Positions 1 through 64,000 of a stretch of 64,000 nt of DNA are shown piece by piece. Origin of the DNA: Actinotalea soli (GTDB lineage Bacteria; Actinomycetota; Actinomycetes; Actinomycetales; Cellulomonadaceae); NCBI RefSeq assembly GCF_017565425.1, contig NZ_JAGEMK010000001.1, forward strand, positions 310,001-374,000, in the 5' to 3' direction. A model generated the notes under the pieces. It saw only the letters and a list, made by a program, of their open reading frames with translations, ran no database searches and was not told the DNA's origin. The translations under genes were made by a program, and so were the position numbers. Each line of letters opens with the position of its first letter. Positions within the stretch are counted from its first letter, which is position 1.

Positions 1-1
1 C

Positions 2-2059
2 GACGAGATCCTCTACGAGGGCTCCGAGTCCGGGGCGAGCCTGACGCTGGTCTTGGACGACGTCGACCCGTCCGCCGAGGACCTCCCCGCCGCCCTCGCC
101 ACGCAGCGTGACGGACTCGCCACGATCGACGGCGTCGCGTCGATCATCGATCCTTTCGTGCTGCCCGAGGGACCCGACGACCCCGCCGCGGCACCCCTGC
201 TCGCCGCCGACGGCAACGGCTTCCTCGTGGTCGTCGAGCTCGAGGTCGACCTCGAGGAGCAGGCCGAGCGCGCGGCCCTCGACGAGCTGGAGGCGGCCCT
301 CACGGCCCTGCCGAACGCCCTCGGGGACGCAGCCCCGGGGGCGAGCGGCCAGGTCGGTGGCACCTCGCTGATCGTCGACGAGATCACCCACCAGGTCGAG
401 GAGGACCTCGCCACCGGCGAGGCCATCGCCCTGCCCATCGCGCTGCTGATCATGGTGATGGTGTTCGGCGGGTTCCTCGCGGCCTCGATGCCCATGGCCG
501 GTGCGATCGCCTCGATCGCGGGCGGGCTCGGGGCGGTGTACGCGATGTCCCACTGGCTCGAGCTCGACGCCTCGACGGTCAACGTGGTGACGATCCTGGG
601 GCTGGGCCTGTCGATCGACTACGGGCTCCTCATCGTCTCGAGGTTCCGTGAGGAGCTGCACGCCCTGGTCGACGAGGACGGCGGGGCCTCGGTGCGCCGA
701 CGTCGGGGAGACGGAGCGGTCGAGGCCGCGCTGCGGCGCACGATGCAGACGGCCGGGCGGACCGTGGCCTTCTCGGCCGTGACGGTCGCGATCTCGATCG
801 CCGGCCTCATGGTCTTCGAGCCTGAGATCCTCCGGGCCTTCGGCGCGGCCGGGGTCGCCGTGATCCTCGTGGCTGTCGCGACCGCGCTCACCCTGGTGCC
901 CGCCCTGCTCCAGCTCGCCGGACGCCGCCTGGTCCGCCCCGGGATGGTGGACCGGACCCCCGGCCTGCGCTGGGTGCTCCAGCGCACCGGGGACGTCGCC
1001 GCCGAGGAGGGCGTGTTCTCCCGGCTCGCGACCAGGGTGCAGCGCCGGCCGTGGTGGGTGCTCGGCGGGTGCCTCGCGCTGCTCGGCGTGCTCGCCATCC
1101 CCCTCGCCCACATCGAGCTCCGGAACTCGACCATCGAGCTGCTGCCAGCGGGCTCCGAGCAGCGCAGCTACGTCCAGGCGATCGCCGAGCAGTACCCGGC
1201 CTCGGCCCAGGCTCCCGTCACGGTCGTGGCCGAGGGGTCCCTCGAGGAGGTCGCGATCTGGTCGGCCGAGCTCGCCGAGCTCCCCGAGGTGGCGGGGGTC
1301 GACGTCCCCGCCCCCTTCGGCTCCTACGTGGTGGTCGGCGTGCGCCCGGACAGCGACGACCCCGGCGGTGAGGTCGCGCGCGACGTCGTGACGGCGGTCC
1401 GTGATCTCGACGCACCGTTCACCACGTGGGTGACCGGGCAGGCAGCCAACCAGATCGACTTCACCGAGGCCCTGGTGGACCGTGCTCCGTGGGCGCTGGC
1501 CGTCGTGGTGCTGGCCACCTTCGTCCTGCTCTTCCTGATGACCGGGTCTCTGGTGATCCCCGTCAAGGCCCTGCTCACCAACGCGATCTCGCTGAGCGCC
1601 TCCCTCGGCGTGCTGGTCTGGGTGTTCCAGGACGGCAACCTGTCCGGGCTGCTGAGGTTCACCTCCACCGGGGGGATCGAGACCTACGTGGTGGCCCTGG
1701 TCATCGCCTTCGGCTTCGGTCTCGCGATGGACTACGAGGTCTTCCTGCTCTCCCGGATCAAGGAGCTCTACGACCGAGGGGCCAGCAACGACGAGGCGGT
1801 GCGGCTCGGCCTGCAACGGTCGGGACGGATCATCACGGCAGCGGCCGTCATCATCATCGTGGTGTTCACCGGGTTCGTCTTCGGCGAGCTGCTGGTGATC
1901 AAGGAGGTCGGGTTCTCCTTGGCGGTCGCGGTGCTCATCGACGCGACGATCGTCCGGATGCTCCTGGTGCCGGCGACGATGACCCTGCTGGGCCGCTACA
2001 ACTGGTGGGCACCCGCCCCGCTGCAGCGGTTCCAGCGCCGCTTCGCCATCAACCACTGA
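2..2059 (+). CDS. MMPL-family membrane transporter (5' end outside window)
   Basis: The frame is open from the left edge to the stop, leaving 685 visible codons; the first membrane segment and start lie outside. Two transmembrane clusters are visible, at about 425-950 and 1480-2010, separated by an extracytoplasmic domain (about 1080-1470). This duplicated half-transporter plan is typical of MMPL/RND proteins of actinomycetes, usually 700-750 aa. The LGLGLSIDYGLL and AFGFGLAMDYEVFLLSR stretches resemble the conserved TM4/TM10 segments that carry proton-relay aspartates. Likely exports lipids or hydrophobic compounds using proton-motive force; the substrate cannot be told. No terminator is evident after it, and the convergent acetyltransferase gene ends 69 bp away. 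Confidence 0.85.
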   Translation, partial: DEILYEGSESGASLTLVLDDVDPSAEDLPAALATQRDGLATIDGVASIIDPFVLPEGPDDPAAAPLLAADGNGFLVVVELEVDLEEQAERAALDELEAALTALPNALGDAAPGASGQVGGTSLIVDEITHQVEEDLATGEAIALPIALLIMVMVFGGFLAASMPMAGAIASIAGGLGAVYAMSHWLELDASTVNVVTILGLGLSIDYGLLIVSRFREELHALVDEDGGASVRRRRGDGAVEAALRRTMQTAGRTVAFSAVTVAISIAGLMVFEPEILRAFGAAGVAVILVAVATALTLVPALLQLAGRRLVRPGMVDRTPGLRWVLQRTGDVAAEEGVFSRLATRVQRRPWWVLGGCLALLGVLAIPLAHIELRNSTIELLPAGSEQRSYVQAIAEQYPASAQAPVTVVAEGSLEEVAIWSAELAELPEVAGVDVPAPFGSYVVVGVRPDSDDPGGEVARDVVTAVRDLDAPFTTWVTGQAANQIDFTEALVDRAPWALAVVVLATFVLLFLMTGSLVIPVKALLTNAISLSASLGVLVWVFQDGNLSGLLRFTSTGGIETYVVALVIAFGFGLAMDYEVFLLSRIKELYDRGASNDEAVRLGLQRSGRIITAAAVIIIVVFTGFVFGELLVIKEVGFSLAVAVLIDATIVRMLLVPATMTLLGRYNWWAPAPLQRFQRRFAINH

Positions 2060-2127
2060 CCCGGGGCTCCCGCACTCAGCGACCCACCCGGCACCGCGCC
2101 GGAGCGTCGACCGTCCCGCGGTGGCGT

Positions 2128-2841
2128 TCAGGCCGGCGGTCGGTCCGCCCCCGCAGGGCCGAACGAGGCGAACTCGGCGTCGACGGCAAAGCCCAGCCCC
2201 TCGTACACCCGGCGCGCAGCAGCGTTGTCGGCGTACATGCCGAGCGAGACCCAGTCGGCCTCGGGGGCGGCGCCGTCGTGCGCTGTCAGGGCTGAGCGGA
2301 GCACGGCAGCGGTCAGGGCACGCCCCCAGCCGGCGTTGCGGCTCTCGGGGCGGACGCTCAGGCCGCGCAGGTGCCACGAGCGGTCCGTCGCGTCGGGATC
2401 GCCGGGACGGTGGACGACGCTGAGGACCCCGAGGAGCCGCCCGTCGACCGCGTCCGGGGCGCGCACCCCCCACCAGGTGCCGAGGCCCGTCCCGGGGCTC
2501 GCGCTCGTGGTGGGGTTCGCGGCGTCGAGGCAGTCGCGGATCGCAGCGTCGTCCTCGGGTTCGAGCAGCTCGACCTCGCTCTCGCCGGGCACCACCGGGG
2601 GCGGGCTCGCGCAGGACAGCCAGTCCCAGGTGGAGAACGGACGCAGGCCGAGGTCGTCGAGCAGGGCAGGGGGGACGTCGACGGGGCGCGGCAGGCTCAT
2701 CCACCCGGCCCTGCCCGTCTGGGCGGCCCACCGCGCGGCGAGCCCTACGGCCGCCGACGCGGTTCCCCGGCCCATCAGCACGGTCGCCTGCTCGCGCTCG
2801 AGGGTGACCAGCACCGCGGCCTGGTCGGGGGCGACCAGCAC
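2128..2841 (-). CDS. GNAT-family N-acetyltransferase
   Basis: 237 aa from the first standard start (GTG). The C-terminal half has the acetyl-CoA fold: LRGLSVRPESRNAGWGRAL (motif A with the R-x-x-G-x-G/A type loop), then the NAAARRVYEGLGF motif B found in most GNAT enzymes. The N-terminal half, rich in W and L, is less conserved. It lies directly downstream of aspS on the same strand. The frame remains open and protein-like for about 44 codons before the GTG with no ATG, GTG or TTG, up to a CTG overlapping the aspS stop, so the true start may be further upstream (see finding). Substrate unknown. Confidence 0.75.
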   Translation of the reverse strand: MLVAPDQAAVLVTLEREQATVLMGRGTASAAVGLAARWAAQTGRAGWMSLPRPVDVPPALLDDLGLRPFSTWDWLSCASPPPVVPGESEVELLEPEDDAAIRDCLDAANPTTSASPGTGLGTWWGVRAPDAVDGRLLGVLSVVHRPGDPDATDRSWHLRGLSVRPESRNAGWGRALTAAVLRSALTAHDGAAPEADWVSLGMYADNAAARRVYEGLGFAVDAEFASFGPAGADRPPA

Positions 2842-2969
2842 CCCCGACCAGGCCTGTCGTTCACCGAGCAGCAGACGGTCCCCCCGCCAGGCGAGAGGCA
2901 GCTGTTCGACCCGGCCCGTGACGCCGGGGTCCGGGTCCTCCCCCGCCGAGCAGGCGAGGTCGCGGGTCG

Positions 2970-4739
2970 TCAGCCCTCACCCCGGGGCTCGGGCTCGGCG
3001 TCCACGCCGGCCTCCTTGCGCTGCTCGGGGGTGATCGGCGCGGGGGCACCCGTCAGCGGGTCGAAGCCGCCCCCCGACTTGGGGAAGGCGATGACGTCGC
3101 GGATGGACTCCGAGCGCGTGAGCAGGGCGACGATCCGGTCCCAGCCGAAGGCGATCCCACCGTGAGGCGGGGCACCGAAGGCGAAGGCCTCGAGGAGGAA
3201 GCCGAACTTCTCCTGGGCCTCCTCCGCGCCGATGCCCATCACCTGGAAGACACGCTCCTGGACGTCGCGGCGGTGGATACGGATCGACCCGCCGCCGATC
3301 TCGTTCCCGTTGCAGACGATGTCGTAGGCGTAGGCCAGGGCCTCGCCGGGGCTCTCCTCGAACCGGTCGATCCACTCGGGGGTCGGCGACGTGAAGGCGT
3401 GGTGCACCGCCGTCCACGACCCGGTGCCCAGGGCGACGTCGTCGTCCTCACCGGTCGGCTTGAACAGGGGGGCGTCGACCACCCACACGAAGGCCCACTG
3501 GTCCTCGTCGATGAGACCGCCGCGGCGACCGACCTCGAGGCGGGCCGCGCCCAGCAGGGCCCGAGCCTCCGACGTCTTGCCTGCGGCGAAGAACACCGCG
3601 TCCCCGGGAGCGGCCCCGACGGCCGCGACCAGGCCGGCCCGCTCCTCCTCGGAGAGGTTCTTGGCGACGGGACCACCGAGCTCGCCGTCCTCACCGACCG
3701 TGACGTAGGCCAGGCCCTTCGCGCCACGCTGCTTGGCCCACTCCTGCCAGGCGTCGAAGCCACGGCGCGGGGTCGAGGCTCCCCCGGGCTGCACGACGGC
3801 GCCCACGTAGGGGGCCTGGAACACACGGAAGGGCGTGTCGCGGAAGTACTCGGTCAGCTCGACGAGCTCGAGGCCGAAGCGCAGGTCGGGCTTGTCGGTG
3901 CCGTACCGAGCCATGGCGTCGGCGAAGGTCATCCGCGGGATGGGCGTGGGGATCGTGTACCCGATGAGCTCCCACAGGCTGGTGAGGATCTCCTCGCCGA
4001 CCGCGATGACGTCGTCCTGCTCGACGAAGCTCATCTCGACGTCGAGCTGGGTGAACTCGGGCTGCCGGTCCGCGCGGAAGTCCTCGTCGCGGTAGCAGCG
4101 GGCGATCTGGTAGTACCGCTCCATCCCGGCGACCATGAGGAGCTGCTTGAACAGCTGGGGCGACTGAGGCAGGGCGTACCAGGACCCGGGCGCGAGCCGG
4201 GCCGGGACGACGAAGTCGCGCGCGCCCTCGGGCGTGGACCGCGTGAGGGTGGGGGTCTCGATCTCGACGAAGTCCTGCGCGTCGAGCACACGGCGGGCTG
4301 CGGCGTTCACCTTGGCGCGCAGACGCATCGCCGCCGCCGGCGCCGGGCGACGCAGGTCGAGGTAGCGGTGCTGCAGACGCGCCTCCTCGCCCACGTGCTC
4401 GTCGAGGGCCGAGGAGACCTGGAACGGCAGGGGCGCGGACTCGTTGAGCACCACGACGTCGGCCGCGGTCACCTCGACCTGGCCGGTCGCGAGGTTCGGG
4501 TTCTCGTTGCCCTCGGGGCGACGCCCCACCTCACCGGTGACCTGCAGGACGTACTCGTTGCGCAGCCCGTGAGCGACCTCCTCGTCCCGGATCACCACCT
4601 GGGCCACTCCCGAGGCGTCACGCAGGTCGATGAAGGCCACTCCTCCGTGATCGCGCCGGCGGTCGACCCAGCCCGTGAGGGTGACGGTCTGGCCGATGTG
4701 CTCGGCTCGCAACGAGCCGGCGGTGTGGGTGCGGAGCAC
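2970..4739 (-). CDS. aspS: Aspartate--tRNA ligase (bacterial type)
   Basis: 589 aa, the usual length of bacterial AspRS with the GAD insertion. The N-terminal OB-fold anticodon-binding domain covers about residues 1-110 ([19 protein letters not shown]). Class II motif 2 is [19 protein letters not shown] (about 216-234) and motif 3 is [14 protein letters not shown] (about 530). The insertion domain sits between. GTG start preceded by AAAGGA; a TAGACT -10 lies about 55 bp upstream. It charges tRNA-Asp in the cytoplasm; in many actinomycetes it also charges tRNA-Asn for GatCAB, which the sequence alone does not decide. Confidence 0.97.
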
Positions 4740-4795
4740 GAAGGGTCCTTTCGGGGCGTCCTCGGGGAACGGCGGCGGTCAGCCGTCGCCGATCG

Positions 4796-4801
4796 AGTCT
4801 A
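4796..4801 (-). promoter_or_regulatory. -10 element TAGACT for aspS
   Basis: TAGACT on the minus strand, TAnnnT type, would give a leader of about 50 nt before the aspS GTG. The same hexamer precedes four other genes here (8750, 13497, 17748, 21608). No clear -35 is seen. Confidence 0.4.
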
Positions 4802-4922
4802 GTGCCGCTCCCCCGCCGTCCTCGCGTCCGGGACACGGTCCGCAGGCCGCACCCGGACCGGCGGAGGAGGCGACCGCGTGGGAGCCTGGTCGCGGCCCTG
4901 GCAGCGAGCACCGGAGGAACCC

Positions 4923-5387
4923 ATGGCACGCAAGGTCGCGACGTCCGACCGGATCGACCGCGAGGCACTGCTGGACTTCCTGCGTCCACGGCACCACGCC
5001 GTGCTGCTGACCCGACGCCGGTCGGGCGCCCCGCAGATGTCCCCGGTGACCTGCGGGCTCGACGACGCGGGACGGATCGTGGTCTCGACGTACCCCGAGC
5101 GCGCCAAGGTCCACAACCTGCGTCGCGACCCCACGGTCAGCCTGTGCGTGGTCTCCGAGGAATGGGACCCCTGGGTGCAGGTCGACGGCACCGCGGAGGT
5201 CCTGGACCTGCCCGAGTCGATCGAGCCCCTGGTCGAGTACTACCGGAACATCGCCGGGGAGCACCCCGACTGGGACGAGTACCGCGCCGCGATGACCGCG
5301 CAGGGCAAGTCGATCATCCGGGTGACGATCGACAGCTGGGGACCGGTCGCCACCGGGGGCTTCCCGGCCCGCCTCGTCGAGGACTGA
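4923..5387 (+). CDS. PPOX-class, probably F420-dependent, oxidoreductase
   Basis: 154 aa. The ATG at 4923 is chosen because GGAGG (4913-4917) sits 5 nt before it; an in-frame upstream ATG adds 15 poorly conserved residues. The sequence has the split beta-barrel plan of pyridoxamine-phosphate-oxidase-like proteins: HHAVLLTRRRSGAPQMSPV (strands 1-2), IVVSTYPERAKVHNLRRDP (phosphate-contact region) and VQVDGTAEVLDLPE. Actinobacterial members of this length generally use F420 rather than FMN; that assignment is family knowledge. Divergent from aspS with a 183-bp gap. Substrate unknown. Confidence 0.8.
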   Translation: MARKVATSDRIDREALLDFLRPRHHAVLLTRRRSGAPQMSPVTCGLDDAGRIVVSTYPERAKVHNLRRDPTVSLCVVSEEWDPWVQVDGTAEVLDLPESIEPLVEYYRNIAGEHPDWDEYRAAMTAQGKSIIRVTIDSWGPVATGGFPARLVED

Positions 5388-5432
5388 GACCGCCACCGCT
5401 GCACCACAGGCTGGGGCCGGCACCCCGGCACG

Positions 5433-6464
5433 TCAGAACAGGGCCGGTTGCAGGTCGGGCGGGCTCGGGACCGTTCCCCCGCGCCAGTCTCGCGGCGCGG
5501 CGCCGTCCCCCTCGAAGGCCGTGCGGGCCAGACCGTGACGTCGAACCAGCGGGGCGACCCGCTCGGCGAGCCAGCGACGGTACTCGCGGGGCACGTAGGC
5601 CCCGTCTCCGTAGAGCCGCCGGTAGCGACCGACGAGAGCAGGGTGCTCACGGGCCAACCACTGCAGGTAGTAGGGCTTGACCGGGCCCCGCAGGTGCAGA
5701 GCCATCACCGACACCCCGGTGGCCCCCGCCGCCGCGATCGCGCTGAGCAGGGCCCCGAGGTGCTCGGTCGAGTCGGTGAGCCAGGGCAGGACGGGCGCGA
5801 CGAGGACGTCGCAGGGCAGGCCGTGCTCCCGGATCGCACGGACCAGGTCCAGCCGCGCCTGCGGCAGGGGCGTCCCGGGTTCGACCGACTGCTGGAGCCC
5901 CGGGTCGAGGACCGCGAGGGAGACGGCGACGCTCACCGGCACCTGCTCGGCGGCCGCGCGCAGCACCGGGAGGTCGCGGCGCAGCAGCGGGCCCTTGGTC
6001 AGCACCGACAAGGGGGTGCCCGAGCCGGCGAGGGCATCGATGATCCCCGGCATGAGCCGGTACCGACCCTCAGCCCGCTGGTAGGGGTCGGTGTTGGTGC
6101 CGAGGGCCACGTGCTCGCGGCACCAGGACCTGCGTGCCAGCTCGGCGCGCAGCACCTCGACCACGTTGGTCTTGACGACGATCTGCGTCTCGAAGTCCCT
6201 CCCCGCGTCCAGGTCGAGGTACTCGTGGGTGGGTCGCGCGAAGCAGTAGGTGCACGCGTGCAGGCAGCCCCGCATCGGGTTCACGGTCCAGCCGAAGGGG
6301 ACCTTCGAGGCGGCGTGCACCTTGTTGAGGGCCGAGCGAGCTGCGACCTCGTGGAAGGTCACCCCGTCGAACTCCGGGGTCCGCACGCTCCGGACGAGCC
6401 CTCGGAGCGCGAGGCCGGGCAGCGCCTGCTCGGGCGCCTCGGCCCGCTGACCGTCCCACCTCAT
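5433..6464 (-). CDS. Radical SAM protein, Rv2578c-like
   Basis: 343 aa. MRGCLHACTYCFARPTHEY contains the CxxxCxxC that binds the SAM-cleaving 4Fe-4S cluster, followed by a TIM-barrel half (VVKTNVVEVL, LSVLTKGPLLRRDL, VSVAVSLAVLDP). It resembles M. tuberculosis Rv2578c along its length, including the MRW start and LF end (from memory), and occupies the same place beside hisS. Related to the spore photoproduct lyase-like group, but the reaction is unknown. A perfect LexA-type operator ends 4 bp upstream of the ATG, so it should be an SOS gene, perhaps acting on damaged DNA or RNA. The short gap leaves no room for an SD, suggesting a leaderless message. Confidence 0.85.
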   Translation of the reverse strand: MRWDGQRAEAPEQALPGLALRGLVRSVRTPEFDGVTFHEVAARSALNKVHAASKVPFGWTVNPMRGCLHACTYCFARPTHEYLDLDAGRDFETQIVVKTNVVEVLRAELARRSWCREHVALGTNTDPYQRAEGRYRLMPGIIDALAGSGTPLSVLTKGPLLRRDLPVLRAAAEQVPVSVAVSLAVLDPGLQQSVEPGTPLPQARLDLVRAIREHGLPCDVLVAPVLPWLTDSTEHLGALLSAIAAAGATGVSVMALHLRGPVKPYYLQWLAREHPALVGRYRRLYGDGAYVPREYRRWLAERVAPLVRRHGLARTAFEGDGAAPRDWRGGTVPSPPDLQPALF

Positions 6465-6468
6465 GGCA

Positions 6469-6492
6469 GCAGTCGAACACGTGTTCGACTGC
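6469..6492. promoter_or_regulatory. Perfect LexA (SOS) operator palindrome
   Basis: A 24-bp perfect palindrome whose core CGAACACGTGTTCG (6474-6487) is an exact match to the Gram-positive/actinobacterial SOS box CGAAC-N4-GTTCG. It lies 4 bp before the start of the radical SAM gene and would block its transcription when LexA is bound. Confidence 0.85.
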
Positions 6493-6548
6493 GGGTCAAG
6501 CGACCGGTCGGTGGCCGGACGTGGCCGACCGGCGGTGACGTCCCGCGG

Positions 6549-7943
6549 CTACGCGGCCCCCGGACCGCCCCCACCAGGGACGGCCCGGGGGTGCAGGTCC
6601 TGGGCCGGGGGCTGCCACGTCGTGGGGTCCGCCTCGGCCTGCTCCCCCGAGCGGATGTCCTTGACCTGGTGCGCCGCGGGCTCGTCCCCGGCAGAGGGGA
6701 ACCAGACGAAGGGGATGCCACGGCGGTCGGCGTACCGGATCTGCTTGCCGAACTTGGCGGCGGTCGGCGCGACCTCGACAGGGATCCCTCGTCCGCGGAG
6801 CCCGGCTGCGACCTCGTCCGAGGCTGCCCGGCTCTCCTCGTCCACCACGGCGACGAGCACCGCCGACGGGACCGCACGCGTCGCCTCGACCAGCCCTGCC
6901 GAGAGCAGTCGCGAGACGAGCCGGGAGACCCCGATGGACAGCCCGACCCCGGGGTACGTCGTCGAACCGTCGGTCGCCAGGGCGTCGTAGCGCCCCCCCG
7001 AGCAGATCGATCCCAGCTGCTCGTGCCCCACGAGCACGGTCTCGTAGACCGAGCCCGTGTAGTAGTCGAGCCCACGCGCGATCTTCAGGTCGGCGACCAC
7101 CGTCCCCGGCGCACGGCGCGACGCGGCGGAGATCAGCTGGTGGAGCTCGGTGAGGCCGAGGTCGAGCATCTCGTCCTGGATCTCGAGGCGCCGGGCGAGG
7201 TCGCGCACCCGGTCCACGACCGTGGCGTCGTCCCCGTGCACACCGGCGAGCTCGAGCATCGCTGCCGCCTGGTCGGGGCTCGCGCCGGCCTCGGCGGCGA
7301 GCAGCGCGGTGACCCCCTCGGGCCCGACCTTGTCGAGCTTGTCCACCGAGCGGAGCACCGCCTCGACGTCCTCCAGACCCAGCCCGCGGCTGAACCCCTC
7401 CATGACCTTGCGGTTGTTGACCAGGATGCGCACCGGCGGAACACCGATCTCGGCCAGCGCCGCAAAAGCCGCCGCGATCACCAGGGGCAGCTCGACCTCG
7501 AGGTGGTAGGGCAGCGTCGACTGCCCGACGACGTCGATGTCGGCCTGGGTGAACTCGCGGAACCGACCGTCCTGGGGGCGCTCGCCCCGCCAGACCTTCT
7601 GGATCTGGTAGCGACGGAAGGGGAAGGTCAGCCGGCCGGCGTTCTCGATGACGTAGCGCGCGAGCGGGACCGTGAGGTCGAAGTGCAGCCCGAGGCCGGC
7701 CGCGGCCTGCTCCGCGCCGCCGTCGGCCGTCCCCTCCTCCTGCAGGCGTCGGAGCACGTAGACCTCCTTGGAGGTCTCCCCCTTGCGCAGCAGCTGGTCG
7801 AGGGGCTCGACCGCACGGGTCTCGATGCCCGCGAAGCCGTGGAGCTCGAAGGTGCGACGCAGCACGTCCAGGACGTGCTGCTCGACGACGCGACCGGTGG
7901 GCAGCCACTCGGGGAATCCGGACAGGGGGGTGGGACGGGCCAT
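6549..7943 (-). CDS. hisS: Histidine--tRNA ligase
   Basis: 464 aa, class II synthetase. Visible landmarks: the N-terminal substrate loop SGFPEWLP; motif 2 region RRYQIQKVWRGERPQDGRFREF; the histidine-specific sequences RGLDYYTGSVYE and CSGGRYD; motif 3 near PGVGLSIGVSRL; and a C-terminal anticodon-binding domain (AVLVAVVDEESR onward). ATG start with AAGGAT upstream. It follows the MBL hydrolase gene by 19 bp, as in mycobacteria, and probably shares its transcript. The C-terminal tail is longer than usual and P/G-rich. Confidence 0.96.
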   Translation of the reverse strand: MARPTPLSGFPEWLPTGRVVEQHVLDVLRRTFELHGFAGIETRAVEPLDQLLRKGETSKEVYVLRRLQEEGTADGGAEQAAAGLGLHFDLTVPLARYVIENAGRLTFPFRRYQIQKVWRGERPQDGRFREFTQADIDVVGQSTLPYHLEVELPLVIAAAFAALAEIGVPPVRILVNNRKVMEGFSRGLGLEDVEAVLRSVDKLDKVGPEGVTALLAAEAGASPDQAAAMLELAGVHGDDATVVDRVRDLARRLEIQDEMLDLGLTELHQLISAASRRAPGTVVADLKIARGLDYYTGSVYETVLVGHEQLGSICSGGRYDALATDGSTTYPGVGLSIGVSRLVSRLLSAGLVEATRAVPSAVLVAVVDEESRAASDEVAAGLRGRGIPVEVAPTAAKFGKQIRYADRRGIPFVWFPSAGDEPAAHQVKDIRSGEQAEADPTTWQPPAQDLHPRAVPGGGGPGAA

Positions 7944-7962
7944 GGGGCGTGATCCTTCCAGG

Positions 7963-8658
7963 TCACCGCGCGGTGCGCAGGTACGGGTTGCTCCGCAGCT
8001 CGGCGCCGATGCTGCTCGAAGGCCCGTGGCCGGGCAGGAGGACCGTCTCCTCGGGCAGGGTCGCCAGGTGCCCCAGGGTGCGCTCCATCGCGGCCCCGTC
8101 CCCTCCGGGCAGGTCGGTACGGCCGATGGTCCCGGCGAAGAGCACGTCCCCGGTCAGCGCTGTGCCGTCCTCGAGGACGTAGACCGTCGACCCCGCGGTG
8201 TGGCCAGGGGCGTGCAGCGCCGCGACGGCGAAGGGCGCCTCCCGGTCCCCCAGGTCGAGGTCCGCACGCGCGGCGCCCGCGCCTGCCTCGGCGCAGGTGA
8301 AGGGCTCGACCCGGCCGGCCGGGTCGTACTGCATGCCGGCCGACGCGGCGGTCTGCGCGAGCTGCCCACCGAGGGGGCCGAGGGCGCCGAAGGGGTCCGC
8401 GACCTGCGGCAGGTCGGCCTCGTGCAGGTGCAGGGCCACGCCGTAGGCCCCGCAGAGCTCCGCCGCGGACCAGGTGTGATCGACGTGCCCGTGGGTGACG
8501 AGCACCGCGACCGGGGTCCAGCCAGACTCGTCCACGACCTGACGGACCTCGTCGACGACCCCCGCGCCGGGGTCGACGACCAGGCAGCGGGCGGCGTCGT
8601 CGGCGACCACGTAGCAGTTGGTGCCGAGCAGCGGGGAGACGACGGTCCGGATCAGCAC
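7963..8658 (-). CDS. MBL-fold metallohydrolase, glyoxalase II-like
   Basis: 231 aa. Metal-binding THGHVDHTWS (HxHxDH), then LHAPGHTAGSTVYVL, LTGDVLFAGTIGRTDL and LLPGHGPSSSI give the complete set of beta-lactamase-fold ligands. The order hisS-MBL-peptidyl-prolyl isomerase-rel is the conserved actinobacterial one (Rv2581c position). Proposed role: hydrolysis of S-lactoylglutathione-like thioesters (with mycothiol or similar); the substrate is inferred only. The GTG start lies 6 nt after a TAGGCT -10, pointing to a leaderless message. Confidence 0.85.
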   Translation of the reverse strand: MLIRTVVSPLLGTNCYVVADDAARCLVVDPGAGVVDEVRQVVDESGWTPVAVLVTHGHVDHTWSAAELCGAYGVALHLHEADLPQVADPFGALGPLGGQLAQTAASAGMQYDPAGRVEPFTCAEAGAGAARADLDLGDREAPFAVAALHAPGHTAGSTVYVLEDGTALTGDVLFAGTIGRTDLPGGDGAAMERTLGHLATLPEETVLLPGHGPSSSIGAELRSNPYLRTAR

Positions 8659-8664
8659 CCGGGC

Positions 8665-8670
8665 AGCCTA
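8665..8670 (-). promoter_or_regulatory. -10 element TAGGCT, leaderless start of the MBL gene
   Basis: The minus-strand hexamer TAGGCT ends 6 nt before the GTG at 8658, so the first transcribed base would be at or next to the start codon. No SD is present. Confidence 0.45.
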
Positions 8671-8716
8671 GCCGCCCCTCCACGAGGACCGAGACCAAGC
8701 CGTGACATGCCTGGCC

Positions 8717-8732
8717 ACCCCCAGGTGGGGGT
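8717..8732. repeat. Short inverted repeat between divergent genes
   Basis: ACCCCC-AGGT-GGGGGT, a 6-bp stem in the gap between the MBL gene and the isomerase gene. It sits just upstream of the rightward -10 (8750), so an operator or chance GC hairpin is more likely than a terminator. Confidence 0.3.
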
Positions 8733-8749
8733 CGGGCCACGCCCTTGCC

Positions 8750-8755
8750 TAGACT
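8750..8755 (+). promoter_or_regulatory. -10 element TAGACT for the isomerase gene
   Basis: TAGACT, matching the hexamer used elsewhere in the window, would give a leader of about 70 nt before the GTG at 8834. Confidence 0.4.
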
Positions 8756-8833
8756 GTGCGGGGCCTGGACGGTGCAGTCGCGTCCCCGGGCACTGCCGCA
8801 CGTCCAGCGGCACCACGAGACGGGAGCGCCACG

Positions 8834-9559
8834 GTGGGGTCGAGCAAGCGCGAGCGTGAGTACGCGCGCAAGCGCCATGAGCGTTGGCTCGAGCACCAGG
8901 CTGCCGCCAGGGGCCGCCGTCGGCGCCTGCTCGTGATCGCGGCCTCCGTGGTCGGGGTGCTGGTGCTGGGAGGGGCCGTCGCCCTCGCCCTGCAGACCAC
9001 GGGTGGCTCGGCGGAGGGAGACGGCGCGACGCCGAGCACGGCCCCCGACCCTGCCCTCGCCGAGGACCGTGCGTGGGAGGTCGACCTGACCACCTCCGCG
9101 GGAGACCTCACGCTCGAGCTCGACGGCGCAGCGGCACCCCAGGCCGTCGCCTCCTTCGTGACCCTCGCCCAGGCGGGCTACTTCGACGACACCACCTGCC
9201 ACCGCCTGACCGTCGAGGGGATCTTCGTGCTGCAGTGCGGGGACCCGACCGCGACGGGGACGGGCGGGCCCGACTACACCTTCGGGCCCGTGGAGAACGC
9301 CCCGGCCGACGACGTCTACCCGGCCGGCACGGTCGCGATGGCGCGGCTGGGCAACGACGGATCGAGCATGGGTAGCCAGTTCTTCCTGGTCTACGCCGAC
9401 TCGACGATCCTCTCGGACAGCGCCGGCGGCTACACCGTCTTCGGCGAGGTCACCGAGGGGATGGACGTGCTGCGCAGCGTTGCCGAGGCCGGCATCGCCG
9501 AGGGCAGCCAGCAGACCCCGGCCACCGAGGTCACCATCGAAGGAGTTGAGACGCAGTGA
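8834..9559 (+). CDS. Membrane-anchored peptidyl-prolyl cis-trans isomerase (cyclophilin)
   Basis: 241 aa. GTG at 8834 chosen because GGGAG sits 7 nt upstream and the protein then starts with the conserved cytoplasmic segment SSKREREYARKRHERW. A single membrane helix follows (about residues 32-54, LLVIAASVVGVLVLGGAVAL), then a cyclophilin domain outside the membrane: FVTLAQAGYFDDTTCHRL, GTVAMARLGNDGSSMGSQFF and YTVFGEVTEGMDVL. Some catalytic arginine/phenylalanine positions are altered, as is usual in the Rv2582-type actinobacterial group. It likely helps fold exported proteins. The downstream DUF349 gene overlaps its stop by 4 nt (GTGA), so the two are translationally coupled. Confidence 0.9.
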   Translation: MGSSKREREYARKRHERWLEHQAAARGRRRRLLVIAASVVGVLVLGGAVALALQTTGGSAEGDGATPSTAPDPALAEDRAWEVDLTTSAGDLTLELDGAAAPQAVASFVTLAQAGYFDDTTCHRLTVEGIFVLQCGDPTATGTGGPDYTFGPVENAPADDVYPAGTVAMARLGNDGSSMGSQFFLVYADSTILSDSAGGYTVFGEVTEGMDVLRSVAEAGIAEGSQQTPATEVTIEGVETQ

Positions 9560-11145
9560 GCGACCACGAGCAGACCCCCCAGGACGAGACCGCCGACGCA
9601 CCGGCCGTCGCCGCGACGCCCGAGGCGGACGTGCCCGAGGCCGCCACACCCGCGGACCCGGCCGCCACACCCGCCACACCCGCGGACCCGGCCGCCACGC
9701 CCGCGGACGCGGACGCTGCGCCGACCCCGACCCCGACCCCGACCCCGGCCCCGGCCCCGAGCCCACGCCCGGTCCCCCGGCCCGTGCCGCGACCGTCGGC
9801 CATCCGTCCGGCAGACCCCGCGACCCAGGCGACAGCGGCGGCGCCGACGCCTGCCGTGCCTGCGCCCCCCGCCCTGACCGAGGCGGAGAGCGCCGAGGCC
9901 GCCCGCTGGGGTCGGGTCGAGGACGACGGCACGGTCTGGGTCCGTGAGCCCTCCGGTGAGCGGTCGGTGGGCCAGTACCCGGGGGCCGACCAGGCCGACG
10001 CCCTCGCGTTCTACGTCCGCCGCTACGCCGACCTGCACGCCAAGGTGCTCCTGTTCGAGACCCGGCTCGCCGCGACCGACATCGCCGTCAAGGAGATCGA
10101 CTCGACGCTGGCACACCTCGCCGAGGAGCTCCGGGAACCGGCCGCGGTCGGGGACCTCGAGGCGTTGCGCACGCGGCTCGAGAGCCTGCGAGGCGTCGCC
10201 ACCGAGCGCCGCGCGGCGGCCGAGGCGGAGAGGGCCGCAGCCAAGCAGGCAGCCCTCGAGTCACGCACCGAGATCGTCGAGGCCGCCGAGAAGCTCGCCG
10301 CGACCGACCCGGACCGGATGCAGTGGCGCCCCGCCGGCGACCAGCTCCGCACCCTGCTCGACCAGTGGAAGGACGCCCAGCGTCACGGGCCGCGCCTGGA
10401 CCGCGGTGCCGAGGACGCGCTGTGGAAGCGCTTCAGCCACGCACGGTCGACCTTCGACCGGGAGCGCCGCCGGTTCTTCGCCGACCTGGAGAAGCGCAAC
10501 GCCACCGCCAAGGAGGAGAAGGCGCGCCTCGTGGCGGAGGCCGAGCGACTGGCCTCCAGCACGGACTGGGGCGCCACCTCGGGGGCGTACCGCGACCTGA
10601 TGGCCCAGTGGAAGGCCGCGGGCCGGGCGAGCCGCAAGGACGACGACGCCCTGTGGGCACGCTTCCGCGCCGCGCAGGACACCTTCTTCCACGCGCGGGA
10701 CGCCTCGCAGCGCGAGACGGACGCCGAGTTCGCCGCGAACCTCGAGGTCAAGCTCGGGCTCCTCACCGAGGCCGAGAAGCTCGTGCCCGTCACAGACCTC
10801 GGGGCCGCCAAGGCCGCGCTCCGCGACCTGCAGGACCGGTGGGAGGCCGCAGGGAAGGTGCCCCGCGGGGAGATCCAGCGGGTCGAGGGACGCCTCCGGG
10901 CGGTCGAGCAGGCGATCCGTGACGCCGACCAGGCGAAGTGGACCCGGACCAACCCCGAGACCCGGGCCCGGGCCGAGGGCGCTGCCGCTCAGCTCCAGGC
11001 CGCGATCGCCGGGCTCGAGGCCGATCTTGTCGCCGCCCAGGAGGCCGGGGACGCTCGCCGGATCTCCGAGGCCCAGGCCGCCCTGGACGCCCGCCGGTCG
11101 TGGCTCGAGCAGGTCGAGCGAGCCGCCCAGGACGCCCGCGGGTGA
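9556..11145 (+). CDS. DUF349 coiled-coil protein with low-complexity N-terminus
   Basis: 529 aa. Residues 1-115 are disordered: A/D/P-rich, then TP and RPVP repeats, encoded by tandem DNA repeats. Residues from about 125 to the end are charged and helical, with repeated W-x(n)-W units (WRPAGDQLRTLLDQWKDA, ALWKRFSHARSTFDRER, YRDLMAQWKAAGRASRKDDD, ALWARFRAAQDTFFHAR, LQDRWEAAGKVPRGE) that mark successive DUF349 repeats. The family is widespread in actinobacteria and has no established biochemical role. GTG start in a 4-nt overlap with the isomerase gene suggests a functional link. Ends against the convergent rel gene with no gap. Confidence 0.85.
   Translation: MSDHEQTPQDETADAPAVAATPEADVPEAATPADPAATPATPADPAATPADADAAPTPTPTPTPAPAPSPRPVPRPVPRPSAIRPADPATQATAAAPTPAVPAPPALTEAESAEAARWGRVEDDGTVWVREPSGERSVGQYPGADQADALAFYVRRYADLHAKVLLFETRLAATDIAVKEIDSTLAHLAEELREPAAVGDLEALRTRLESLRGVATERRAAAEAERAAAKQAALESRTEIVEAAEKLAATDPDRMQWRPAGDQLRTLLDQWKDAQRHGPRLDRGAEDALWKRFSHARSTFDRERRRFFADLEKRNATAKEEKARLVAEAERLASSTDWGATSGAYRDLMAQWKAAGRASRKDDDALWARFRAAQDTFFHARDASQRETDAEFAANLEVKLGLLTEAEKLVPVTDLGAAKAALRDLQDRWEAAGKVPRGEIQRVEGRLRAVEQAIRDADQAKWTRTNPETRARAEGAAAQLQAAIAGLEADLVAAQEAGDARRISEAQAALDARRSWLEQVERAAQDARG
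9641..9756 (+). repeat. Tandem repeats in the DUF349 gene
   Basis: The segment CCGCCACACCCGCGGACCCG and its variants recur between 9641 and 9711, followed by a hexanucleotide run, four CCGACC and two CCGGCC units (9721-9756). Both stay in frame (ADPAATP and TPTPTP peptides). Slippage would change the length of the disordered region without a frameshift. Confidence 0.7.
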
Positions 11146-13464
11146 TCAGGCGGGCTCGTGGGCCTCGGCCCGCGAGCCCGTGATCCGGTAGACGTCGAAG
11201 ACGCCGTCCACCTTGCGGACCGCCGCGAGGACCGAGGTCAGGTGGTTGGGCTCGGCCATCTCGAAGACGAACTTCGAGATGGCCACCCGGTCCCTGGAGG
11301 TCGCGACCGAGGCCGACAGGATGTTGACGTGGTGGTCCGAGAGGACCCTCGTGACGTCCGACAGGAGCCTGCTGCGGTCGAGGGCCTCGACCTGGATCTG
11401 GACCAGGAAGAGCGTGTTCGCGCTCGTGGCCCACTCGACGTCCACCAGGCGCTCTGGCTGCGCCCGCAGCCCGTCGGCGTTGCCGCAGTCCGTCCGGTGC
11501 ACGCTCACCCCGGCGCCACGGGTCACGAAGCCCATGATCTCGTCCCCCGGCACGGGGGTGCAGCACTTGGCCAGCTTGGCCCAGACGTCCGACACGCCCT
11601 TGACCACGACCCCGGCGTCCCCGCCCCGCGGCCGGCGCGTCTGCTGACCGGGGCGTGCGGTCTCGGCGACGTCCTCCTCGGTCCCCGACTCGCCGCCCAT
11701 GGACTGCACGAGCCTCTGCACCACCGTCGAGGCCGTGGCCTGGCCCTCGCCGATCGCCGCGTAGAGCGACGAGACGTCCGCGTAGCGCATCTCGTTCGCG
11801 AGGGTGACCAGCGACTCGTGGGACAGCAGGCGCTGGATCGGCAGGTTCTGCTTGCGCATCGCCTTGGCGATGGCGTCCTTGCCGTGCTCGATCGCCTCCT
11901 CGCGACGCTCCTTGGAGAACCACTGACGGATCTTGTTGCGCGCCCGGGGGCTCTTGACGAAGGTCATCCAGTCCCGGCTGGGGCCGGCGGTCTCCGACTT
12001 CGAGGTCAGGACGTCGACCACGTCGCCGTTCTCGAGGGTCGAGTCGAGCGGCACGAGCCGCCCGTTGACCCTGGCGCCCATCGTGCGGTGGCCCACCTCG
12101 GTGTGCACCGCGTAGGCGAAGTCCACCGGGGTCGAGCCCGCCGGCAGGGCCATCACGTCGCCCTTGGGGGTGAAGACGAAGACCTCCGCCCCACGGATCT
12201 CGAAACGCAGGGACTCGAGGAACTCGTTGGGGTCAGCCGTCTCGCGCTGCCAGTCGACGAGCTGGCGCAGCCAGGCCATGTCCCCTGCGGCGTCGACCGG
12301 GCCGCCCGCCTGCTGCTTGGCGACCTCCTTGTACTTCCAGTGGGCAGCGACCCCGTACTCGGCCCGCCGGTGCATCTCATGGGTACGGATCTGGATCTCG
12401 ACGGGCTTGCCGCCGGGCCCGATCACGGTGGTGTGCAAGGACTGGTACATGTTGAACTTCGGCATCGCGATGTAGTCCTTGAACCGGCCGGGCACCGGGT
12501 TCCATCGCGCGTGCAGGGCGCCGAGGGCCGCGTAGCAGTCCCGTACCGAGTCGACCAGGACGCGGACACCCACCAGGTCGTAGATGTCACCGAAGTCGCG
12601 TCCCCGGACGATCATCTTCTGGTAGATCGAGTAGTAGTGCTTGGGCCGGCCGGTCACCGTGCAGCGGATCTTCGCGCTGCGCAGGTCGGCGTTGACCTGC
12701 TCACGCACCACCGAGAGGTACTCGTCCCGGGCCGGGGCGCGCTCGGCCACGAGGTGCACGATCTCCTCGTAGACCTTGGGGTACAGGGCCGCGAAGGACA
12801 GGTCCTCGAGCTCCCACTTGATGGTGTTCATGCCGAGACGGTGCGCGAGGGGGGCGTAGATCTCGAGGGTCTCGCGGGCCTTGCGCTGGGCCGAGGCGGC
12901 CGGCACGAAGCGCCAGGTGCGCGCGTTGTGCAGCCGGTCGGCGAGCTTGATCACCAGCACGCGGATGTCCCGTGACATCGCGACGACCATCTTGCGCACG
13001 GTCTCGGCCTGGGCGGCGTCCCCGTAGACCACCTTGTCGAGCTTGGTCACACCGTCGACCAGCATCGCGACCTCGGGACCGTAGTCCGCGGTGAGGTCGT
13101 GCAGGGAGTAGGACGTGTCCTCGACGGTGTCGTGCAGCAGCGCTGCGGCGAGGGTCGGCGGGGTCATCCCGAGGTCGGCGAGGATCGTCGCCACCGCGAC
13201 GGGGTGCGTGATGTACGGGTCCCCGCTCTTGCGCACCTGGCCCCGGTGCGCCTTCTCAGCCGTCTCGTAGGCACGCTCGAGGACCGACAGGTCGGCCTTC
13301 GGGTGGTTGGCGCGCACCGCGAGCATGAGCGGTTCGAGGGCAGGGGAGCCTGCCGGGCTCCGTGCCCCGAAGCGTGCGAGGCGCGAACGCACCCTGCTCC
13401 CCGTGACCGCGGGCTCGGCGGGGCTGCCGGGCGCAGGCGGCGGCGTGGTGCCCTTCTCAGCCAT
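11146..13464 (-). CDS. rel: Bifunctional (p)ppGpp synthetase/hydrolase
   Basis: 772 aa. The ATG at 13464 is chosen for its strong AGGAGG SD; an upstream in-frame start adds 22 unlikely residues. HD hydrolase domain with [10 protein letters not shown] (HDxxED) in the first third; synthetase domain with [19 protein letters not shown] and [23 protein letters not shown] domain [20 protein letters not shown]; zinc-finger region [11 protein letters not shown]-terminal ACT domain. Both enzymatic halves look intact, so it should make and degrade the stringent alarmone. It sits downstream of apt, but a TAGACT -10 about 33 bp upstream indicates its own promoter. Confidence 0.96.
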
Positions 13465-13496
13465 GGAGTACCTCCTGCCGCGCGACGATGCGTAGA

Positions 13497-13502
13497 AGTC
13501 TA
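13497..13502 (-). promoter_or_regulatory. -10 element TAGACT for rel
   Basis: Minus-strand TAGACT about 33 bp before the ATG, leaving about 26 nt of leader that includes the AGGAGG ribosome-binding site. Confidence 0.45.
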
Positions 13503-13569
13503 GGTCGCTCGACGGGATGCCGCGGACCATGCCGCGACAGGGGTGCGTGTGGCCGGCCGGCGCCGCGGC

Positions 13570-14118
13570 TCAGTAGCTGAGGAGCACGTCGAGCTCCCGG
13601 CCTGCGAGCCGAGCCCTCCCGCCGAGGGCCGTGAGCTCCATGAGGAAGGCGAGCCCCACCACGACGCCGCCGGCCGACTCGAGGAGCTCCACCGTCGCGG
13701 CCGCCGTACCTCCGGTGGCCAGCACGTCGTCGACGACGAGGATGCGCGAGCCGTCGGGGATGGTGTCAGGGTGCACCTCGAGCACGGCGCTGCCGTACTC
13801 GAGGTCGTAGGCGCCGCTCAGTGTCGCCCGAGGCAGCTTGCCCTCCTTGCGTACCGGGACGAAGCCGGCCCCGAGCCCGACGGCGACCGGGGCACCGAGG
13901 ATGAACCCGCGCGCCTCCATGCCGACCACGAGGTCGATCGGGGTGTCGGCCCGCTCGACGAGGTGCTCGACGGTGAGGGCGAATGCCTGGGCGTCAGCCA
14001 GCAACGGCGTGATGTCCTTGAAGGTCACCCCGGGCTGGGGGTAGTCGGGCACGTCGTGCACCAGCGCGGCCAACCGGTCGTGCAGGTCCCCGGGCACCGA
14101 GGACAGCTCGCGGCTCAC
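13570..14118 (-). CDS. apt: Adenine phosphoribosyltransferase
   Basis: 182 aa, standard family length. The PRPP-binding motif VDDVLATGGTAAAT is intact, together with the flexible loop region VRKEGKLPRATLSGAYDLEYG and the N-terminal YPQPGVTFKDITPLL. Converts adenine and PRPP to AMP in purine salvage. Its start overlaps the secF stop by 4 nt, placing it in the yajC-secD-secF-apt transcript, as in other actinobacteria. Confidence 0.95.
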   Translation of the reverse strand: MSRELSSVPGDLHDRLAALVHDVPDYPQPGVTFKDITPLLADAQAFALTVEHLVERADTPIDLVVGMEARGFILGAPVAVGLGAGFVPVRKEGKLPRATLSGAYDLEYGSAVLEVHPDTIPDGSRILVVDDVLATGGTAAATVELLESAGGVVVGLAFLMELTALGGRARLAGRELDVLLSY

Positions 14119-15230
14119 GACGTGCGTCCCGGTGGGCGTCCCTGCTTGCGACGGCGAGGCTGGGCGCGCGCGCCCAGGTGCTGCCCCGGGACCAGGGCCC
14201 CGACGCGCACGGGGGGCGCGCCCGCGGCGACGTCACCCTCGGTGACCCCGGCAGCGGCCCTGCGCTCGGCGAGCCGCGCGCGGGTGTGCTCGGCGACCCG
14301 CGGCTCCTTCTCGCGCAGCCACACGAGCAACGGGGTGGCGAGGAAGATCGAGGAGAAGGTCCCCGCGATGATGCCGACGAACAGGGCCAGGGCGATGTCC
14401 CTGAGCGTGCCCGCCCCGAGCAGGAAGGCGCCGATGAAGAGGATCGCCCCCACCGGGAGCACCGCGACGATCGAGGTGTTGATCGACCGCACGAGGGTCT
14501 GGTTGATGGCCAGGTTGGCCATCTCCGCGTAGGTGTACCGGCGTTGGTCGAGGGTGTGCTCGACGTTCTCCCGGACCTTGTCGAAGACCACGACGGTGTC
14601 GTAGAGCGAGTACCCGAGGATCGTGAGGAACCCGATGACCGTGGCCGGGGTCACCTCCCACCCGACGGCGGCGTAGAGACCGACGGTGATCACGAGGTCG
14701 TGCAGCAGCGCGACCACCGCGGCGGCGGCCATCCGCCAGTCGCGGAAGTACACGGTCATGACCACCGAGACCAGGGCGAGGAAGATCACCAGGCCGCGGA
14801 GGGCCTTCTCGGTGACGTCCTGGCCCCAGATCGGGCCGATGAACGTCGAGGTCACCTGGTTGCTCTCGAGCTCGTAGGCCGAGGCGAGGGCGGCCGAGAG
14901 CTGCTGGGTCTCGACGTCGGTGAGCTGCGAGGTCTGCACGCGGACCATGTCGTCGCCGACGGTCGACACCCGCGGGGTCTCGGCGTCACCGATCGAGGCG
15001 ACCGCGTCGATCGCCGGCTGCTCCTCGCTGTCGGCGACCCCCGAGAGCATGAACTCCGAACCTCCGCGGAACTCGATGCCCGGGTTGAGTCCACGGACCC
15101 CCAGGAGCACCGCGGAGATGAGCAGCACAGCACCGGCGAGCATGAACCAGCGCCGCTTGGTGCCGACGATCTCGTACGACCGTCGACCCGTGTAGAGGTC
15201 GTTGCCCCACTGGGACATGCGGGTGGCCAT
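14115..15230 (-). CDS. secF: Protein translocase subunit SecF
   Basis: 371 aa. N-terminal helix (WFMLAGAVLLISAVLLGVRG), periplasmic domain with GIEFRGGSEF, then five helices including ILGYSLYDTVVVFDKVREN and the SINTSIVAVLPVGAILFIG segment typical of SecF. Works with SecD and YajC at the membrane to complete preprotein export using proton-motive force. The ATG overlaps the secD stop by one base (TGATG) and its own stop overlaps apt. A basic C-terminal tail (PRRRKQGRPPGRTS) is longer than in enteric SecF. Confidence 0.96.
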   Translation of the reverse strand: MATRMSQWGNDLYTGRRSYEIVGTKRRWFMLAGAVLLISAVLLGVRGLNPGIEFRGGSEFMLSGVADSEEQPAIDAVASIGDAETPRVSTVGDDMVRVQTSQLTDVETQQLSAALASAYELESNQVTSTFIGPIWGQDVTEKALRGLVIFLALVSVVMTVYFRDWRMAAAAVVALLHDLVITVGLYAAVGWEVTPATVIGFLTILGYSLYDTVVVFDKVRENVEHTLDQRRYTYAEMANLAINQTLVRSINTSIVAVLPVGAILFIGAFLLGAGTLRDIALALFVGIIAGTFSSIFLATPLLVWLREKEPRVAEHTRARLAERRAAAGVTEGDVAAGAPPVRVGALVPGQHLGARAQPRRRKQGRPPGRTS

Positions 15231-17167
15231 CAGGCGTCCTTCCCGTCGTCGCGCCGGTCGGCATCGCCCTCGGGCTCGACCGACGGCTGTGCTGCGCGGC
15301 GTTCCGCCGCGCGGCGCTCCGCGATCGTCATCCGCGGACCACCGGAGCTCACGGGCACCGTGACCGGGGTCTGCTCCGACCGCTCCCCCTCGCGGAGGCC
15401 GGGGGCGGCAGCAGGTGACGTCCCTCGACCACCACGCTGCGACGGGTCGGTGACACGGCCGCGGCCCGCGTAGCGGACGCCGCTCCGCAAGGCGCTCGCG
15501 TCGAGGCCCGAGAGACGGTGCCCCTCGGCGAAGAACCGGGTCCGTGCGATCAGCTTCATCACCGGGTGGGTGAACATGAAGACCACGAGGAGGTCGATCA
15601 CGGTCGTGAGGCCGAGGGTGAAGGCGAACCCACGAACACCGCCGACAGCCAGGAAGTACAGGACCACGGCAGCCAGGAGGCTCACCGCGTCCGAGATGAG
15701 GATGGTCCGCCGCGCTCGTCTCCAGGCCTCGTCGACGGCCGCACGCAGGCTGCGCCCGTCGCGGAGCTCGTCCCTGATGCGCTCGAAGTAGACGATGAAG
15801 GAGTCAGCCGTGATGCCGATGGCGACGATGAGCCCGGCGACGCCGGGAAGGCTCAAACGGTAGCCCTGGGCCCAGGAGAGGAAGGTGATGAGCCCGTAGG
15901 CGAACAGCCCCGCGATGACGAGCGAGCTGATCGTCACGAGGCCGAGGGCGCGGTACTGGACGAGCGAGTAGACGCCGACGAGGATCAGACCGATCAACCC
16001 CGCGAGCAGACCTCGCTGGAGCTGCTCGGCCCCGAGCGTCGCGGAGATCTGCTGCTCGGACTGCACGACGAAGGTCAGCGGCAGCGCGCCGAAGTTGAGC
16101 TGGCGAGCCAAGGTGCCCGCTGACTCACGGGTGAAGCTGCCGGTGATCTCCGCGTTGCCGTCGATGATGATCGAGTTGACCTGGGGCGCGGAGATCACCA
16201 GGCCGTCGAGGACCATGGCGAACTGGTTGCGTGGGGACTCGAGGCTCAGCAGCCGCGTCGTGACGTCGCGGAACTTCCGGGTTCCCTCGCCGTCGAAGTC
16301 GATCGTCGTGGCCCACTCGGTGGTCTGGATGCCCTGGGCGTTGACCCGCAGGCCCGAGCTCGCGCTCGCGACGTCCTGGCCCTCGACCTCGACCGGCCCG
16401 AGCACGTACTTGGCGGAGCCGTCGGCCCCGCACGCGACGACGGGCTCGTCGGGCTCACCCACCAGCTCGGCCCCACCGGTGAGGTTGGCCGGGTCGGTGC
16501 AGTCCAGGGCGCCGAGCTCCTCGAGCACGGCGTCGGTGACCCATGCGAAGTCGCTCGGATCCGTCGGCTCGACGGCAGACCCTTCGGCATCGCCCTCGGG
16601 CGAGCTCTCGGTGGCCTCGTCCTGCGTGGCCTCGTCCTGCACGGCCTCGTCCTGCACGGCCTCGTCCTGCGAGGCGCCCTCCTCGTCGGTGGCACCGGCG
16701 TCGGCGGACTCGTCGGTGGCTGCTGCCTCCTCGTCGGAGGCACTCTCGGCGTCCTCAGCGACCTCGTCGGGGGTAGGTGCGGTCACGACGATCACCGGGC
16801 GGAAGAGCATCTGAGCGGACTCGCGGACCAGGTCGAGGGTGTCCTGGGTGGGCTCGCCCGGCAGTCCGACAACGATGTTGGTGCCGCCCTGGCTCGAGAT
16901 CTCCGCCTCGGCCACGCCCGAGGCGTCGACGCGCTGGCGGATGATCTCGATCGACTGCTCGATCGTCTCCTCCGTCACCCGCTCGTCGTTCTCCGAGACC
17001 GGGGTCAGGATGATCTGTGTCCCGCCCTCGAGGTCGAGGGCGAGGTCTGGGGTCATCGAGGCGTCGGACCAGTGGGTCCCGGCCAGGAGACCGCCGAACA
17101 GCGCGCTGACCATGACGGCGAGGACCACGAGGGTCCGCGCAGGGCGTTCACGGCGGGCAGGTGCCAC
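15230..17167 (-). CDS. secD: Protein translocase subunit SecD, with acidic repeat insert
   Basis: 645 aa. First helix near residues 10-30, periplasmic P1 head domain, then the helical core with VAGLIVAIGITADSFIVYFE and LLVVFMFTHPVMKLIA. Between about residues 130 and 195 a D/E/A/S-rich insert interrupts the P1 domain, containing four tandem copies of a QDEAV/T pentapeptide encoded by 15-bp repeats. GTG start with only a weak SD. The family role is a proton-driven aid to Sec export. The insert would lie outside the membrane and is probably flexible. Confidence 0.95.
   Translation of the reverse strand: MAPARRERPARTLVVLAVMVSALFGGLLAGTHWSDASMTPDLALDLEGGTQIILTPVSENDERVTEETIEQSIEIIRQRVDASGVAEAEISSQGGTNIVVGLPGEPTQDTLDLVRESAQMLFRPVIVVTAPTPDEVAEDAESASDEEAAATDESADAGATDEEGASQDEAVQDEAVQDEATQDEATESSPEGDAEGSAVEPTDPSDFAWVTDAVLEELGALDCTDPANLTGGAELVGEPDEPVVACGADGSAKYVLGPVEVEGQDVASASSGLRVNAQGIQTTEWATTIDFDGEGTRKFRDVTTRLLSLESPRNQFAMVLDGLVISAPQVNSIIIDGNAEITGSFTRESAGTLARQLNFGALPLTFVVQSEQQISATLGAEQLQRGLLAGLIGLILVGVYSLVQYRALGLVTISSLVIAGLFAYGLITFLSWAQGYRLSLPGVAGLIVAIGITADSFIVYFERIRDELRDGRSLRAAVDEAWRRARRTILISDAVSLLAAVVLYFLAVGGVRGFAFTLGLTTVIDLLVVFMFTHPVMKLIARTRFFAEGHRLSGLDASALRSGVRYAGRGRVTDPSQRGGRGTSPAAAPGLREGERSEQTPVTVPVSSGGPRMTIAERRAAERRAAQPSVEPEGDADRRDDGKDA
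16611..16670 (-). repeat. Four 15-bp tandem repeats in secD
   Basis: Two copies of GTGGCCTCGTCCTGC are followed by two of ACGGCCTCGTCCTGC (plus-strand reading). On the coding strand they give QDEA(V/T) four times. Near-identical units suggest recent expansion and possible copy-number variation between strains. Confidence 0.8.
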
Positions 17168-17243
17168 GTCTTCGTCTTCTCTCGTTCCCGCCCGGCACGC
17201 GACCGGACGTCAGCACGCCGGGGCCTGGGGCCCCGGGGGGTGC

Positions 17244-17708
17244 TCAGCGGAGGGGCTTGTCGTCCTCGTCACGGGGCGAGGTGAGGCTCGAGGCGTCGTC
17301 CGGGACCTCGAGCACGGGCTCGTCCCGGTCCGCGGACGTCTCGTCCTCGGACAGGTCCTCGTCGTCGTACTCGTCGTCCTCGTACTCGTCCTCGCCGAGC
17401 TCGTCGTCCTCGTACTCGTCGTCGTCCAGCTCGTCGTCCTCGTCGAGCTCGTCGTCCACGGGGGGCTCGACGAGCTTGGCGATCGCGGGACGCAGCCAGC
17501 GCGTGGTGATGCCCTCGCCGACCTCGAGGGTCACGACGTCGTCCTCGACCGCGACGATCGTGCCGAAGAGGCCGGACCCGGTCATGACCTCCTGCCCCGG
17601 GGCGAGGTTCGCCCGGAAGTCCGCGGCGGCCTTCTGCTGCTTGCGGCTGCGGCTCGTCATGAGCCACATCGCGCCGAGGAAGAGGGCAAGGATGAGCACG
17701 AGTTCCAT
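17244..17708 (-). CDS. yajC: YajC preprotein translocase subunit with long acidic tail
   Basis: 154 aa. One N-terminal helix (LVLILALFLGAMWLM), the conserved SRKQQKAAADFRANLAPGQE segment and the GLFGTIVAVEDDVVTLEV beta-domain place it in the YajC family. Residues from about 86 to the end form an exceptionally acidic tail of D, E and Y (DELDEDDELDDDEYEDDELG and similar), roughly doubling the common core. The tail should be cytoplasmic. A TAGACT -10 about 45 bp upstream would start the yajC-secD-secF-apt transcript; secD begins 76 bp downstream. Confidence 0.9.
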   Translation of the reverse strand: MELVLILALFLGAMWLMTSRSRKQQKAAADFRANLAPGQEVMTGSGLFGTIVAVEDDVVTLEVGEGITTRWLRPAIAKLVEPPVDDELDEDDELDDDEYEDDELGEDEYEDDEYDDEDLSEDETSADRDEPVLEVPDDASSLTSPRDEDDKPLR

Positions 17709-17747
17709 GGGGTCTTCTCACGTCCTGTGTCGGGTGCAACGGCCCGC

Positions 17748-17753
17748 AGTCTA
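17748..17753 (-). promoter_or_regulatory. -10 element TAGACT for yajC-secDF-apt
   Basis: Minus-strand TAGACT gives a leader of about 33 nt before the yajC ATG and falls in the gap after ruvB, so the sec operon can be transcribed apart from ruvAB. Confidence 0.45.
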
Positions 17754-17826
17754 GGTGACGGGCACTCCCCGCCCTAACGACCCCACGCCGCAACAGGTTC
17801 CGTGCGGCTGAGCCCGAGAGCCTTGG

Positions 17827-18864
17827 TCAGCCGAAGAGCGTGCCGCCGACCTCGGGCGGGACGAGCCCGAGGTGGTCCCACGCGCGCGCAGTCGCGACAC
17901 GACCCCGAGGCGTCCGGCCGATGAGACCCTCACGGACGAGGAAGGGCTCGGCGACGGTCTCGACGGTCTCGGGCTCCTCCCCCACGGCCACGGCCAGCGT
18001 GGTCAGGCCGACCGGGCCGCCACCGAACCGGGTGCACAGGGCGGTGAGCACCGAGCGGTCGAGGCGGTCCAGGCCGAGGGAGTCGACCTCGTAGACGGCG
18101 AGGGCGCTGCGCGCCGCGGCGAGGTCGAGGGTGCCGTCGGAGCGCACCTGCGCCCAGTCGCGGACACGGCGCAGCAGACGGTTGGCGATGCGCGGTGTCC
18201 CTCGTGAGCGACTGGCGATCTCCCCCCCGGCGTCGGCGTGCAGGTCCACCTCGAGGAGCCCGGCCGACCGGCTGAGCACCTGCTCGAGCTCCCCGTCGTC
18301 GTAGAAGTCGAGGTGGCCCGTGAACCCGAACCGGTCCCGCAGCGGGGCCGGGAGCAACCCGGCCCGGGTGGTCGCGCCGACGACGGTGAAGGGCGGCAGG
18401 GCGAGGCCGATGGCGTTGGCCCCCGCGCCCTTGCCGACGACGACGTCGACCCGGAAGTCCTCCATCGCGACGTACAGGAGCTCCTCGGCCGGGCGGGCGA
18501 GGCGGTGGATCTCGTCGATGAAGAGGACCTCGCCCTCCTCGAGGGAGGACAGCACCGCGGCCAGGTCACCCGCGTGCTGGATGGCCGGACCCGAGGTCAC
18601 GCGGACCGACGTGCCGAGCTCCGCGCCGATGATCATCGCCAGCGTGGTCTTGCCGAGCCCGGGCGGACCCGACAGCAGCACGTGGTCCGGGGTGCCACCC
18701 CGCCCGAGCGCGGCGTGCAGCACGAGCTCGAGCTGCTCGCGAACCACCCGCTGACCGACGAACTCGGCGAGCCGGCGCGGGCGCAGAGCCGCCTCGGCGG
18801 CACGCTCGAGGTCCTCGGCCCCGGGGGCGACGACCCGCTCGGTCGCGGTGTCCTCCTCAGCCAC
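17827..18864 (-). CDS. ruvB: Holliday junction branch-migration ATPase RuvB
   Basis: 345 aa from the GTG at 18864, which has GGAGG about 6 nt upstream and overlaps the ruvA stop by 8 nt. Walker [10 protein letters not shown], Walker [11 protein letters not shown], sensor TTRAG and the C-terminal winged helix ([20 protein letters not shown]) are all present. Forms hexameric motors on both sides of the RuvA tetramer. Translational overlap with ruvA keeps the subunits in step. Confidence 0.97.
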
Positions 18865-19480
18865 GGCCACCTCCGAGCACCCGGAGCGCTCCACGGAGGA
18901 CCGCAGCCACATCAGCCGCCTCGACGGCACCGGCATCGGCGGGCACGACCGTCGCCACGGCGTCCTCGGCCGCCCGCTGGTTCCACCCCAGGCCCACCAG
19001 CGCCTCGACGACCTCACCTCGCCGGTCGGCCTCCTCGAGGGCGGCGCGGGAGCCCGAGCCGTCGGCGGCCACGTCCCCCGGACGGCCGAGCCGGTCGGCG
19101 AGCTCGAGCACGATGCGCTGGGCGCCCTTGCGCCCGATGCCCGGGACGCGCTGGAGGGCCGCGAGGTCCTCGTCGGCCACGGCACGGCGCAGACCGTCCG
19201 GGGTGTGCACCGCGAGCATCGCGAGGGCGAGGCGCGGGCCCACGCCGCTCACCGTCTGCAGCGTCTCGAAGACGTCGCGCTCGTCGGCGTCGGCGAAGCC
19301 GAAGAGCGTCAGCGAGTCCTCCCGCACCACGAGGGAGGTCGCGAGCGTGCCCTCGTGCCCCAGGCGCAGGCCCGCGAGGGTGGCCGGGGTCGCGTGCGCC
19401 AGCAGCCCGACTCCCCCGACCTCGAGCACCGCCGCGTCCAGACGCAGTCCGACCACCTGGCCGCGCAGGCTCGCGATCAC
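18857..19480 (-). CDS. ruvA: Holliday junction protein RuvA
   Basis: 207 aa. N-terminal OB fold ([20 protein letters not shown]), two helix-hairpin-helix motifs ([35 protein letters not shown]) and the C-terminal RuvB-contact domain ([20 protein letters not shown]). Binds four-way junctions. GTG start. An SOS-like box and a TAGCGT -10 lie 22-48 bp upstream, so ruvAB may have its own damage-inducible promoter separate from ruvC. Confidence 0.96.
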
Positions 19481-19501
19481 GTTCCGCTCCTCATGCCGAC
19501 C

Positions 19502-19528
19502 CGAACAGGTGTACGAGCGATCACGCTA
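19502..19528 (-). promoter_or_regulatory. Candidate SOS promoter of ruvAB: LexA-like box and -10
   Basis: CGAACAGGTGTACG (19502-19515) differs from CGAAC-N4-GTTCG at one position. On the minus strand TAGCGT (19528-19523) ends 7 nt before the box, so the transcription start would fall at its edge, a usual place for a repressor site. It is 22 bp upstream of the ruvA GTG. Confidence 0.45.
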
Positions 19529-19565
19529 GCACCCGTCCGCACACCCACGGCACGCCGCGCGGGGC

Positions 19566-20150
19566 TCACCGGGCCCCGCCGCGGGCCGCGGCCTCGGCCT
19601 GGGCCCACGCCCGCTGGGCAGCGGTCGCGCCCGGGACCGCACCCGCGGCGCTCGAGGCGGCGGTGCGCCCGGCGGCACCCCCGGGACGCCACAGGTGGCA
19701 GATCCCCAGGGCCAGGGCATCGGCGGCGTCGGCCGGCTGGGGCAGCTCGGCCAGCCCGAGGATGCGCGCCACCATCTGCTGCACCTGGGCCTTGGGGGCA
19801 CGGCCCGTCCCGGTGACCGCGGCCTTGACCTCGCTCGGGGTGTGCAGGGTGACCGGGAGCCCGCGGCGGGCCGCCGCGACCATCACCACCCCCGAGACCT
19901 GGGCCGTGCCCATCACGGTCCGCAGGTTGTGCTGGGCGAAGACGCGCTCGAGGGCCACGCCGTCGGGCCGGTGCTCGTCCAGCCAGCGCTCGACCTCGAT
20001 CTCGATGTGGTGCAGACGTGTCGCGACCTCGGCGTCCACCGCCGACCGCGCGACCCCGACGTCGACCAGCACGACCTTGCGTCCCGGGCGGGACTCGACC
20101 ACGCCGAGACCGCAGCGGGTCAGACCCGGGTCCACTCCGAGGATGCGCAC
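19566..20150 (-). CDS. ruvC: Crossover junction endodeoxyribonuclease RuvC
   Basis: 194 aa. RNase H-like fold with the acidic catalytic residues in [30 protein letters not shown] and the C-terminal [16 protein letters not shown]. Cuts Holliday junctions held by RuvAB. Followed by an 85-bp gap to ruvA; the yebC-ruvC-ruvA-ruvB order is conserved in actinobacteria. The last 25 residues, A- and R-rich, extend past the usual family end. Confidence 0.96.
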
Positions 20151-20171
20151 GCGGTCAGTCTGGCACCGTCC

Positions 20172-20191
20172 CCGGTCCCGACCGGGACCGG
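20172..20191. repeat. Inverted repeat between yebC and ruvC
   Basis: CCGGTCCC-GACC-GGGACCGG, a perfect 8-bp stem with a 4-nt loop in the 54-bp gap after yebC. No U-tract follows on the minus strand, so a weak terminator, attenuator or processing site are all possible. Confidence 0.4.
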
Positions 20192-20204
20192 CGTCGGGGT
20201 GTCG

Positions 20205-20963
20205 TCAGTCGTCCTCGAGCTCGGCCATGACCTCGTCCGAGGCGTCGAAGTTGGCGAAGATCTCCTGGACGTCGTCGCTCTCCTCGAGGGCGTCGATGAG
20301 GCGCAGGATCTTCCGGGCACCTTCGGCGTCGACCTCGACCTGCATCGCGGGGACGAAAGGGGTCTCGGCCGAGTCGTAGTCGATCCCCGCCGCCTGCAGC
20401 GCGGTACGGACGGCGACGACGTCGGTGGCCTCGCTCATGACCTCGAAGGACTCGCCCAGGTCGTTGACCTCCTCCGCACCGGCGTCCAGGACGGCCGCCA
20501 GGACGTCGTCCTCGCCCAGCCCCTCGGCCTTGGGCACGATCACCACGCCGCGCCGGGAGAACAGGTAGGAGACCGAACCGGGGTCGGCGAGGGAGCCACC
20601 GTTCCGCGAGAAGGCGACGCGGACGTCCGAGGCGGCACGGTTCTTGTTGTCGGTCAGGCACTCGACGAGCACCGCGATGCCGCCGGGTCCGTAGCCCTCG
20701 TACATGATCGTCTGGTAGTCGGCGCCCCCGGCCTCCTGGCCCGAGCCCCGCTTGACCGCACGGTCGATGTTGTCGTTGGGGACCGAGGACTTCTTGGCCT
20801 TCTGGACCGCGTCGAAGAGCGTCGGGTTGCCAGCCATGTCACCGCCACCGGTGCGGGCCGCGACCTCGATGTTCTTGATCAGCTTGGCGAAGAGCTTGCC
20901 TCGCTTGGCGTCGATGGCAGCCTTCTTGTGCTTCGTGGTGGCCCACTTGGAGTGACCGGACAT
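20205..20963 (-). CDS. YebC/PmpR family protein (TACO1-like)
   Basis: 252 aa, usual length. The start [20 protein letters not shown] is the family signature, followed by [20 protein letters not shown] and [19 protein letters not shown]. Originally called a transcriptional regulator; recent family knowledge points to helping ribosomes through proline-rich stretches. Placed 12 bp after pdxT and before ruvC, and probably read from the pdxS/pdxT transcript. GAGGGG lies 8 nt before the ATG. Confidence 0.95.
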
Positions 20964-20975
20964 GCGTTGAACCCC

Positions 20976-21599
20976 TCAACCGCGATCGGCGACGATCTGG
21001 ACGAACATGCGGTGCAGGCGAAGGTCACCCGAGATCTCCGGGTGGAACGACGTGGCCAGCACGTCCCGCTCACGCACCGCGACGATCCTACCGGCGGCCG
21101 GACCGGACCCGACCGTGGCCAGCACCTGGACACCGGGGCCGACCTCCTCGACCCAGGGCGCCCGGATGAAGACCGCGTGCACGGGCAGGTCGCCGTCGGG
21201 CAGTCCCGCCACCTCGAGGTCGGTCTCGAAGGAGTCGACCTGGCGGCCGAAGGCGTTCCGTCGGACGGTCACGTCCAGGCCGCCCAGGGTCTGCTGACCC
21301 TCGACCCCGCCCTCGAGACGGTCGGCGAGCAGGATCATCCCTGCGCAGGACCCGTAGACCGGGAGCCCGGCGCGGATCGCGGCCCGGATCGGGTCCCGCA
21401 GCTCGAAGATCCCGAGGAGCTTGTCGATGGTCGTGGACTCCCCGCCGGGGATCACGAGGCCGTCGACGGCCTCCACCTCGCGCTCCCGGCGGACCAGGAC
21501 CCCGCGGGCCCCGCAGGTGTCGAGGGCTGCGACGTGCTCACGGACGTCACCCTGGAGGGCGAGGACGCCGATCGCCGGTGGGGTGGTCGGTGCTGTCAC
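20976..21599 (-). CDS. pdxT: Pyridoxal 5'-phosphate synthase glutaminase subunit
   Basis: 207 aa. Class I glutamine amidotransferase: nucleophile cysteine in [26 protein letters not shown] upstream, and the His-Glu pair in [14 protein letters not shown]. Supplies ammonia to PdxS for vitamin B6 synthesis. The GTG start lies 8 nt after a TAGACT -10, suggesting a leaderless transcript in addition to read-through from pdxS. A Nudix gene separates it from pdxS. Confidence 0.95.
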
Positions 21600-21607
21600 G
21601 AGGGGCG

Positions 21608-21613
21608 AGTCTA
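21608..21613 (-). promoter_or_regulatory. -10 element TAGACT, leaderless start of pdxT
   Basis: Minus-strand TAGACT ends 8 nt before the pdxT GTG and lies in the 19-bp gap after the Nudix gene. No SD is visible in that gap. Confidence 0.4.
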
Positions 21614-21618
21614 GGTGC

Positions 21619-22197
21619 TCAGCGCACCCGCCTCTGCTCGACGAGCTGGCGCACGGCGCCGTCCCACCCGGCGAGGAGATCCGTGGCGAGGGAGACGAGC
21701 TCGGAGGGGAAGATCTCCAGCCCGCTCCGCCCGAGGTCCTCGAGGTGCCACCAGCGCGCCTCGTCCATGAAGCTGCGCTCGACCGCGGTCCAGCCCTCGT
21801 GGCTCAGCGCACCAGGCCGGGCCACCCGTGCCACGAAGAAGAGCTCGTGCTGGCGGACAGCCTGACGGAGGAAGTCGAAGACGGCTGTCCGCTCGGCCAC
21901 GGGGCCGAGGAGCCCCGCGGGGTCCAGGTGCAGGCCGGTCTCCTCACGCACCTCGCGGACGGCCGCCTGCCGGGGGCTCTCCCCCGGGTCGATGCCACCC
22001 CCGACGGTGAACCACCAGGTGCGCTCGGGCTGGTCCTGGTCGTGGCCCCGGACGAGCAGGACGCGGTCCTCCTCGTCGAAGAGCAGGACCCGGGCGCCAC
22101 GGCGGAAGGGCATCCCGTCCTCGCCCGGGACCCAGTCGGGCCCGAGCTGCTGCACCGGAGCTCGGCCCGGGCCTTCGCCCGGACCGGTCGCCGTCAC
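21619..22197 (-). CDS. Nudix hydrolase
   Basis: 192 aa. The Nudix box runs [18 protein letters not shown] followed by REETGL, matching Gx5Ex7REUxEExGU in full. WWFTVGGG before it and [10 protein letters not shown] after it fit the NDP-X hydrolase fold. The GTG start overlaps the pdxS stop by 4 nt, so it is co-translated with PLP synthase. M. tuberculosis also has a Nudix gene in this region (Rv2609c, from memory) but not directly between pdxS and pdxT. Substrate unknown. Confidence 0.88.
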
Positions 22198-23096
22198 CAG
22201 CCGCGCTCGGCCAGACGGTGCGGCTCGGGCACGTCCTCGACGTTGATCCCGACCATCGCCTCACCCAGACCGCGCGAGACCTTGGCGACCACGTCGGCGT
22301 CGTCGTAGAACGTCGTGGCCTTGACGATGGCCGAGGCCCGCTCGGCCGGGTTGCCCGACTTGAAGATGCCCGAGCCGACGAAGACGCCCTCGGCCCCGAG
22401 CTGCATCATCATCGCGGCGTCCGACGGCGTCGCGATGCCGCCCGCGGTGAACAGCACCACCGGGAGCTTGCCCGTGCGCGCGACCTCGACGACCAGGTCG
22501 TACGGTGCCTGCAGCTCCTTCGCGGCGACGAAGAGCTCGTCCTCGGGCAGCGAGCCGAGGCGGCGGATCTCGTCGCGCAGGGTGCGCATGTGGGTGGTCG
22601 CGTTCGACACGTCGCCCGTGCCGGCCTCGCCCTTCGACCGGATCATGGCCGCGCCCTCGGTGATCCGACGCAGGGCCTCGCCCAGGTTGGTCGCACCGCA
22701 GACGAAGGGCACCGTGAAGGCCCACTTGTCGATGTGGTGGGTGTAGTCGGCCGGGGTCAGCACCTCGGACTCGTCGACGTAGTCCACGCCGAGGGACTGC
22801 AGCACCTGCGCCTCGACGAAGTGCCCGATGCGGGCCTTGGCCATGACGGGGATCGAGACGGCCTCGATGATGCCGTCGATCAGGTCGGGGTCGCTCATGC
22901 GCGCCACGCCGCCCTGGGCCCGGATGTCCGCGGGGACCCGCTCGAGGGCCATGACGGCCACAGCCCCGGCGTCCTCGGCGATCTTCGCCTGGTCGGCCGT
23001 GACGACGTCCATGATGACGCCGCCCTTGAGCATCTCGGCCATGCCGCGCTTGACCTTGGCGGTGCCGGTGATGTTCTCGGTGCTCTCGGTGCCCAC
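22194..23096 (-). CDS. pdxS: Pyridoxal 5'-phosphate synthase lyase subunit
   Basis: 300 aa, highly conserved TIM barrel. Active-site lysines are visible in [20 protein letters not shown] (region of the substrate lysine) and [36 protein letters not shown] is the phosphate-binding end. Makes PLP from ribose 5-phosphate, glyceraldehyde 3-phosphate and ammonia from PdxT. A TAGGAT -10 lies about 115 bp upstream with a direct repeat in the leader. Confidence 0.97.
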
Positions 23097-23149
23097 GTCG
23101 GTCCTTGCTGCTCGGGGTCAGGGTGCTGGTGTCACGCCGTGCTCGTGCC

Positions 23150-23176
23150 GCGGTGTGCTGGCGCAGCGGTGTGCTG
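23150..23176. repeat. Direct repeat in the pdxS leader
   Basis: GCGGTGTGCTG occurs at 23150-23160 and 23166-23176, a 16-bp period, between the pdxS start and its -10. Spacing of about one and a half helical turns fits a dimeric regulator, but no regulator gene is nearby. Confidence 0.4.
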
Positions 23177-23211
23177 ATGCGACGATGCGCGGCTCGCCCG
23201 GCGACCTGCCC

Positions 23212-23217
23212 ATCCTA
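23212..23217 (-). promoter_or_regulatory. -10 element TAGGAT for pdxS
   Basis: Minus-strand TAGGAT in the gap after the LemA-like gene; it would give a leader of about 110 nt. Confidence 0.35.
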
Positions 23218-23244
23218 GACCGCGGGCTCGGCCCGCCCGACGCC

Positions 23245-23868
23245 TCAGGCCTGGTGGCCGGGACGACGCAGCGCCTCGGGCCAGGTGTCGTCGATCTCGA
23301 CGGTCTCCGGCATCGGGGCGCGCCCCGCGAGGCGGACCGCCCGGACGAGGGCCTTGCGCCGCAGGCGCTGGGCCTGGGCGACCGCTTCGTTGTGGAACCG
23401 GCGCGAGAGCTCGACCCGGTACCAGGCCGCCGCCAGGGCCTCGAGCAGCTCGCTGCCGGGGGACGCCGCGGCGATCTCGGCGACGTCCTCGGCGTCGGCC
23501 AGGACGGTGCGCAGCGTGCGCGAGAGGTCCGACTCCGCCAGGTCGCGCGGGACCGAGTCCCGTGCCGGCGGCGCGGCTCCGTCCGCGACGGCCTGGGCGG
23601 TGGTGGGGTCCACACCGAGGTCGAGGCCCGCCTCGAGGGCCGACCACGCGGTCTCCCCGACCAGCACCGAGCTGACCGGGTCCAGGCAGGCGCTCGCGGC
23701 GAGCTCGGCCGCCACCGAGGCACGGCGCACGAGCTGGTTCTCCAGGGTGGCTCGCGTGGCGGCGACCTTGCGGTGCAGGCGATCGAGCCGGTTGGCCGCG
23801 GCCCACAGCCACCAGGCCAGGAGGAGCACGACCGCCACGACCAGGACCGCGACCTCGGACCAGGTCAT
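23245..23868 (-). CDS. LemA-like membrane protein
   Basis: 207 aa. One N-terminal helix (VAVLVVAVVLLLAWWLWAAA) followed by a helical domain of LemA type: RLDRLHRKVAATRATLENQL and RRFHNEAVAQAQRLRRK. The ATG overlaps the pimA stop by 4 nt, so it ends the thrS-HIT-pgsA-patA-pimA operon. LemA proteins have no defined function; linkage to phosphatidylinositol mannoside genes suggests an envelope role. Confidence 0.75.
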   Translation of the reverse strand: MTWSEVAVLVVAVVLLLAWWLWAAANRLDRLHRKVAATRATLENQLVRRASVAAELAASACLDPVSSVLVGETAWSALEAGLDLGVDPTTAQAVADGAAPPARDSVPRDLAESDLSRTLRTVLADAEDVAEIAAASPGSELLEALAAAWYRVELSRRFHNEAVAQAQRLRRKALVRAVRLAGRAPMPETVEIDDTWPEALRRPGHQA

Positions 23869-25079
23869 GACCGCCTCCCGCTGGCCCAGGTGCCGAGCCG
23901 AGCGGCAGCACCCCGGCGCGACCTCGGGTCCTCGTGGACGCGCTCGCGCGGCGAGGCCCCGGCGAGGGCCATCTCGTAGACGGTCAGGACCTGATGGGTC
24001 ACGGTGGACCAGTCGTACCGGCGCACCACGGCCGAGGCGTGCTCGGTGATCCGTCCTCGCAGCTCGGGGTCAGCGAGCACCGCGTTGATCGTGCGGGCGA
24101 GGTCCGCGCTGTCCCCGGTGCGGAAGAGGACGCCTGCCGCGCCCTCGTCGAGGACCCGGCGGAAGGCGCCGAGGTCGCTCGCGACGACGGTCGCCCCCGC
24201 GCTCATGGCCTCCACCAGGACGATCCCGAAGCTCTCGCCGCCCGTCTGAGGGCCCACGTACACGTCGACCGACCGGAGCAGGGCAGCCTTCTCCTCGTCG
24301 CTGATCCCGCCCAGGAACTCGACCGAGCTCGCGGCCTCGCCGAGGGCGTCACGGGCCTCGGCCGCGCCGGTCTCCCCGCGCCCGGCGACGAGGAACCGCG
24401 CCCCAGGGTGCTCGGCGAGCACCGCGCGCACCGCACCCACCAGGACGGGCAGGCCCTTGCGGGACTCGTCGAGGCGACCGAGGAAGGCGACGGTCGGCGC
24501 CTCGGGGGTCCCGCGCCACCGCTCGTCGGGCACGGCCCGCGCGAACTGGTCGACGTACACGCCGTTGGGGATCACCACCGCGTCCCCGCCCATGTGCTCG
24601 ACGAGGGTGCGGCGCGCATCCTCCGAGACCGCGATCCTGGCCGAGATCTTCTCCAGGCTCTGGCGCACGATCGGGTACGCCATCTGCAGGGGTCGCGAGC
24701 GGATGAGCGCGGTGTGGAAGGTCGCGACGATCGGCCCGGAGGCGATCCACAGGGCGAGCATCCCGAGGCTCGGTGTGACCGGCTCGTGCAGGTGGAGGAT
24801 GTCGAAGTCGCCGTCGGCGAGCCACCGGCGGACCCGCGTCGCGCTCAACGGGCCGAAGGTCATCCGCGCGACCGCCCCGTTGTAGCGCACCGGGACCGCG
24901 CGGCCGGCGGCGGTCATGTAGTCGGGGATCGGGGTCTCGTCGTCGGCCGGGGCCAGGACGGACACCGTGTGCCCGAGCTCCTGGAGGGCCTCGGCCAGGT
25001 CCCTGACGTGGAACTGGACCCCTCCCGGCACGTCGAAGGAGTACGGGCACACCAGCCCGATGCGCAGCGGCTCGGTCAT
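23865..25079 (-). CDS. pimA: GT4 glycosyltransferase, probable phosphatidylinositol alpha-mannosyltransferase
   Basis: 404 aa from the ATG at 25079, which overlaps the acyltransferase stop (ATGA). GT-B fold: N-terminal GLVCPYSFDVPGGVQFHVRD with the acceptor-binding loop, and C-terminal donor domain with FLGRLDESRKGLPVL and the E-x7-E motif in GGESFGIVLVEAM. Adds the first mannose to phosphatidylinositol at the inner leaflet. The pgsA-patA-pimA order is the same as in mycobacteria. Precise acceptor inferred from synteny. Confidence 0.9.
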   Translation of the reverse strand: MTEPLRIGLVCPYSFDVPGGVQFHVRDLAEALQELGHTVSVLAPADDETPIPDYMTAAGRAVPVRYNGAVARMTFGPLSATRVRRWLADGDFDILHLHEPVTPSLGMLALWIASGPIVATFHTALIRSRPLQMAYPIVRQSLEKISARIAVSEDARRTLVEHMGGDAVVIPNGVYVDQFARAVPDERWRGTPEAPTVAFLGRLDESRKGLPVLVGAVRAVLAEHPGARFLVAGRGETGAAEARDALGEAASSVEFLGGISDEEKAALLRSVDVYVGPQTGGESFGIVLVEAMSAGATVVASDLGAFRRVLDEGAAGVLFRTGDSADLARTINAVLADPELRGRITEHASAVVRRYDWSTVTHQVLTVYEMALAGASPRERVHEDPRSRRGAAARLGTWASGRRS

Positions 25080-26071
25080 CGCTGCCTCGCGAGTCGGTCG
25101 GGGTCCAGGTCGGCCACGAAGACCTTCTGCAGCATGTGCCAGTGCGTCGGGTCCTCGGCGATGTCGCGCGAGAGGGCCGCGACCCACTGCTCGGTGAGCC
25201 GCGCGACCTGGACCGACCGCGCCACCCCCGCCTCGGGACGGATCGGGGGATGGAAGCGGATGACGATGCCCCACCGTGCCCCGGCCGCGCGCCGTCGCGC
25301 TCCCCGCAGCCGCTCGTGCCGGATCGTGGTGGGGACCAGCAGAGACCCGGTGCTCGCGGACAGGGCCGCCGGACCGGCCGCGACCCGGGCGGTCTCCCCC
25401 AGGAGCTCGACCTCGATGCCCCGCGAGGTGAGGTCGCGGTCGGCGAGCAGCGGGACGAGGGCACCCCCGGCCCGCACCGCGCGGACGAGGTCCCGGAACA
25501 CCTCACGACCTGCGTCGAGCGGGATGATCGTCAGGCCGATGCCCTCGCGCAGCCTCACGAACTCCTCGAAGACCTCGGCGGGCTCGAGACGCTCGGCCAC
25601 CGTGGTGACCGGGGCGAGGTGGACCGTGGCCCACGCTCCGGCGAGGTCCCAGTTGCCCTGGTGCGCCAGGGCGAGGACGACCGACCGTCCGGCGTCGGTC
25701 TCGGCACGGACCGGTTCGGCGCCCTCGGCACGGACCCGCGCCGAGACCTGCTCCGGCGTGAGGCGGCCCAGGGTGAAGGCCTCGCCGTAGTAGCGCAGGT
25801 AGGTCCGCATGCCGGCCCGACCGAGCCGTCTCAGCTCGGCGCCGTCGGCCTCGGGACGCGCCCGGGCCAGGTTGCGCTCGAGCCTGCGCACTCCCTCGGT
25901 CCGGCGCAGCCAGGTCACCTCGGCCGCGACGTGCATCACCCCACGGACGAGGTCCTCGGGCAGGCGCCCGGCCAGGTGCCATCCCGCCAGCAGGAGGCGC
26001 GCCGGGTCGAGCATGCTGCGCAGCGCGTCCACCGCGGTCCGGACCCGGCGTGTCTCCCCCCTCTCGCTCAC
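25076..26071 (-). CDS. patA: Phosphatidylinositol mannoside acyltransferase (LpxL/HtrB-like)
   Basis: 331 aa from the GTG at 26071, inside the pgsA stop (GTGA). The catalytic H-x4-D motif is LALAHQGNWDLAG, followed by VPLLADRDLTSRGIEVELLG, typical of LpxL-type acyltransferases. It should acylate the mannose of PIM1 at the membrane. The 4-nt overlaps with pgsA and pimA on either side show a coupled three-gene pathway. Confidence 0.9.
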   Translation of the reverse strand: MSERGETRRVRTAVDALRSMLDPARLLLAGWHLAGRLPEDLVRGVMHVAAEVTWLRRTEGVRRLERNLARARPEADGAELRRLGRAGMRTYLRYYGEAFTLGRLTPEQVSARVRAEGAEPVRAETDAGRSVVLALAHQGNWDLAGAWATVHLAPVTTVAERLEPAEVFEEFVRLREGIGLTIIPLDAGREVFRDLVRAVRAGGALVPLLADRDLTSRGIEVELLGETARVAAGPAALSASTGSLLVPTTIRHERLRGARRRAAGARWGIVIRFHPPIRPEAGVARSVQVARLTEQWVAALSRDIAEDPTHWHMLQKVFVADLDPDRLARQR

Positions 26072-26679
26072 GGCACCGCCCGCATGATCTGACGGCGCAC
26101 GGTGGCCATCCGCTGCACCACCGTGACCAGGCTCGCGACGGCGAGCAGGCCGAGGACGACCGTGAGCACCGCGGTCGGTGCACCGAGCCCCACGACCCCC
26201 GTCGCGACCAGGACGGCCGCCAGCCGGTCGGCGCGCTCGGCGATGCCGACGTTCGCGGTGAGCCCGAGGCCCTCGGCCCGGGCCCGGGCGTAGGGCACGA
26301 TCGACCCGAGGACCAGGCAGGCCAGGGCGAGTCCGGCGATGAGCGGCGCCTCGCCCCGTCCGGCGAAGTAGAGGACGAGCCCGCTGAAGATCGCGGCGTC
26401 GCCGAAACGGTCGAGGGTCGAGTCGAGGAACGCCCCCCACGGACCGGCACGTCCGGAGCGGCGAGCCATCGCCCCGTCCAGCAGGTCGCTCAGCACGAAG
26501 ACCGTGATCACCAGGGTGCCGGCCAGGAGGTGCCCCTGCGGGTAGAGCAGGAGGGCCGCGAGCACAACGCCCAGGGTGCCGACCACGGTCACGACGTCGG
26601 GGGACAGACCCGCACGCAGCAGGGCCCCGGCCACCGGGTCCAGGGCGCGGCCGACGACGCCGCGCAGCCGGCTCAGCAC
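26068..26679 (-). CDS. pgsA: Phosphatidylinositol phosphate synthase (CDP-alcohol phosphotransferase)
   Basis: 203 aa, about six helices. The CDP-alcohol motif is complete: SDLLDGAMARRSG, then GAFLDSTLDRFGD (D-x2-DG-x2-AR-x8-G-x3-D-x3-D). Makes phosphatidylinositol phosphate from CDP-diacylglycerol and inositol phosphate. Starts 7 nt inside the HIT gene and overlaps patA by 4 nt. Confidence 0.92.
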   Translation of the reverse strand: MLSRLRGVVGRALDPVAGALLRAGLSPDVVTVVGTLGVVLAALLLYPQGHLLAGTLVITVFVLSDLLDGAMARRSGRAGPWGAFLDSTLDRFGDAAIFSGLVLYFAGRGEAPLIAGLALACLVLGSIVPYARARAEGLGLTANVGIAERADRLAAVLVATGVVGLGAPTAVLTVVLGLLAVASLVTVVQRMATVRRQIMRAVP

Positions 26680-27260
26680 GTCTCCTCCGGGAGACTGACC
26701 GCCGCGGCGTCGGGCCAGGCCGCGGCGAGCCGTGCCCGCGTGTCACCGAGGAGCTCGGGCAGGGCCTTGGTCCGTCCGATGATCGGCAGGAAGTTCGCGT
26801 CCCCACCCCACCGGGGCACCACGTGCTGGTGCAGGTGCGCGGCCATCCCCGCCCCGGCCACCGCGCCCTGGTTGAGCCCGATGTTGAAGCCGTGCGGTGC
26901 GGAGATCGCGCGGAGCACCCTCATCGCGGTGCGGGTGAGCGCAGCGATCTCGTGCGTCTCGGCGAGGTCCAGGTCGGTGTAGTCGGCGACGTGGCGGTAG
27001 GGCAGCACCATGAGGTGTCCCGGGTTGTACGGGTAGAGGTTGAGCACCGCGAAGGCGCGCTCCCCGCGTGCCACGACCAGCCCGTCCTCGTCGCGCCGGT
27101 CCTGGGCGCGGCAGAAGGGGCACTCCCCCGCGCCGTCGTCGGCAGGCTTGTCCTCGCCGGTGATGTAGGCCAGGCGGTGCGGGGTCCACAGCCGTTCGAA
27201 GCCGTCCGGGGTGCCGGGCAGCGACGCAGGGTCCTCGGGGCCGCCGTCGTGCTCGTCCAT
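26673..27260 (-). CDS. HIT-family protein, Ap4A phosphorylase-like
   Basis: 195 aa. ECPFCRAQD and VLNLYPYNPGHLMVLPYRHV precede the histidine triad AHLHQHVVPRW. It corresponds in length and position to Rv2613c, described as a diadenosine tetraphosphate phosphorylase; that function is transferred by similarity. The ATG follows the thrS stop by 2 nt, so the two are co-translated. Ap4A is a by-product of tRNA synthetases, which may explain the pairing. Confidence 0.9.
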   Translation of the reverse strand: MDEHDGGPEDPASLPGTPDGFERLWTPHRLAYITGEDKPADDGAGECPFCRAQDRRDEDGLVVARGERAFAVLNLYPYNPGHLMVLPYRHVADYTDLDLAETHEIAALTRTAMRVLRAISAPHGFNIGLNQGAVAGAGMAAHLHQHVVPRWGGDANFLPIIGRTKALPELLGDTRARLAAAWPDAAAVSLPEETC

Positions 27261-27262
27261 GC

Positions 27263-29263
<2,001 letters not shown>

Positions 29264-29295
29264 AGGTGGTTCTCCTCGATTGGGGCGGCGCACCG

Positions 29296-29301
29296 ATGCT
29301 A
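29296..29301 (-). promoter_or_regulatory. -10 element TAGCAT for thrS
   Basis: Minus-strand TAGCAT; predicted start about 26 nt before the GTG. No T-box leader (specifier loop plus antiterminator) is recognisable in the space available. Confidence 0.4.
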
Positions 29302-29409
29302 CCGACGCCCAGCCTGTCCGAGGTGCAAGACGACCCGGGACGAGGACTGCGCCAGACGGGTGACCTGCGGCCGGCCGACGGGGCCGGCTGCGGGGGGTCG
29401 AACGTCCCG

Positions 29410-29441
29410 GGTCAGGCGAACTGACCTGCGGTGTCATGACA
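29410..29441. repeat. Hairpin and palindrome upstream of the thrS promoter
   Basis: GGTCAG-GCGAA-CTGACC (29410-29426) and the perfect palindrome TGTCATGACA (29432-29441) lie between tRNA-Val(CAC) and thrS. They could end the tRNA transcript or bind a regulator. Confidence 0.3.
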
Positions 29442-29462
29442 GTCACACGGAGCGAGACCTCA

Positions 29463-29478
29463 CCGAACGCCCGTTCGG
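29463..29478. promoter_or_regulatory. CGAAC-N4-GTTCG palindrome after tRNA-Val
   Basis: CCGAAC-GCCC-GTTCGG, a perfect 6-bp inverted repeat 24 bp past the tRNA 3' end. It fits the LexA core but the spacer (GCCC) is less typical than at 6474. It may instead be the tRNA terminator stem, though no T-run follows. Confidence 0.3.
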
Positions 29479-29501
29479 CGGATCCTCAAACCCCCACAAG
29501 G

Positions 29502-29573
29502 TGGGCGATACTGGGTTCGAACCAGTGACCTCCTCGGTGTGAACGAGGCGCTCTACCACTGAGCCAATCGCCC
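29502..29573 (-). tRNA. tRNA-Val(CAC)
   Basis: Cloverleaf on the minus strand: acceptor GGGCGAT/ATCGCCC with discriminator A; D-loop GGCTCAGTGGTAGAGC; anticodon stem CCTCG/CGAGG around TTCACAC (anticodon CAC); T-arm CTGGTTCGAACCCAG. CCA is not encoded (ACCT follows). Reads GUG codons. Confidence 0.95.
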
Positions 29574-29725
29574 GTAGTGCTGGCGAGAGGACTCGCTCGC
29601 ACGACGTGGTGAGGATGCTACCGAATCCACAGCCGTTTGCCGAAACCTGGCGCTCGGAGGGGTCGAGCGAGCACCATGTGGAGGCTGTCACCGGACCGCG
29701 GACGACATTGGAGAGAGGGGTGATG

Positions 29726-30154
29726 ATGACCGGACCTGTTCGGGACGCCTGCGAGGTCGTTCCCATGCATCTGGTTCTCTCCGACGCGAGCGTCCTGCCG
29801 ATCAGCGCAGAGCTGAGCTTCGAGGCGAGCGACCCGTACACCGTGCGCATCGCCTTCACGGGGGCCCACTCGACCTCGACGTGGCTCATCGGCCGCGAGC
29901 TCATCGCCCACGGCCTCCTCTCCGACTCCTCGGCCCCCGCGGGCACGGGTGACGTCCGGATCTGGCGAGACGAGGACCCCTCCTACCTCTTGGTGGCGCT
30001 CAGCGGGGTCGAGGGCGACGCCCTGCTCGCCGGCCCGGCCGAGTCCTTCGTCAGGTTCCTCAACGCGACCGTCTCGGTGGTCCCCTTCGGCAACGAGAGC
30101 GCCCGCATGGAGGACGAGATCTCCGCGCTCATCGTGAGCCTGCTGGACGCCTGA
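29726..30154 (+). CDS. SsgA-like (SALP) cell-division/sporulation protein
   Basis: 142 aa. Of the adjacent GTG/ATG/ATG codons (29720, 29723, 29726) the last has the best spacing from the GAGAGAGGGG ribosome-binding site. Family traits: LRY-like region ISAELSFEASDPYTVRIAF, TWLIGRELIAHGL, GTGDVRIW and LSGVEGDALLAGPAESFVRFL. SALPs occur only in actinobacteria; SsgB helps place FtsZ at septa in Streptomyces. In non-sporulating relatives a single copy may act in division or wall remodelling. Exact function unknown here. Confidence 0.85.
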   Translation: MTGPVRDACEVVPMHLVLSDASVLPISAELSFEASDPYTVRIAFTGAHSTSTWLIGRELIAHGLLSDSSAPAGTGDVRIWRDEDPSYLLVALSGVEGDALLAGPAESFVRFLNATVSVVPFGNESARMEDEISALIVSLLDA

Positions 30155-30166
30155 GGCGCCCGCCCC

Positions 30167-31021
30167 TCAGGGGTCGAGGTCCCGCGCCGCGCGATCGGCG
30201 TACACGGCGCACAGCTGCTCGGACAGCGGTCCCGGCGACACCTCGTGGCCGTCGACGGCCACGACCGGCACCGCGGTGCGGACCGACCCGGACAGCGCCA
30301 GGTGCGCCGAGCCGGCGACCACCTCGTCGAGGACCGTGTAGGGCAGCTCCCCCGGCTCCGCCTCGCGCACGGGCAGGCCGGCCTCCCTCCCCCACTCCAG
30401 GACCAGGGCACGGGTGATCCCGGCGAGGCACCCGCTCGTGAGGGCCGGGGTCAGCACCTCGCCCCCGGTCTCGACGAACACGTTGCTGCCGGTGCCCTCG
30501 CACAGCTCCCCCGCGGTGTTCGCGAGCAGCGCCTCGTCGGCCCCCGCCCGGACCGCCGCGGCGAGGGCCACCACGTTCTCCGCGTAGGACGTCGTCTTGA
30601 GGCCCGCGACGGCCGAGCGCTCGTTCCTGGTCCACGGCACGCGCGCGACCCGCCCGGCGGTCGGTCGCGAGCCGGGCCCAGCGGCGACCACGACCGTCTG
30701 GGGTCCGTCGCCGCGCGCCGAGCCGAGCGGACCGCGCCCCGCGGTCACGGTGATGCGCAGCCGCGCCGCGTCGGGGGCCGCGGTGAGCACCTGGGCCACC
30801 CCCGCACGGACGAGGTCGACGTCAGGGGTCGCCAGCCCCAGCCCGTGCGCCGAGCGGACCAGTCGCTCCAGGTGCCGGGTCAGCGCGAAGGCCGTGCCGT
30901 CCACCACGCCACAGGTCTCGAAGATCCCGTCGCCCACGGTGATCCCGTGGTCGACGGCGCTGATCGCCTCGTCCCCGCTCCCGCGCAGCCTGCCGTCCAC
31001 CCACACCAGCACGTCCTGCAT
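30167..31021 (-). CDS. pabC: Aminodeoxychorismate lyase-like class IV aminotransferase
   Basis: 284 aa. Fold-type IV PLP enzyme: SAVDHGITVGDGIFET at the N-terminus, PLP-lysine in AGLKTTSYAENVVAL, and EGTGSNVFVETGG plus TSGCLAGITRALVLEW. Adjacent pabB argues for release of p-aminobenzoate from aminodeoxychorismate in folate synthesis; D-amino-acid or branched-chain aminotransferase activity cannot be excluded from sequence alone. Lies 54 bp after pabB. Confidence 0.85.
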   Translation of the reverse strand: MQDVLVWVDGRLRGSGDEAISAVDHGITVGDGIFETCGVVDGTAFALTRHLERLVRSAHGLGLATPDVDLVRAGVAQVLTAAPDAARLRITVTAGRGPLGSARGDGPQTVVVAAGPGSRPTAGRVARVPWTRNERSAVAGLKTTSYAENVVALAAAVRAGADEALLANTAGELCEGTGSNVFVETGGEVLTPALTSGCLAGITRALVLEWGREAGLPVREAEPGELPYTVLDEVVAGSAHLALSGSVRTAVPVVAVDGHEVSPGPLSEQLCAVYADRAARDLDP

Positions 31022-31075
31022 GACCCCACCTCTCCTCGCCGACCCGTGCGCGGGCCGTGCTCTCGATCCTGCCCG

Positions 31076-32200
31076 TCACCCGGACGGCGCACCACCGCGG
31101 CTCGCCAGTCCCACGAGGTGGCGGGCCTTGAGCTCGGTCTCGGCCCACTCGCCTGCGGGGTCGCTGCCCCAGGTGATCCCCGCCCCGGTGCCGAACCGGA
31201 GCAGCCCTCCGGACTCCGGCGTCCACCAGAAGGTGCGGATCCCCACGGCCAGCTCGGCCCGTCCCTCGTCCGCGTCGATCCAGCCGACCGCACCGCAGTA
31301 GGGCCCGCGGGCCACCGGCTCGAGCTCGGAGATCACCCCGAGCGCGGCAGCCTTCGGGGCCCCGGAGACCGACGCGGGCGGGTAGCTCGCGTCGAGGATC
31401 GCGGCCCAGTCGGCCCGGCCGTCGAGCAGATCTCCCTGCACCGTCGTGACGAGGTGGACCAGACCAGGGTGCTGCTCGAGGGCCAGCAGGGCGGTCACCT
31501 CGACCGAGCCAGGCCGCGAGACCCGTTGCAGGTCGTTGCGCACCATGTCCGCGATCATCACGTTCTCGGCGCGGTCCTTGTCCGTGAGCCCTGCCGCGGT
31601 GGGCGCGGTGCCCTTGATCGGGCCCGAGGTCACCACGCCGGCCTCGAGACGCAGGAAGAGCTCGGGGGACGCCGTCACGACCCACGTCCTCGCCAGGTCG
31701 CCGCCCTCGGGGACGTGCACTCCCCCGGACCACGGCGCAGGGTTCCCCGCGGCCAGCACGGCGGCGAGCGCCTGGGCATCGGGTTCGGCCCCGGCGACGG
31801 CGGGCAGTTCGGCCTCGAGGACCCGGCAGAGGTTGACCTGGTAGACCTCGCCCGCCCGGATCCGCTCCCGGATCGTCGCGACCGCGGCGCAGTACTCCTC
31901 GCGACCGATCGAGCTCCGCCAGCCACCGATCGGCGGACCGCTCCACGGGCGGGGACGTCCTGGCGGAACGGAGGGCCCGCGGACCACTTGGGCGAAACGC
32001 CACGCACGCACGGTCCCGTCGAAGTCACCGACCACGGCCCAGAACCCACCGCCATCCAGGCGGTGCGCCTCCCGACGCAGGTCGATGCACTCGACCGGGT
32101 CTCGGGCCTCGATCCCGGCGAACCACGCAGCGCCCCCGGCCGCGCCGGGGCCCGTCACGGTCCCCCGGACACGCGACGCGCTGCTGCTCTCGCTGGACAC
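31076..32200 (-). CDS. pabB: Aminodeoxychorismate synthase component I
   Basis: 374 aa from the GTG at 32200. Chorismate-binding enzyme: REEYCAAVATIRERIRAGEV, YQVNLCRVLEAELP, SGPIKGTAPTAAG, DRAENVMIADMVRNDLQRVS, ASYPPASVSGAPKAAALGVI and GTGAGITWGSDPAGEWAET. IKGT (rather than the PIAGT of anthranilate synthase) marks PabB, with the lysine that forms the covalent adduct. Shorter than E. coli PabB (about 450 aa) at the N-terminus. No glutaminase (pabA) in this window. A TACCGT hexamer 6 nt before the GTG suggests a leaderless message. Confidence 0.9.
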   Translation of the reverse strand: MSSESSSASRVRGTVTGPGAAGGAAWFAGIEARDPVECIDLRREAHRLDGGGFWAVVGDFDGTVRAWRFAQVVRGPSVPPGRPRPWSGPPIGGWRSSIGREEYCAAVATIRERIRAGEVYQVNLCRVLEAELPAVAGAEPDAQALAAVLAAGNPAPWSGGVHVPEGGDLARTWVVTASPELFLRLEAGVVTSGPIKGTAPTAAGLTDKDRAENVMIADMVRNDLQRVSRPGSVEVTALLALEQHPGLVHLVTTVQGDLLDGRADWAAILDASYPPASVSGAPKAAALGVISELEPVARGPYCGAVGWIDADEGRAELAVGIRTFWWTPESGGLLRFGTGAGITWGSDPAGEWAETELKARHLVGLASRGGAPSG

Positions 32201-32206
32201 CGGGCC

Positions 32207-32212
32207 ACGGTA
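32207..32212 (-). promoter_or_regulatory. -10 element TACCGT, leaderless start of pabB
   Basis: Minus-strand TACCGT ends 6 nt before the GTG at 32200; there is no SD in that gap. Confidence 0.3.
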
Positions 32213-32267
32213 GCGGTGGCCTGCGCGTCTGCCGTCAGGCCCCGCAGGACCCGCGCCGCGGGGCCAG

Positions 32268-32298
32268 TTGGACGACCGTCCCGGCGTTCGGTTAGAGT
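32268..32298 (+). promoter_or_regulatory. Promoter of the tRNA-Gly-Cys-Val operon
   Basis: TTGGAC (32268-32273) and TAGAGT (32293-32298) separated by 19 bp, 41 bp before the tRNA-Gly 5' end. Confidence 0.45.
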
Positions 32299-32339
32299 CT
32301 GGGACGCGCACGGCGCCGGGGTCACCCGGAACGTGTCGC

Positions 32340-32411
32340 GCGGACGTGGCTCAGTGGTAGAGCATCACCTTGCCAAGGTGAGGGTCGCGGGTTCGAATCC
32401 CGTCGTCCGCT
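32340..32411 (+). tRNA. tRNA-Gly(GCC)
   Basis: Acceptor GCGGACG/CGTCCGC with discriminator T; D-loop GGCTCAGTGGTAGAGC; anticodon loop TTGCCAA (GCC) on stem TCACC/GGTGA; T-arm GCGGGTTCGAATCCCGT. CCA is not encoded. First gene of a three-tRNA operon. Confidence 0.97.
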
Positions 32412-32462
32412 CGAAGGCGAAGACCCGTGACGGTCAGCACCGGACGTGGGCTTGAGCCTTGC

Positions 32463-32533
32463 GGTGGAGTGGCCGAGAGGCGAGGCAGCGGCCTGCAAAG
32501 CCGTCCACACGGGTTCGAATCCCGTCTCCACCT
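32463..32533 (+). tRNA. tRNA-Cys(GCA)
   Basis: Acceptor GGTGGAG/CTCCACC, discriminator T; anticodon loop CTGCAAA (GCA) on stem GCGGC/GCCGT; T-arm CGGGTTCGAATCCCG. CCA is not encoded. Middle gene of the operon. Confidence 0.96.
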
Positions 32534-32558
32534 CGCATCACCACCCTGAGCACGGCAC

Positions 32559-32630
32559 GGGCGATTGGCGCAGCGGTAGCGCGCTTCCCTGACACGGAAG
32601 AGGTCACTGGTTCGATCCCAGTATCGCCCA
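32559..32630 (+). tRNA. tRNA-Val(GAC), integration target
   Basis: Acceptor GGGCGAT/ATCGCCC, discriminator A; anticodon loop CTGACAC (GAC) on stem CTTCC/GGAAG; T-arm CTGGTTCGATCCCAG. CCA follows at 32631-32633. The gene is intact because the element restores the 3' end on insertion: its last 45 bases form part of the 51-bp att repeat. Confidence 0.97.
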
Positions 32631-32636
32631 CCAGCA
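32586..32636 (+). repeat. attL: 51-bp direct repeat within tRNA-Val(GAC)
   Basis: Identical over 51 bases to 37573-37623. It begins in the anticodon stem and runs through the T-arm, acceptor, CCA and the next three bases. Confidence 0.92.
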
Positions 32637-32650
32637 TCACCGCAGGTCAG

Positions 32651-32683
32651 AGGCCGTTCCGGACATCGTCCGGGGCGGCCTTT
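32651..32683 (+). terminator. Element-borne terminator behind the tRNA operon
   Basis: Stem GGCCGTTCCGGA (32652-32663), loop CATCG, stem TCCGGGGCGGCC (32669-32680), then TTT. All 12 pairs form in RNA, two as G-U; an outer A-U adds a thirteenth. It lies 14 bp inside the element from attL and reads rightward. Confidence 0.75.
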
Positions 32684-32700
32684 CGGCTGTCGTAGGACGA

Positions 32701-32723
32701 GGTGTAGCAACGGGTGTAGCAAC
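32701..32723 (+). repeat. Arm-type integrase sites, left end
   Basis: GGTGTAGCAAC at 32701-32711 and 32713-32723, two direct copies with a 12-bp period, between attL and the integrase gene. The same doublet is found near attR in the same orientation. Confidence 0.75.
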
Positions 32724-32760
32724 GTCCCAGCGGTGCGGAACGGCACAGCACATCAGTTGG

Positions 32761-33948
32761 TCAGTCGCTCGCCAGCATCCGGTCGCCGAGGGATTCCATC
32801 GCCGCCCGGGTGACCTCGGTGCTCACGTGGCCGTACACGTCAGCAGTCACCCGGATGTCCGCGTGGCCGAGGATCTCCGAGACGGCCTTGAGGTGCACGC
32901 CGGCCTCGAGCATCACGGTCGCCGCCGAGTGCCGAAGCGTGTGCACCGTCACGCCGTCGAGTCCGGCCTTTGCCGCCGCCACCTTCGCCGCGCGCAGGAC
33001 GTTGCGCGGATCGATCGGGCCGCCGGTCTCCGTGGTGAAGACGAAGCCCGTCTCGACCCAGAGGTTGCCAGCGTGGGCGCGCTCAGCCTCCTGCGCCGTC
33101 GCCAACCTGCGCAGCAGCTCCACCACGGGCGGCGACAGGGGCAGCGTCCGACGGGAGCTGGCCGTCTTCGGCTCGCTGGCGACCAAGGTGCCGTCGACGC
33201 GTGCGAGGGTCGCGCGGATTAAGACTTGTCGCCCGTCGAGGTCGACGTCGCTCCACCTCAGGGCCAGCGCCTCCCCTTTCCGCACGCCGGTGGCAGCGAT
33301 GAAGGCAAGCAGCGGGTAGGCCCGGGTAGGGCGTGCGGCCTCGAGGAAGGCCTCCATCTCCGTTGCGCTCAGGAACCGTGCGGCGTGCCTACGAGCCCTC
33401 GGTGGCCTGACGACCAGGGCGGGGTTCCGACCTAGAAGCCCTTCGCGCACGGCGCCGTTCAGAACCAGGCGCGTCACGTAGAACACCCGTTGGACGGTGG
33501 CCGGAGCGAGGAGCGGAGCCTGTGCGTCTTCCGTCCTCCGATGCCGGCTCCGAGAGGAGCTGAGCTCGATGATGAACTCGTCGACGTGGGACGGGCGCAG
33601 CTGGTCGAGCCGGCGTCGTGCGAGCCGGGTGGGCAGCAGGCAGGTCAGCACGAGGCGGCGGTACAGCTCCTTGGTGGTGGCCTTCCGCGGACTGGCGCGC
33701 AGAGTCGTCTCCAGCCAGGTCATGGCCCAGTCGCCGACCGTCATCGAGGCGTCAGTGACGGGCATCCCGCTGTCACGTCGCTCGACGGCTGCGGCGAGCT
33801 TCGTGCGTACCTCTGCGCGGGTGGACCCGTAGTACGTCTTGCGGCGGGTCCGCCCAGTCTCGGGGTCGCGCCATGTGACGGCCGCGGCGTACCTGCCGTC
33901 GCTCGCGCGACGGTAGATCGAGCCCTCCGAGTTCGCCCTCTTCGCCAC
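32761..33948 (-). CDS. int: Tyrosine recombinase (phage-type integrase)
   Basis: 395 aa from GTG 33948, preceded by GAGG; an upstream GTG (33957) and a TTG (33981) are alternatives. An AP2-like arm-binding N-terminus (EGSIYRRASDGRYAAAVTWR) is followed by a SAM-like core-binding domain and the catalytic domain with ATGVRKGEALAL (Arg I), EPKTASSRRTLPL (Lys hairpin), TVHTLRHSAATVML (HxxR), LGHADIRVT and DVYGHVS (Tyr nucleophile). All catalytic residues are present, so it should be active. It points at attL, as expected for the enzyme that inserts this element. Confidence 0.95.
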   Translation of the reverse strand: MAKRANSEGSIYRRASDGRYAAAVTWRDPETGRTRRKTYYGSTRAEVRTKLAAAVERRDSGMPVTDASMTVGDWAMTWLETTLRASPRKATTKELYRRLVLTCLLPTRLARRRLDQLRPSHVDEFIIELSSSRSRHRRTEDAQAPLLAPATVQRVFYVTRLVLNGAVREGLLGRNPALVVRPPRARRHAARFLSATEMEAFLEAARPTRAYPLLAFIAATGVRKGEALALRWSDVDLDGRQVLIRATLARVDGTLVASEPKTASSRRTLPLSPPVVELLRRLATAQEAERAHAGNLWVETGFVFTTETGGPIDPRNVLRAAKVAAAKAGLDGVTVHTLRHSAATVMLEAGVHLKAVSEILGHADIRVTADVYGHVSTEVTRAAMESLGDRMLASD

Positions 33949-34062
33949 CTCGACCACCTCGCTGGAAGTGCGCCCATCCAAGCTCGCCCGACCGCGCCGA
34001 AGCCACGATGGCGGCGGCTCTCTGTGGACAACGGGACCGACGCTGGTTGTGGACCCCGCCGG

Positions 34063-34317
34063 TTACACGCTCGTGGAGACGTACGAGCGGCAGCGCTCGA
34101 CGAAGTCCCTGAGCGCTTCGGCCGGGATCTTTCGGAGTCGGCCGACGTGAACCGACTCGAGCGCCCCGCTCTTCATCAGCTCGTAGACGCGGGTCCGGCC
34201 GATTCCCAATAGGTAGCCGGTCTCCTCGACGGAGAGCAGGATCCGCGGGGGCTCCGCCGCCCTCCCAGCGGTGCGGCTCGTACGGCGGTCGAAAGACGGG
34301 TACGGGTCTCTGGTCAT
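34063..34317 (-). CDS. xis: Excisionase-like helix-turn-helix protein
   Basis: 84 aa. LLSVEETGYLLGIGRTRVYELMKSGALESVHVGRLRKIP is cited by its parts: SVEETGYLLGIGRTRVYEL is the winged helix-turn-helix and VGRLRKIPAEALRDF the wing and end helix, as in AlpA/MerR-type excisionases. A strong AGGAGG SD precedes the ATG. It lies upstream of int on the same strand, the usual place for a recombination directionality factor. It could also regulate transcription through the CGATGACG repeats that begin 50 bp upstream of its start. Confidence 0.85.
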   Translation of the reverse strand: MTRDPYPSFDRRTSRTAGRAAEPPRILLSVEETGYLLGIGRTRVYELMKSGALESVHVGRLRKIPAEALRDFVERCRSYVSTSV

Positions 34318-34894
34318 GGCTCCTCCTAGATGAGGACCCCACCCTCCCCAGGACCAATAGCCGGAGCGATGACGGCCAACCGCTGTCGCAATACGGCGGA
34401 CACCATCGGACGGCCGTCATCGGTGATTGCTCTCGCGTCATCGGAGCCACGGCTCTGGCGGCCGATGACGACGTCCGCGTCATCGGCCTGTGTCCGCACC
34501 ATGCCCGATGACGGCCGTGGTTTGCCGCCGTGCGTCGACGTCTGGACCGATGACGCCTTCCCGCAAACCTGCCCGCCGGAGCAACGTGCCGAGCACGCGT
34601 GGTCTCGCGTCGCGGGAACGGCTACGCGCCGGCGAGCACCTCGAACTTCTGCTCGGTCGTCGGGCCACGGAACTCGCAGCGTGGCGAGAGGCGCAGCGAG
34701 GACGGACCCGTCGATGGCTGCCAGCACGGGGAGGATCGGTAGCGGCGTCTGCATGGCGACCGTCCGCGGACGTCCGGCTACGAAGAGTGCCAGAAGTGTC
34801 CCTACTCTTGATCTTGTCTTTGGCGTGGACCCGGGCGGGCCTTGCCTGAACGCGACGTGTGAGGGGCGCGCCGGCCAGCGGCTACCGTGCGCTG
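34318..34894. other. 577-bp non-coding stretch of the element
   Basis: No convincing gene: the open frames here lack family resemblance, good starts and consistent codon use. The left half (34367-34555) holds seven CGATGACG repeats. The right half (34560-34894) has nothing I recognise. It would be the place to look for an origin, a transfer site or a degraded gene. Confidence 0.6.
34367..34555. repeat. Seven CGATGACG repeats (iteron-like)
   Basis: Forward copies at 34367, 34463, 34506 and 34548; reverse copies (CGTCATCG) at 34415, 34436 and 34478. Extended consensus CCGATGACGSC. Copies four and five form a perfect 9-bp inverted repeat, CCGATGACG / CGTCATCGG, around 7 bp (34462-34486). Confidence 0.8.
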
Positions 34895-35308
34895 CTACGC
34901 GGTGTCGTCGGGCGACTCGGCAACCAGCTCCACCTCGAACCCTGCTGCGTCTTCGAGGTAAGCGGCGTAGGTGTCCGGCCCGCCAGCGTGCGGATGCTGG
35001 TCCGCGAACATCAGGGTCCAGCCGTGCTCCACGGCGTCGGCGACCAGGGCGTCGAGGTCGGCGCGCGAGCCCGCCCAGAACGCCACGTGGTTGAGGCCGC
35101 TGCGCAACCGGTTCTGCGGTCCTCGCACGTGAGCCGAGCCGGACTCCAGCGCGACGTAGGCGTCCTCGAGCGTCCAACTGCGGCCGGTCTCCCAACTGCT
35201 GGCCAGGCGGTAACCCAGCCGCTGCAGCAGCCAAGGCCAAGGTCCATCGGTCGAAGTCGCATCGTCCATCCACAGCTCGAGGTGGTGCAGGCGGCCAGGG
35301 GTGCTCAC
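34895..35308 (-). CDS. VOC-superfamily protein (glyoxalase/bleomycin-resistance fold)
   Basis: 137 aa from GTG 35308. Two beta-alpha-beta-beta-beta modules: RLHHLELWMDDAT at the N-terminus with metal-ligand histidine, LNHVAFWAGSRADLDALVAD in the centre, and AAYLEDAAGFEVELVAES with a ligand glutamate near the end. These spacings match single-domain VOC proteins that dimerise. Roles in the family include dioxygenase, isomerase and drug-binding resistance; none can be chosen. First cargo gene of the element. Its downstream side carries the repeat region. Confidence 0.8.
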   Translation of the reverse strand: MSTPGRLHHLELWMDDATSTDGPWPWLLQRLGYRLASSWETGRSWTLEDAYVALESGSAHVRGPQNRLRSGLNHVAFWAGSRADLDALVADAVEHGWTLMFADQHPHAGGPDTYAAYLEDAAGFEVELVAESPDDTA

Positions 35309-35363
35309 GCACGCATCCTGTCGGCCTCCCGGGCCCGAGCGCACATCCGGCCCGAGTCGGGTG

Positions 35364-35374
35364 CGGCATGAGCG
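35364..35374 (+). repeat. CGGCATGAGCG copy 1
   Basis: In the gap between the VOC gene and the 84-aa gene, 56 bp from the VOC start. Sequence continues CGCGCG. Same orientation as copies 2-4. Confidence 0.6.
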
Positions 35375-35404
35375 CGCGCGCCGGACACCCCCGTGACGCG
35401 CCCG

Positions 35405-35410
35405 TACGCT
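35405..35410 (+). promoter_or_regulatory. -10 element TACGCT for the 84-aa gene
   Basis: TACGCT ends 6 nt before the ATG at 35417, the spacing of a leaderless start. Confidence 0.35.
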
Positions 35411-35416
35411 CAGATG

Positions 35417-35671
35417 ATGGAGCCCTCGGACGAAGCCACCATCACGGTCACCCGCGGCGAGTTGATGCTGCTGACCGCCGGCCTGACGGCGTACCTGACA
35501 GCCTTCGCTCGGCATCGCGACGAGGACGGCGGGGCGTCCCATCCGGAAGCGGAGTGGGTCGAGTTGCAGCGCCGAACCGGTGAGCTCATCTGGCGGCTCG
35601 AAGAAGCGGGCGGGCCGCCTGGGGCCCGCATCATCCACAGCGCTGAGGCTGTTGAGCCGGGCAGTCCGTAG
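35417..35671 (+). CDS. Small protein of unknown function, element cargo
   Basis: 84 aa, unrecognised. ATG 35417 is preferred over the adjacent ATG 35414 because it fits a leaderless start. The sequence is balanced and protein-like: an N-terminal strand (DEATITVTRGELM), a helix LLTAGLTAYLTAFARHRD, an acidic stretch and a second helix EWVELQRRTGELIWRLEEAG. No signal peptide or membrane helix. It is the only cargo gene on the plus strand. Confidence 0.6.
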   Translation: MEPSDEATITVTRGELMLLTAGLTAYLTAFARHRDEDGGASHPEAEWVELQRRTGELIWRLEEAGGPPGARIIHSAEAVEPGSP

Positions 35672-35704
35672 CGAGAGCCATCTGCGGCTGCATTTGCCTC
35701 GCAG

Positions 35705-35715
35705 CGGCATGAGCG
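35705..35715 (+). repeat. CGGCATGAGCG copy 2
   Basis: In the 74-bp gap between the 84-aa gene and the convergent SRPBCC gene, so it is not in a promoter position. Preceded by the inverted repeat CTGCG/CGCAG (18 bases before it). Confidence 0.6.
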
Positions 35716-35745
35716 GGATGAAGCCGAGCAACGTTCTCGTGGCGC

Positions 35746-36249
35746 TCAGGGCTCCGATGTCGGCGCGCTGGATGCGTAAAGCTCGACGAGGTCGTCGTAA
35801 CCGGACCAGAAGTCGTCGATCGGGAGGTCGTCACCCCGCAGGTGCCCGTGGAGGTACTGGAGGTGACGGTGCCAGCCAGCGGCGTAGGAGACGGCGTCCT
35901 CCAGATCCTCGTGATGCAAGGTCAACCTTGAGGTGGAAGGGCTCTCCTCGGCGAGAGTGAACGTGACGCGGCTCGTCCGTTCCTCCGGAAAGTCCCACGT
36001 CAGAGACAGCAGGTGTCCGGAGTGCCACTTCGTCACGGTGTGCCGGGACCGGACGGTCTTGTCATGCCACAGGTCGAAGCGACCACCCTCGGCGATCGCG
36101 ACGGTGTCGAGTCGTCCCAGCCAGCTCACAGTGCGCTGGCTGTCTGTGAGTGCGAGCCATGCCTGCTCCACAGGCGCCGGCAGCGTGACCCGCATGCGTA
36201 CCTCGCCGCCCACGGCGTCGGCACGGCCGACGATTTCGGGAAGTCGCAC
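35746..36249 (-). CDS. SRPBCC/AHSA1-domain protein
   Basis: 167 aa from GTG 36249. The START-like ligand-binding fold of AHSA1 type is visible: RMRVTLPAPVEQAWLALTDS, VSWLGRLDTVAIAEGGRFDL, GHLLSLTWDFPEERTSRVTF and the closing long helix DAVSYAAGWHRHLQYLHGHL. Members bind hydrophobic ligands or act as chaperone-cofactor relatives; the ligand is unknown. No clear SD before the start, so the first residues are uncertain. Element cargo. Confidence 0.78.
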   Translation of the reverse strand: MRLPEIVGRADAVGGEVRMRVTLPAPVEQAWLALTDSQRTVSWLGRLDTVAIAEGGRFDLWHDKTVRSRHTVTKWHSGHLLSLTWDFPEERTSRVTFTLAEESPSTSRLTLHHEDLEDAVSYAAGWHRHLQYLHGHLRGDDLPIDDFWSGYDDLVELYASSAPTSEP

Positions 36250-36308
36250 GCCGACGATTGTGCCGGAGCAGGAGATGAGAAGGCACCCCGATCGCGGCGC
36301 GCGGGCCG

Positions 36309-36319
36309 CGGCATGAGCG
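36309..36319 (+). repeat. CGGCATGAGCG copy 3
   Basis: In the 127-bp gap between the SRPBCC gene and the 311-aa gene; continues TGCGGA, sharing 15 bases with copy 4. Confidence 0.6.
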
Positions 36320-36376
36320 TGCGGAGTCAGCAGCGAGGCCGTACAGCAGGCACTTGATGCTGCGCAGGCTGTGAGC

Positions 36377-37312
36377 TCACGGCTCGACGAACCAGGCGTG
36401 CCATCGCGCAGTGACCGTGCCATTGGGCTCAGGCGTGACCCCTCGCAGTGCGGGCATTTCGTCGTAGAGGTCCGGGGGCGCGGGACGGCCGCGCCACACG
36501 AGACCGTCGGCGACCTGGACGTCGGCATGAACACCCCACCTGTAGCTGCTTCGACCGGTGAGGCGGTAGACCACACGGGGAATCGCAGCGAGGGTCAGCC
36601 CGGTGAGGCGCTCCGGCCACTGCGGCCAGACGGCGACGTAAGAGCCGGCTCGCGTGGTCGGGTGAGTCCCTCCGGCGGTCATGGTCCAGCGCCGCGGCCA
36701 TGCGGCGTGCTCGATGATGGCGACCGCACCGCGCGCAGCCGCCAACGCGTCCACGTCGGCCCAGAACGACGCATCCACCACTCGTGCGCTGTGGTCCATG
36801 TCGTCGAGGTCACGCTCGTAAGGAGAACTGCTCATCGGTTCTGGGAACACGCCGAGCGCTGACGCGGCTTCGACCGACTTGGGGCACGGCTTGCTGGCGA
36901 CGATGTACATGTAGAGGTCGTAGCCGACGTGGATTGCGAAGCCAGAGAAATGCTCCAGACGGCACCAGACATCCCCGCGGTGCATCCACCGCACGACCTC
37001 TATGGCGTCGGCGGCTGAGAGGGCCGCGCCGTCCACCCATCGCTCCAGGCCGGTCCCGAGAATCCGTGCGAGGGGATGGGCGGCGGCGAGCGGCTCACGG
37101 TCGGGGTCGGCCTCCAGGTGCGACTCGGGATCTCGAACGGTCAGCTCAGTGACGCCGCACTCCTCCATGAAGCTCCGGGCGGCCTCAAGGTAGGCGCGCT
37201 CGACTGGGCCACGATCGCTGACCGAATCCAAGGCGCCGTGGTACACGCCCTCGGTATCGCGATCACGAGGGTCGTACTGCGTCACGCGGTAGACGTGGGA
37301 GCCGGGAGTCAC
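36377..37312 (-). CDS. Conserved protein of unknown function, element cargo
   Basis: 311 aa from GTG 37312. I do not recognise a named domain. It starts VYRVTQYDPRDRDTEGVYHG and has SDRGPVERAYLEAARSFMEE, a form I associate with uncharacterised actinobacterial proteins. The middle (VVRWMHRGDVWCRLEHFSGFAI, GYDLYMYIVASKPC) and the C-terminal half, rich in W, R and P, look globular and soluble. No signal peptide. Last cargo gene before the right arm site. Confidence 0.7.
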   Translation of the reverse strand: MTPGSHVYRVTQYDPRDRDTEGVYHGALDSVSDRGPVERAYLEAARSFMEECGVTELTVRDPESHLEADPDREPLAAAHPLARILGTGLERWVDGAALSAADAIEVVRWMHRGDVWCRLEHFSGFAIHVGYDLYMYIVASKPCPKSVEAASALGVFPEPMSSSPYERDLDDMDHSARVVDASFWADVDALAAARGAVAIIEHAAWPRRWTMTAGGTHPTTRAGSYVAVWPQWPERLTGLTLAAIPRVVYRLTGRSSYRWGVHADVQVADGLVWRGRPAPPDLYDEMPALRGVTPEPNGTVTARWHAWFVEP

Positions 37313-37389
37313 GGCAGAAGCCTCTCAGTCGACGCACCGAACCTGGGCCCCGCCGAGCCGCCCACCGGGCCCAATCCTCGCTCGCTCAT

Positions 37390-37400
37390 CGGCATGAGCG
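37390..37400 (+). repeat. CGGCATGAGCG copy 4
   Basis: In the gap between the 311-aa gene and the right arm site. Here the motif is part of a hairpin, GCTCAT-CGGC-ATGAGC, and continues TGCGTGA. Confidence 0.6.
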
Positions 37401-37449
37401 TGCGTGACATCACATGACGGCGCAGCGTTTGGACGTACTGAGGAGCGCC

Positions 37450-37471
37450 GTGTAGCAACCGGTGTAGCAAC
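37450..37471 (+). repeat. Arm-type integrase sites, right end
   Basis: GTGTAGCAAC (37450-37459) and GGTGTAGCAAC (37461-37471). Over 25 bases the doublet differs from the left one at a single position. It lies 101 bp from attR. Confidence 0.75.
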
Positions 37472-37572
37472 GTCGCGGCATTCGCCTACGTCCGCCACCA
37501 GTCGTCGGCGACCGCGCGTCGTCTTGACCAGGCCAAGCGCTCGCGAGCGGCCCGTCCCGGACACCCTTCGCG

Positions 37573-37623
37573 TCCCTGACACGGAAGAGGTCACTGGTTC
37601 GATCCCAGTATCGCCCACCAGCA
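37573..37623 (+). repeat. attR: 51-bp copy of the tRNA-Val(GAC) 3' half
   Basis: Exact repeat of 32586-32636. The 5' half of a tRNA is absent upstream, so this is an attachment-site remnant and not a working tRNA gene. Confidence 0.92.
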
Positions 37624-37651
37624 AAGCCCCAGGTCAACGACCTGGGGCTTT
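37623..37651 (+). terminator. Original tRNA-operon terminator, displaced by the element
   Basis: Perfect 13-bp stem AAAGCCCCAGGTC / GACCTGGGGCTTT with loop AAC, beginning at the last base of attR. Before integration it would have followed tRNA-Val(GAC) directly. Confidence 0.8.
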
Positions 37652-37711
37652 CACATTGGAGAGGGAAGCGCAGCAAGGGGTCCCTGCTCGTCGCGGACCG
37701 ACACGCCCGCT

Positions 37712-37806
37712 GACCCTGACAGGGTCGGCGGCCCTCGCCCGGGGTCGCCACCCAGACCCGATCTCGCAACGGTCGGTGCACCTCTCATCCGCCTCGGGTG
37801 AGGCGG
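37712..37806. repeat. Two hairpins in the gap after attR
   Basis: GACCCT-GAC-AGGGTC (37712-37726) and CCGCCTC-GGGT-GAGGCGG (37789-37806), both perfect. Neither has a T-run. The rest of 37652-37836 holds nothing I can identify. Confidence 0.35.
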
Positions 37807-37836
37807 ACCGAGCCGCCGTTCGGCTGACTGAGGCAC

Positions 37837-38106
37837 ATGAGCACCGAGGTCTCTCCCACCGTTCTTCGCCAGCATGCCCATCTGCGGGCCACCCTGCCCT
37901 TCGACGACACAACCGACGACGAGTCCGCAGCTCGCGGGTTCCTGGGGACACTGGACCCGCCCGTCGTGCGGGACGCTGACGGCCGCGTCGTCTGGGATGC
38001 GCAGTCCTACGCCTTGCGCTGCCCAGGCGATCGGCGAGTCCGTCCCGACCCGAGGTTCCCCGACATCGGATCCGAGACCAGGTCGCACCCAACACTTCGT
38101 GCCTGA
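37837..38106 (+). pseudogene. Remnant of an MBL-fold alkylsulfatase N-terminus
   Basis: The first 60 codons (to about 38016) read like the N-terminal segment of alkyl/aryl-sulfatases: LPFDDTTDDESAARGFLGTL and DPPVVRDADGRVVWDAQSYAL. Intact enzymes run to about 600 aa with a metallo-beta-lactamase domain. Here similarity stops and the frame ends after 89 codons; the next genes are unrelated, and the other frames do not continue it. ATG with GAGG 4-8 nt upstream survives. It sits 213 bp past attR, so insertion-associated loss of the rest is possible. Identification is from memory of the family. Confidence 0.5.
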
Positions 38107-38161
38107 CAGGCGTCTTCCTTGATGTGGGGGTCGTCAGACCTCCCGACGAGGGGGAACCACC

Positions 38162-39052
38162 ATGTCCGCACCTGATGTCCATGCCGTACGGCTCAGCGCC
38201 CAGGGCCTCACCCGCTTGGTCCTCTCCGGGGTGACGGTGACCGCGCTGATCGGAGGCCTGATGTCCGCCTGCTCGACGGGATCATCCGCCGAGACGAGCT
38301 CGGCGGATCGTCGGGCCGCACCGATCGAGGCCGCGCCCGCGCCGCCCGAGGACGCCGGGGCGGGCGCCGTGCCCGCGGCGACTCCCGAACCGACGCCGAT
38401 CTCAGTGCCGACCCCCGGCCCCACGTCGAGCCCGGAGCCTCCTGCGGAACCCACGACGCTGCGCCGGGGCGACGAGGGGGACGCGGTGCGCGAGCTGCAG
38501 GAGCGCCTGATCGAGCTCGACTACTTCCTGCCCTCCGCCGACGGCACGTTCGGCGCCGCGACCGAGCAGGCCGTCTGGGCGCTGCAGAAGGCCGCCGGCA
38601 CGACCCGGGACGGCCTGGTCGGGCCCGCGACGCAGGAAGCCCTCGACGCCGGGCTCCGACCGACACCACGTACGGTGAGCGGTCGGGTCCTCGAGGTCGA
38701 CCTCGAGCGCCAGCTCGTGCTCGCGGTCGAGGACGGCATCCTCACGCGGACCTTCAACGTGTCCTCCGGCAACGGTGAGACGTATCGGGCCCTCGGTCGG
38801 ACGCAGCGCGCCGACACCCCGACCGGGGACTTCGCGGTGGTGCGCCAGGTCGATGCCGTGCACGAGTCGACACTCGGCCTGGGCTCGATGTATCGGCCGA
38901 AGTACTTCCACGGGGGCTGGGCGGTGCACGGCTCGGACGAGATCCCGCCGTGGCCCGCGTCCCACGGCTGCGTGCGGATGGCGAACGAGGCCATCAACTG
39001 GATCTGGGACGTGTGGGACGCGCCGATCGGCACCCGGGTGCTGGTGTTCTGA
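38162..39052 (+). CDS. L,D-transpeptidase lipoprotein with peptidoglycan-binding domain
   Basis: 296 aa. Lipoprotein signal peptide ending LMSAC (Cys about residue 37), a P/A/T-rich linker, a PG_binding_1 domain (about 100-160: LRRGDEGDAVRELQERLIEL, FGAATEQAVWALQKAAG) and a YkuD domain (about 175-296) with WAVHGSDEIPPWPASHGCVRM carrying the catalytic His and Cys. Cross-links or anchors peptidoglycan outside the membrane through 3-3 linkages. The next gene also encodes a wall enzyme. Confidence 0.93.
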   Translation: MSAPDVHAVRLSAQGLTRLVLSGVTVTALIGGLMSACSTGSSAETSSADRRAAPIEAAPAPPEDAGAGAVPAATPEPTPISVPTPGPTSSPEPPAEPTTLRRGDEGDAVRELQERLIELDYFLPSADGTFGAATEQAVWALQKAAGTTRDGLVGPATQEALDAGLRPTPRTVSGRVLEVDLERQLVLAVEDGILTRTFNVSSGNGETYRALGRTQRADTPTGDFAVVRQVDAVHESTLGLGSMYRPKYFHGGWAVHGSDEIPPWPASHGCVRMANEAINWIWDVWDAPIGTRVLVF

Positions 39053-39208
39053 AGGTCACGCGGGCGCCACCTCCTCGGGGCGGTGCGCGTCGCCGAGCCC
39101 TTGCCGAAACGCCGTCCGGTTGTCACTGTAGAGGGGCCGTCGACGAGGACGCGCGCGTCGGCGCCCAGTCCCCGCGTGCACCGCAAGGTCCGGCCCGAAG
39201 GGCAGCCC

Positions 39209-40387
39209 ATGGCACCTCCGTCGCGATCCGCCCGACGTGAGCTGCACCGAGCAGCGGGCCCTCGATCGCCGCGTCACCGCGCCGAGCCGCCAGCCCCTCG
39301 CCATCTCGTCGAGACACCACGAGGTCGACGCGGGACGGCGGTGCTCGCGGGCTCCGCAGTCCTCGGCGCCCTCGTGCTTCTCGCAGGCTCTGCGCCGGGA
39401 GGACCGGTCGACGGAGCGCCGGACGTGGTCGTCAACGGTCCGGGCCACGGAGAGGGCAAGGCGACCGAACGGTCCCCACGGGTGGCGGCGGCACGCCTCT
39501 CGGCCCAGGGCTCTGCGTACCTGCGGCTCGAGCGTGCCGAGGCTGTCGCCCTCGCCGAGGCCGCCATGGCCTCGGCCGCCGTGCTGACGGCCGCCCGGTC
39601 GACGACGACCGCCCACCCGAGAGATGTCGGCGCGACCGCCCAGGACCCGGTGAGCGACCGGCTCCAGGCCGCGGTCGACGTCCTGTCCCGGGTCGCCCCT
39701 CGCTCGATGGCCCTGCTGGACGACGAGGACGCGCCACGCCCGGACGACTCGACCGCGTCGGTGCGGGCCGCTGCCGCCGTCGTCTTCGCCTTGTCGGTCG
39801 AGGAGGACCTGGCCGCGCGGCCGACGGCCACGGCAGACCTCCAGGCGACGGAGGCCGCGCTGTCCGAGCTCGAGGCAGGGCTCGCGGCCGCGAGCACCGC
39901 GGCGGCCGCCGTCACGTCGACCGTCCTCGAGCCGACGGTCTTCGCCCCCGTGCCCCCCGGCCCGACGGCCAGCTCGGGGGACCTATGGCCCAACGGCGAG
40001 ATCCCGCTCGAGCTGCTGTGCAGCCCGGAGGTCGCCCCGGACGCCCTGCTGCGCTGCGACGCCGCTGCCGCGCTCGACCTGCTCAACACCGCCTACCGGG
40101 CCGAGCTCGGTCGCGACCTCGACGTCGTCAGCTCCTACCGCAGCGTCGAGCAGCAGGTGGTCGTCAAGGCGGCGCGGGGATGGCTCGCGGCGACCCCGGG
40201 GACCTCGAACCACGGTCGAGGGATCGCCGTGGACCTCGGCGGCTTCGGCTCGGTGGGAGACTTCAGCAGCCCGTCGTTCCGGTGGATGGAGGCCCACGCG
40301 CACGAGTTCGGCTGGTTCCACCCGGACTGCATGAAGGCCGGGGGCAGCGGCCCGGCCGAGCCGTGGCACTGGGAGTACGGAGGCTGA
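39209..40387 (+). CDS. M15-family D-alanyl-D-alanine carboxypeptidase
   Basis: 392 aa from ATG 39209; an upstream in-frame start adds 42 unlikely residues. A basic N-terminus and one helix (TAVLAGSAVLGALVLLAGSA, about residues 42-61) suggest secretion with membrane anchoring. Residues 90-250 are A/E-rich and helical. The C-terminal VanY-type domain has VVSSYRSVEQQVVV, SNHGRGIAVDLGGFGS (HxxxxxxD zinc ligands) and EPWHWEYGG (catalytic E and zinc His). Trims peptidoglycan stem peptides. The convergent lysR gene ends 21 bp away. Confidence 0.9.
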   Translation: MAPPSRSARRELHRAAGPRSPRHRAEPPAPRHLVETPRGRRGTAVLAGSAVLGALVLLAGSAPGGPVDGAPDVVVNGPGHGEGKATERSPRVAAARLSAQGSAYLRLERAEAVALAEAAMASAAVLTAARSTTTAHPRDVGATAQDPVSDRLQAAVDVLSRVAPRSMALLDDEDAPRPDDSTASVRAAAAVVFALSVEEDLAARPTATADLQATEAALSELEAGLAAASTAAAAVTSTVLEPTVFAPVPPGPTASSGDLWPNGEIPLELLCSPEVAPDALLRCDAAAALDLLNTAYRAELGRDLDVVSSYRSVEQQVVVKAARGWLAATPGTSNHGRGIAVDLGGFGSVGDFSSPSFRWMEAHAHEFGWFHPDCMKAGGSGPAEPWHWEYGG

Positions 40388-40408
40388 GGCCACGTCCGGC
40401 ACGTGCGG

Positions 40409-41302
40409 TCAGGCCGACGCGACCTCGTCGAGGATGCGTCGCAGCGCGTCCAGAGCCGGACTTCCGAGGCCGGAGGTCCGCTGCGCGGTGAAGACGGTCC
40501 GGCGGGGGGCGCCCGCCAGGTCGACCAGGCGGCAGGTGGTGGTCCGGTCGCGCCAGACGAGGTCGGGCAGCAGGGCCACCGCGTTGCCGGACTCCACCAG
40601 CCGGATCTGCGCCTGGAGGTCGGCCGTCTCGTAGCGGACGTCGGGCTCGAAGCCTGCGGACCGGCAGGTCTGCTCGGCGAAGTGCCGCGAGGCCGCACCA
40701 GCAGGCTCCATCGCCCACGGCAGGTCTCTGCAGCTCGCCAGCTCGGACGCGGGCCAGGGGGCGTCGGCGCGGGGCGGCAGGGCGAGTCGGATGGCGTCCT
40801 GGGTCAGGTCGCGCCGGTCGAGGCCGGGCCACCACGGTGCCGCGTGCGCCGGGTACTCCTCGGCGACGACGAGGTCGAAGCCTCGGGCCCAGGTCTCGTG
40901 GAGGGCCTGCTCGGGCTCCCGCTGGACCATCTCCACCCGCACCTGCGGATGGAGACGCCCCATCTCGCGCAGGGCCGTGGGCATGAGGGCGAGGGCCGCC
41001 GACTGGAAGACCGCGACCCGGACGCGTCCCCGGACCTCGCTGTGGGAGGCCTGGACCTCGGCCTCTGTCCGCTCGAGCACGTCCAGCAGCTCGCCGGCGG
41101 CTGCGACGAGCACCTCGGCCTGGGGGGTGAGCCGGACGCCCCGACCTGCCTTGCGCAGCAGCTCGAGCCCGGTCTCCTTCTCGAGCAGGCTCAGCTGCTG
41201 GGAGACCGCCGAGGGGCTGTAGCTCATCGACTCGGCGACAGCGGCCAGGGTGCCGCGGATCGAGACCTCCCGCAGGATGAGCAGACGACGCAGGTCCAGC
41301 AC
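40409..41302 (-). CDS. LysR-family regulator, divergent from putA
   Basis: 297 aa. N-terminal HTH (about residues 2-60: LLILREVSIRGTLAAVAESM, SYSPSAVSQQLSLLEKETG) and a periplasmic-binding-protein-like effector domain (VRVAVFQSAALALMPTALRE onward). GTG start with GGAGGTG upstream; a TATATT -10 lies at 41337-41342. Divergent from putA with a 138-bp shared gap, so it probably responds to proline and controls putA. That role is inferred from position. Confidence 0.88.
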   Translation of the reverse strand: MLDLRRLLILREVSIRGTLAAVAESMSYSPSAVSQQLSLLEKETGLELLRKAGRGVRLTPQAEVLVAAAGELLDVLERTEAEVQASHSEVRGRVRVAVFQSAALALMPTALREMGRLHPQVRVEMVQREPEQALHETWARGFDLVVAEEYPAHAAPWWPGLDRRDLTQDAIRLALPPRADAPWPASELASCRDLPWAMEPAGAASRHFAEQTCRSAGFEPDVRYETADLQAQIRLVESGNAVALLPDLVWRDRTTTCRLVDLAGAPRRTVFTAQRTSGLGSPALDALRRILDEVASA

Positions 41303-41328
41303 GGCTCACCTCCAGGAATCATCAGCTG

Positions 41329-41370
41329 AGGTGACGAATATAGAACTGTTTCCTTCGCTTTTCATCACCT
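41329..41370. promoter_or_regulatory. lysR-putA operator region
   Basis: AGGTGACGAA (41329-41338) and TTCATCACCT (41361-41370) form a 9/10 inverted repeat around an unusually AT-rich centre. Minus-strand TATATT (41342-41337) is a likely -10 for lysR inside it, so binding could autoregulate lysR and control putA. Confidence 0.5.
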
Positions 41371-41440
41371 CTCGCCGATACCGATACTGACGCACGACGG
41401 GGCCCGTGCCCGGGCGCCGTCCGTGACAGCGAGGAGTCCC

Positions 41441-44400
41441 ATGACGCAGCCCCCGGCCGCACCCGTCCCGCCGAGCACCTCCGCGGGGGTCGACGCCGTC
41501 GACCCGGCCCTCGCCGAGGAGGCCGTCGCCCTGGTGCAGCGCTGGCTACGCGAGGCGGCCCAGCACCCCGTGGACCCGTCGGCGGCGCACCTGGCCGCTG
41601 CCCTCAAAGACCCGCGCGGCCTGCCCTTCGTCGTGGGCTTCGTCGACGGGGTGATCCGCCCCGAGGACGAGCGCGTCGCCGCGGGGACCCTGCGCGACCT
41701 CTCCCGCGCAGCACCGGCGTTCCTGCCGTGGCCGCTGCGGGCCGCCCTGCGGCTGGGCGGCACGGTGGCGCCCGTGCTGCCCGACGTCGTCGTCCCGGTG
41801 GCACGCAAGGTCCTCCGGCGCATGGTCGGGCACCTCATCATCGACGCGAGCGACCGGCGACTGGGGCCTGCCATCGCGCACGTCCGTCGCGAGGACGTGC
41901 GCCTCAACATCAACCTGCTCGGCGAGGCCGTCCTGGGTCGGCGCGAGGCCGCCCGTCGGCTCGCGGGCACCGAACGTCTGCTGGCCCGCCAGGACGTCGA
42001 CTACGTCTCGATCAAGGTGTCCTCGACCGTCGCCCCGCACGCGGCCTGGGCCTTCGAGGAGTCCGTCGAGGAGATCGTCGAGCACCTCACCCCGCTGTTC
42101 GAGCGCGCTGCGGCCTCACCCACGCCGAAGTTCATCAACCTCGACATGGAGGAGTACAAGGACCTCGACCTCACGGTCGCCGTGTTCACCCGGCTGCTGG
42201 ACCGGCAGGCCCTGCTCGACCTCGAGGCCGGCATCGTGCTGCAGGCCTACCTGCCCGACGCCCTCGCAGCGATGATCCACCTCCAGGGCTGGGCAGCGGC
42301 ACGACGGGCCAGGGGCGGCTCCGGGGTCAAGGTCCGGCTGGTCAAGGGCGCGAACCTTCCCATGGAGCAGGTCGAGGCCACGGTGCACGGGTGGCCGCTC
42401 GCCACCTGGCACTCCAAGCTCGAGACGGACGTCAACTACAAGCGCGTCCTGGACTGGGCGCTGACCCCCGAGCGTGTCGCGAACGTGCGGCTCGGCGTCG
42501 CGGGGCACAACCTCTTCGACGTCGCCTACGCGTGGTTGCTGGCCGGGCGGCGCGGGGTCCGGGACGGCATCGAGTTCGAGATGCTGCTGGGCATGGCACA
42601 GGGTCAGGCCGAGGCCGTCCGTCAGGAGGTCGGCGGGCTGCTGCTCTACACCCCCGTGGTCGCCCCGGCCGAGTTCGACGTCGCGATCGCGTACCTGATC
42701 CGGCGGCTCGAGGAGGGCGCCTCGACCGAGAACTTCATGTCGGCCGTCTTCGACCTGGACCGTGACCCAGGCCTCTTCGCCCGGGAGCGCGACCGCTTCC
42801 TCGCCTCCCTCGCCGCCCTCGACGGCTCGGTCCCCCCGGCGCACCGGGTCGGCGACCGCTATGCCGCCTCCCCGGTCCCCTCCCCCGGAGCCTTCGTCAA
42901 CACGCCGGACACCGATCCCTCGGTGGCCCAGAACCGCACGTGGGTCCGGGCCCTCCTCGAGCGGGTACCGACCTCGACCCTGGGCATCGCGACGATCGAC
43001 GGGGCCCGGATCTCCGATCCCGCCCTGCTGGACGAGACCGTGCGCGGGACGCAGGAGGCGGGCAGGGCGTGGGGCTCCCGCCCAGCTGCCGAGCGTGCCG
43101 CGATCCTGCACCGCGCGGGCCAGGCTCTCGAGGCCCACCGTCCCCGGCTGCTCGAGGTCATGGCGGCCGAGACCGGCAAGACCGTCGACCAGGGCGACCC
43201 GGAGGTCTCCGAGGCGATCGACTTCGCCTACTACTACGCAGAGCTCGCCCGTGGTCTCGAGCAGGTCGACGGCGCGAGGTTCGTCCCCGCTGCCCTGACC
43301 CTCGTGACCCCGCCGTGGAACTTCCCGGTCGCGATCCCCGCCGGCTCGACCCTGGCGAGCCTCGCCGCCGGGTCCGCGGTGGTCCTCAAGCCGGCCGGGG
43401 AGGCCGAGCGGTGCGGGGCGGTGCTCGCGGAGATCCTCTGGGAGGCGGGGGTCCCCCGGGAGGCCCTGCGCCTGGTGCAGGTGGACGAAGGGACCCTCGG
43501 CGCGTCGCTCGTCGCCCACCCGGCGATCGACCGGGTCGTGCTCACCGGGGCCTACGAGACCGCCGAGCTGTTCCGCTCCTTCCGGCCGGACCTCCCGCTC
43601 CTGGCCGAGACCAGCGGGAAGAACACGCTGATCGTGACCCCGAGCGCCGACCTGGACCTGGCGGTCAAGGACGTCGTCCAGTCCGCCTTCGGCCACGCCG
43701 GCCAGAAGTGCTCGGCTGCGTCGCTGGTCGTCCTGGTCGGATCGGTCGCGACCTCCCGCCGGTTCCGCGACCAGCTCGTCGACGCCGCGTCGTCCTTGGT
43801 CGTCGGGTACCCGGACGACCCCCGGACCCAGATGGGCCCCGTGATCACCGCTGCCTCGGGCAAGCTGCTCTCAGGCCTGACCGAGCTCGACCCCGGGGAG
43901 CGCTGGGCCCTCGAACCACGACGGCTCGACGACACGGACCGGCTGTGGAGCCCCGGGATCCGCACCGGGGTGGTCCCAGGCTCCCGGACGCACCGGACCG
44001 AGTACTTCGGCCCCGTCCTCGGCGTCATGACGGCCGCGACCCTCGAGGAGGCCGTCGCGATCGCGAACGACGTGGACTACGGCCTGACGGCGGGCCTGCA
44101 CTCCCTGGACCGCACCGAGATCGCGACCTGGCTCGAGACGATCCAGGCCGGCAACCTGTACGTCAACCGAGGCATCACCGGGGCGATCGTGCAGCGCCAG
44201 CCCTTCGGTGGCTGGAAGCGCTCGGCCGTCGGCCCCGGGACCAAGGCCGGTGGGCCCTCCTACCTCTTCGGCCTCGGCTCGTGGACCTCGGCACCCGCCC
44301 ACCACGGCGTCCCACCGCGCCACCCCGCCGTCGTGGGGGTCCTCGCCGCGGCGCGGTCGGCCCTGACCGCCGACGAGGCCCTGCGGCTCGAGCGGGCGGT

Positions 44401-44914
44401 GAGCAGCGACGCCGCGGCGTGGACCACCGATCTCGCGCCGCAGGACCCGACGGCCCTGGGGTGCGAGCAGAACATCCTGCGGCACCTCCCGGTGCCCGAC
44501 CCGGTCCACGTCCGGCTGGCGGCCCCCGGGACGGTGGCCGACCTGGTACGCGTCGTCGCGGCCGGGCTGCTCGTCGGGGCCCGTGTCGTGGTGTCGAGCG
44601 AGGCGCCGCTCCCCGAGGTCGTCCGCACCTCGGTCGCGGCCGCCGGGGTGCCGAGCCACGTCGAGGACGAGGCGGCGTGGACCGCACGCGTGGGGCGCCT
44701 GGACGGCGGCCGGGTGCGCCTGGTCGGCGGCCAGGCCGGCGGGCTGACCACGGCCCTCGGCGGACGGCCCGACGTCGCGGTCTGGGACCACCCCGTCACG
44801 GAGGCCGGTCGCGTCGAGCTGCTGCCCTTCCTCCGGGAGCAGGCCGTGAGCATCACGGCGCACCGGTTCGGCACCCCCCACCCGCTGACCGCGGGACTCA
44901 TCCCGCTCGCCTGA
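41441..44914 (+). CDS. putA: Bifunctional proline dehydrogenase / P5C dehydrogenase
   Basis: 1157 aa from ATG 41441, with GAGGAG 4 nt upstream. The proline dehydrogenase barrel covers about residues 90-450 (DYVSIKVSSTVAPHAAW, MEEYKDLDLTVAVFTRLLD, VRLVKGANLPMEQVEA, RVANVRLGVAGHNLFDVAYA). The aldehyde dehydrogenase domain covers about 500-980 (LVTPPWNFPVAIPAGS, LLAETSGKNTLIV with the general base, GHAGQKCSAASLVVL with the catalytic Cys). The last 170 residues are a degenerate, dehydrogenase-like C-terminal domain seen in long PutAs. There is no N-terminal DNA-binding domain, so regulation falls to the neighbouring LysR protein. Oxidises proline to glutamate. Confidence 0.96.
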   Translation: MTQPPAAPVPPSTSAGVDAVDPALAEEAVALVQRWLREAAQHPVDPSAAHLAAALKDPRGLPFVVGFVDGVIRPEDERVAAGTLRDLSRAAPAFLPWPLRAALRLGGTVAPVLPDVVVPVARKVLRRMVGHLIIDASDRRLGPAIAHVRREDVRLNINLLGEAVLGRREAARRLAGTERLLARQDVDYVSIKVSSTVAPHAAWAFEESVEEIVEHLTPLFERAAASPTPKFINLDMEEYKDLDLTVAVFTRLLDRQALLDLEAGIVLQAYLPDALAAMIHLQGWAAARRARGGSGVKVRLVKGANLPMEQVEATVHGWPLATWHSKLETDVNYKRVLDWALTPERVANVRLGVAGHNLFDVAYAWLLAGRRGVRDGIEFEMLLGMAQGQAEAVRQEVGGLLLYTPVVAPAEFDVAIAYLIRRLEEGASTENFMSAVFDLDRDPGLFARERDRFLASLAALDGSVPPAHRVGDRYAASPVPSPGAFVNTPDTDPSVAQNRTWVRALLERVPTSTLGIATIDGARISDPALLDETVRGTQEAGRAWGSRPAAERAAILHRAGQALEAHRPRLLEVMAAETGKTVDQGDPEVSEAIDFAYYYAELARGLEQVDGARFVPAALTLVTPPWNFPVAIPAGSTLASLAAGSAVVLKPAGEAERCGAVLAEILWEAGVPREALRLVQVDEGTLGASLVAHPAIDRVVLTGAYETAELFRSFRPDLPLLAETSGKNTLIVTPSADLDLAVKDVVQSAFGHAGQKCSAASLVVLVGSVATSRRFRDQLVDAASSLVVGYPDDPRTQMGPVITAASGKLLSGLTELDPGERWALEPRRLDDTDRLWSPGIRTGVVPGSRTHRTEYFGPVLGVMTAATLEEAVAIANDVDYGLTAGLHSLDRTEIATWLETIQAGNLYVNRGITGAIVQRQPFGGWKRSAVGPGTKAGGPSYLFGLGSWTSAPAHHGVPPRHPAVVGVLAAARSALTADEALRLERAVSSDAAAWTTDLAPQDPTALGCEQNILRHLPVPDPVHVRLAAPGTVADLVRVVAAGLLVGARVVVSSEAPLPEVVRTSVAAAGVPSHVEDEAAWTARVGRLDGGRVRLVGGQAGGLTTALGGRPDVAVWDHPVTEAGRVELLPFLREQAVSITAHRFGTPHPLTAGLIPLA

Positions 44915-45006
44915 GCCGGTCCGCCCGAGCCGCTCCGGCCGAACCACCGGTCACCGGGGGCTCGGCCGGGGCCCGGCACGCCGACCCGCCGGGGCGGGCC
45001 GGGGCC

Positions 45007-45864
45007 TCACTCGGCGTCGGCCCGCGCGCGCAGGTACCGGGCGTCGTCGTTCGCGTAGGCGTAGTAGAGGCCGATGAGCAGGCCGCCGCCGATGAAGTTC
45101 CCCACCAGGGCGATCCCGACGTTCGCCGCTGCCAGCCCTGGGTCGATCCCGCTCTGGAGGCCCACGATCGTGAACAGGACCGTGTTGGCCACCGAGTGCT
45201 CGAGCCCCAGGAAGGCGAAGATGAACACCGAGATCACCATCACCAGGCTCTTGGTGAGGTCGTCCTTGATCAGACCGTTGTAGACCAGCAGCATCGCGAC
45301 GTTGATCATGAAGTTGCACAGGATCGCACGGACCATCAGGTCGCTCCAGCCCGTGGCACCCGCCGTGATGAACTCGAGCTTGTGCTCGACCGAGGACTCC
45401 ATCTGCGCGAGCGGCGCCCCGGCGACCAGGGTGCTGAAGCGGACCAGGGCTGCGACCAGGAGCCCGCCGAGCGCGTTCCCCAGGAAGCACAGCCCCAGCA
45501 GCCGCAGGGCCTTGGCCCAGCCGGTCCGGCGGTAGTACGCCCCGATCGAGACGACCATCATGTTCGAGGTCAGCAGCTCGGACTTCGTGTAGTAGATGAA
45601 GACCAGCGCCGAGCCGAAGACCGCTGCCCCCACGAGCCGTCCCAGCGGCTCGAGGGTGGCGTCCCCCGCGGGGACGGCGTCGAAGGCGGCGACCACGGCG
45701 TAGTGCGTGACGTAGAGCAGGCCGATGATGATGCCGGCCATGGCGGCACGCTGGAGGTAGCGCCGAGCCAAGCTCCCGGACATCGCCGTCTTGGTCTCGA
45801 GAGCCTCGAGGATGGTGCTGATGAACTGCTTGCCGGGGAACAGCTGCGAGGAGTCCGCGCTCAT
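45007..45864 (-). CDS. Formate/nitrite transporter (FNT) family channel
   Basis: 285 aa, about six helices. Family landmarks are VFGSALVFIYYTKSELLTSN (TM2 broken helix), GNALGGLLVAAL, LCNFMINVAMLL, FIFAFLGLEHSVANTVLFTI (conserved HSVAN pore histidine) and NFIGGGLLIGLYY. Forms pentameric channels for formate, nitrite or similar small anions. No nitrite or formate enzymes lie beside it, so the substrate is open. Confidence 0.9.
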   Translation of the reverse strand: MSADSSQLFPGKQFISTILEALETKTAMSGSLARRYLQRAAMAGIIIGLLYVTHYAVVAAFDAVPAGDATLEPLGRLVGAAVFGSALVFIYYTKSELLTSNMMVVSIGAYYRRTGWAKALRLLGLCFLGNALGGLLVAALVRFSTLVAGAPLAQMESSVEHKLEFITAGATGWSDLMVRAILCNFMINVAMLLVYNGLIKDDLTKSLVMVISVFIFAFLGLEHSVANTVLFTIVGLQSGIDPGLAAANVGIALVGNFIGGGLLIGLYYAYANDDARYLRARADAE

Positions 45865-45964
45865 GGGCCCTACGGTCCCACGCCCAGCGCCCCTCCAGCG
45901 GCACGAGGGTCCCAGGGGGGCGCGGGCAGCCAGGGCCCACGGTGGGACGCCCAGGCCTCCGTGC

Positions 45965-45970
45965 TAAGTT
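45965..45970 (+). promoter_or_regulatory. -10 element TAAGTT for the SurA-like gene
   Basis: TAAGTT, predicted start about 27 nt before the ATG at 46004; an AGGGAG ribosome-binding site lies between. Confidence 0.4.
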
Positions 45971-46003
45971 GGCGCGCTTTCGCCTGAGCGAGGGAGAAGC
46001 ACC

Positions 46004-46759
46004 ATGACCAGGACCACCAGGCTCGGCGCCGGCCTCGCGATCACGCTGCTGGCGGTCGCCGGCTGCAGCGCCACCGACGAGGGCGACCCTGGGGAGACCA
46101 CCTCGCAGGAGACAGCCGCCCCGGACGAGGCCCCCGACACCGACGCGCTCGAGCCGGACCTCGAGGGCATCCCCGAGGTCGTGGCCCAGGTGGACGGCCA
46201 CGAGATCAGCCGAGACGAGTTCGTCGAGGCCTACCAGGGCCAGTTCCAGCAGCTCGCCCTGCAGGCCCAGAGCACGGGCCAGCCGGTCGACCAGGAGCAG
46301 CTCCGCCTCGAGGTCGCGGACACCCTGGTCGGGACCCAGCTGCTGATCCAGGAGGCCGAGGCCCGCGGCTTCGAGGCGACCGACACCCAGGTCGACGAGA
46401 CTCTCGCCGAGCTCGCCGAGGTCAACGGCCTCGGCTCGGCCGACGAGGTGGTCGAGGCCCTCGCCGCCCAGGGGCTCAGCGAGGACGAGGTGCGCTCCGA
46501 GCTGCGTACCCAGGTCAAGGTCGACCAGCTCGTCGACGACGCCGTCGGGGACACGACCCCCACCGACGCCGAGGTCCAGGAGCTCTACGACGGCCTGGTC
46601 GAGCAGCAGGAGGCCGCAGGCGGCGAGGCCGAGGTCCCGCCCCTCGACGACGTCCGCCCCCAGCTCGAGGAGCAGCTCACCTCGACGGCCCGGTCCGAGG
46701 CGATCGGGGCTCTGCTGACCGAGCTGCGCGAGTCCGCCGAGGTCACGATCAACCTGTGA
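46004..46759 (+). CDS. SurA-N-domain lipoprotein chaperone
   Basis: 251 aa. Lipoprotein signal with LLAVAGC (Cys about residue 22), an acidic linker (TSQETAAPDEAPDTDALEPD), then a SurA_N-type helical domain: VVAQVDGHEISRDEFVEAYQ and VADTLVGTQLLIQEAEARG. No peptidyl-prolyl isomerase (rotamase) domain follows, unlike SurA or PrsA. Probably an extracytoplasmic folding helper. Its 3' end overlaps the convergent marR gene by 11 bp. Confidence 0.85.
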   Translation: MTRTTRLGAGLAITLLAVAGCSATDEGDPGETTSQETAAPDEAPDTDALEPDLEGIPEVVAQVDGHEISRDEFVEAYQGQFQQLALQAQSTGQPVDQEQLRLEVADTLVGTQLLIQEAEARGFEATDTQVDETLAELAEVNGLGSADEVVEALAAQGLSEDEVRSELRTQVKVDQLVDDAVGDTTPTDAEVQELYDGLVEQQEAAGGEAEVPPLDDVRPQLEEQLTSTARSEAIGALLTELRESAEVTINL

Positions 46760-47252
46760 GCTGAGCCGACCCGGGGTCGGGCGGCGGGCCGCCGAGCTCA
46801 CGCATGACGCGCAGCACGGCCCCCACCCCTGTCGACAGCTGCGCGAGCTCGTCCAGGGTGAGCCGGTCGAGCAGTGCGACCTCGAAGGCGTCCGGGCCCA
46901 GGACCGTGACGCGAACGGCCCGGGCCCCGGCGGCCGTCGCCGAGACCAGCCGGACCCTGCCGTCGTCGGGGTGGGCCCGTCGCGCCGCCATGCCCGTCGC
47001 GACGAGCCGGTCCACGAGCCCCGAGACCGTCGCGGCCGTGATCCCGAGCACCCCCGCGAGGTCGCTCGAGGTCCGTTCCCCGTCGAGCACGAGCACGGCC
47101 AGGGCGCGGAGCTGCTGGGCCGTCAGCCGGCTCTGGGCGAGCTGCTCGAGCCGTCGGCCGACGAGGAGGTCCGCGAGGTCCTCCTGGTGCGCCAGCACCT
47201 GCTCGACGTGCCGTCGCCGGTCGCCGTCCGCCTCGTTCGGGTGCGCCGTCAC
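46749..47252 (-). CDS. MarR-family regulator of the RND gene
   Basis: 167 aa. Winged helix: LTAQQLRALAVLVLDGERTS, SDLAGVLGITAATVSGLVDR, LVATGMAARRAHPDDGRVRL (wing with DDGR). GTG start 6 nt after a TAGCCT -10, so probably leaderless. Divergent from the RND efflux gene across 127 bp, the typical arrangement of a ligand-released efflux repressor. Confidence 0.88.
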   Translation of the reverse strand: MTAHPNEADGDRRRHVEQVLAHQEDLADLLVGRRLEQLAQSRLTAQQLRALAVLVLDGERTSSDLAGVLGITAATVSGLVDRLVATGMAARRAHPDDGRVRLVSATAAGARAVRVTVLGPDAFEVALLDRLTLDELAQLSTGVGAVLRVMRELGGPPPDPGSAQLTG

Positions 47253-47258
47253 GGCACG

Positions 47259-47264
47259 AGGCTA
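47259..47264 (-). promoter_or_regulatory. -10 element TAGCCT, leaderless start of marR
   Basis: Minus-strand TAGCCT ends 6 nt before the GTG at 47252. Confidence 0.4.
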
Positions 47265-47315
47265 TCGCCGTCAGCCGGAGAGCCGGTGCCGCTGCGACGG
47301 GCGCGAACTACTTCG

Positions 47316-47326
47316 GGTTAGGCTAA
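47316..47326 (+). promoter_or_regulatory. RND-gene -10 within a DtxR-like core
   Basis: GGTTAGGCTAA contains TAGGCT (47319-47324), a usable -10 for the rightward gene, and equals the centre of the iron-regulator box TTAGGTTAGGCTAACCTAA. The outer bases match poorly, 13 of 19 overall. Confidence 0.3.
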
Positions 47327-47379
47327 GCATCCGCGACGGCGCAGTCGCCCCCACCTGACCCGTCCCTTGCGGAGGACCT

Positions 47380-50300
47380 GTGTACCGCCTCGCCCGCCTC
47401 TCCCTGGGCCACCGTGCCGTGACGGCCCTCGTGACCGTCGCGGTCGCCATCCTCGGCGTGCTGAGCCTCGGCTCGCTCAAGCAGGAGCTCATCCCCTCGG
47501 TCCAGCTCCCCGCCGCCGCCGTCGTCGCGGTGTATCCCGGCTCCTCCCCCGAGGTCGTCGAGGACCAGGTGAGCGTCCCGCTCGAGAATGCCGTGCGGGG
47601 GGTGCGCGGCGTCGACGAGGTCGCCTCGACCTCCTCGACGAACCTCTCGGTGACGAGCGTCACCTTCGACTTCGGCACCGACATGGATCTCGCCGCCCAG
47701 CAGCTGCGGACCGCGGTCGACCGTCTCGCGAGCAGTCTCCCGGAGGACGTCCAGCCCGAGGTGGTCACCGGGTCGGTCGACGACCTCCCGGTGGTCCAGC
47801 TCGCCGTCGCCGGCAGCACGGATGCCGCCACCCTCGCCACCACGGTGCAGGACGTCCTGGTCCCGCGGCTCGAGGAGGTCGCCGACGTCCGAGAGGTGTC
47901 CGTGACCGGGGCCGCTGAGCGCGAGATCACCCTCGCGGTCGAGCTCCCCGCGCTCGTCGCTGCGGGACTGAGCCCCGAGGCCGTGCTCACCGTGCTCGAC
48001 GACCACGGGATCACCCTGCCCGCCGGGACCGTGACCGAGGGGTCGCAGGCCTTCTCGGTCGAGGTCGGCTCCCCTGTGACGAGTCTCGAGGAGCTCGCCG
48101 CGCTCCCGCTGCGCGGCGAGCAGGGCACGATCCCCCTCGGGGAGGTCGTCGACGTGGTCGACGGCGAGGCCGCGAGGACCTCCCTCTCGCGGCTCGACGG
48201 TGCACCTGCCCTGGCTGTCGCCATCACCAAGACCCCCGAGGGCAACACGGTCGACGTGTCCCACGAGGTTCAGGCGGCGGTGGACGAGGCCTCCGCCACC
48301 CTCGACGCGGCGCAGGTCGAGGTGGCCGTGGTCTTCGACCAGGCACCGTTCATCGAGGAGTCGATCGAGAACCTGGCGACCGAGGGGGCCCTCGGCCTCG
48401 TCTTCGCCGTGCTGGTGATCCTGCTCTTCCTCGCCTCGCTCCGCTCGACCCTCGTCTCGGCGATCTCGATCCCGCTGTCCCTCCTCGTGGCCTTCACGCT
48501 CATGCAGGTCACCGGGTACACCCTCAACCTCCTCACCCTGAGCGCCCTCACCGTGGCGATCGGGCGCGTGGTCGACGACTCGATCGTCGTCATCGAGAAC
48601 ATCAAGCGGCACCTCTCCTACGGCGAGGCCAAGGGCGAGGCCGTGCTGGGGGCGGTGCGCGAGGTCGGCGGGGCGATCACCTCCTCGACGGTCGCGACCG
48701 TCGCCGTCTTCGTGCCGATCGGGCTCGTCGGCGGGTTCGTCGGGGAGCTCTTCCGTCCCTTCGCGATGACGGTCGCGATCGCCATGGGCGCCTCCCTCTT
48801 CGTCGCCCTGACGATCGTCCCGGTCCTGGCCTTCTGGTTCATCCGCGCCCCGCACGACGCCGACGAGGACGCTGCCCAGGCCCGCCGGCACGAGGCCGAG
48901 ACCAAGGAACGCCGCGGGGTCTGGCAGCGCGCCTACGTCCCCACCCTGGCCGCGAGCCTGCGGCACCCCGGGCTCACCCTGCTGGTCGCCGTCGTCATGC
49001 TGGGTGGCACGCTGGCCCTGGTCCCCCGCCTGGAGACCAACCTGCTCGGGGACAGCGGCCAGGACACCGTGACCGTGACCCAGCAGTTCGAGCCGGGCAC
49101 CTCGCTCGAGGCCCAGGACTCCGCCTCGCGCGCGGTCGAGGACTCCCTGCTCGACATGCCCGAGGTCGCCACGGTCCAGACGACGGTCGGCTCGGACAGC
49201 TCGACCGCGGCCTTCACCGGTGGTGGCGGCCAGCCCGAGGCCACCTTCTCCCTCACCCTGGCCGCGGACGTCGACGGGGTGGTCGGCCAGGACGCGGTAC
49301 GTGTCGCCGTCCAGGACCTCCTGGCGAGCCCGGCCACCGCACTCACGGTCTCCGGGGCGGACGCCGCCTTCGGCAGCTCGACGGTCGACCTGGTCGTCAC
49401 CGCGGAGGACCTCGACGCACTGACCCAGGCCGCCCAGCGGACGGCCGACGCCGCTGTCGAGGTCGACGGGGCCCTCGCCGTGACCAACAACCTCGCGAGC
49501 GACCAGCGGATCGTCGACGTGACCGTCGACCGCGCCGCAGCCGCGGCCGCGGGACTCACCGAGACCGCCGTCGCCGGTGCGGTGTCCTCGCTCATGTCGC
49601 CGTCCTCGATCGGGTCGGTCGACCTGGGCGAGGGGCCGGTGACGGTGCGTGCGGTGCTCGGAGAGGCGCCGGCGACCGTCGCCGAGCTGGAGACCGTGCC
49701 GCTCTCCGGCCCCCAGGGCCCGGTGCCCCTCGCGCAGGTCGCGAGCGTCGAGCTGATCGAGGTCCCCTCGGCCATCACCCGCGTGGACGGTGGTCGTTCG
49801 GCGACCGTGTCCGTCACCCCCGCGGGCCAGGACATCGGTTCGCTCTCCGCCGAGCTCACCTCGGTCGTCGCGGATCTCGACCTGCCCGCCGGGGCCGAGG
49901 TCACGATCGGAGGTGTCGCCTCGGACCAGGAGGAGGCCTTCGCCGACCTGGGTCTGGCCCTGCTGCTGGCCGTGATCATCGTGTACATCGTCATGGTGGC
50001 CACCTTCAACAGCCTGGTGCAGCCGCTGATCCTGCTGGTCTCGGTACCCCTCGCCTCGACCGGTGCCCTGGTGGCCCTCCTCGTGACCGGCACACCCCTG
50101 GGTGTGCCGGCGCTGATCGGGCTGCTCATGCTGGTGGGCGTGGTCGTCTCGAACGCGATCGTGCTGATCGATCTCGTCAACCAGTACCGCGCGCGGGGCC
50201 GGAGCCTGCACGAGGCGGTCACCGAGGGCGCCCGCAAGCGGCTGCGCCCCGTGGTGATGACCGCCGCCGCCACGATCTTCGCCCTGGTGCCGATGGCTCT

Positions 50301-50484
50301 CGGGGTCACCGGTGGCGGAGCCTTCATCTCCCAGCCGCTGGCCCTCGTCGTCATCGGCGGGCTGATCAGCTCGACGGCCCTCACCCTGCTGGTGGTCCCG
50401 GTGCTCTACACCTTGTACGAGGGTCGCCGGGAGCGGGGGCGGGAGGGCCGCACGCGCACGAGGCGCGCTGCCGCCGAGGCCTGA
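47380..50484 (+). CDS. RND efflux permease (AcrB/SwrC-like)
   Basis: 1034 aa. Twelve helices in the AcrB plan: TM1 near residues 11-29, porter domain, TM2-6 from about 325 including IGRVVDDSIVVIENIKRHL with the paired proton-relay aspartates, a second porter domain and TM8-12 from about 860 (LIGLLMLVGVVVSNAIVLID). GTG start with GGAGGA 4 nt upstream. No membrane-fusion protein or outer-membrane channel is nearby, as in Gram-positive SwrC. Exports hydrophobic compounds; substrate unknown. Probably repressed by the divergent MarR protein. Confidence 0.93.
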   Translation: MYRLARLSLGHRAVTALVTVAVAILGVLSLGSLKQELIPSVQLPAAAVVAVYPGSSPEVVEDQVSVPLENAVRGVRGVDEVASTSSTNLSVTSVTFDFGTDMDLAAQQLRTAVDRLASSLPEDVQPEVVTGSVDDLPVVQLAVAGSTDAATLATTVQDVLVPRLEEVADVREVSVTGAAEREITLAVELPALVAAGLSPEAVLTVLDDHGITLPAGTVTEGSQAFSVEVGSPVTSLEELAALPLRGEQGTIPLGEVVDVVDGEAARTSLSRLDGAPALAVAITKTPEGNTVDVSHEVQAAVDEASATLDAAQVEVAVVFDQAPFIEESIENLATEGALGLVFAVLVILLFLASLRSTLVSAISIPLSLLVAFTLMQVTGYTLNLLTLSALTVAIGRVVDDSIVVIENIKRHLSYGEAKGEAVLGAVREVGGAITSSTVATVAVFVPIGLVGGFVGELFRPFAMTVAIAMGASLFVALTIVPVLAFWFIRAPHDADEDAAQARRHEAETKERRGVWQRAYVPTLAASLRHPGLTLLVAVVMLGGTLALVPRLETNLLGDSGQDTVTVTQQFEPGTSLEAQDSASRAVEDSLLDMPEVATVQTTVGSDSSTAAFTGGGGQPEATFSLTLAADVDGVVGQDAVRVAVQDLLASPATALTVSGADAAFGSSTVDLVVTAEDLDALTQAAQRTADAAVEVDGALAVTNNLASDQRIVDVTVDRAAAAAAGLTETAVAGAVSSLMSPSSIGSVDLGEGPVTVRAVLGEAPATVAELETVPLSGPQGPVPLAQVASVELIEVPSAITRVDGGRSATVSVTPAGQDIGSLSAELTSVVADLDLPAGAEVTIGGVASDQEEAFADLGLALLLAVIIVYIVMVATFNSLVQPLILLVSVPLASTGALVALLVTGTPLGVPALIGLLMLVGVVVSNAIVLIDLVNQYRARGRSLHEAVTEGARKRLRPVVMTAAATIFALVPMALGVTGGGAFISQPLALVVIGGLISSTALTLLVVPVLYTLYEGRRERGREGRTRTRRAAAEA

Positions 50485-50496
50485 GAGCCTGTCACC

Positions 50497-50895
50497 TCAG
50501 GCCGGCTCGGTTCCGCGCTCCACGCGGTACTGCTCGAGCGGCGTCGGGACAGCGGCGTCCCCCGGCCCGCCTCGGGTGAGCCATCGCCCGAGCTCGGCCG
50601 TCGCCTCGTCGCCGGCGAGCCGCTCGAACCAGACCGGGCCGCTCCGGGCCCGGGCCGCACGCCTCCGCCGGGCGACCACGACGTCTCCACGCTCGCACTC
50701 GTCGAGGCACTCGACCAGGGTCAGGCGCACGACTCCGTCTCGCTCGAGGCGGCGCAACCGACCCAGCTGGCCCCCGGGGGCCGCGTCCGTCCCGGCCAGG
50801 GTCTCCCCCGTGCAGAGCGAGCAGACCGTGAGGCCGGGGACCTGACCTGGTCGCGCGTCCTGGGTGGGCTCCACGCGAGGACCGTACATTCCCAC
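50497..50895 (-). CDS. Thioredoxin-like (2Fe-2S) ferredoxin-type protein
   Basis: 132 aa. Cysteines are spaced as in thioredoxin-fold 2Fe-2S proteins: VCSLCTGETL near the N-terminus and VECLDECERGDVVVARRR about 40 residues later. A W-containing C-terminal part follows (GPVWFERLAGDEATAELGRW). Possibly a small electron-transfer or metallochaperone protein; no partner is next to it. The start could also be the internal ATG or GTG a few codons later. Confidence 0.6.
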   Translation of the reverse strand: MGMYGPRVEPTQDARPGQVPGLTVCSLCTGETLAGTDAAPGGQLGRLRRLERDGVVRLTLVECLDECERGDVVVARRRRAARARSGPVWFERLAGDEATAELGRWLTRGGPGDAAVPTPLEQYRVERGTEPA

Positions 50896-50975
50896 GGCGG
50901 GTGTCGCGCGACGCGGCTCAGGTTCACGGCACCCCTCCTATTGTGCGGTGGATCACATACGTGTGGAATGTCCCG

Positions 50976-52514
50976 ATGAACTCGGACCCAGCGATCCACG
51001 CCGCAGTCCCTACCAACACGATCAGCAACATCGAGGACGCGATCAACTCGTCCTTCGAGCCGATATCCACCTTCGTCTCGAACATCATCTTCTTCTCGAT
51101 CACGATCGGCGGCGTCACGTTCCCCGTCGTCGTCGCCTGGCTCGTGGCTGCCGCGATCTTCTTCACCATCGCGCTCCGAGGCATCCAGTTCCGCGGCTTC
51201 GGTCACGCCCTGGCCCTCGTCCGAGGGCGGTACGGCAAGCGGGACGACCCCGGTGAGGTGACCCACTTCCAGGCGCTCTCCTCGGCGGTCTCCGGCACGG
51301 TCGGCCTCGGGAACATCGCGGGTGTGGCGATCGCCGTGACCATCGGCGGAGCAGGGGCGACGTTCTGGATGATCATGGCCGGCCTCCTCGGCATGTGCAC
51401 CAAGTTCGTCGAGTGCACCCTGGGGGTGAAGTACCGCCAGGAGCACGAGGACGGCACGGTCACCGGCGGCCCGTTCCGGTACCTGCCCGTGGCCTTCGCC
51501 CGGTTCGGCAAGATCCCCGCCAAGGCCCTCACCGGGCTTTTCGCGATCTCGATCTTCTTCTTCGGGGCGATCGGCGGGAACATGTTCCAGGCGAACCAGA
51601 CGTACGCCCAGGCGCGGAACGTGACCGGCGGCGCGGACGGACCGCTCGGCAGCGACGGTGCCGCGCTCATCTTCGGCATCATCCTCGCCATAGGGGTGGG
51701 CGTGGTCATCATCGGTGGCATCACCTCGATCGCCCGGGTCACGAGCAAGCTCGTCCCCTCGATGGCGGTCGTCTACGTCCTCGCGTGCCTGACCGTCCTC
51801 ATCGTCAACCTCGACCAGATCGGCCCAGCCTTCGGCGAGATCTTCGCCGGTGCCTTCGCCCCGGAGGGCGTCGGCGGTGGCATCGTCGGCGTGATCATCG
51901 TCGGGTTCCAGCGCGCGGCCTTCTCGAACGAGGCCGGCATCGGCTCGGCCCCCATCGCCCACTCCGCGGTCAAGACCCGCCGCCCGGTCACCGAAGGCTT
52001 CGTCGCGACCCTCGAGCCCTTCATCGACACGGTCGTGATCTGCACCATGACGGCCCTTGCCATCATCATCGCCCGGCCGCAGTCCTGGATCGACGGTCGG
52101 GCCGACGTCGCCGCCGGGGGCCCTGGCCCGGGTGACGGCGTGACGCTCACCTCGGACGCCTTCGCGACCGTCCTGCCGTGGTTCCCCGTGGTCCTGGCGA
52201 TCGCGGTCGCGCTGTTCGCCTTCTCGACCCTAATCACCTGGGCCTACTACACGCAGAAGGCGTGGACGACGATCTTCGGGCGCACCCCGCGCACCGAGCG
52301 TGCCTTCCAGATCATCTTCGTGACCTTCACCGCCGTCGGGTCGGTCGTGACCCTCGGGGACGTGGTGAACCTCGCCGACGCGATGCTGTTCCTGTGCGCC
52401 TTCATCAACATCCTCGGGCTGTACCTGCTCTTCCCGGTGGTGCGGCGCGAGCTCGACGAGTACTGGGCCGACCGCAAGGCCGACCGCCTCGTGCACGCCG
52501 ACCCCGACCACTGA
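50976..52514 (+). CDS. Alanine/glycine:cation symporter (AGCS family)
   Basis: 512 aa from ATG 50976; a GTG at 50961 is an alternative and no strong SD decides. About ten helices. The family signature is visible as FQRAAFSNEAGIGSAPIAHS and the N-terminal ALSSAVSGTVGLGNIAGVAIA. Imports small amino acids with sodium or protons. A TATTGT hexamer at 50939-50944 could be its -10. The C-terminal tail is charged. Confidence 0.92.
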   Translation: MNSDPAIHAAVPTNTISNIEDAINSSFEPISTFVSNIIFFSITIGGVTFPVVVAWLVAAAIFFTIALRGIQFRGFGHALALVRGRYGKRDDPGEVTHFQALSSAVSGTVGLGNIAGVAIAVTIGGAGATFWMIMAGLLGMCTKFVECTLGVKYRQEHEDGTVTGGPFRYLPVAFARFGKIPAKALTGLFAISIFFFGAIGGNMFQANQTYAQARNVTGGADGPLGSDGAALIFGIILAIGVGVVIIGGITSIARVTSKLVPSMAVVYVLACLTVLIVNLDQIGPAFGEIFAGAFAPEGVGGGIVGVIIVGFQRAAFSNEAGIGSAPIAHSAVKTRRPVTEGFVATLEPFIDTVVICTMTALAIIIARPQSWIDGRADVAAGGPGPGDGVTLTSDAFATVLPWFPVVLAIAVALFAFSTLITWAYYTQKAWTTIFGRTPRTERAFQIIFVTFTAVGSVVTLGDVVNLADAMLFLCAFINILGLYLLFPVVRRELDEYWADRKADRLVHADPDH

Positions 52515-52578
52515 CGAGCGCTCGGCGCACGGACCGACCGACGAGGGCGCCCCGTCCGAGCAGGCCAGCCCGGCCGGC

Positions 52579-53418
52579 TCAGCCGCCGAAGGGCAGGACG
52601 GGGCGCCCCGGCACGTCGACCCGGACCCGGAACAGGGCGCCGGCCTCGGGCTCGGGGTCCTCGAGGTTCTCGCGCGAGGTCGTGACGTAGAGATCGCGCA
52701 GGTCCTCCCCGCCCAGGGTGCAGGCGGTGGTGAGGCGGGCCGGGAATCCGACCTCGGCGATGACCTCCCCTGCCGGGGAGTAGCAGCGCACCAGACCGGC
52801 GCCGTTGAGCGCGACCCAGACGTTGCCCGCAGAGTCGACCGTCAGCCCGTCAGGATGGCCTGTCTCCCCGGCGTGGAACACCCGGCGTCCCGTGAGTGCG
52901 CCGTCGACCACGTCGAAGACGTCGGTACCACCGGTCGGGGTGTCGTTGTAGTAGGCACGGCTCCCGTCAGGAGAGAAGTCGATCCCGTTCGAGATCGTCA
53001 CGTCGGGCAGCACCGTGGTGACCTGACCGTCGGGGGTGATCCGGTAGAGGCTGGCTCCTCCGGGGGTGCCGTCGTAGGGCATCGAGCCCGCGTAGAGGTC
53101 GCCCGCGGGGTCGCAACCGCCCTCGTTCATGCGCACCGAGTCCTCCTCCCACAGCTCGAGCCAGGGTGCGGGCACGTCATCGGGACCGTCGGCGAGCCCG
53201 AGACCCCGCTCGAGACCCACCACGTAGCCACCGCGGCGACGGGGCCTGACGAAGGCGGCGACCGAGCCCACGTGCAGCCGGTCGACCCGGCCCCCGCGCA
53301 GGGTGAGCAGATCCCCTGCGAGCATGTCGACCCATCGGAGGCCACCCCACGTGGGTGACCACACGGGCCCCTCCCCGTGATAGGTGACGGCATCCGTGAC
53401 CTGCTCGACCGTGCTCAT
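52579..53418 (-). CDS. SMP-30/gluconolactonase-family hydrolase
   Basis: 279 aa from ATG 53418, with AAGGAG 5-6 nt upstream. Six-bladed propeller with metal ligands in TYHGEGPVW (Glu), ISNGIDFSPDG (Asn) and TGHPDGLTVDSAGNVWVAL (Asp); RMNEGGCDPAGDLYAGSM supplies the substrate-side Asn/Asp. Likely a sugar-lactone lactonase; no sugar dehydrogenase lies beside it. Confidence 0.88.
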   Translation of the reverse strand: MSTVEQVTDAVTYHGEGPVWSPTWGGLRWVDMLAGDLLTLRGGRVDRLHVGSVAAFVRPRRRGGYVVGLERGLGLADGPDDVPAPWLELWEEDSVRMNEGGCDPAGDLYAGSMPYDGTPGGASLYRITPDGQVTTVLPDVTISNGIDFSPDGSRAYYNDTPTGGTDVFDVVDGALTGRRVFHAGETGHPDGLTVDSAGNVWVALNGAGLVRCYSPAGEVIAEVGFPARLTTACTLGGEDLRDLYVTTSRENLEDPEPEAGALFRVRVDVPGRPVLPFGG

Positions 53419-53477
53419 GGTGCTCCTTCGTCGTGGGACCAGAGGCGTGCCGCGTGGGAGGTCCCGGCGGCTCGACC

Positions 53478-53483
53478 TAGCAT
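53478..53483 (+). promoter_or_regulatory. -10 element TAGCAT with leaderless spacing
   Basis: TAGCAT is followed by exactly 7 nt and then the GTG at 53491. Confidence 0.45.
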
Positions 53484-53490
53484 GCCCTGC

Positions 53491-53799
53491 GTGCCCTCCT
53501 ACCGCCTGACGCTCACCATCGGCGCCCTGAGGCCGGGGGTCGCGCCCGAGCAGGTGCTCCCGGCAGCTGCCGAGGCGGCGCGGGAGCGCACCACGGTCGA
53601 GGCCTGGGCCCTCACGGTGGTGCGCGGCGAGCCACGGATCAGCGTCCGCTACACGGCGCAGGACGACGGCCAGTCGGCCGATCTCGGACGCCGGGTCCGG
53701 GCCACGGTGAGCACCCTGGCCGACGTCGGGGCCTCCCGGCTCGACCGCCGCTACGGCCCCCGGTGGCACCGCCTGGCACGGTTCGACCCCTCCTACTGA
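53491..53799 (+). CDS. Small conserved actinobacterial protein, unknown function
   Basis: 102 aa. GTG 53491 is preferred over ATG 53482, because the ATG would overlap the TAGCAT promoter element. Alternating hydrophobic strands (YRLTLTIGAL, TVEAWALTVVRGEPRISVRY) and a helix (DLGRRVRATVSTLADVGA) suggest a compact alpha/beta fold. No recognisable family. Divergent from the SMP-30 gene across 72 bp. Confidence 0.65.
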   Translation: MPSYRLTLTIGALRPGVAPEQVLPAAAEAARERTTVEAWALTVVRGEPRISVRYTAQDDGQSADLGRRVRATVSTLADVGASRLDRRYGPRWHRLARFDPSY

Positions 53800-53833
53800 C
53801 CTGCTGAGCCGAGAGGCGGGCGCGGCCGGTGCC

Positions 53834-54568
53834 TCAGTCCCCGACGGGGCGTCGGGCGAGGTAGACGGTGTTCGTCGCCGGACCGTCCTGGAGGGGGTTG
53901 GCGAAGGGGACGACCTCGGCCCGGCAGTCCACCAGACCGGTGCGGAGGACCTCGAGGTAGTCCACGTCGGGCGGGTCGTTGGACCAGAGGGCGAACACAC
54001 CGCCCGGCCTCAGCCGCCGCACCACCTCGTCGACGCCCTCAGGCGTGTAGAGGCTCGCGTGGTCCGGGTGCAGCACGTGGCGCGGCGAGTGGTCGATGTC
54101 GACGAGGATCGCGTCGTAGGCCCGGTCGACCGGGTGGCCGGCACGGTCCTGCGCCGCGAGCTCGCCCGACATGAGGGCGAAGAAGCTCCCGTGCACCAGC
54201 GAGCAGCGTCGGTCTGCCGTGAGCCCGGGGCCGAGGGGCACGAGCCCCTGCTCGTGCCACCCGATCACCTCGGCGAGGGCATCCACGACGACCAGGGAGG
54301 CCACCCGAGCCTCCTCGAGCACCGTCCGCGCCGTGTAGCCCAGCCCCAGGCCGCCCACGAGCACCTCGTGCTCCGTCCCGTCGAGCTCGGCCAAGGCGCG
54401 GCGGGCGAGCTCCTCCTCGGCCGCCGTGAACAGCGAGGACATGAGGAACTCCTCGCCGAGCTTGACCTCGTGGATCTCCTGCCCGGAGACCGGGTCGATT
54501 CGGCGTCGCAGGGTGAGCTCGCCCAGGGGCGTCTCGTGCCAGGCCAGCTCCTGGAGACGGCGGCTCAT
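53834..54568 (-). CDS. Spermidine synthase-like methyltransferase-fold protein
   Basis: 244 aa from ATG 54568, with GAGGAG upstream. Rossmann core: EHEVLVGGLGLGYTARTVLE (nucleotide-binding loop), VASLVVVDALAEVIGW (acidic strand 2), RAYDAILVDIDHSPRHVL (DxDxSP in place of the polyamine-synthase catalytic Asp segment) and RPGGVFALWSND. Similar actinobacterial proteins are annotated as spermidine synthase or SAM methyltransferase; substrate uncertain. Confidence 0.78.
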   Translation of the reverse strand: MSRRLQELAWHETPLGELTLRRRIDPVSGQEIHEVKLGEEFLMSSLFTAAEEELARRALAELDGTEHEVLVGGLGLGYTARTVLEEARVASLVVVDALAEVIGWHEQGLVPLGPGLTADRRCSLVHGSFFALMSGELAAQDRAGHPVDRAYDAILVDIDHSPRHVLHPDHASLYTPEGVDEVVRRLRPGGVFALWSNDPPDVDYLEVLRTGLVDCRAEVVPFANPLQDGPATNTVYLARRPVGD

Positions 54569-54875
54569 GCCACGCTCCTCACCTCGGTCGTGACGGCGCG
54601 CCCGGGCGGGACCGCGGGCGCCTGCGACCCGCACCCTATCCGTGGCGGGTGGGCACCTGCGGCGCTGCGCGGAGGAGCCGCGCCGGTCGGTAGGACGGTG
54701 CGAGACTCTACGCTTACGTCACGGTACGATAGCCCCGCCGGACGCGACCTACCGGCTGTGCTGTGCCGTCGCGGACGCCCTCGTCGCGCAGCGTCGCGCC
54801 CCCAGTTCCTGACCCGCCGTCCCGGACGGCTCCTTCCGGGGCGCGCGACGCCCCACGACGACGAACGGACCTTGC
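54569..54875. other. 307-bp gap between divergent genes
   Basis: Possible -10 elements: minus-strand TAGGGT (54638-54633) for the methyltransferase gene, and TACGCT (54709-54714) or TACGAT (54725-54730) for the SulP gene, the last leaving a leader of about 140 nt. No gene or RNA is recognised. Confidence 0.35.
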
Positions 54876-56393
54876 GTGTCTGAGACCACCCACGCCTCGC
54901 CGCGGATCCCCGAGGCCGACGAGACCCACTCCGTCATGAGCGCCCTGCGCTCCCCCGCCCGGCTGCGCACCGAGGTCCTGGCGGGCCTGGTCGTCGCCCT
55001 CGCCCTGATCCCCGAGGCGATCGCCTTCTCCATCATCGCGGGGGTCGACCCGCGCATCGGGCTCTTCGCCTCCTTCACGATGGCCGTCTCGATCGCCTTC
55101 CTCGGCGGGCGCCCGGCGATGATCTCCGCTGCCACGGGGGCGATCGCCCTCGTCATCGCCCCGGTGGCTCGGGAGCACGGGCTCGAGTACCTCATCGCCA
55201 CGGTGATCCTGGCCGGCGTCTTCCAGGTGCTCCTCGGCGTGATCGGTGTCGCCAAGCTGATGCGGTTCATCCCGCGGCAGGTGATGGTCGGCTTCGTCAA
55301 CGCCCTGGCCATCCTCATCTTCACCTCGCAGCTGCCTCACCTCGTCGACGTGCCGTGGCAGGTGTACCCGCTCGTCGCCGTCGGGCTGATCATCGTGTTC
55401 GGGCTGCCGTACCTGACGAAGGCCGTCCCGGCCCCGCTGGTCGCGATCGTCGTGCTGACCGGCGTGACCGTCCTCATGGCGATCGCGGTGCCCACGGTGG
55501 GCGACGAGGGCGAGCTGCCCCGCAGCCTGCCCTCGCTCGTCGTCCCCGACGTGCCCTTCACCCTCGAGACCTTCCAGATCATCGCGCCCTACGCGCTCAC
55601 GATGGCCCTGGTCGGACTGCTCGAGTCGCTCATGACGGCCAAGCTGGTCGACGACGTCACGGACACCCACTCGAACAAGGTCCGTGAGAGCTGGGGCCAG
55701 GGCGTGGCCAACATCATCACGGGCTTCTTCGGCGGCATGGGCGGCTGCGCGATGATCGGCCAGACCATGATCAACGTGAAGGCATCGCGGGCTCGGACCC
55801 GGATCTCGACCTTCCTCGCGGGCGTCTTCCTGCTCGTCCTCGTGGTGGGCTTCGGGGACGTCGTGGCGATCATCCCCATGGCGGCCCTCGTCGCCGTGAT
55901 GATCTTCGTCTCGGTCGCGACGTTCGACTGGCACTCGATCAGCATCGGCACCCTCAAGCGGATGCCGCGGAGCGAGCTGGCCGTGATGGTCGCGACCGTC
56001 GCCGTGACCGTCGCGACCCACAACCTCGCGTACGGGGTCATCACCGGGGTCGTCGTGGCCATGGTCCTGTTCACCCGACGGGTGGCTCACCTCACGAGGG
56101 TGGAGCGCATCGACCAGGTCGACGACGACGTCCGCGTCTACGCCGTGACGGGAGAGCTCTTCTTCGCCTCCTCGAACGACCTCGTCTACCAGTTCAACTA
56201 CGACGACGACCCCGAGAACGTCGTGATCGACCTCTCGCAGGCCCACATCTGGGACGCCTCGACGGTCGCGACCCTGGACGCGATCACCACCAAGTACGCG
56301 TCCAAGGGGAAGAAGGTCACCATCCTCAACCTCGACGACGACAGCGCCAAGCGCCACGAGCTCCTGGCGGGTCAGCTCGGCGCAGGGCACTGA
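54876..56393 (+). CDS. SulP-family anion transporter with STAS domain
   Basis: 505 aa from GTG 54876. Helical SLC26/SulP core from about residue 25 ([60 protein letters not shown]) and a C-terminal STAS domain from about 415 ([40 protein letters not shown]). Transports sulfate, bicarbonate or dicarboxylate; not determined. The start TTG 54872 is out of frame, leaving GTG as best choice. Confidence 0.92.
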
Positions 56394-56476
56394 GGATCTC
56401 CCCCGCCCCGCCCATGGGCCGGCAGGGCGCGTAGGGCCGGTCCCTGATCCAGCGGCCGGCCCGTCCTCGTGGGAGG

Positions 56477-56490
56477 CTCGGTCGACCGAG
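56477..56490. promoter_or_regulatory. 14-bp palindrome upstream of glutaminase
   Basis: CTCGGTCGACCGAG is perfectly palindromic and centred 47 bp before the glutaminase ATG, a usual operator position. Confidence 0.35.
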
Positions 56491-56530
56491 GGACCGCCGT
56501 CCTCGTCCCCGCCCGAGCTAGGAGTCCTCG

Positions 56531-57538
56531 ATGGATCAGCCGACCGTCACGGACCGGGGCGAGACCCCGCCCGTCTCGACGGGCCGACTGCCCGAGGACG
56601 CCACGGTCGACCGGCTCGTCCACGCGGTCCACGAGGAGCACCGTTCCGTGGGAGAGGGCGAGATCCCCGCCGGCATCCCGGCCATCGAGGAGGCCGACCC
56701 CGACCTGTTCGGGATCGCCGTGGTCGGGACGGCGGGGCGGGTCTTCTGCGTCGGTGACGCGGAGCACGCCTTCTCGATCCAGAGCGTCTCCAAGCCCTTC
56801 ACCTTCGCCCTGGTCTGCCAGGCCCTCGGGCACGAGGAGGCCCGTGAGCGCCTCGGCGTCAACAACACCGGGCAGCCCTTCGACAGCGTGATGGCTGTCG
56901 AGCTCAACGACCACCGCACGATGAACCCGATGGTGAACGCCGGGGCGATCGCCACCACGAGCCACCTGCCCGGGTCCACCGCCGAGGACAAGTGGCAGCA
57001 CCTGCACGAGGGGCTCTCGGCCTTCGCCGGGCGTGACCTCGAGGTCGACGAGGCGGTCTACGAGGCCGAGGTCCGGTCCAACCAGCGCAACCGGGGCATC
57101 GCGCACCTCCTCGAGGCCTACGACCACCTCGGCTTCGAGCCCGACGCCGCGGTGGACCTGTACACCCGGCAGTGCGCGCTGCTCGTGACCGCCGTGGACC
57201 TCGCCGTCATGGGTGCCACCCTGGCCAACGGCGGGGTGAACCCACGGACCGGCGATCGCGTGATCGACCCCGCCCACTGCCAGCACGTGCTCGCCGTCCT
57301 GGCGACCTCGGGGCTGTACGAGCGATCGGGCGACTGGCTCTACGAGGTGGGGCTGCCGGGCAAGAGCGGTGTGAGCGGCGGGATCGTCACGGCCTCCCCC
57401 GGCAAGGCAGGGCTGGCTACCTACTCACCGCCGCTGGACCCCGCGGGCAACAGCGTCCGAGGGCGCCTCGCGACCACCGAGCTGGCCGAGAGCCTCGGTC
57501 TCAACCTCTTCGCCTCGAGGCCGTTCTCCGACGACTGA
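56531..57538 (+). CDS. glsA: Glutaminase A
   Basis: 335 aa, standard length. Serine-dependent beta-lactamase-like fold: FSIQSVSKPFTFALV holds the S-x-x-K catalytic pair, then NPMVNAGAIATTS, RSNQRNRGIAHLL and PGKSGVSGGIVTASPGKAGL. Converts glutamine to glutamate and ammonia, possibly for acid tolerance or nitrogen use. AGGAG sits 6 nt before the ATG. Its last 114 bp overlap, on the opposite strand, the end of the GGDEF gene. Confidence 0.95.
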   Translation: MDQPTVTDRGETPPVSTGRLPEDATVDRLVHAVHEEHRSVGEGEIPAGIPAIEEADPDLFGIAVVGTAGRVFCVGDAEHAFSIQSVSKPFTFALVCQALGHEEARERLGVNNTGQPFDSVMAVELNDHRTMNPMVNAGAIATTSHLPGSTAEDKWQHLHEGLSAFAGRDLEVDEAVYEAEVRSNQRNRGIAHLLEAYDHLGFEPDAAVDLYTRQCALLVTAVDLAVMGATLANGGVNPRTGDRVIDPAHCQHVLAVLATSGLYERSGDWLYEVGLPGKSGVSGGIVTASPGKAGLATYSPPLDPAGNSVRGRLATTELAESLGLNLFASRPFSDD

Positions 57539-58483
57539 GCCGGCCCGGGCGCGCTTCGCCCGGTAGAGGGCGTCGTCGGCGCGCGAGATCCACTCGTCCA
57601 GGGAGTCGGCCGCCCCGGCGGCCACCCCCGCCGACCACGAGCACCGCTGGTCGGCACCGGCCAGCCTCGCCACCACCCGACGGGCCTCCTCCTCGCCCGT
57701 CGCCGGGAGAAGGACCGCGAACTCGTCCCCGCCCCATCTGCCCAGCACGTCACCCGCGCGCAGCTCGGTGCGCCAGGCAGCCGTGAGCCCGACGAGCACC
57801 TCGTCCCCGGCCGCGTGCCCCTGGGTGTCGTTGATGATCTTGAAGTCGTCGAGGTCCAGCAGCACCAGGCTGACGGGACGTCCCGTGCGACGCGACCAGG
57901 CCAGCTCTCGCTCGGCGGCGTCCAGGAGGCTGCGTCGGGTCGCGGCCCCCGTGAGTGCGTCCTGGGCCGCGATCGCGCGCAGGCTCGTCACCTTCCTGTG
58001 GAGCACCCACGAGGTCCCCGCCATGGTGCCGAGGTAGAACACCCACGTCTGCACCGGCGAGGGGGAACCCGCCTGGGCCAGCCCGAGGGCCAGGCCACCA
58101 CCGATGCCGACCAGGTAGGCGAGGAAGGGCGTTCGCGTCAGGAAGACGGCCGCGAAGACGGCCAACCAGAAGAAGCCCGCGGCCGTGACCACGGCCCCGA
58201 CCGGGGTCGTGGACCGCAGGACGGCCAGGGTCATGAGCCCGAGGGCGAGCACCAGCACCGCGTGCATCGCCAGCACGGTCACCCGTGGGGCGAGGCGGAG
58301 CAGCACGGCCCCCAGCGCGAGGGCGACAGCGGCCAGCACCGCACCGAGGGCCCGGGGGGCGGTCTCGCTGAAGGGCACGACCACGGTGAAGCCGCAGAGC
58401 AGCCCGACGAGGAGGCACGCCGTGCCCAGGGTGGTGACCGCGGCCCGCGGCGCGGGTCGTCGAGCTGCGTCGACGCTCTGCAC
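57425..58483 (-). CDS. Membrane-bound diguanylate cyclase (GGDEF)
   Basis: 352 aa from GTG 58483, which has GGAGGA 6-8 nt upstream; an in-frame start 38 codons earlier lacks this. Five or six helices in the first 170 residues, then a GGDEF domain (about 175-330) with the intact GRWGGDEFAVLLP active site and an RAGD inhibitory I-site five residues before it. Should make cyclic di-GMP with product feedback. The last 38 codons are antisense to glsA. There is no periplasmic sensor domain of known type. Confidence 0.9.
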   Translation of the reverse strand: MQSVDAARRPAPRAAVTTLGTACLLVGLLCGFTVVVPFSETAPRALGAVLAAVALALGAVLLRLAPRVTVLAMHAVLVLALGLMTLAVLRSTTPVGAVVTAAGFFWLAVFAAVFLTRTPFLAYLVGIGGGLALGLAQAGSPSPVQTWVFYLGTMAGTSWVLHRKVTSLRAIAAQDALTGAATRRSLLDAAERELAWSRRTGRPVSLVLLDLDDFKIINDTQGHAAGDEVLVGLTAAWRTELRAGDVLGRWGGDEFAVLLPATGEEEARRVVARLAGADQRCSWSAGVAAGAADSLDEWISRADDALYRAKRARAGSVVGERPRGEEVETEALGQLGGREAPSDAVARGVQRR

Positions 58484-58600
58484 GAGACCCTCCTCCGACC
58501 ATGCCGCCTCGGCTGGCCCCAGCACAAGGATCGGCATCTCACCCCAGGCGTTGAGCGGCCCGGCCGTGACACAGGTCACGACCGGGCCGCTCCGCACCGC

Positions 58601-60289
58601 CTACGCGTCGATGACGACCGCGATCACCACCGGCTCACGTCGATACTTGCGGCGCACGAAGCGGCTGACGGCCCGCGCGACGATCCCCTCGAGGGCCTCG
58701 AGGTCCTTGGTCTGCGCGGGGGTGGCCTTCTCGAGGGCCTTCTCGACCTCGGCCTGGACCCCGTCGAAGGTGTGGTCGTCGTGCACGAGCCCCTTGGTCA
58801 GGAACTCGAGCGGCTCGGCGAGGGTGTTGTTGGCCGGGTCCACGAGGGCGACGACCGTCACGACACCGCCCTCGCGCAGCAGGCGCCGCTCCTTGAGCGT
58901 GTCCTCGGTGGCCCGACCGACGGTCTGGCCGTCGACGTAGACGAGCCCGGCCGGGACCCGACCGGCGATCGTCGCGCGCCCCTTGACGAGGTCGACCGCG
59001 ACGCCGTCGGCGCCGATGATGACCCGGTCCTCAGGCACCCCGGTGCGCACCGCGAGGGCGCCGTTCGCGTGCAGGTGCTTGGACTCCCCGTGGACGGGCA
59101 GCACGTTGCGCGGCTTGACGATGTTGTAGCAGTAGATGAGCTCGCCGGCGCTGGCGTGCCCCGAGACGTGCACCTTGGCGTTGCCCTTGTGCACGACGTT
59201 CGCACCGAGGTCGGTGAGCTTGTTGATGATGCCGTAGATCGCGTTCTCGTTGCCCGGGATGAGCGAGCTCGCCAGGAGCACCGTGTCCCCGTCACCGACC
59301 GCGATCTGGTGGTCGCCGTTGGCCATCCGGGCCAGGGCAGCCATGGGCTCGCCCTGAGAACCGGTGCAGATCAGGGTGACCTTGTCGTCCGGCATCGACT
59401 CGAGCTTGCCGAAGTCCACCACGAGGCCGCGGGGGATGTTGAGGTACTCCAGGTCGCGCGCGATGCCCATGTTGCGGACCATCGACCGCCCGACGAAGGC
59501 GACCTTGCGGCCGTTGCGGTGGGCGGCGTCGAGCACCTGCTGGATGCGGTGCACGTGGCTCGCGAAGCTCGAGACGATGATCCGCCGCGGCGCCGTCGCG
59601 AACACGTGGTCGATCGCCGGGGTGAGCTCGCGCTCCGAGGTCGTGAAGCCTGCCACCTCGGCGTTGGTCGAGTCGGTGAGGAACAGGTCCACACCCTCCT
59701 CGCCGAGCCGGGCGAAGTGCCGCAGGTCGGTGATCCGGTCGTCCAGGGGGAACTGGTCCATCTTGAAGTCCCCGGTGTGCAGCACCAGGCCGGCCTTCGT
59801 CCGGATCGCGACAGCCAGCCCGTCGGGGATGGAGTGGTTGACGGCCACGAACTCGAGCTCGAACGGTCCGGCCGTGTGGGTGTCCAACGCCTCGACGTGG
59901 ACCGTCCGCGGCCGGATCCGGTGCTCCTTGAGCTTGGCCGAGATGAAGGCGAGGGTCAGCTCGGAGCCGATGACAGGGATGTCGGCGCGCTCCTTGAGCA
60001 GGTACGGGACCCCTCCGATGTGGTCCTCGTGGCCGTGGGTCAGCACGATCGCGACGATGTCGTCGAGCCGGTCCCGGATCGAGGTGAAGTCAGGCAGGAT
60101 CACGTCGATGCCCGGCTGGTGGTCCTCGGGGAAGAGCACGCCGCAGTCGACGATGAGCAGCTTGCCCTGGTGCTCGAAGACGGTCATGTTGCGACCGATC
60201 TCGCCGAGGCCGCCCAGGGGGGTGACACGCAGGGCGCCGCGCGCCAGGGGCGGCGGCGCGGGAAGACTCTCGATGTGGGGTGATGCCAT
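58601..60289 (-). CDS. rnj: Ribonuclease J
   Basis: 562 aa. Beta-CASP metallo-beta-lactamase: LGGLGEIGRNMTVFEHQGK, THGHEDHIGGVPYLL (HxHxDH), LHTGDFKMD, GSQGEPMAALARMA, SGHASAGEL and VHGESKHLHANGALA. 5' exonuclease and endonuclease in RNA decay and rRNA processing. In many actinobacteria it lies next to dapA; here it lies between a GGDEF gene and prfC. Confidence 0.96.
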   Translation of the reverse strand: MASPHIESLPAPPPLARGALRVTPLGGLGEIGRNMTVFEHQGKLLIVDCGVLFPEDHQPGIDVILPDFTSIRDRLDDIVAIVLTHGHEDHIGGVPYLLKERADIPVIGSELTLAFISAKLKEHRIRPRTVHVEALDTHTAGPFELEFVAVNHSIPDGLAVAIRTKAGLVLHTGDFKMDQFPLDDRITDLRHFARLGEEGVDLFLTDSTNAEVAGFTTSERELTPAIDHVFATAPRRIIVSSFASHVHRIQQVLDAAHRNGRKVAFVGRSMVRNMGIARDLEYLNIPRGLVVDFGKLESMPDDKVTLICTGSQGEPMAALARMANGDHQIAVGDGDTVLLASSLIPGNENAIYGIINKLTDLGANVVHKGNAKVHVSGHASAGELIYCYNIVKPRNVLPVHGESKHLHANGALAVRTGVPEDRVIIGADGVAVDLVKGRATIAGRVPAGLVYVDGQTVGRATEDTLKERRLLREGGVVTVVALVDPANNTLAEPLEFLTKGLVHDDHTFDGVQAEVEKALEKATPAQTKDLEALEGIVARAVSRFVRRKYRREPVVIAVVIDA

Positions 60290-60312
60290 GGGTGTGTTCA
60301 GCCTCCTGAGAT

Positions 60313-60329
60313 GAGGGCTGGTGGCCCTC
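60313..60329. terminator. Hairpin between prfC and rnj
   Basis: GAGGGC-TGGTG-GCCCTC, a perfect 6-bp stem in the 176-bp gap after prfC, 24 bp before the rnj start. No T-run follows, so it may be a weak terminator or part of the rnj leader. Confidence 0.3.
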
Positions 60330-60465
60330 GGGCGGGTGATGCAGGTTGTGGTCGACCTAGCTGTCGGCGAGATCGTTGATCACGTGGTCGTCCCTGGCGT
60401 CGCCGGGACCTGAGGACGAGTGTGCCAGTGCAACGGGTCGGCGCCCGCGAGGGCTGCCCCCTGGC

Positions 60466-62058
60466 TCACTCGGTCCCTGCGGGCAGGGGCTCGAGGCTCA
60501 GCTCGGGGTTGTCGCGCTGCAGCGCCCGCAGCCGCCACACGCTCTCGAGCAGCGCGAGGGTCACGCCGTCGGCCCGGCGCGCGATCTCGACCCCGGCGCG
60601 CCCGGCCAGGGCCTGCACGTCCTCGGGGGTCGCGAGACGGGCGATCGAGTAGCTCAGCTGGTCGACCCGGATCGGCGCGTTGAACTCGTGCTCCATGCGG
60701 AAGGTCGCCACCTCGAACTGCAGGGGGCCGACGGCCGCGAGGATCGGCGAGCCGTCACCGCGCGCCTCGGAGACCAGGACCTGGACGACGCCCTCCTGCT
60801 CGAGCTGGGCGATGCCCTTGCGGAACTGCTTGGAGCGACCGGGGTCGGCGGCCCGGGCCGCGACGAAGTGCTCGGGGGCGAACACGGGCATCGGGGGGAA
60901 GACGACCGGGGGCCCGCCACCGTCGTAGAGGCTGTCGCCGACAGCCAGGTTCGTCGCGTTGACCAGGCCGACGACGTCGCCCGGGTAGGCCGTCTCGATC
61001 GTGTCGCGCGAACGCCCGAAGACCGAGAGGGCGTACTTGGTCGCGAAGGGCCGGCGGGTCTGGCCGTGGGTCACGACCATCCCCCGCTGGAACTCCCCCG
61101 AGCACACGCGGACGAAGGCCACGTGGTCGCGGTGCTTGGTGTCCATGCCGGCCTGCATCTTGAACACGAACCCGCTGAAGGGGGCGTCGACGGGCCGAGG
61201 TGCGCCGTCGAGCCCGGGACGGTCGTCCGGGGCCGGGGCGAGCGTGCCCACCACGTCGAGGAGCTGACGGACCCCGATGTTCGCCAGAGCCGCACCGAAC
61301 AGGAGCGGGGTCGTCGTCCCGGCGAGGAACGACTCCCGGTCGACGGCGTCGAGCAGCCCGACCGAGTCGACGGCCTCCTCGACCAGCTCGGGCAGCGCGG
61401 ACCGAGCCGCGTCGGCCCCGAGGTGCTCCTCCTCGGCGAGGGCTGCACCCCCCGGCGCGCGGCGGTAGAGGGTGACCTCCTCGGTCACCGGGTCGAGCAG
61501 ACCGCGGAAGTTCCCCGCCTCGCCGACGGGCCACGTCACCGGGGTGGGCCTGAGCTGGATGCGCTGCTCGAGCTCGTCGCACAGCTCGAGGGCGGTCCGC
61601 CCGGGGCGGTCCCACTTGTTGACGAAGGTGATCACCGGGATGCCCCGGCGGCGGCACACCTCGAAGAGCTTGAGGGTCTGGGGCTCGAGCCCCTTGGCCG
61701 AGTCGAGAAGCATCACCGCGGCGTCGACCGCGGTGAGCACGCGGTAGGTGTCCTCGGAGAAGTCAGCGTGACCCGGGGTGTCGAGCAGGTTGATGACCAG
61801 GTCGTCGACCTCGAACTGCAGGGCCGCGGAGGTGATCGAGATGCCGCGCTTCTGCTCCATCTCGAGCCAGTCGGACACGACGCCGTCGCGCCCCTGCTTG
61901 CCGTGCACGGCCCCGGCCTCGGTGATCGCACGGGCATGCAGGGCGAGGGCCTCGGTCAGGGTCGACTTGCCCGCATCAGGGTGCGAGATGACAGCGATGC
62001 TCCGCCGCCGTCGGGTCTCGAGGGCCAGGTCGGCCCCGGTGGTGGTCGTCGCCGTCAT
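60466..62058 (-). CDS. prfC: Peptide chain release factor 3
   Basis: 530 aa from ATG 62058, which overlaps the merR stop (ATGA). GTPase motifs: AVISHPDAGKSTLTEAL (G1), GISITSAALQF (G2), LLDTPGHADFSED (G3), FVNKWDRPGR (G4). C-terminal EF-G-like domains and the ending VWRLRALQRDNPELSLEP are typical of RF3. Recycles RF1 and RF2 after termination. Coupling to a MerR regulator gene is unusual for a translation factor. Confidence 0.95.
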   Translation of the reverse strand: MTATTTTGADLALETRRRRSIAVISHPDAGKSTLTEALALHARAITEAGAVHGKQGRDGVVSDWLEMEQKRGISITSAALQFEVDDLVINLLDTPGHADFSEDTYRVLTAVDAAVMLLDSAKGLEPQTLKLFEVCRRRGIPVITFVNKWDRPGRTALELCDELEQRIQLRPTPVTWPVGEAGNFRGLLDPVTEEVTLYRRAPGGAALAEEEHLGADAARSALPELVEEAVDSVGLLDAVDRESFLAGTTTPLLFGAALANIGVRQLLDVVGTLAPAPDDRPGLDGAPRPVDAPFSGFVFKMQAGMDTKHRDHVAFVRVCSGEFQRGMVVTHGQTRRPFATKYALSVFGRSRDTIETAYPGDVVGLVNATNLAVGDSLYDGGGPPVVFPPMPVFAPEHFVAARAADPGRSKQFRKGIAQLEQEGVVQVLVSEARGDGSPILAAVGPLQFEVATFRMEHEFNAPIRVDQLSYSIARLATPEDVQALAGRAGVEIARRADGVTLALLESVWRLRALQRDNPELSLEPLPAGTE

Positions 62059-62468
62059 CGTGAGGACCTCGCTCCGCTGCGGCGCCCCAGCTCGGTGCTC
62101 AGGCTGTCGGCGAAGCTCTGCGCCTGGTCGAGCTGACGACGCAGGCTCACGCACCTCTCCTCCGCCGCCAGGCGGTACATCTCGAGTCGCTCGAGCAGGG
62201 CGTCCTGGGGACCAGGACCGGCGGCGGCGTCCTCGATCTCGTCCAGGGTGGTCAGCAGGTCGCGCATCTCCTCGAGGGTGAAGTCGAGGGGCTTCATCTG
62301 CTTGATGAGCTCGAGCCGGGCGATGTCCGCCTCGGCGTAGAGGCGGAAGCCACCGTGGGACCGCGAGGCCGGGCTCACGAGGCCGACCTCCTCGTAGTAG
62401 CGGATGGTGCGCAAGGACAGCCCGGTGCGCTCGGCGACCTCACCGATCTGGCGGTGCCCGTGTCCCAT
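62055..62468 (-). CDS. MerR-family regulator coupled to prfC
   Basis: 137 aa from ATG 62468, with GAGAGGGG upstream. HTH at the N-terminus (QIGEVAERTGLSLRTIRYYE, EVGLVSPASRSHGGFRLYAE), then a dimerisation coiled coil (LLERLEMYRLAAEERCVSLR). There is no cysteine cluster for metals at the C-terminus. Its stop overlaps prfC by 4 nt, so both are made from one message. Inducer unknown. Confidence 0.88.
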   Translation of the reverse strand: MGHGHRQIGEVAERTGLSLRTIRYYEEVGLVSPASRSHGGFRLYAEADIARLELIKQMKPLDFTLEEMRDLLTTLDEIEDAAAGPGPQDALLERLEMYRLAAEERCVSLRRQLDQAQSFADSLSTELGRRSGARSSR

Positions 62469-62586
62469 CCGTTCCCCTCTCGACCGACCCACTCTACCGG
62501 CGCGGCAGGGCGGCGACGCCCGGCCGCCCTCCCCAGGCACGGCAACGGGCGGCGACCTCGTGGTCGCCGCCCGCGCGTCAGGCTGG

Positions 62587-62760
62587 TCAGCTCTTGAAGG
62601 CGTCCTTGACGTTCTCGCCAGCCTGCTTGAGCTTCGACGTCGACTGGTCGGTCTTGCCCTCGGCCTCGAGGTCACGGTCGCCGGTCGCGGAGCCGGCGGC
62701 CTCCTTGGCCTTGCCCTGCCAGTTCTCGGCAGTGTTGCGAGCCTTGTCATCCGTGCCCAT
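62587..62760 (-). CDS. CsbD-family stress protein
   Basis: 57 aa. MGTDDKARNTAENWQGKAKE, AAGSATGDRDLEAEGKTDQS and AGENVKDAFKS give the K/E/G-rich helical pattern of CsbD. AAGGAG lies 7 nt before the ATG. Members are induced in general stress; molecular role unknown. Confidence 0.9.
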   Translation of the reverse strand: MGTDDKARNTAENWQGKAKEAAGSATGDRDLEAEGKTDQSTSKLKQAGENVKDAFKS

Positions 62761-62836
62761 GGTCAACTCCTTGCGTCGGTGATGCCTTCGACGGTACGAC
62801 GACGTCCGCCTCCTCGCGAGGCGAACGCCCGTCCGC

Positions 62837-63679
62837 TCAGCGCGCGAGGAGGTCGGGACCCGCTGCGACCAGGAGAGCCACGCAGATCACCGCGACCGCC
62901 ATGGTCACGGTGAACGGAAGACGGCTCCGCTCTCGCAGGACGGCGACCACCCCGGCCGCGACGCTCAGCACCCCGGCAGCCACGAGGGCCAGGACCTCCA
63001 GGGCCCCCACGGGGCCACGGGGAGCGAGGACGACGAGGGCCGCCGCGGCCAGCAGCACGACGGGGGCGAGGACGCTCGTGGCCCGACGTCCGAGCCGATG
63101 GGGCAGTCCCCGGATCCCGGTGGCTGCGTCGTCGTGCAGGTCGGGCAGCACGTTGGCGAGGTGCGCCCCGAGCCCGAGGAGCCCCCCCACGGCCACCACC
63201 CAGGACGACGGGCCCGCCTGTCCCGGCAGAGCCAGGACGAGGAAGGCGGGCAGCAGCCCGAAGGACACGACGTACGGCAACCAGGACCAGATCGTGGCCT
63301 TCAGACCGAGGTTGTAGGCCCAGCCCCCGGCGACCGCGAGGACGTGCACGCCCCCGGAACGGATCCCGGTCAGCAGGGACAGCACGACGCAGACGCCCAG
63401 GGCCACGACCGCCGCGGCCCGCAGCAGGCGCGGGGTGACCGAGCCACGGACCACCGGCTTGTCCCTCCGCGCGACGGCGAGGTCGCGGTCGGCGTCGACG
63501 GCGTCGTTCGACCAGCCGATCGACAGCTGGCCTGCGAGCACCGCGGCGGTCGCGGTCGCGGCCGTCGCCGCGGGGGCGTCGAGCGCGAGGAGGAGCGCGG
63601 CGGCGAGGCAGGTCACGACGGCGGTCGGGCCGGCGTGGCTGGCCAGGAGCAGGCCGCGGACGCGCTGATGTGCGGGCAC
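62837..63679 (-). CDS. UbiA-family prenyltransferase
   Basis: 280 aa from GTG 63679 with GAGGAG upstream. About eight helices. The two Asp-rich motifs are visible as SNDAVDADRDLAVARRDKPV (NDxxDxxxD) and NVLPDLHDDAATGIRGLPHR (DxxxD region). Transfers a prenyl or isoprenoid chain to an aromatic acceptor in the membrane. Its divergent neighbour is a type III polyketide synthase, so the acceptor may be that enzyme's phenolic product. Confidence 0.88.
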   Translation of the reverse strand: MPAHQRVRGLLLASHAGPTAVVTCLAAALLLALDAPAATAATATAAVLAGQLSIGWSNDAVDADRDLAVARRDKPVVRGSVTPRLLRAAAVVALGVCVVLSLLTGIRSGGVHVLAVAGGWAYNLGLKATIWSWLPYVVSFGLLPAFLVLALPGQAGPSSWVVAVGGLLGLGAHLANVLPDLHDDAATGIRGLPHRLGRRATSVLAPVVLLAAAALVVLAPRGPVGALEVLALVAAGVLSVAAGVVAVLRERSRLPFTVTMAVAVICVALLVAAGPDLLAR

Positions 63680-63772
63680 GTCGTCTCCTCTTCTCGGCGC
63701 GGGTCCCGTGGCGGCCCGTCCCGAGACGCTAGCGCCCGCGCCGGATCTCGACCGGCATGGCACGATGCGGAC

Positions 63773-64000
63773 ATGTCGCGCCTCGTCGCAGTGGCCCCCG
63801 CACTGCCCGCGAACGTCTACCCCCAGGAGCGGATCACCGAGATCATCGGGCCGCTCCTGACCCCTGCCGGGACGGACGCCGGTCGTCGGACGGCCCTGGA
63901 CCGGTTCCATGCCGCGAGCGGGGTCACCAGCCGGCACCTCGCCCTGCCCCTCGAGCAGTACGCGGAGCTCACCACCTTCCGCGCGGCCAACGACCACTTC
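63773..64000 (+). CDS. Type III polyketide synthase, N-terminal part (cut by window edge)
   Basis: 76 visible codons from ATG 63773. LVAVAPALPANVYPQERITE and RFHAASGVTSRHLALPLEQY match the start of chalcone-synthase-like enzymes, in particular the RFHxxSGVxxRH block. The catalytic Cys lies beyond the edge. Makes phenolic lipids, pyrones or similar products from malonyl-CoA. Divergent from UbiA across 93 bp. Confidence 0.85.
   Translation, partial: MSRLVAVAPALPANVYPQERITEIIGPLLTPAGTDAGRRTALDRFHAASGVTSRHLALPLEQYAELTTFRAANDHF

Follow-up and report, generated by a model that had tools for sequence, protein, structure and literature searches.

In integrons, small genes, mostly one at a time, are arrayed between uniform sites of the same orientation, and the tyrosine recombinase gene points away from a site immediately upstream; integron-type arrays lacking a recombinase also exist (CALIN). 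Complete integrons are reported missing from Actinobacteria (PMC9024848), and a class 1 integron on a Corynebacterium plasmid is named in the reference list of an integron paper. In the Acinetobacter pdif/dif modules, as described in the excerpt of the source used here (PMC13141974), recombinase arms surround a 6-bp spacer and small accessory modules lie between the sites, which alternate between C and D modules and are acted on by the host XerCD. The part of a tyrosine recombinase classification on which we draw (PMC8138268) assigns simple recombinases to dimer resolution, integron recombination and non-conjugative elements, and that part makes no mention of an actinomycete cassette system. 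Neither did we find a description of one in the open-licence PMC literature, with earlier work elsewhere being possible.

The locus analyzed here, together with its relatives, resembles integrons in its arrays of small genes between same-orientation sites, in the toxin-antitoxin, GNAT, Arr and unknown genes found near or between these sites, in the existence of arrays without a recombinase and, in part of the loci, in a tyrosine recombinase reading away from a site just upstream. It is unlike integrons in that its enzyme is XerD-like and falls below the IntI model cut-off, in that its sites consist of short inverted arms and give no clear sign of folding, and in that the recombinase gene is often flanked by sites on both sides, like a cassette unit. 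From the Acinetobacter modules, as far as the excerpt describes them, it differs by its single orientation and its linked dedicated enzyme. We propose, with a probability of about 0.82, that the motif described below is the core of a site-specific recombination site in an actinomycete gene-cassette system with a dedicated XerD-like recombinase.

Results

A site array on a tRNA-Val island

The window, i.e., the whole stretch of 64,000 nucleotides of Actinotalea soli that was analyzed (contig NZ_JAGEMK010000001.1, positions 310,001 to 374,000), was previously noted to contain four same-orientation intergenic copies of the motif CGGCATGAGCG. We recover exactly these by a whole-window search, at 35364, 35705, 36309 and 37390, all on the forward strand and intergenic, and no exact copy elsewhere in the window. 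The claim of a single additional 10/11 match has to be corrected, as allowing one mismatch gives 14 matches in the window, 10 of them inexact, versus 3.88 expected, with none of 100 shuffles reaching 14. The whole 3.63-Mb genome contains 19 exact copies, compared to 11 in a reversed-letter control, and the motif is not equally common throughout, with 4 copies clustered and the other 15, outside the island, single and scattered. Because only about 0.008 copies per 2 kb are expected at the genome density (our own arithmetic), four within 2 kb are far from chance.

Each copy lies to the right of one cargo gene whatever the strand of that gene, as the earlier note had it, in the order VOC, site, 92/84 aa, site, SRPBCC, site, 311 aa, site, and successive sites are 341, 604 and 1081 bp apart (Table 1). 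A 27-position weight matrix, trained on 141 sites with those of the window among them, scores the next-best position in the window at 9.5 bits. The matrix scan finds no site to the left of the VOC gene in the window, in agreement with the first reading of the sequence, and the VOC gene is therefore at most a candidate cassette.

Table 1. Features of the tRNA-Val island and its predicted recombination sites (positions in the window; bits refer to the weight matrix)
Feature	Position	Strand	Details
tRNA-Val gene	32559-32633		ARAGORN
attL-like direct repeat	32582..32649	+	68 nt, 93% to 37569-37636; holds tRNA-Val 3' part
Phage-type tyrosine integrase, 406 aa	32761..33981	-	PF00589 3.5e-28
Small helix-turn-helix protein, 84 aa	34063..34317	-	PF12728 3.7e-9
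VOC/glyoxalase-like protein	34895..35311	-	PF13669 6.1e-8
Putative recombination site 1	35353..35378	+	Left arm 35353-35362, centre GCGGCA 35363-35368, right arm 35369-35378; exact motif; 19.8 bits
Cassette A protein, 92 aa (84 aa from later ATG)	35393..35671	+	No Pfam match
Putative recombination site 2	35694..35719	+	Centre 35704-35709; exact 11-mer; 13.8 bits, weakest of four
Cassette B SRPBCC/AHSA1 protein	35746..36195	-	PF08327 1.7e-13 on long frame; start chosen by us, frame open up to 36576
Putative recombination site 3	36298..36323	+	Centre 36308-36313; 28.9 bits
Cassette C protein, 311 aa	36377..37312	-	No Pfam match
Putative recombination site 4	37379..37404	+	Inner CGCTCA-TCGGCA-TGAGCG, perfect inverted repeat; 29.3 bits; last site of array
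attR-like direct repeat	37569..37636	+	Partner of 32582-32649

The array sits in an island of approximately 5 kb that is bounded by the 68-bp direct repeat, 93% identical between its two copies, with the 3' part of tRNA-Val. The 84-aa helix-turn-helix protein may, by its place, be excisionase-like. The phage-type integrase, the only integrase that the earlier note saw in the element, shows 28.5% identity to the cassette recombinase described below and was rejected as the cassette enzyme because it falls on a different branch of the tree; the likely enzyme is instead XerD-like and is absent from the genome of the window at E ≤ 1e-20. The window array may thus be a stranded set of sites without a recombinase on a tRNA-Val island, for which CALIN elements, as presented in the excerpted source (PMC8618304), offer the comparison. 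Three further site clusters (L016/L076, L042 and L102) lie 0.7 to 6 kb from integrases, and the integrases of the window, L042 and L076 belong to a tree branch other than that of the cassette recombinase. Tyrosine-integrase islands at tRNA genes carry the cassettes but do not explain the sites inside them.

Architecture of the site

The 141 distinct sites define a full site of about 26 bp with the consensus CRYNCGSTCA-GCGGCA-TGASCGNRYG, in which inverted arms enclose a 6-bp centre. These sites were preselected (GCATGA present, at most one mismatch), so that conservation within the 16-mer used for selection is by construction and the left arm alone is unselected. Complementarity between the left and right arms peaks at offset 0, with a mean of 5.06 of 10 positions versus 2.1 to 3.7 at 12 other offsets, and this test places two arms around a 6-bp spacer, an arrangement that looks like a tyrosine recombinase core. 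The right arm (cassette start) is strongly conserved and the left arm (cassette end) weakly so, as would be expected if the enzyme holds one arm tightly.

A longer, folded site around the copies had been suggested as something to look for; the longer site with inverted arms is present, while a clear fold signal is not. For an attC-like fold of 66 nt at the 141 sites, evaluated with RNA parameters, the mean z is −0.26 versus −0.10 at +200 bp, and 6% versus 6% have z < −2. With DNA parameters and 146 nt at 140 sites, the mean z is −0.34 versus −0.10 (top strand) and −0.15 (bottom strand), and the share with z < −2 is 8% versus 4% on the top strand and 6% versus 6% on the bottom strand. A slight fold effect, or a small or rare folded subset of sites, is possible. 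An attC-like fold as a general feature was rejected, and the hairpins first noticed by eye did not generalise. Separately, some cassette ends bear repeats such as CGGCAGATCCGGGCGAGCGTAGCCGCCCTC.

Site arrays in related genomes

A search of other genomes for arrays of small genes with this motif had been suggested, and we observe longer ones in relatives of the window. A 14-mer search of 39 related genomes revealed one in which four copies, all pointing the same way, fall within 5 kb, with 0 in its reversed control. L016 carries 8 and L017 carries 9 exact copies of CGGCATGAGC, all of them in the same direction, and a 38-bp unit with the motif at each end recurs in L017, L036 and L037. Across 49 loci (duplicates and repeats removed, window included), neighbouring sites 31 to 4000 bp apart point in the same direction in 120 cases and in opposite directions in 0 at a matrix score of at least 18, the count being the same 120 and 0 when overlapping loci are kept and the window is left out. 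At a score of at least 13.5 the numbers are 167 and 6, with a median same-direction spacing of 754 bp and 13 spacings below 60 bp. Site orientation is independent of gene strand, with genes pointing either way, in the window as well as in relatives; in line with the earlier objection that a promoter operator does not suffice, we rejected a promoter or operator role on this ground.

Lone copies of the motif are a common background, with at least one exact 16-mer match in 125 of 221 family genomes; a class-wide raw count (matches in 216 of 394 genomes) is not used as evidence. Twelve further loci with relatives of the VOC or SRPBCC genes, approximately 3 kb each, contain no site at a matrix score of at least 14. 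A phage origin was rejected, given that 0 of 49 viral stretches with the exact 16-mer have two or more sites (matrix at least 16) and none has a recombinase match at 1e-8.

With respect to cargo, Pfam searches of 20 proteins between or near sites in relatives identified VOC, an AAA/zeta-toxin-like kinase, HicB, three GNATs, a methyltransferase, two Arr (rifampin ADP-ribosyltransferase), SUFU and a weak LRR, with 9 of the 20 lacking a Pfam match.

Shared cassettes and where they end

That gene content might change at the motif is borne out in several genome pairs, in which shared cassettes end at sites. Cassette A of the window is found in G013 at 86% identity over 35363-35715 (query 484-836, with 484 = 35363) and in G017 at 82% over 35363-35709 (query 484-830). 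Both matches begin at 35363, the first base of the centre of site 1, which is thus a boundary of the cassette common to all three genomes, and the G017 copy has a variant site, GCGGCAGATCCGGGCG, at its right end. The 50-bp flanks of these matches are 0.48 to 0.56 identical, compared to 0.49 for random 50-mers. Similarly, G001 and G016 share 827 nt at 90% identity, starting at a site in both and ending at the next site in G001, with 50-bp flanks that are 0.43 and 0.45 identical; the right site of G016 has one extra base (GCGGCGATGAGCG) and was not counted as a site. Copies of cassettes running from site to site occur in L090 (98.7%) and L086/L087 (89%), and a 320-nt copy in L016 (99.7%) starts at a site and ends approximately 27 bp before a weaker one.

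Of 1085 shared segments, 37 were kept after dropping those with recombinase overlap, below 80% identity, shorter than 150 bp or near-self, and 8 of those kept are repeats within L128. Among the 74 ends of the kept segments, 22 are no more than 25 bp away from a site in one or both of the loci compared, versus 2.83 expected under the same rule, and the other 52 are not at a site.

A XerD-like recombinase near the sites

Loci fetched by the motif only (L089 from genus g22, L103 from genus g23, L023 and L040) contain one family of 308-aa XerD-like tyrosine recombinase, which lacks its C-terminal part in L023 and is a remnant in L040. Another locus, L092 in G017, was reached via both motif and recombinase and combines the recombinase, HicB-type genes (a label resting on the Pfam match of a relative in L040) and a relative of cassette A within 2.2 kb. 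Of 19 genomes from the same genus as the window, just two, G017 and G018, have the recombinase (E ≤ 1e-20), each with one match that adjoins sites, so that most arrays in this genus are without one. A scan of named genomes with this recombinase family, made regardless of the motif, gave at least 40 loci, from Kineococcus, Kribbella, Nocardioides, Lentzea, Nocardia, Terrabacter, Tessaracoccus, Ornithinimicrobium, Actinomadura and others. Two of the matches listed are not labelled actinobacteria, namely L119 (a MAG called Acidobacteria) and L147 (25% identity, Prevotellaceae), the latter being inside the 40-locus count and outside the 39-locus counts given below. At E ≤ 1e-60, relatives are present in 19 of 394 class genomes and 16 of 138 genera, and 113 plasmid records have a recombinase relative, all below 60% identity.

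Sites near the recombinase are biased in strand. Using the 16-mer with at most one mismatch, a pattern fixed before the recombinase loci were fetched, we observe 43 sites on the strand opposite to the recombinase and 4 on the same strand in 40 loci among the matches listed, with at least one site in 25 of them and none within the sequence covered at the other 15. The weight matrix, whose training sites include some from recombinase loci, gives 49 opposite and 7 same-strand sites in 39 loci among the matches listed (658 kb). The reversed matrix gives 0, and control loci totalling 213 kb, some of them touching an array, contain 3. Of the same 39 listed loci, 13 have an opposite-strand site and 1 a same-strand site with a matrix score of at least 10 within 350 bp before recombinase residue 22, and 26 have none just upstream. 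A looser pattern in a 50-to-180-bp upstream interval, both chosen after seeing the 350-bp result, is found in 17 and 2 of the 39, compared to 35 of 1845 at random. On the far side, a site occurs 0.9 to 3.7 kb from the recombinase start in 12 of 16 drawn loci, a set chosen because sites were present in most of it (see also L089 and L082). With sites on both sides, the recombinase gene may therefore itself lie in a cassette.

The G017 recombinase is 31 to 35% identical to XerC/XerD-type proteins of the same genomes, and the cassette recombinase family forms its own tree branch (support 92/93); the XerC and XerD labels in this tree are ours, and XerC_G001 is probably in a wrong frame. Judged by length and score, presumed XerC and XerD are among the tyrosine recombinases of all 19 genus genomes searched. 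The L083 recombinase matches PF00589 at 9.6e-28. In 24 aligned rows, R160, K186, H250, R253, H276 and Y285 are invariant or nearly so, and we take these R..K..HxxR..H..Y residues to be the catalytic set, with Y285 the presumed catalytic tyrosine. The aligned exceptions are C (L103) and D (L114) at Y285 and P (L110) at H250. Frames stop early in 15 of the 39 listed loci, a further three (L124, L131 and L137) carry a shifted stretch, and given these early stops and the two rows without the presumed catalytic tyrosine, many copies are probably dead. Against the IntI model TIGR02249, four recombinases score 60.6, 53.2, 53.1 and 48.7 bits, compared to a cut-off of 265, and the one scoring 60.6 bits reaches 126.4 and 123.8 bits with the XerD and XerC models. 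No IntI-type protein exceeds the TIGR02249 cut-off in any of the 19 genus genomes.

Discussion

In the proposed system, a cassette would consist of the GCGGCA centre and right arm, followed usually by one small gene in either direction and then by a left arm, at which the next cassette would start. The dedicated XerD-like recombinase (approximately 308 aa) would bind both inverted arms and exchange strands within the 6-bp centre, two direct sites would release a circular cassette, and the circle would enter at another site. We infer the enzyme acting on the sites, the cut position, the circles and the double-stranded nature of the recombination from sequence comparison. We think it likely that this is a third bacterial cassette platform, apart from IntI integrons and XerCD dif modules, in which a family of dedicated XerD-like actinomycete recombinases would capture and shuffle small genes at short 10-6-10 sites, with the recombinase gene often between sites and perhaps moving as a cassette.

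The sites could alternatively belong to dif-like modules moved by the host XerC and XerD, like the Acinetobacter pdif modules, with the nearby XerD-like enzyme as a passenger. The inverted arms and 6-bp centre do resemble a Xer site, which in the excerpt of PMC13141974 spans 28 bp and has a 6-bp spacer, and presumed XerC and XerD genes are found in each of the 19 genomes of the genus searched, among which the dedicated enzyme is rare. However, the orientation counts are uniform where pdif modules alternate, and across genera the dedicated recombinase keeps a biased strand and partly its place relative to the sites, which a passenger would not. Because of the uniform orientation and the linked enzyme, we do not regard the system as pdif as the excerpt describes it, and movement by the host enzymes seems improbable.

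That this is a genuine integron whose IntI and attC have diverged is very unlikely, despite a recombinase divergent from a site just upstream, small-gene arrays with uniform sites and the slight shift in fold energy. One-orientation cassette arrays common between genomes, and an attI-like upstream site in part of the loci, are indeed found here. The likeness to integron cassettes drawn in the earlier note thus stands for layout, arrays and shared cassettes, and fails for an IntI-type enzyme and an attC-like fold. attC sites feature a GTTRRRY box, and the site consensus has none; sites with z < −2 are as frequent as in the controls with RNA parameters and, with DNA parameters, on the bottom strand, and reach 8% versus 4% on the top strand. 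By the tests made, the cassette system is not an integron, because the IntI model scores far below its cut-off and there is no clear attC fold.

Even less credence is given to the reading that these are intergenic repeats, such as terminators, REP-like hairpins or operators, with no role in mobility. The intergenic position of the window sites and the repeats at some cassette ends would fit it, but the orientation ignores gene strand, shared segments end at the motif and beyond it are no more alike than random sequence, and the sites have no clear hairpin signal and are linked to a recombinase. Chance, finally, can account for lone copies of the pattern, which form a common background, but scarcely for four copies in 2 kb, a one-mismatch count that no shuffle reached and the arrays in relatives, and we consider it next to impossible.

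If the proposed actinomycete system with its dedicated XerD-like recombinase is real, it would account for the blocks of small unrelated genes that actinomycete genomes contain, make such blocks searchable by the signature of its enzyme and site, and point to more than one origin of the integron way of life from Xer-type recombinases. Short sites that need no fold could also serve as genetic tools. A third platform of this kind would fill the known near-absence of integrons in the actinobacterial phylum.

Site variation and cassette cargo

Almost every exact site in the related genome G009 (loci L084-L088 and L104) has the sequence GCGGCATGACCGTGCG, in most cases preceded by GGTCA, and this homogeneity suggests that a single site type has spread recently. 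At cassette ends, a recurring unit like CGGCAGATCCGGGCGAGCGTAGCCGCCCTC is found in tandem with a 34-bp period in locus L045 (approximately 6165-6331), and similar ends occur in L029, L038, L046, L098-L100, and L103; these units look like empty cassettes with the variant right arm GATCCGGGCG. A right-arm variant similar to GATCCGGGCG also lies upstream of the recombinase in L116. Toxin-antitoxin-like gene pairs adjoin the recombinase or sit inside arrays, and Arr-type genes were also observed.

Toxin-antitoxin-like pairs and Arr-type genes by locus
Feature	Locus	Coordinates	Position	Basis
Toxin-antitoxin-like pair	L083/L092	1136-1768		
Toxin-antitoxin-like pair, HicB	L040	869-1487		Pfam
Toxin-antitoxin-like pair	L041	2304-2921		
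Toxin-antitoxin-like pair, YefM/YoeB-like	L112 and L143		Directly past recombinase	Judged by eye
Arr-type rifampin ADP-ribosyltransferase gene	L088	3339-3749	~30 bp from site	
Arr-type rifampin ADP-ribosyltransferase gene	L103	1548-1973	Adjoins recombinase; closest listed site 3.4 kb off	

Apparent recombinase decay and possible carriage on islands

The recombinase gene seems to decay often while its sites persist, since an early stop interrupts 15 of the 39 recombinase reading frames counted among loci L109-L148. Phage-type integrases lie 0.7 to 6 kb from site clusters in four loci (L016/L076, L042, L102, and the window), and islands may carry cassettes between genomes without the recombinase.
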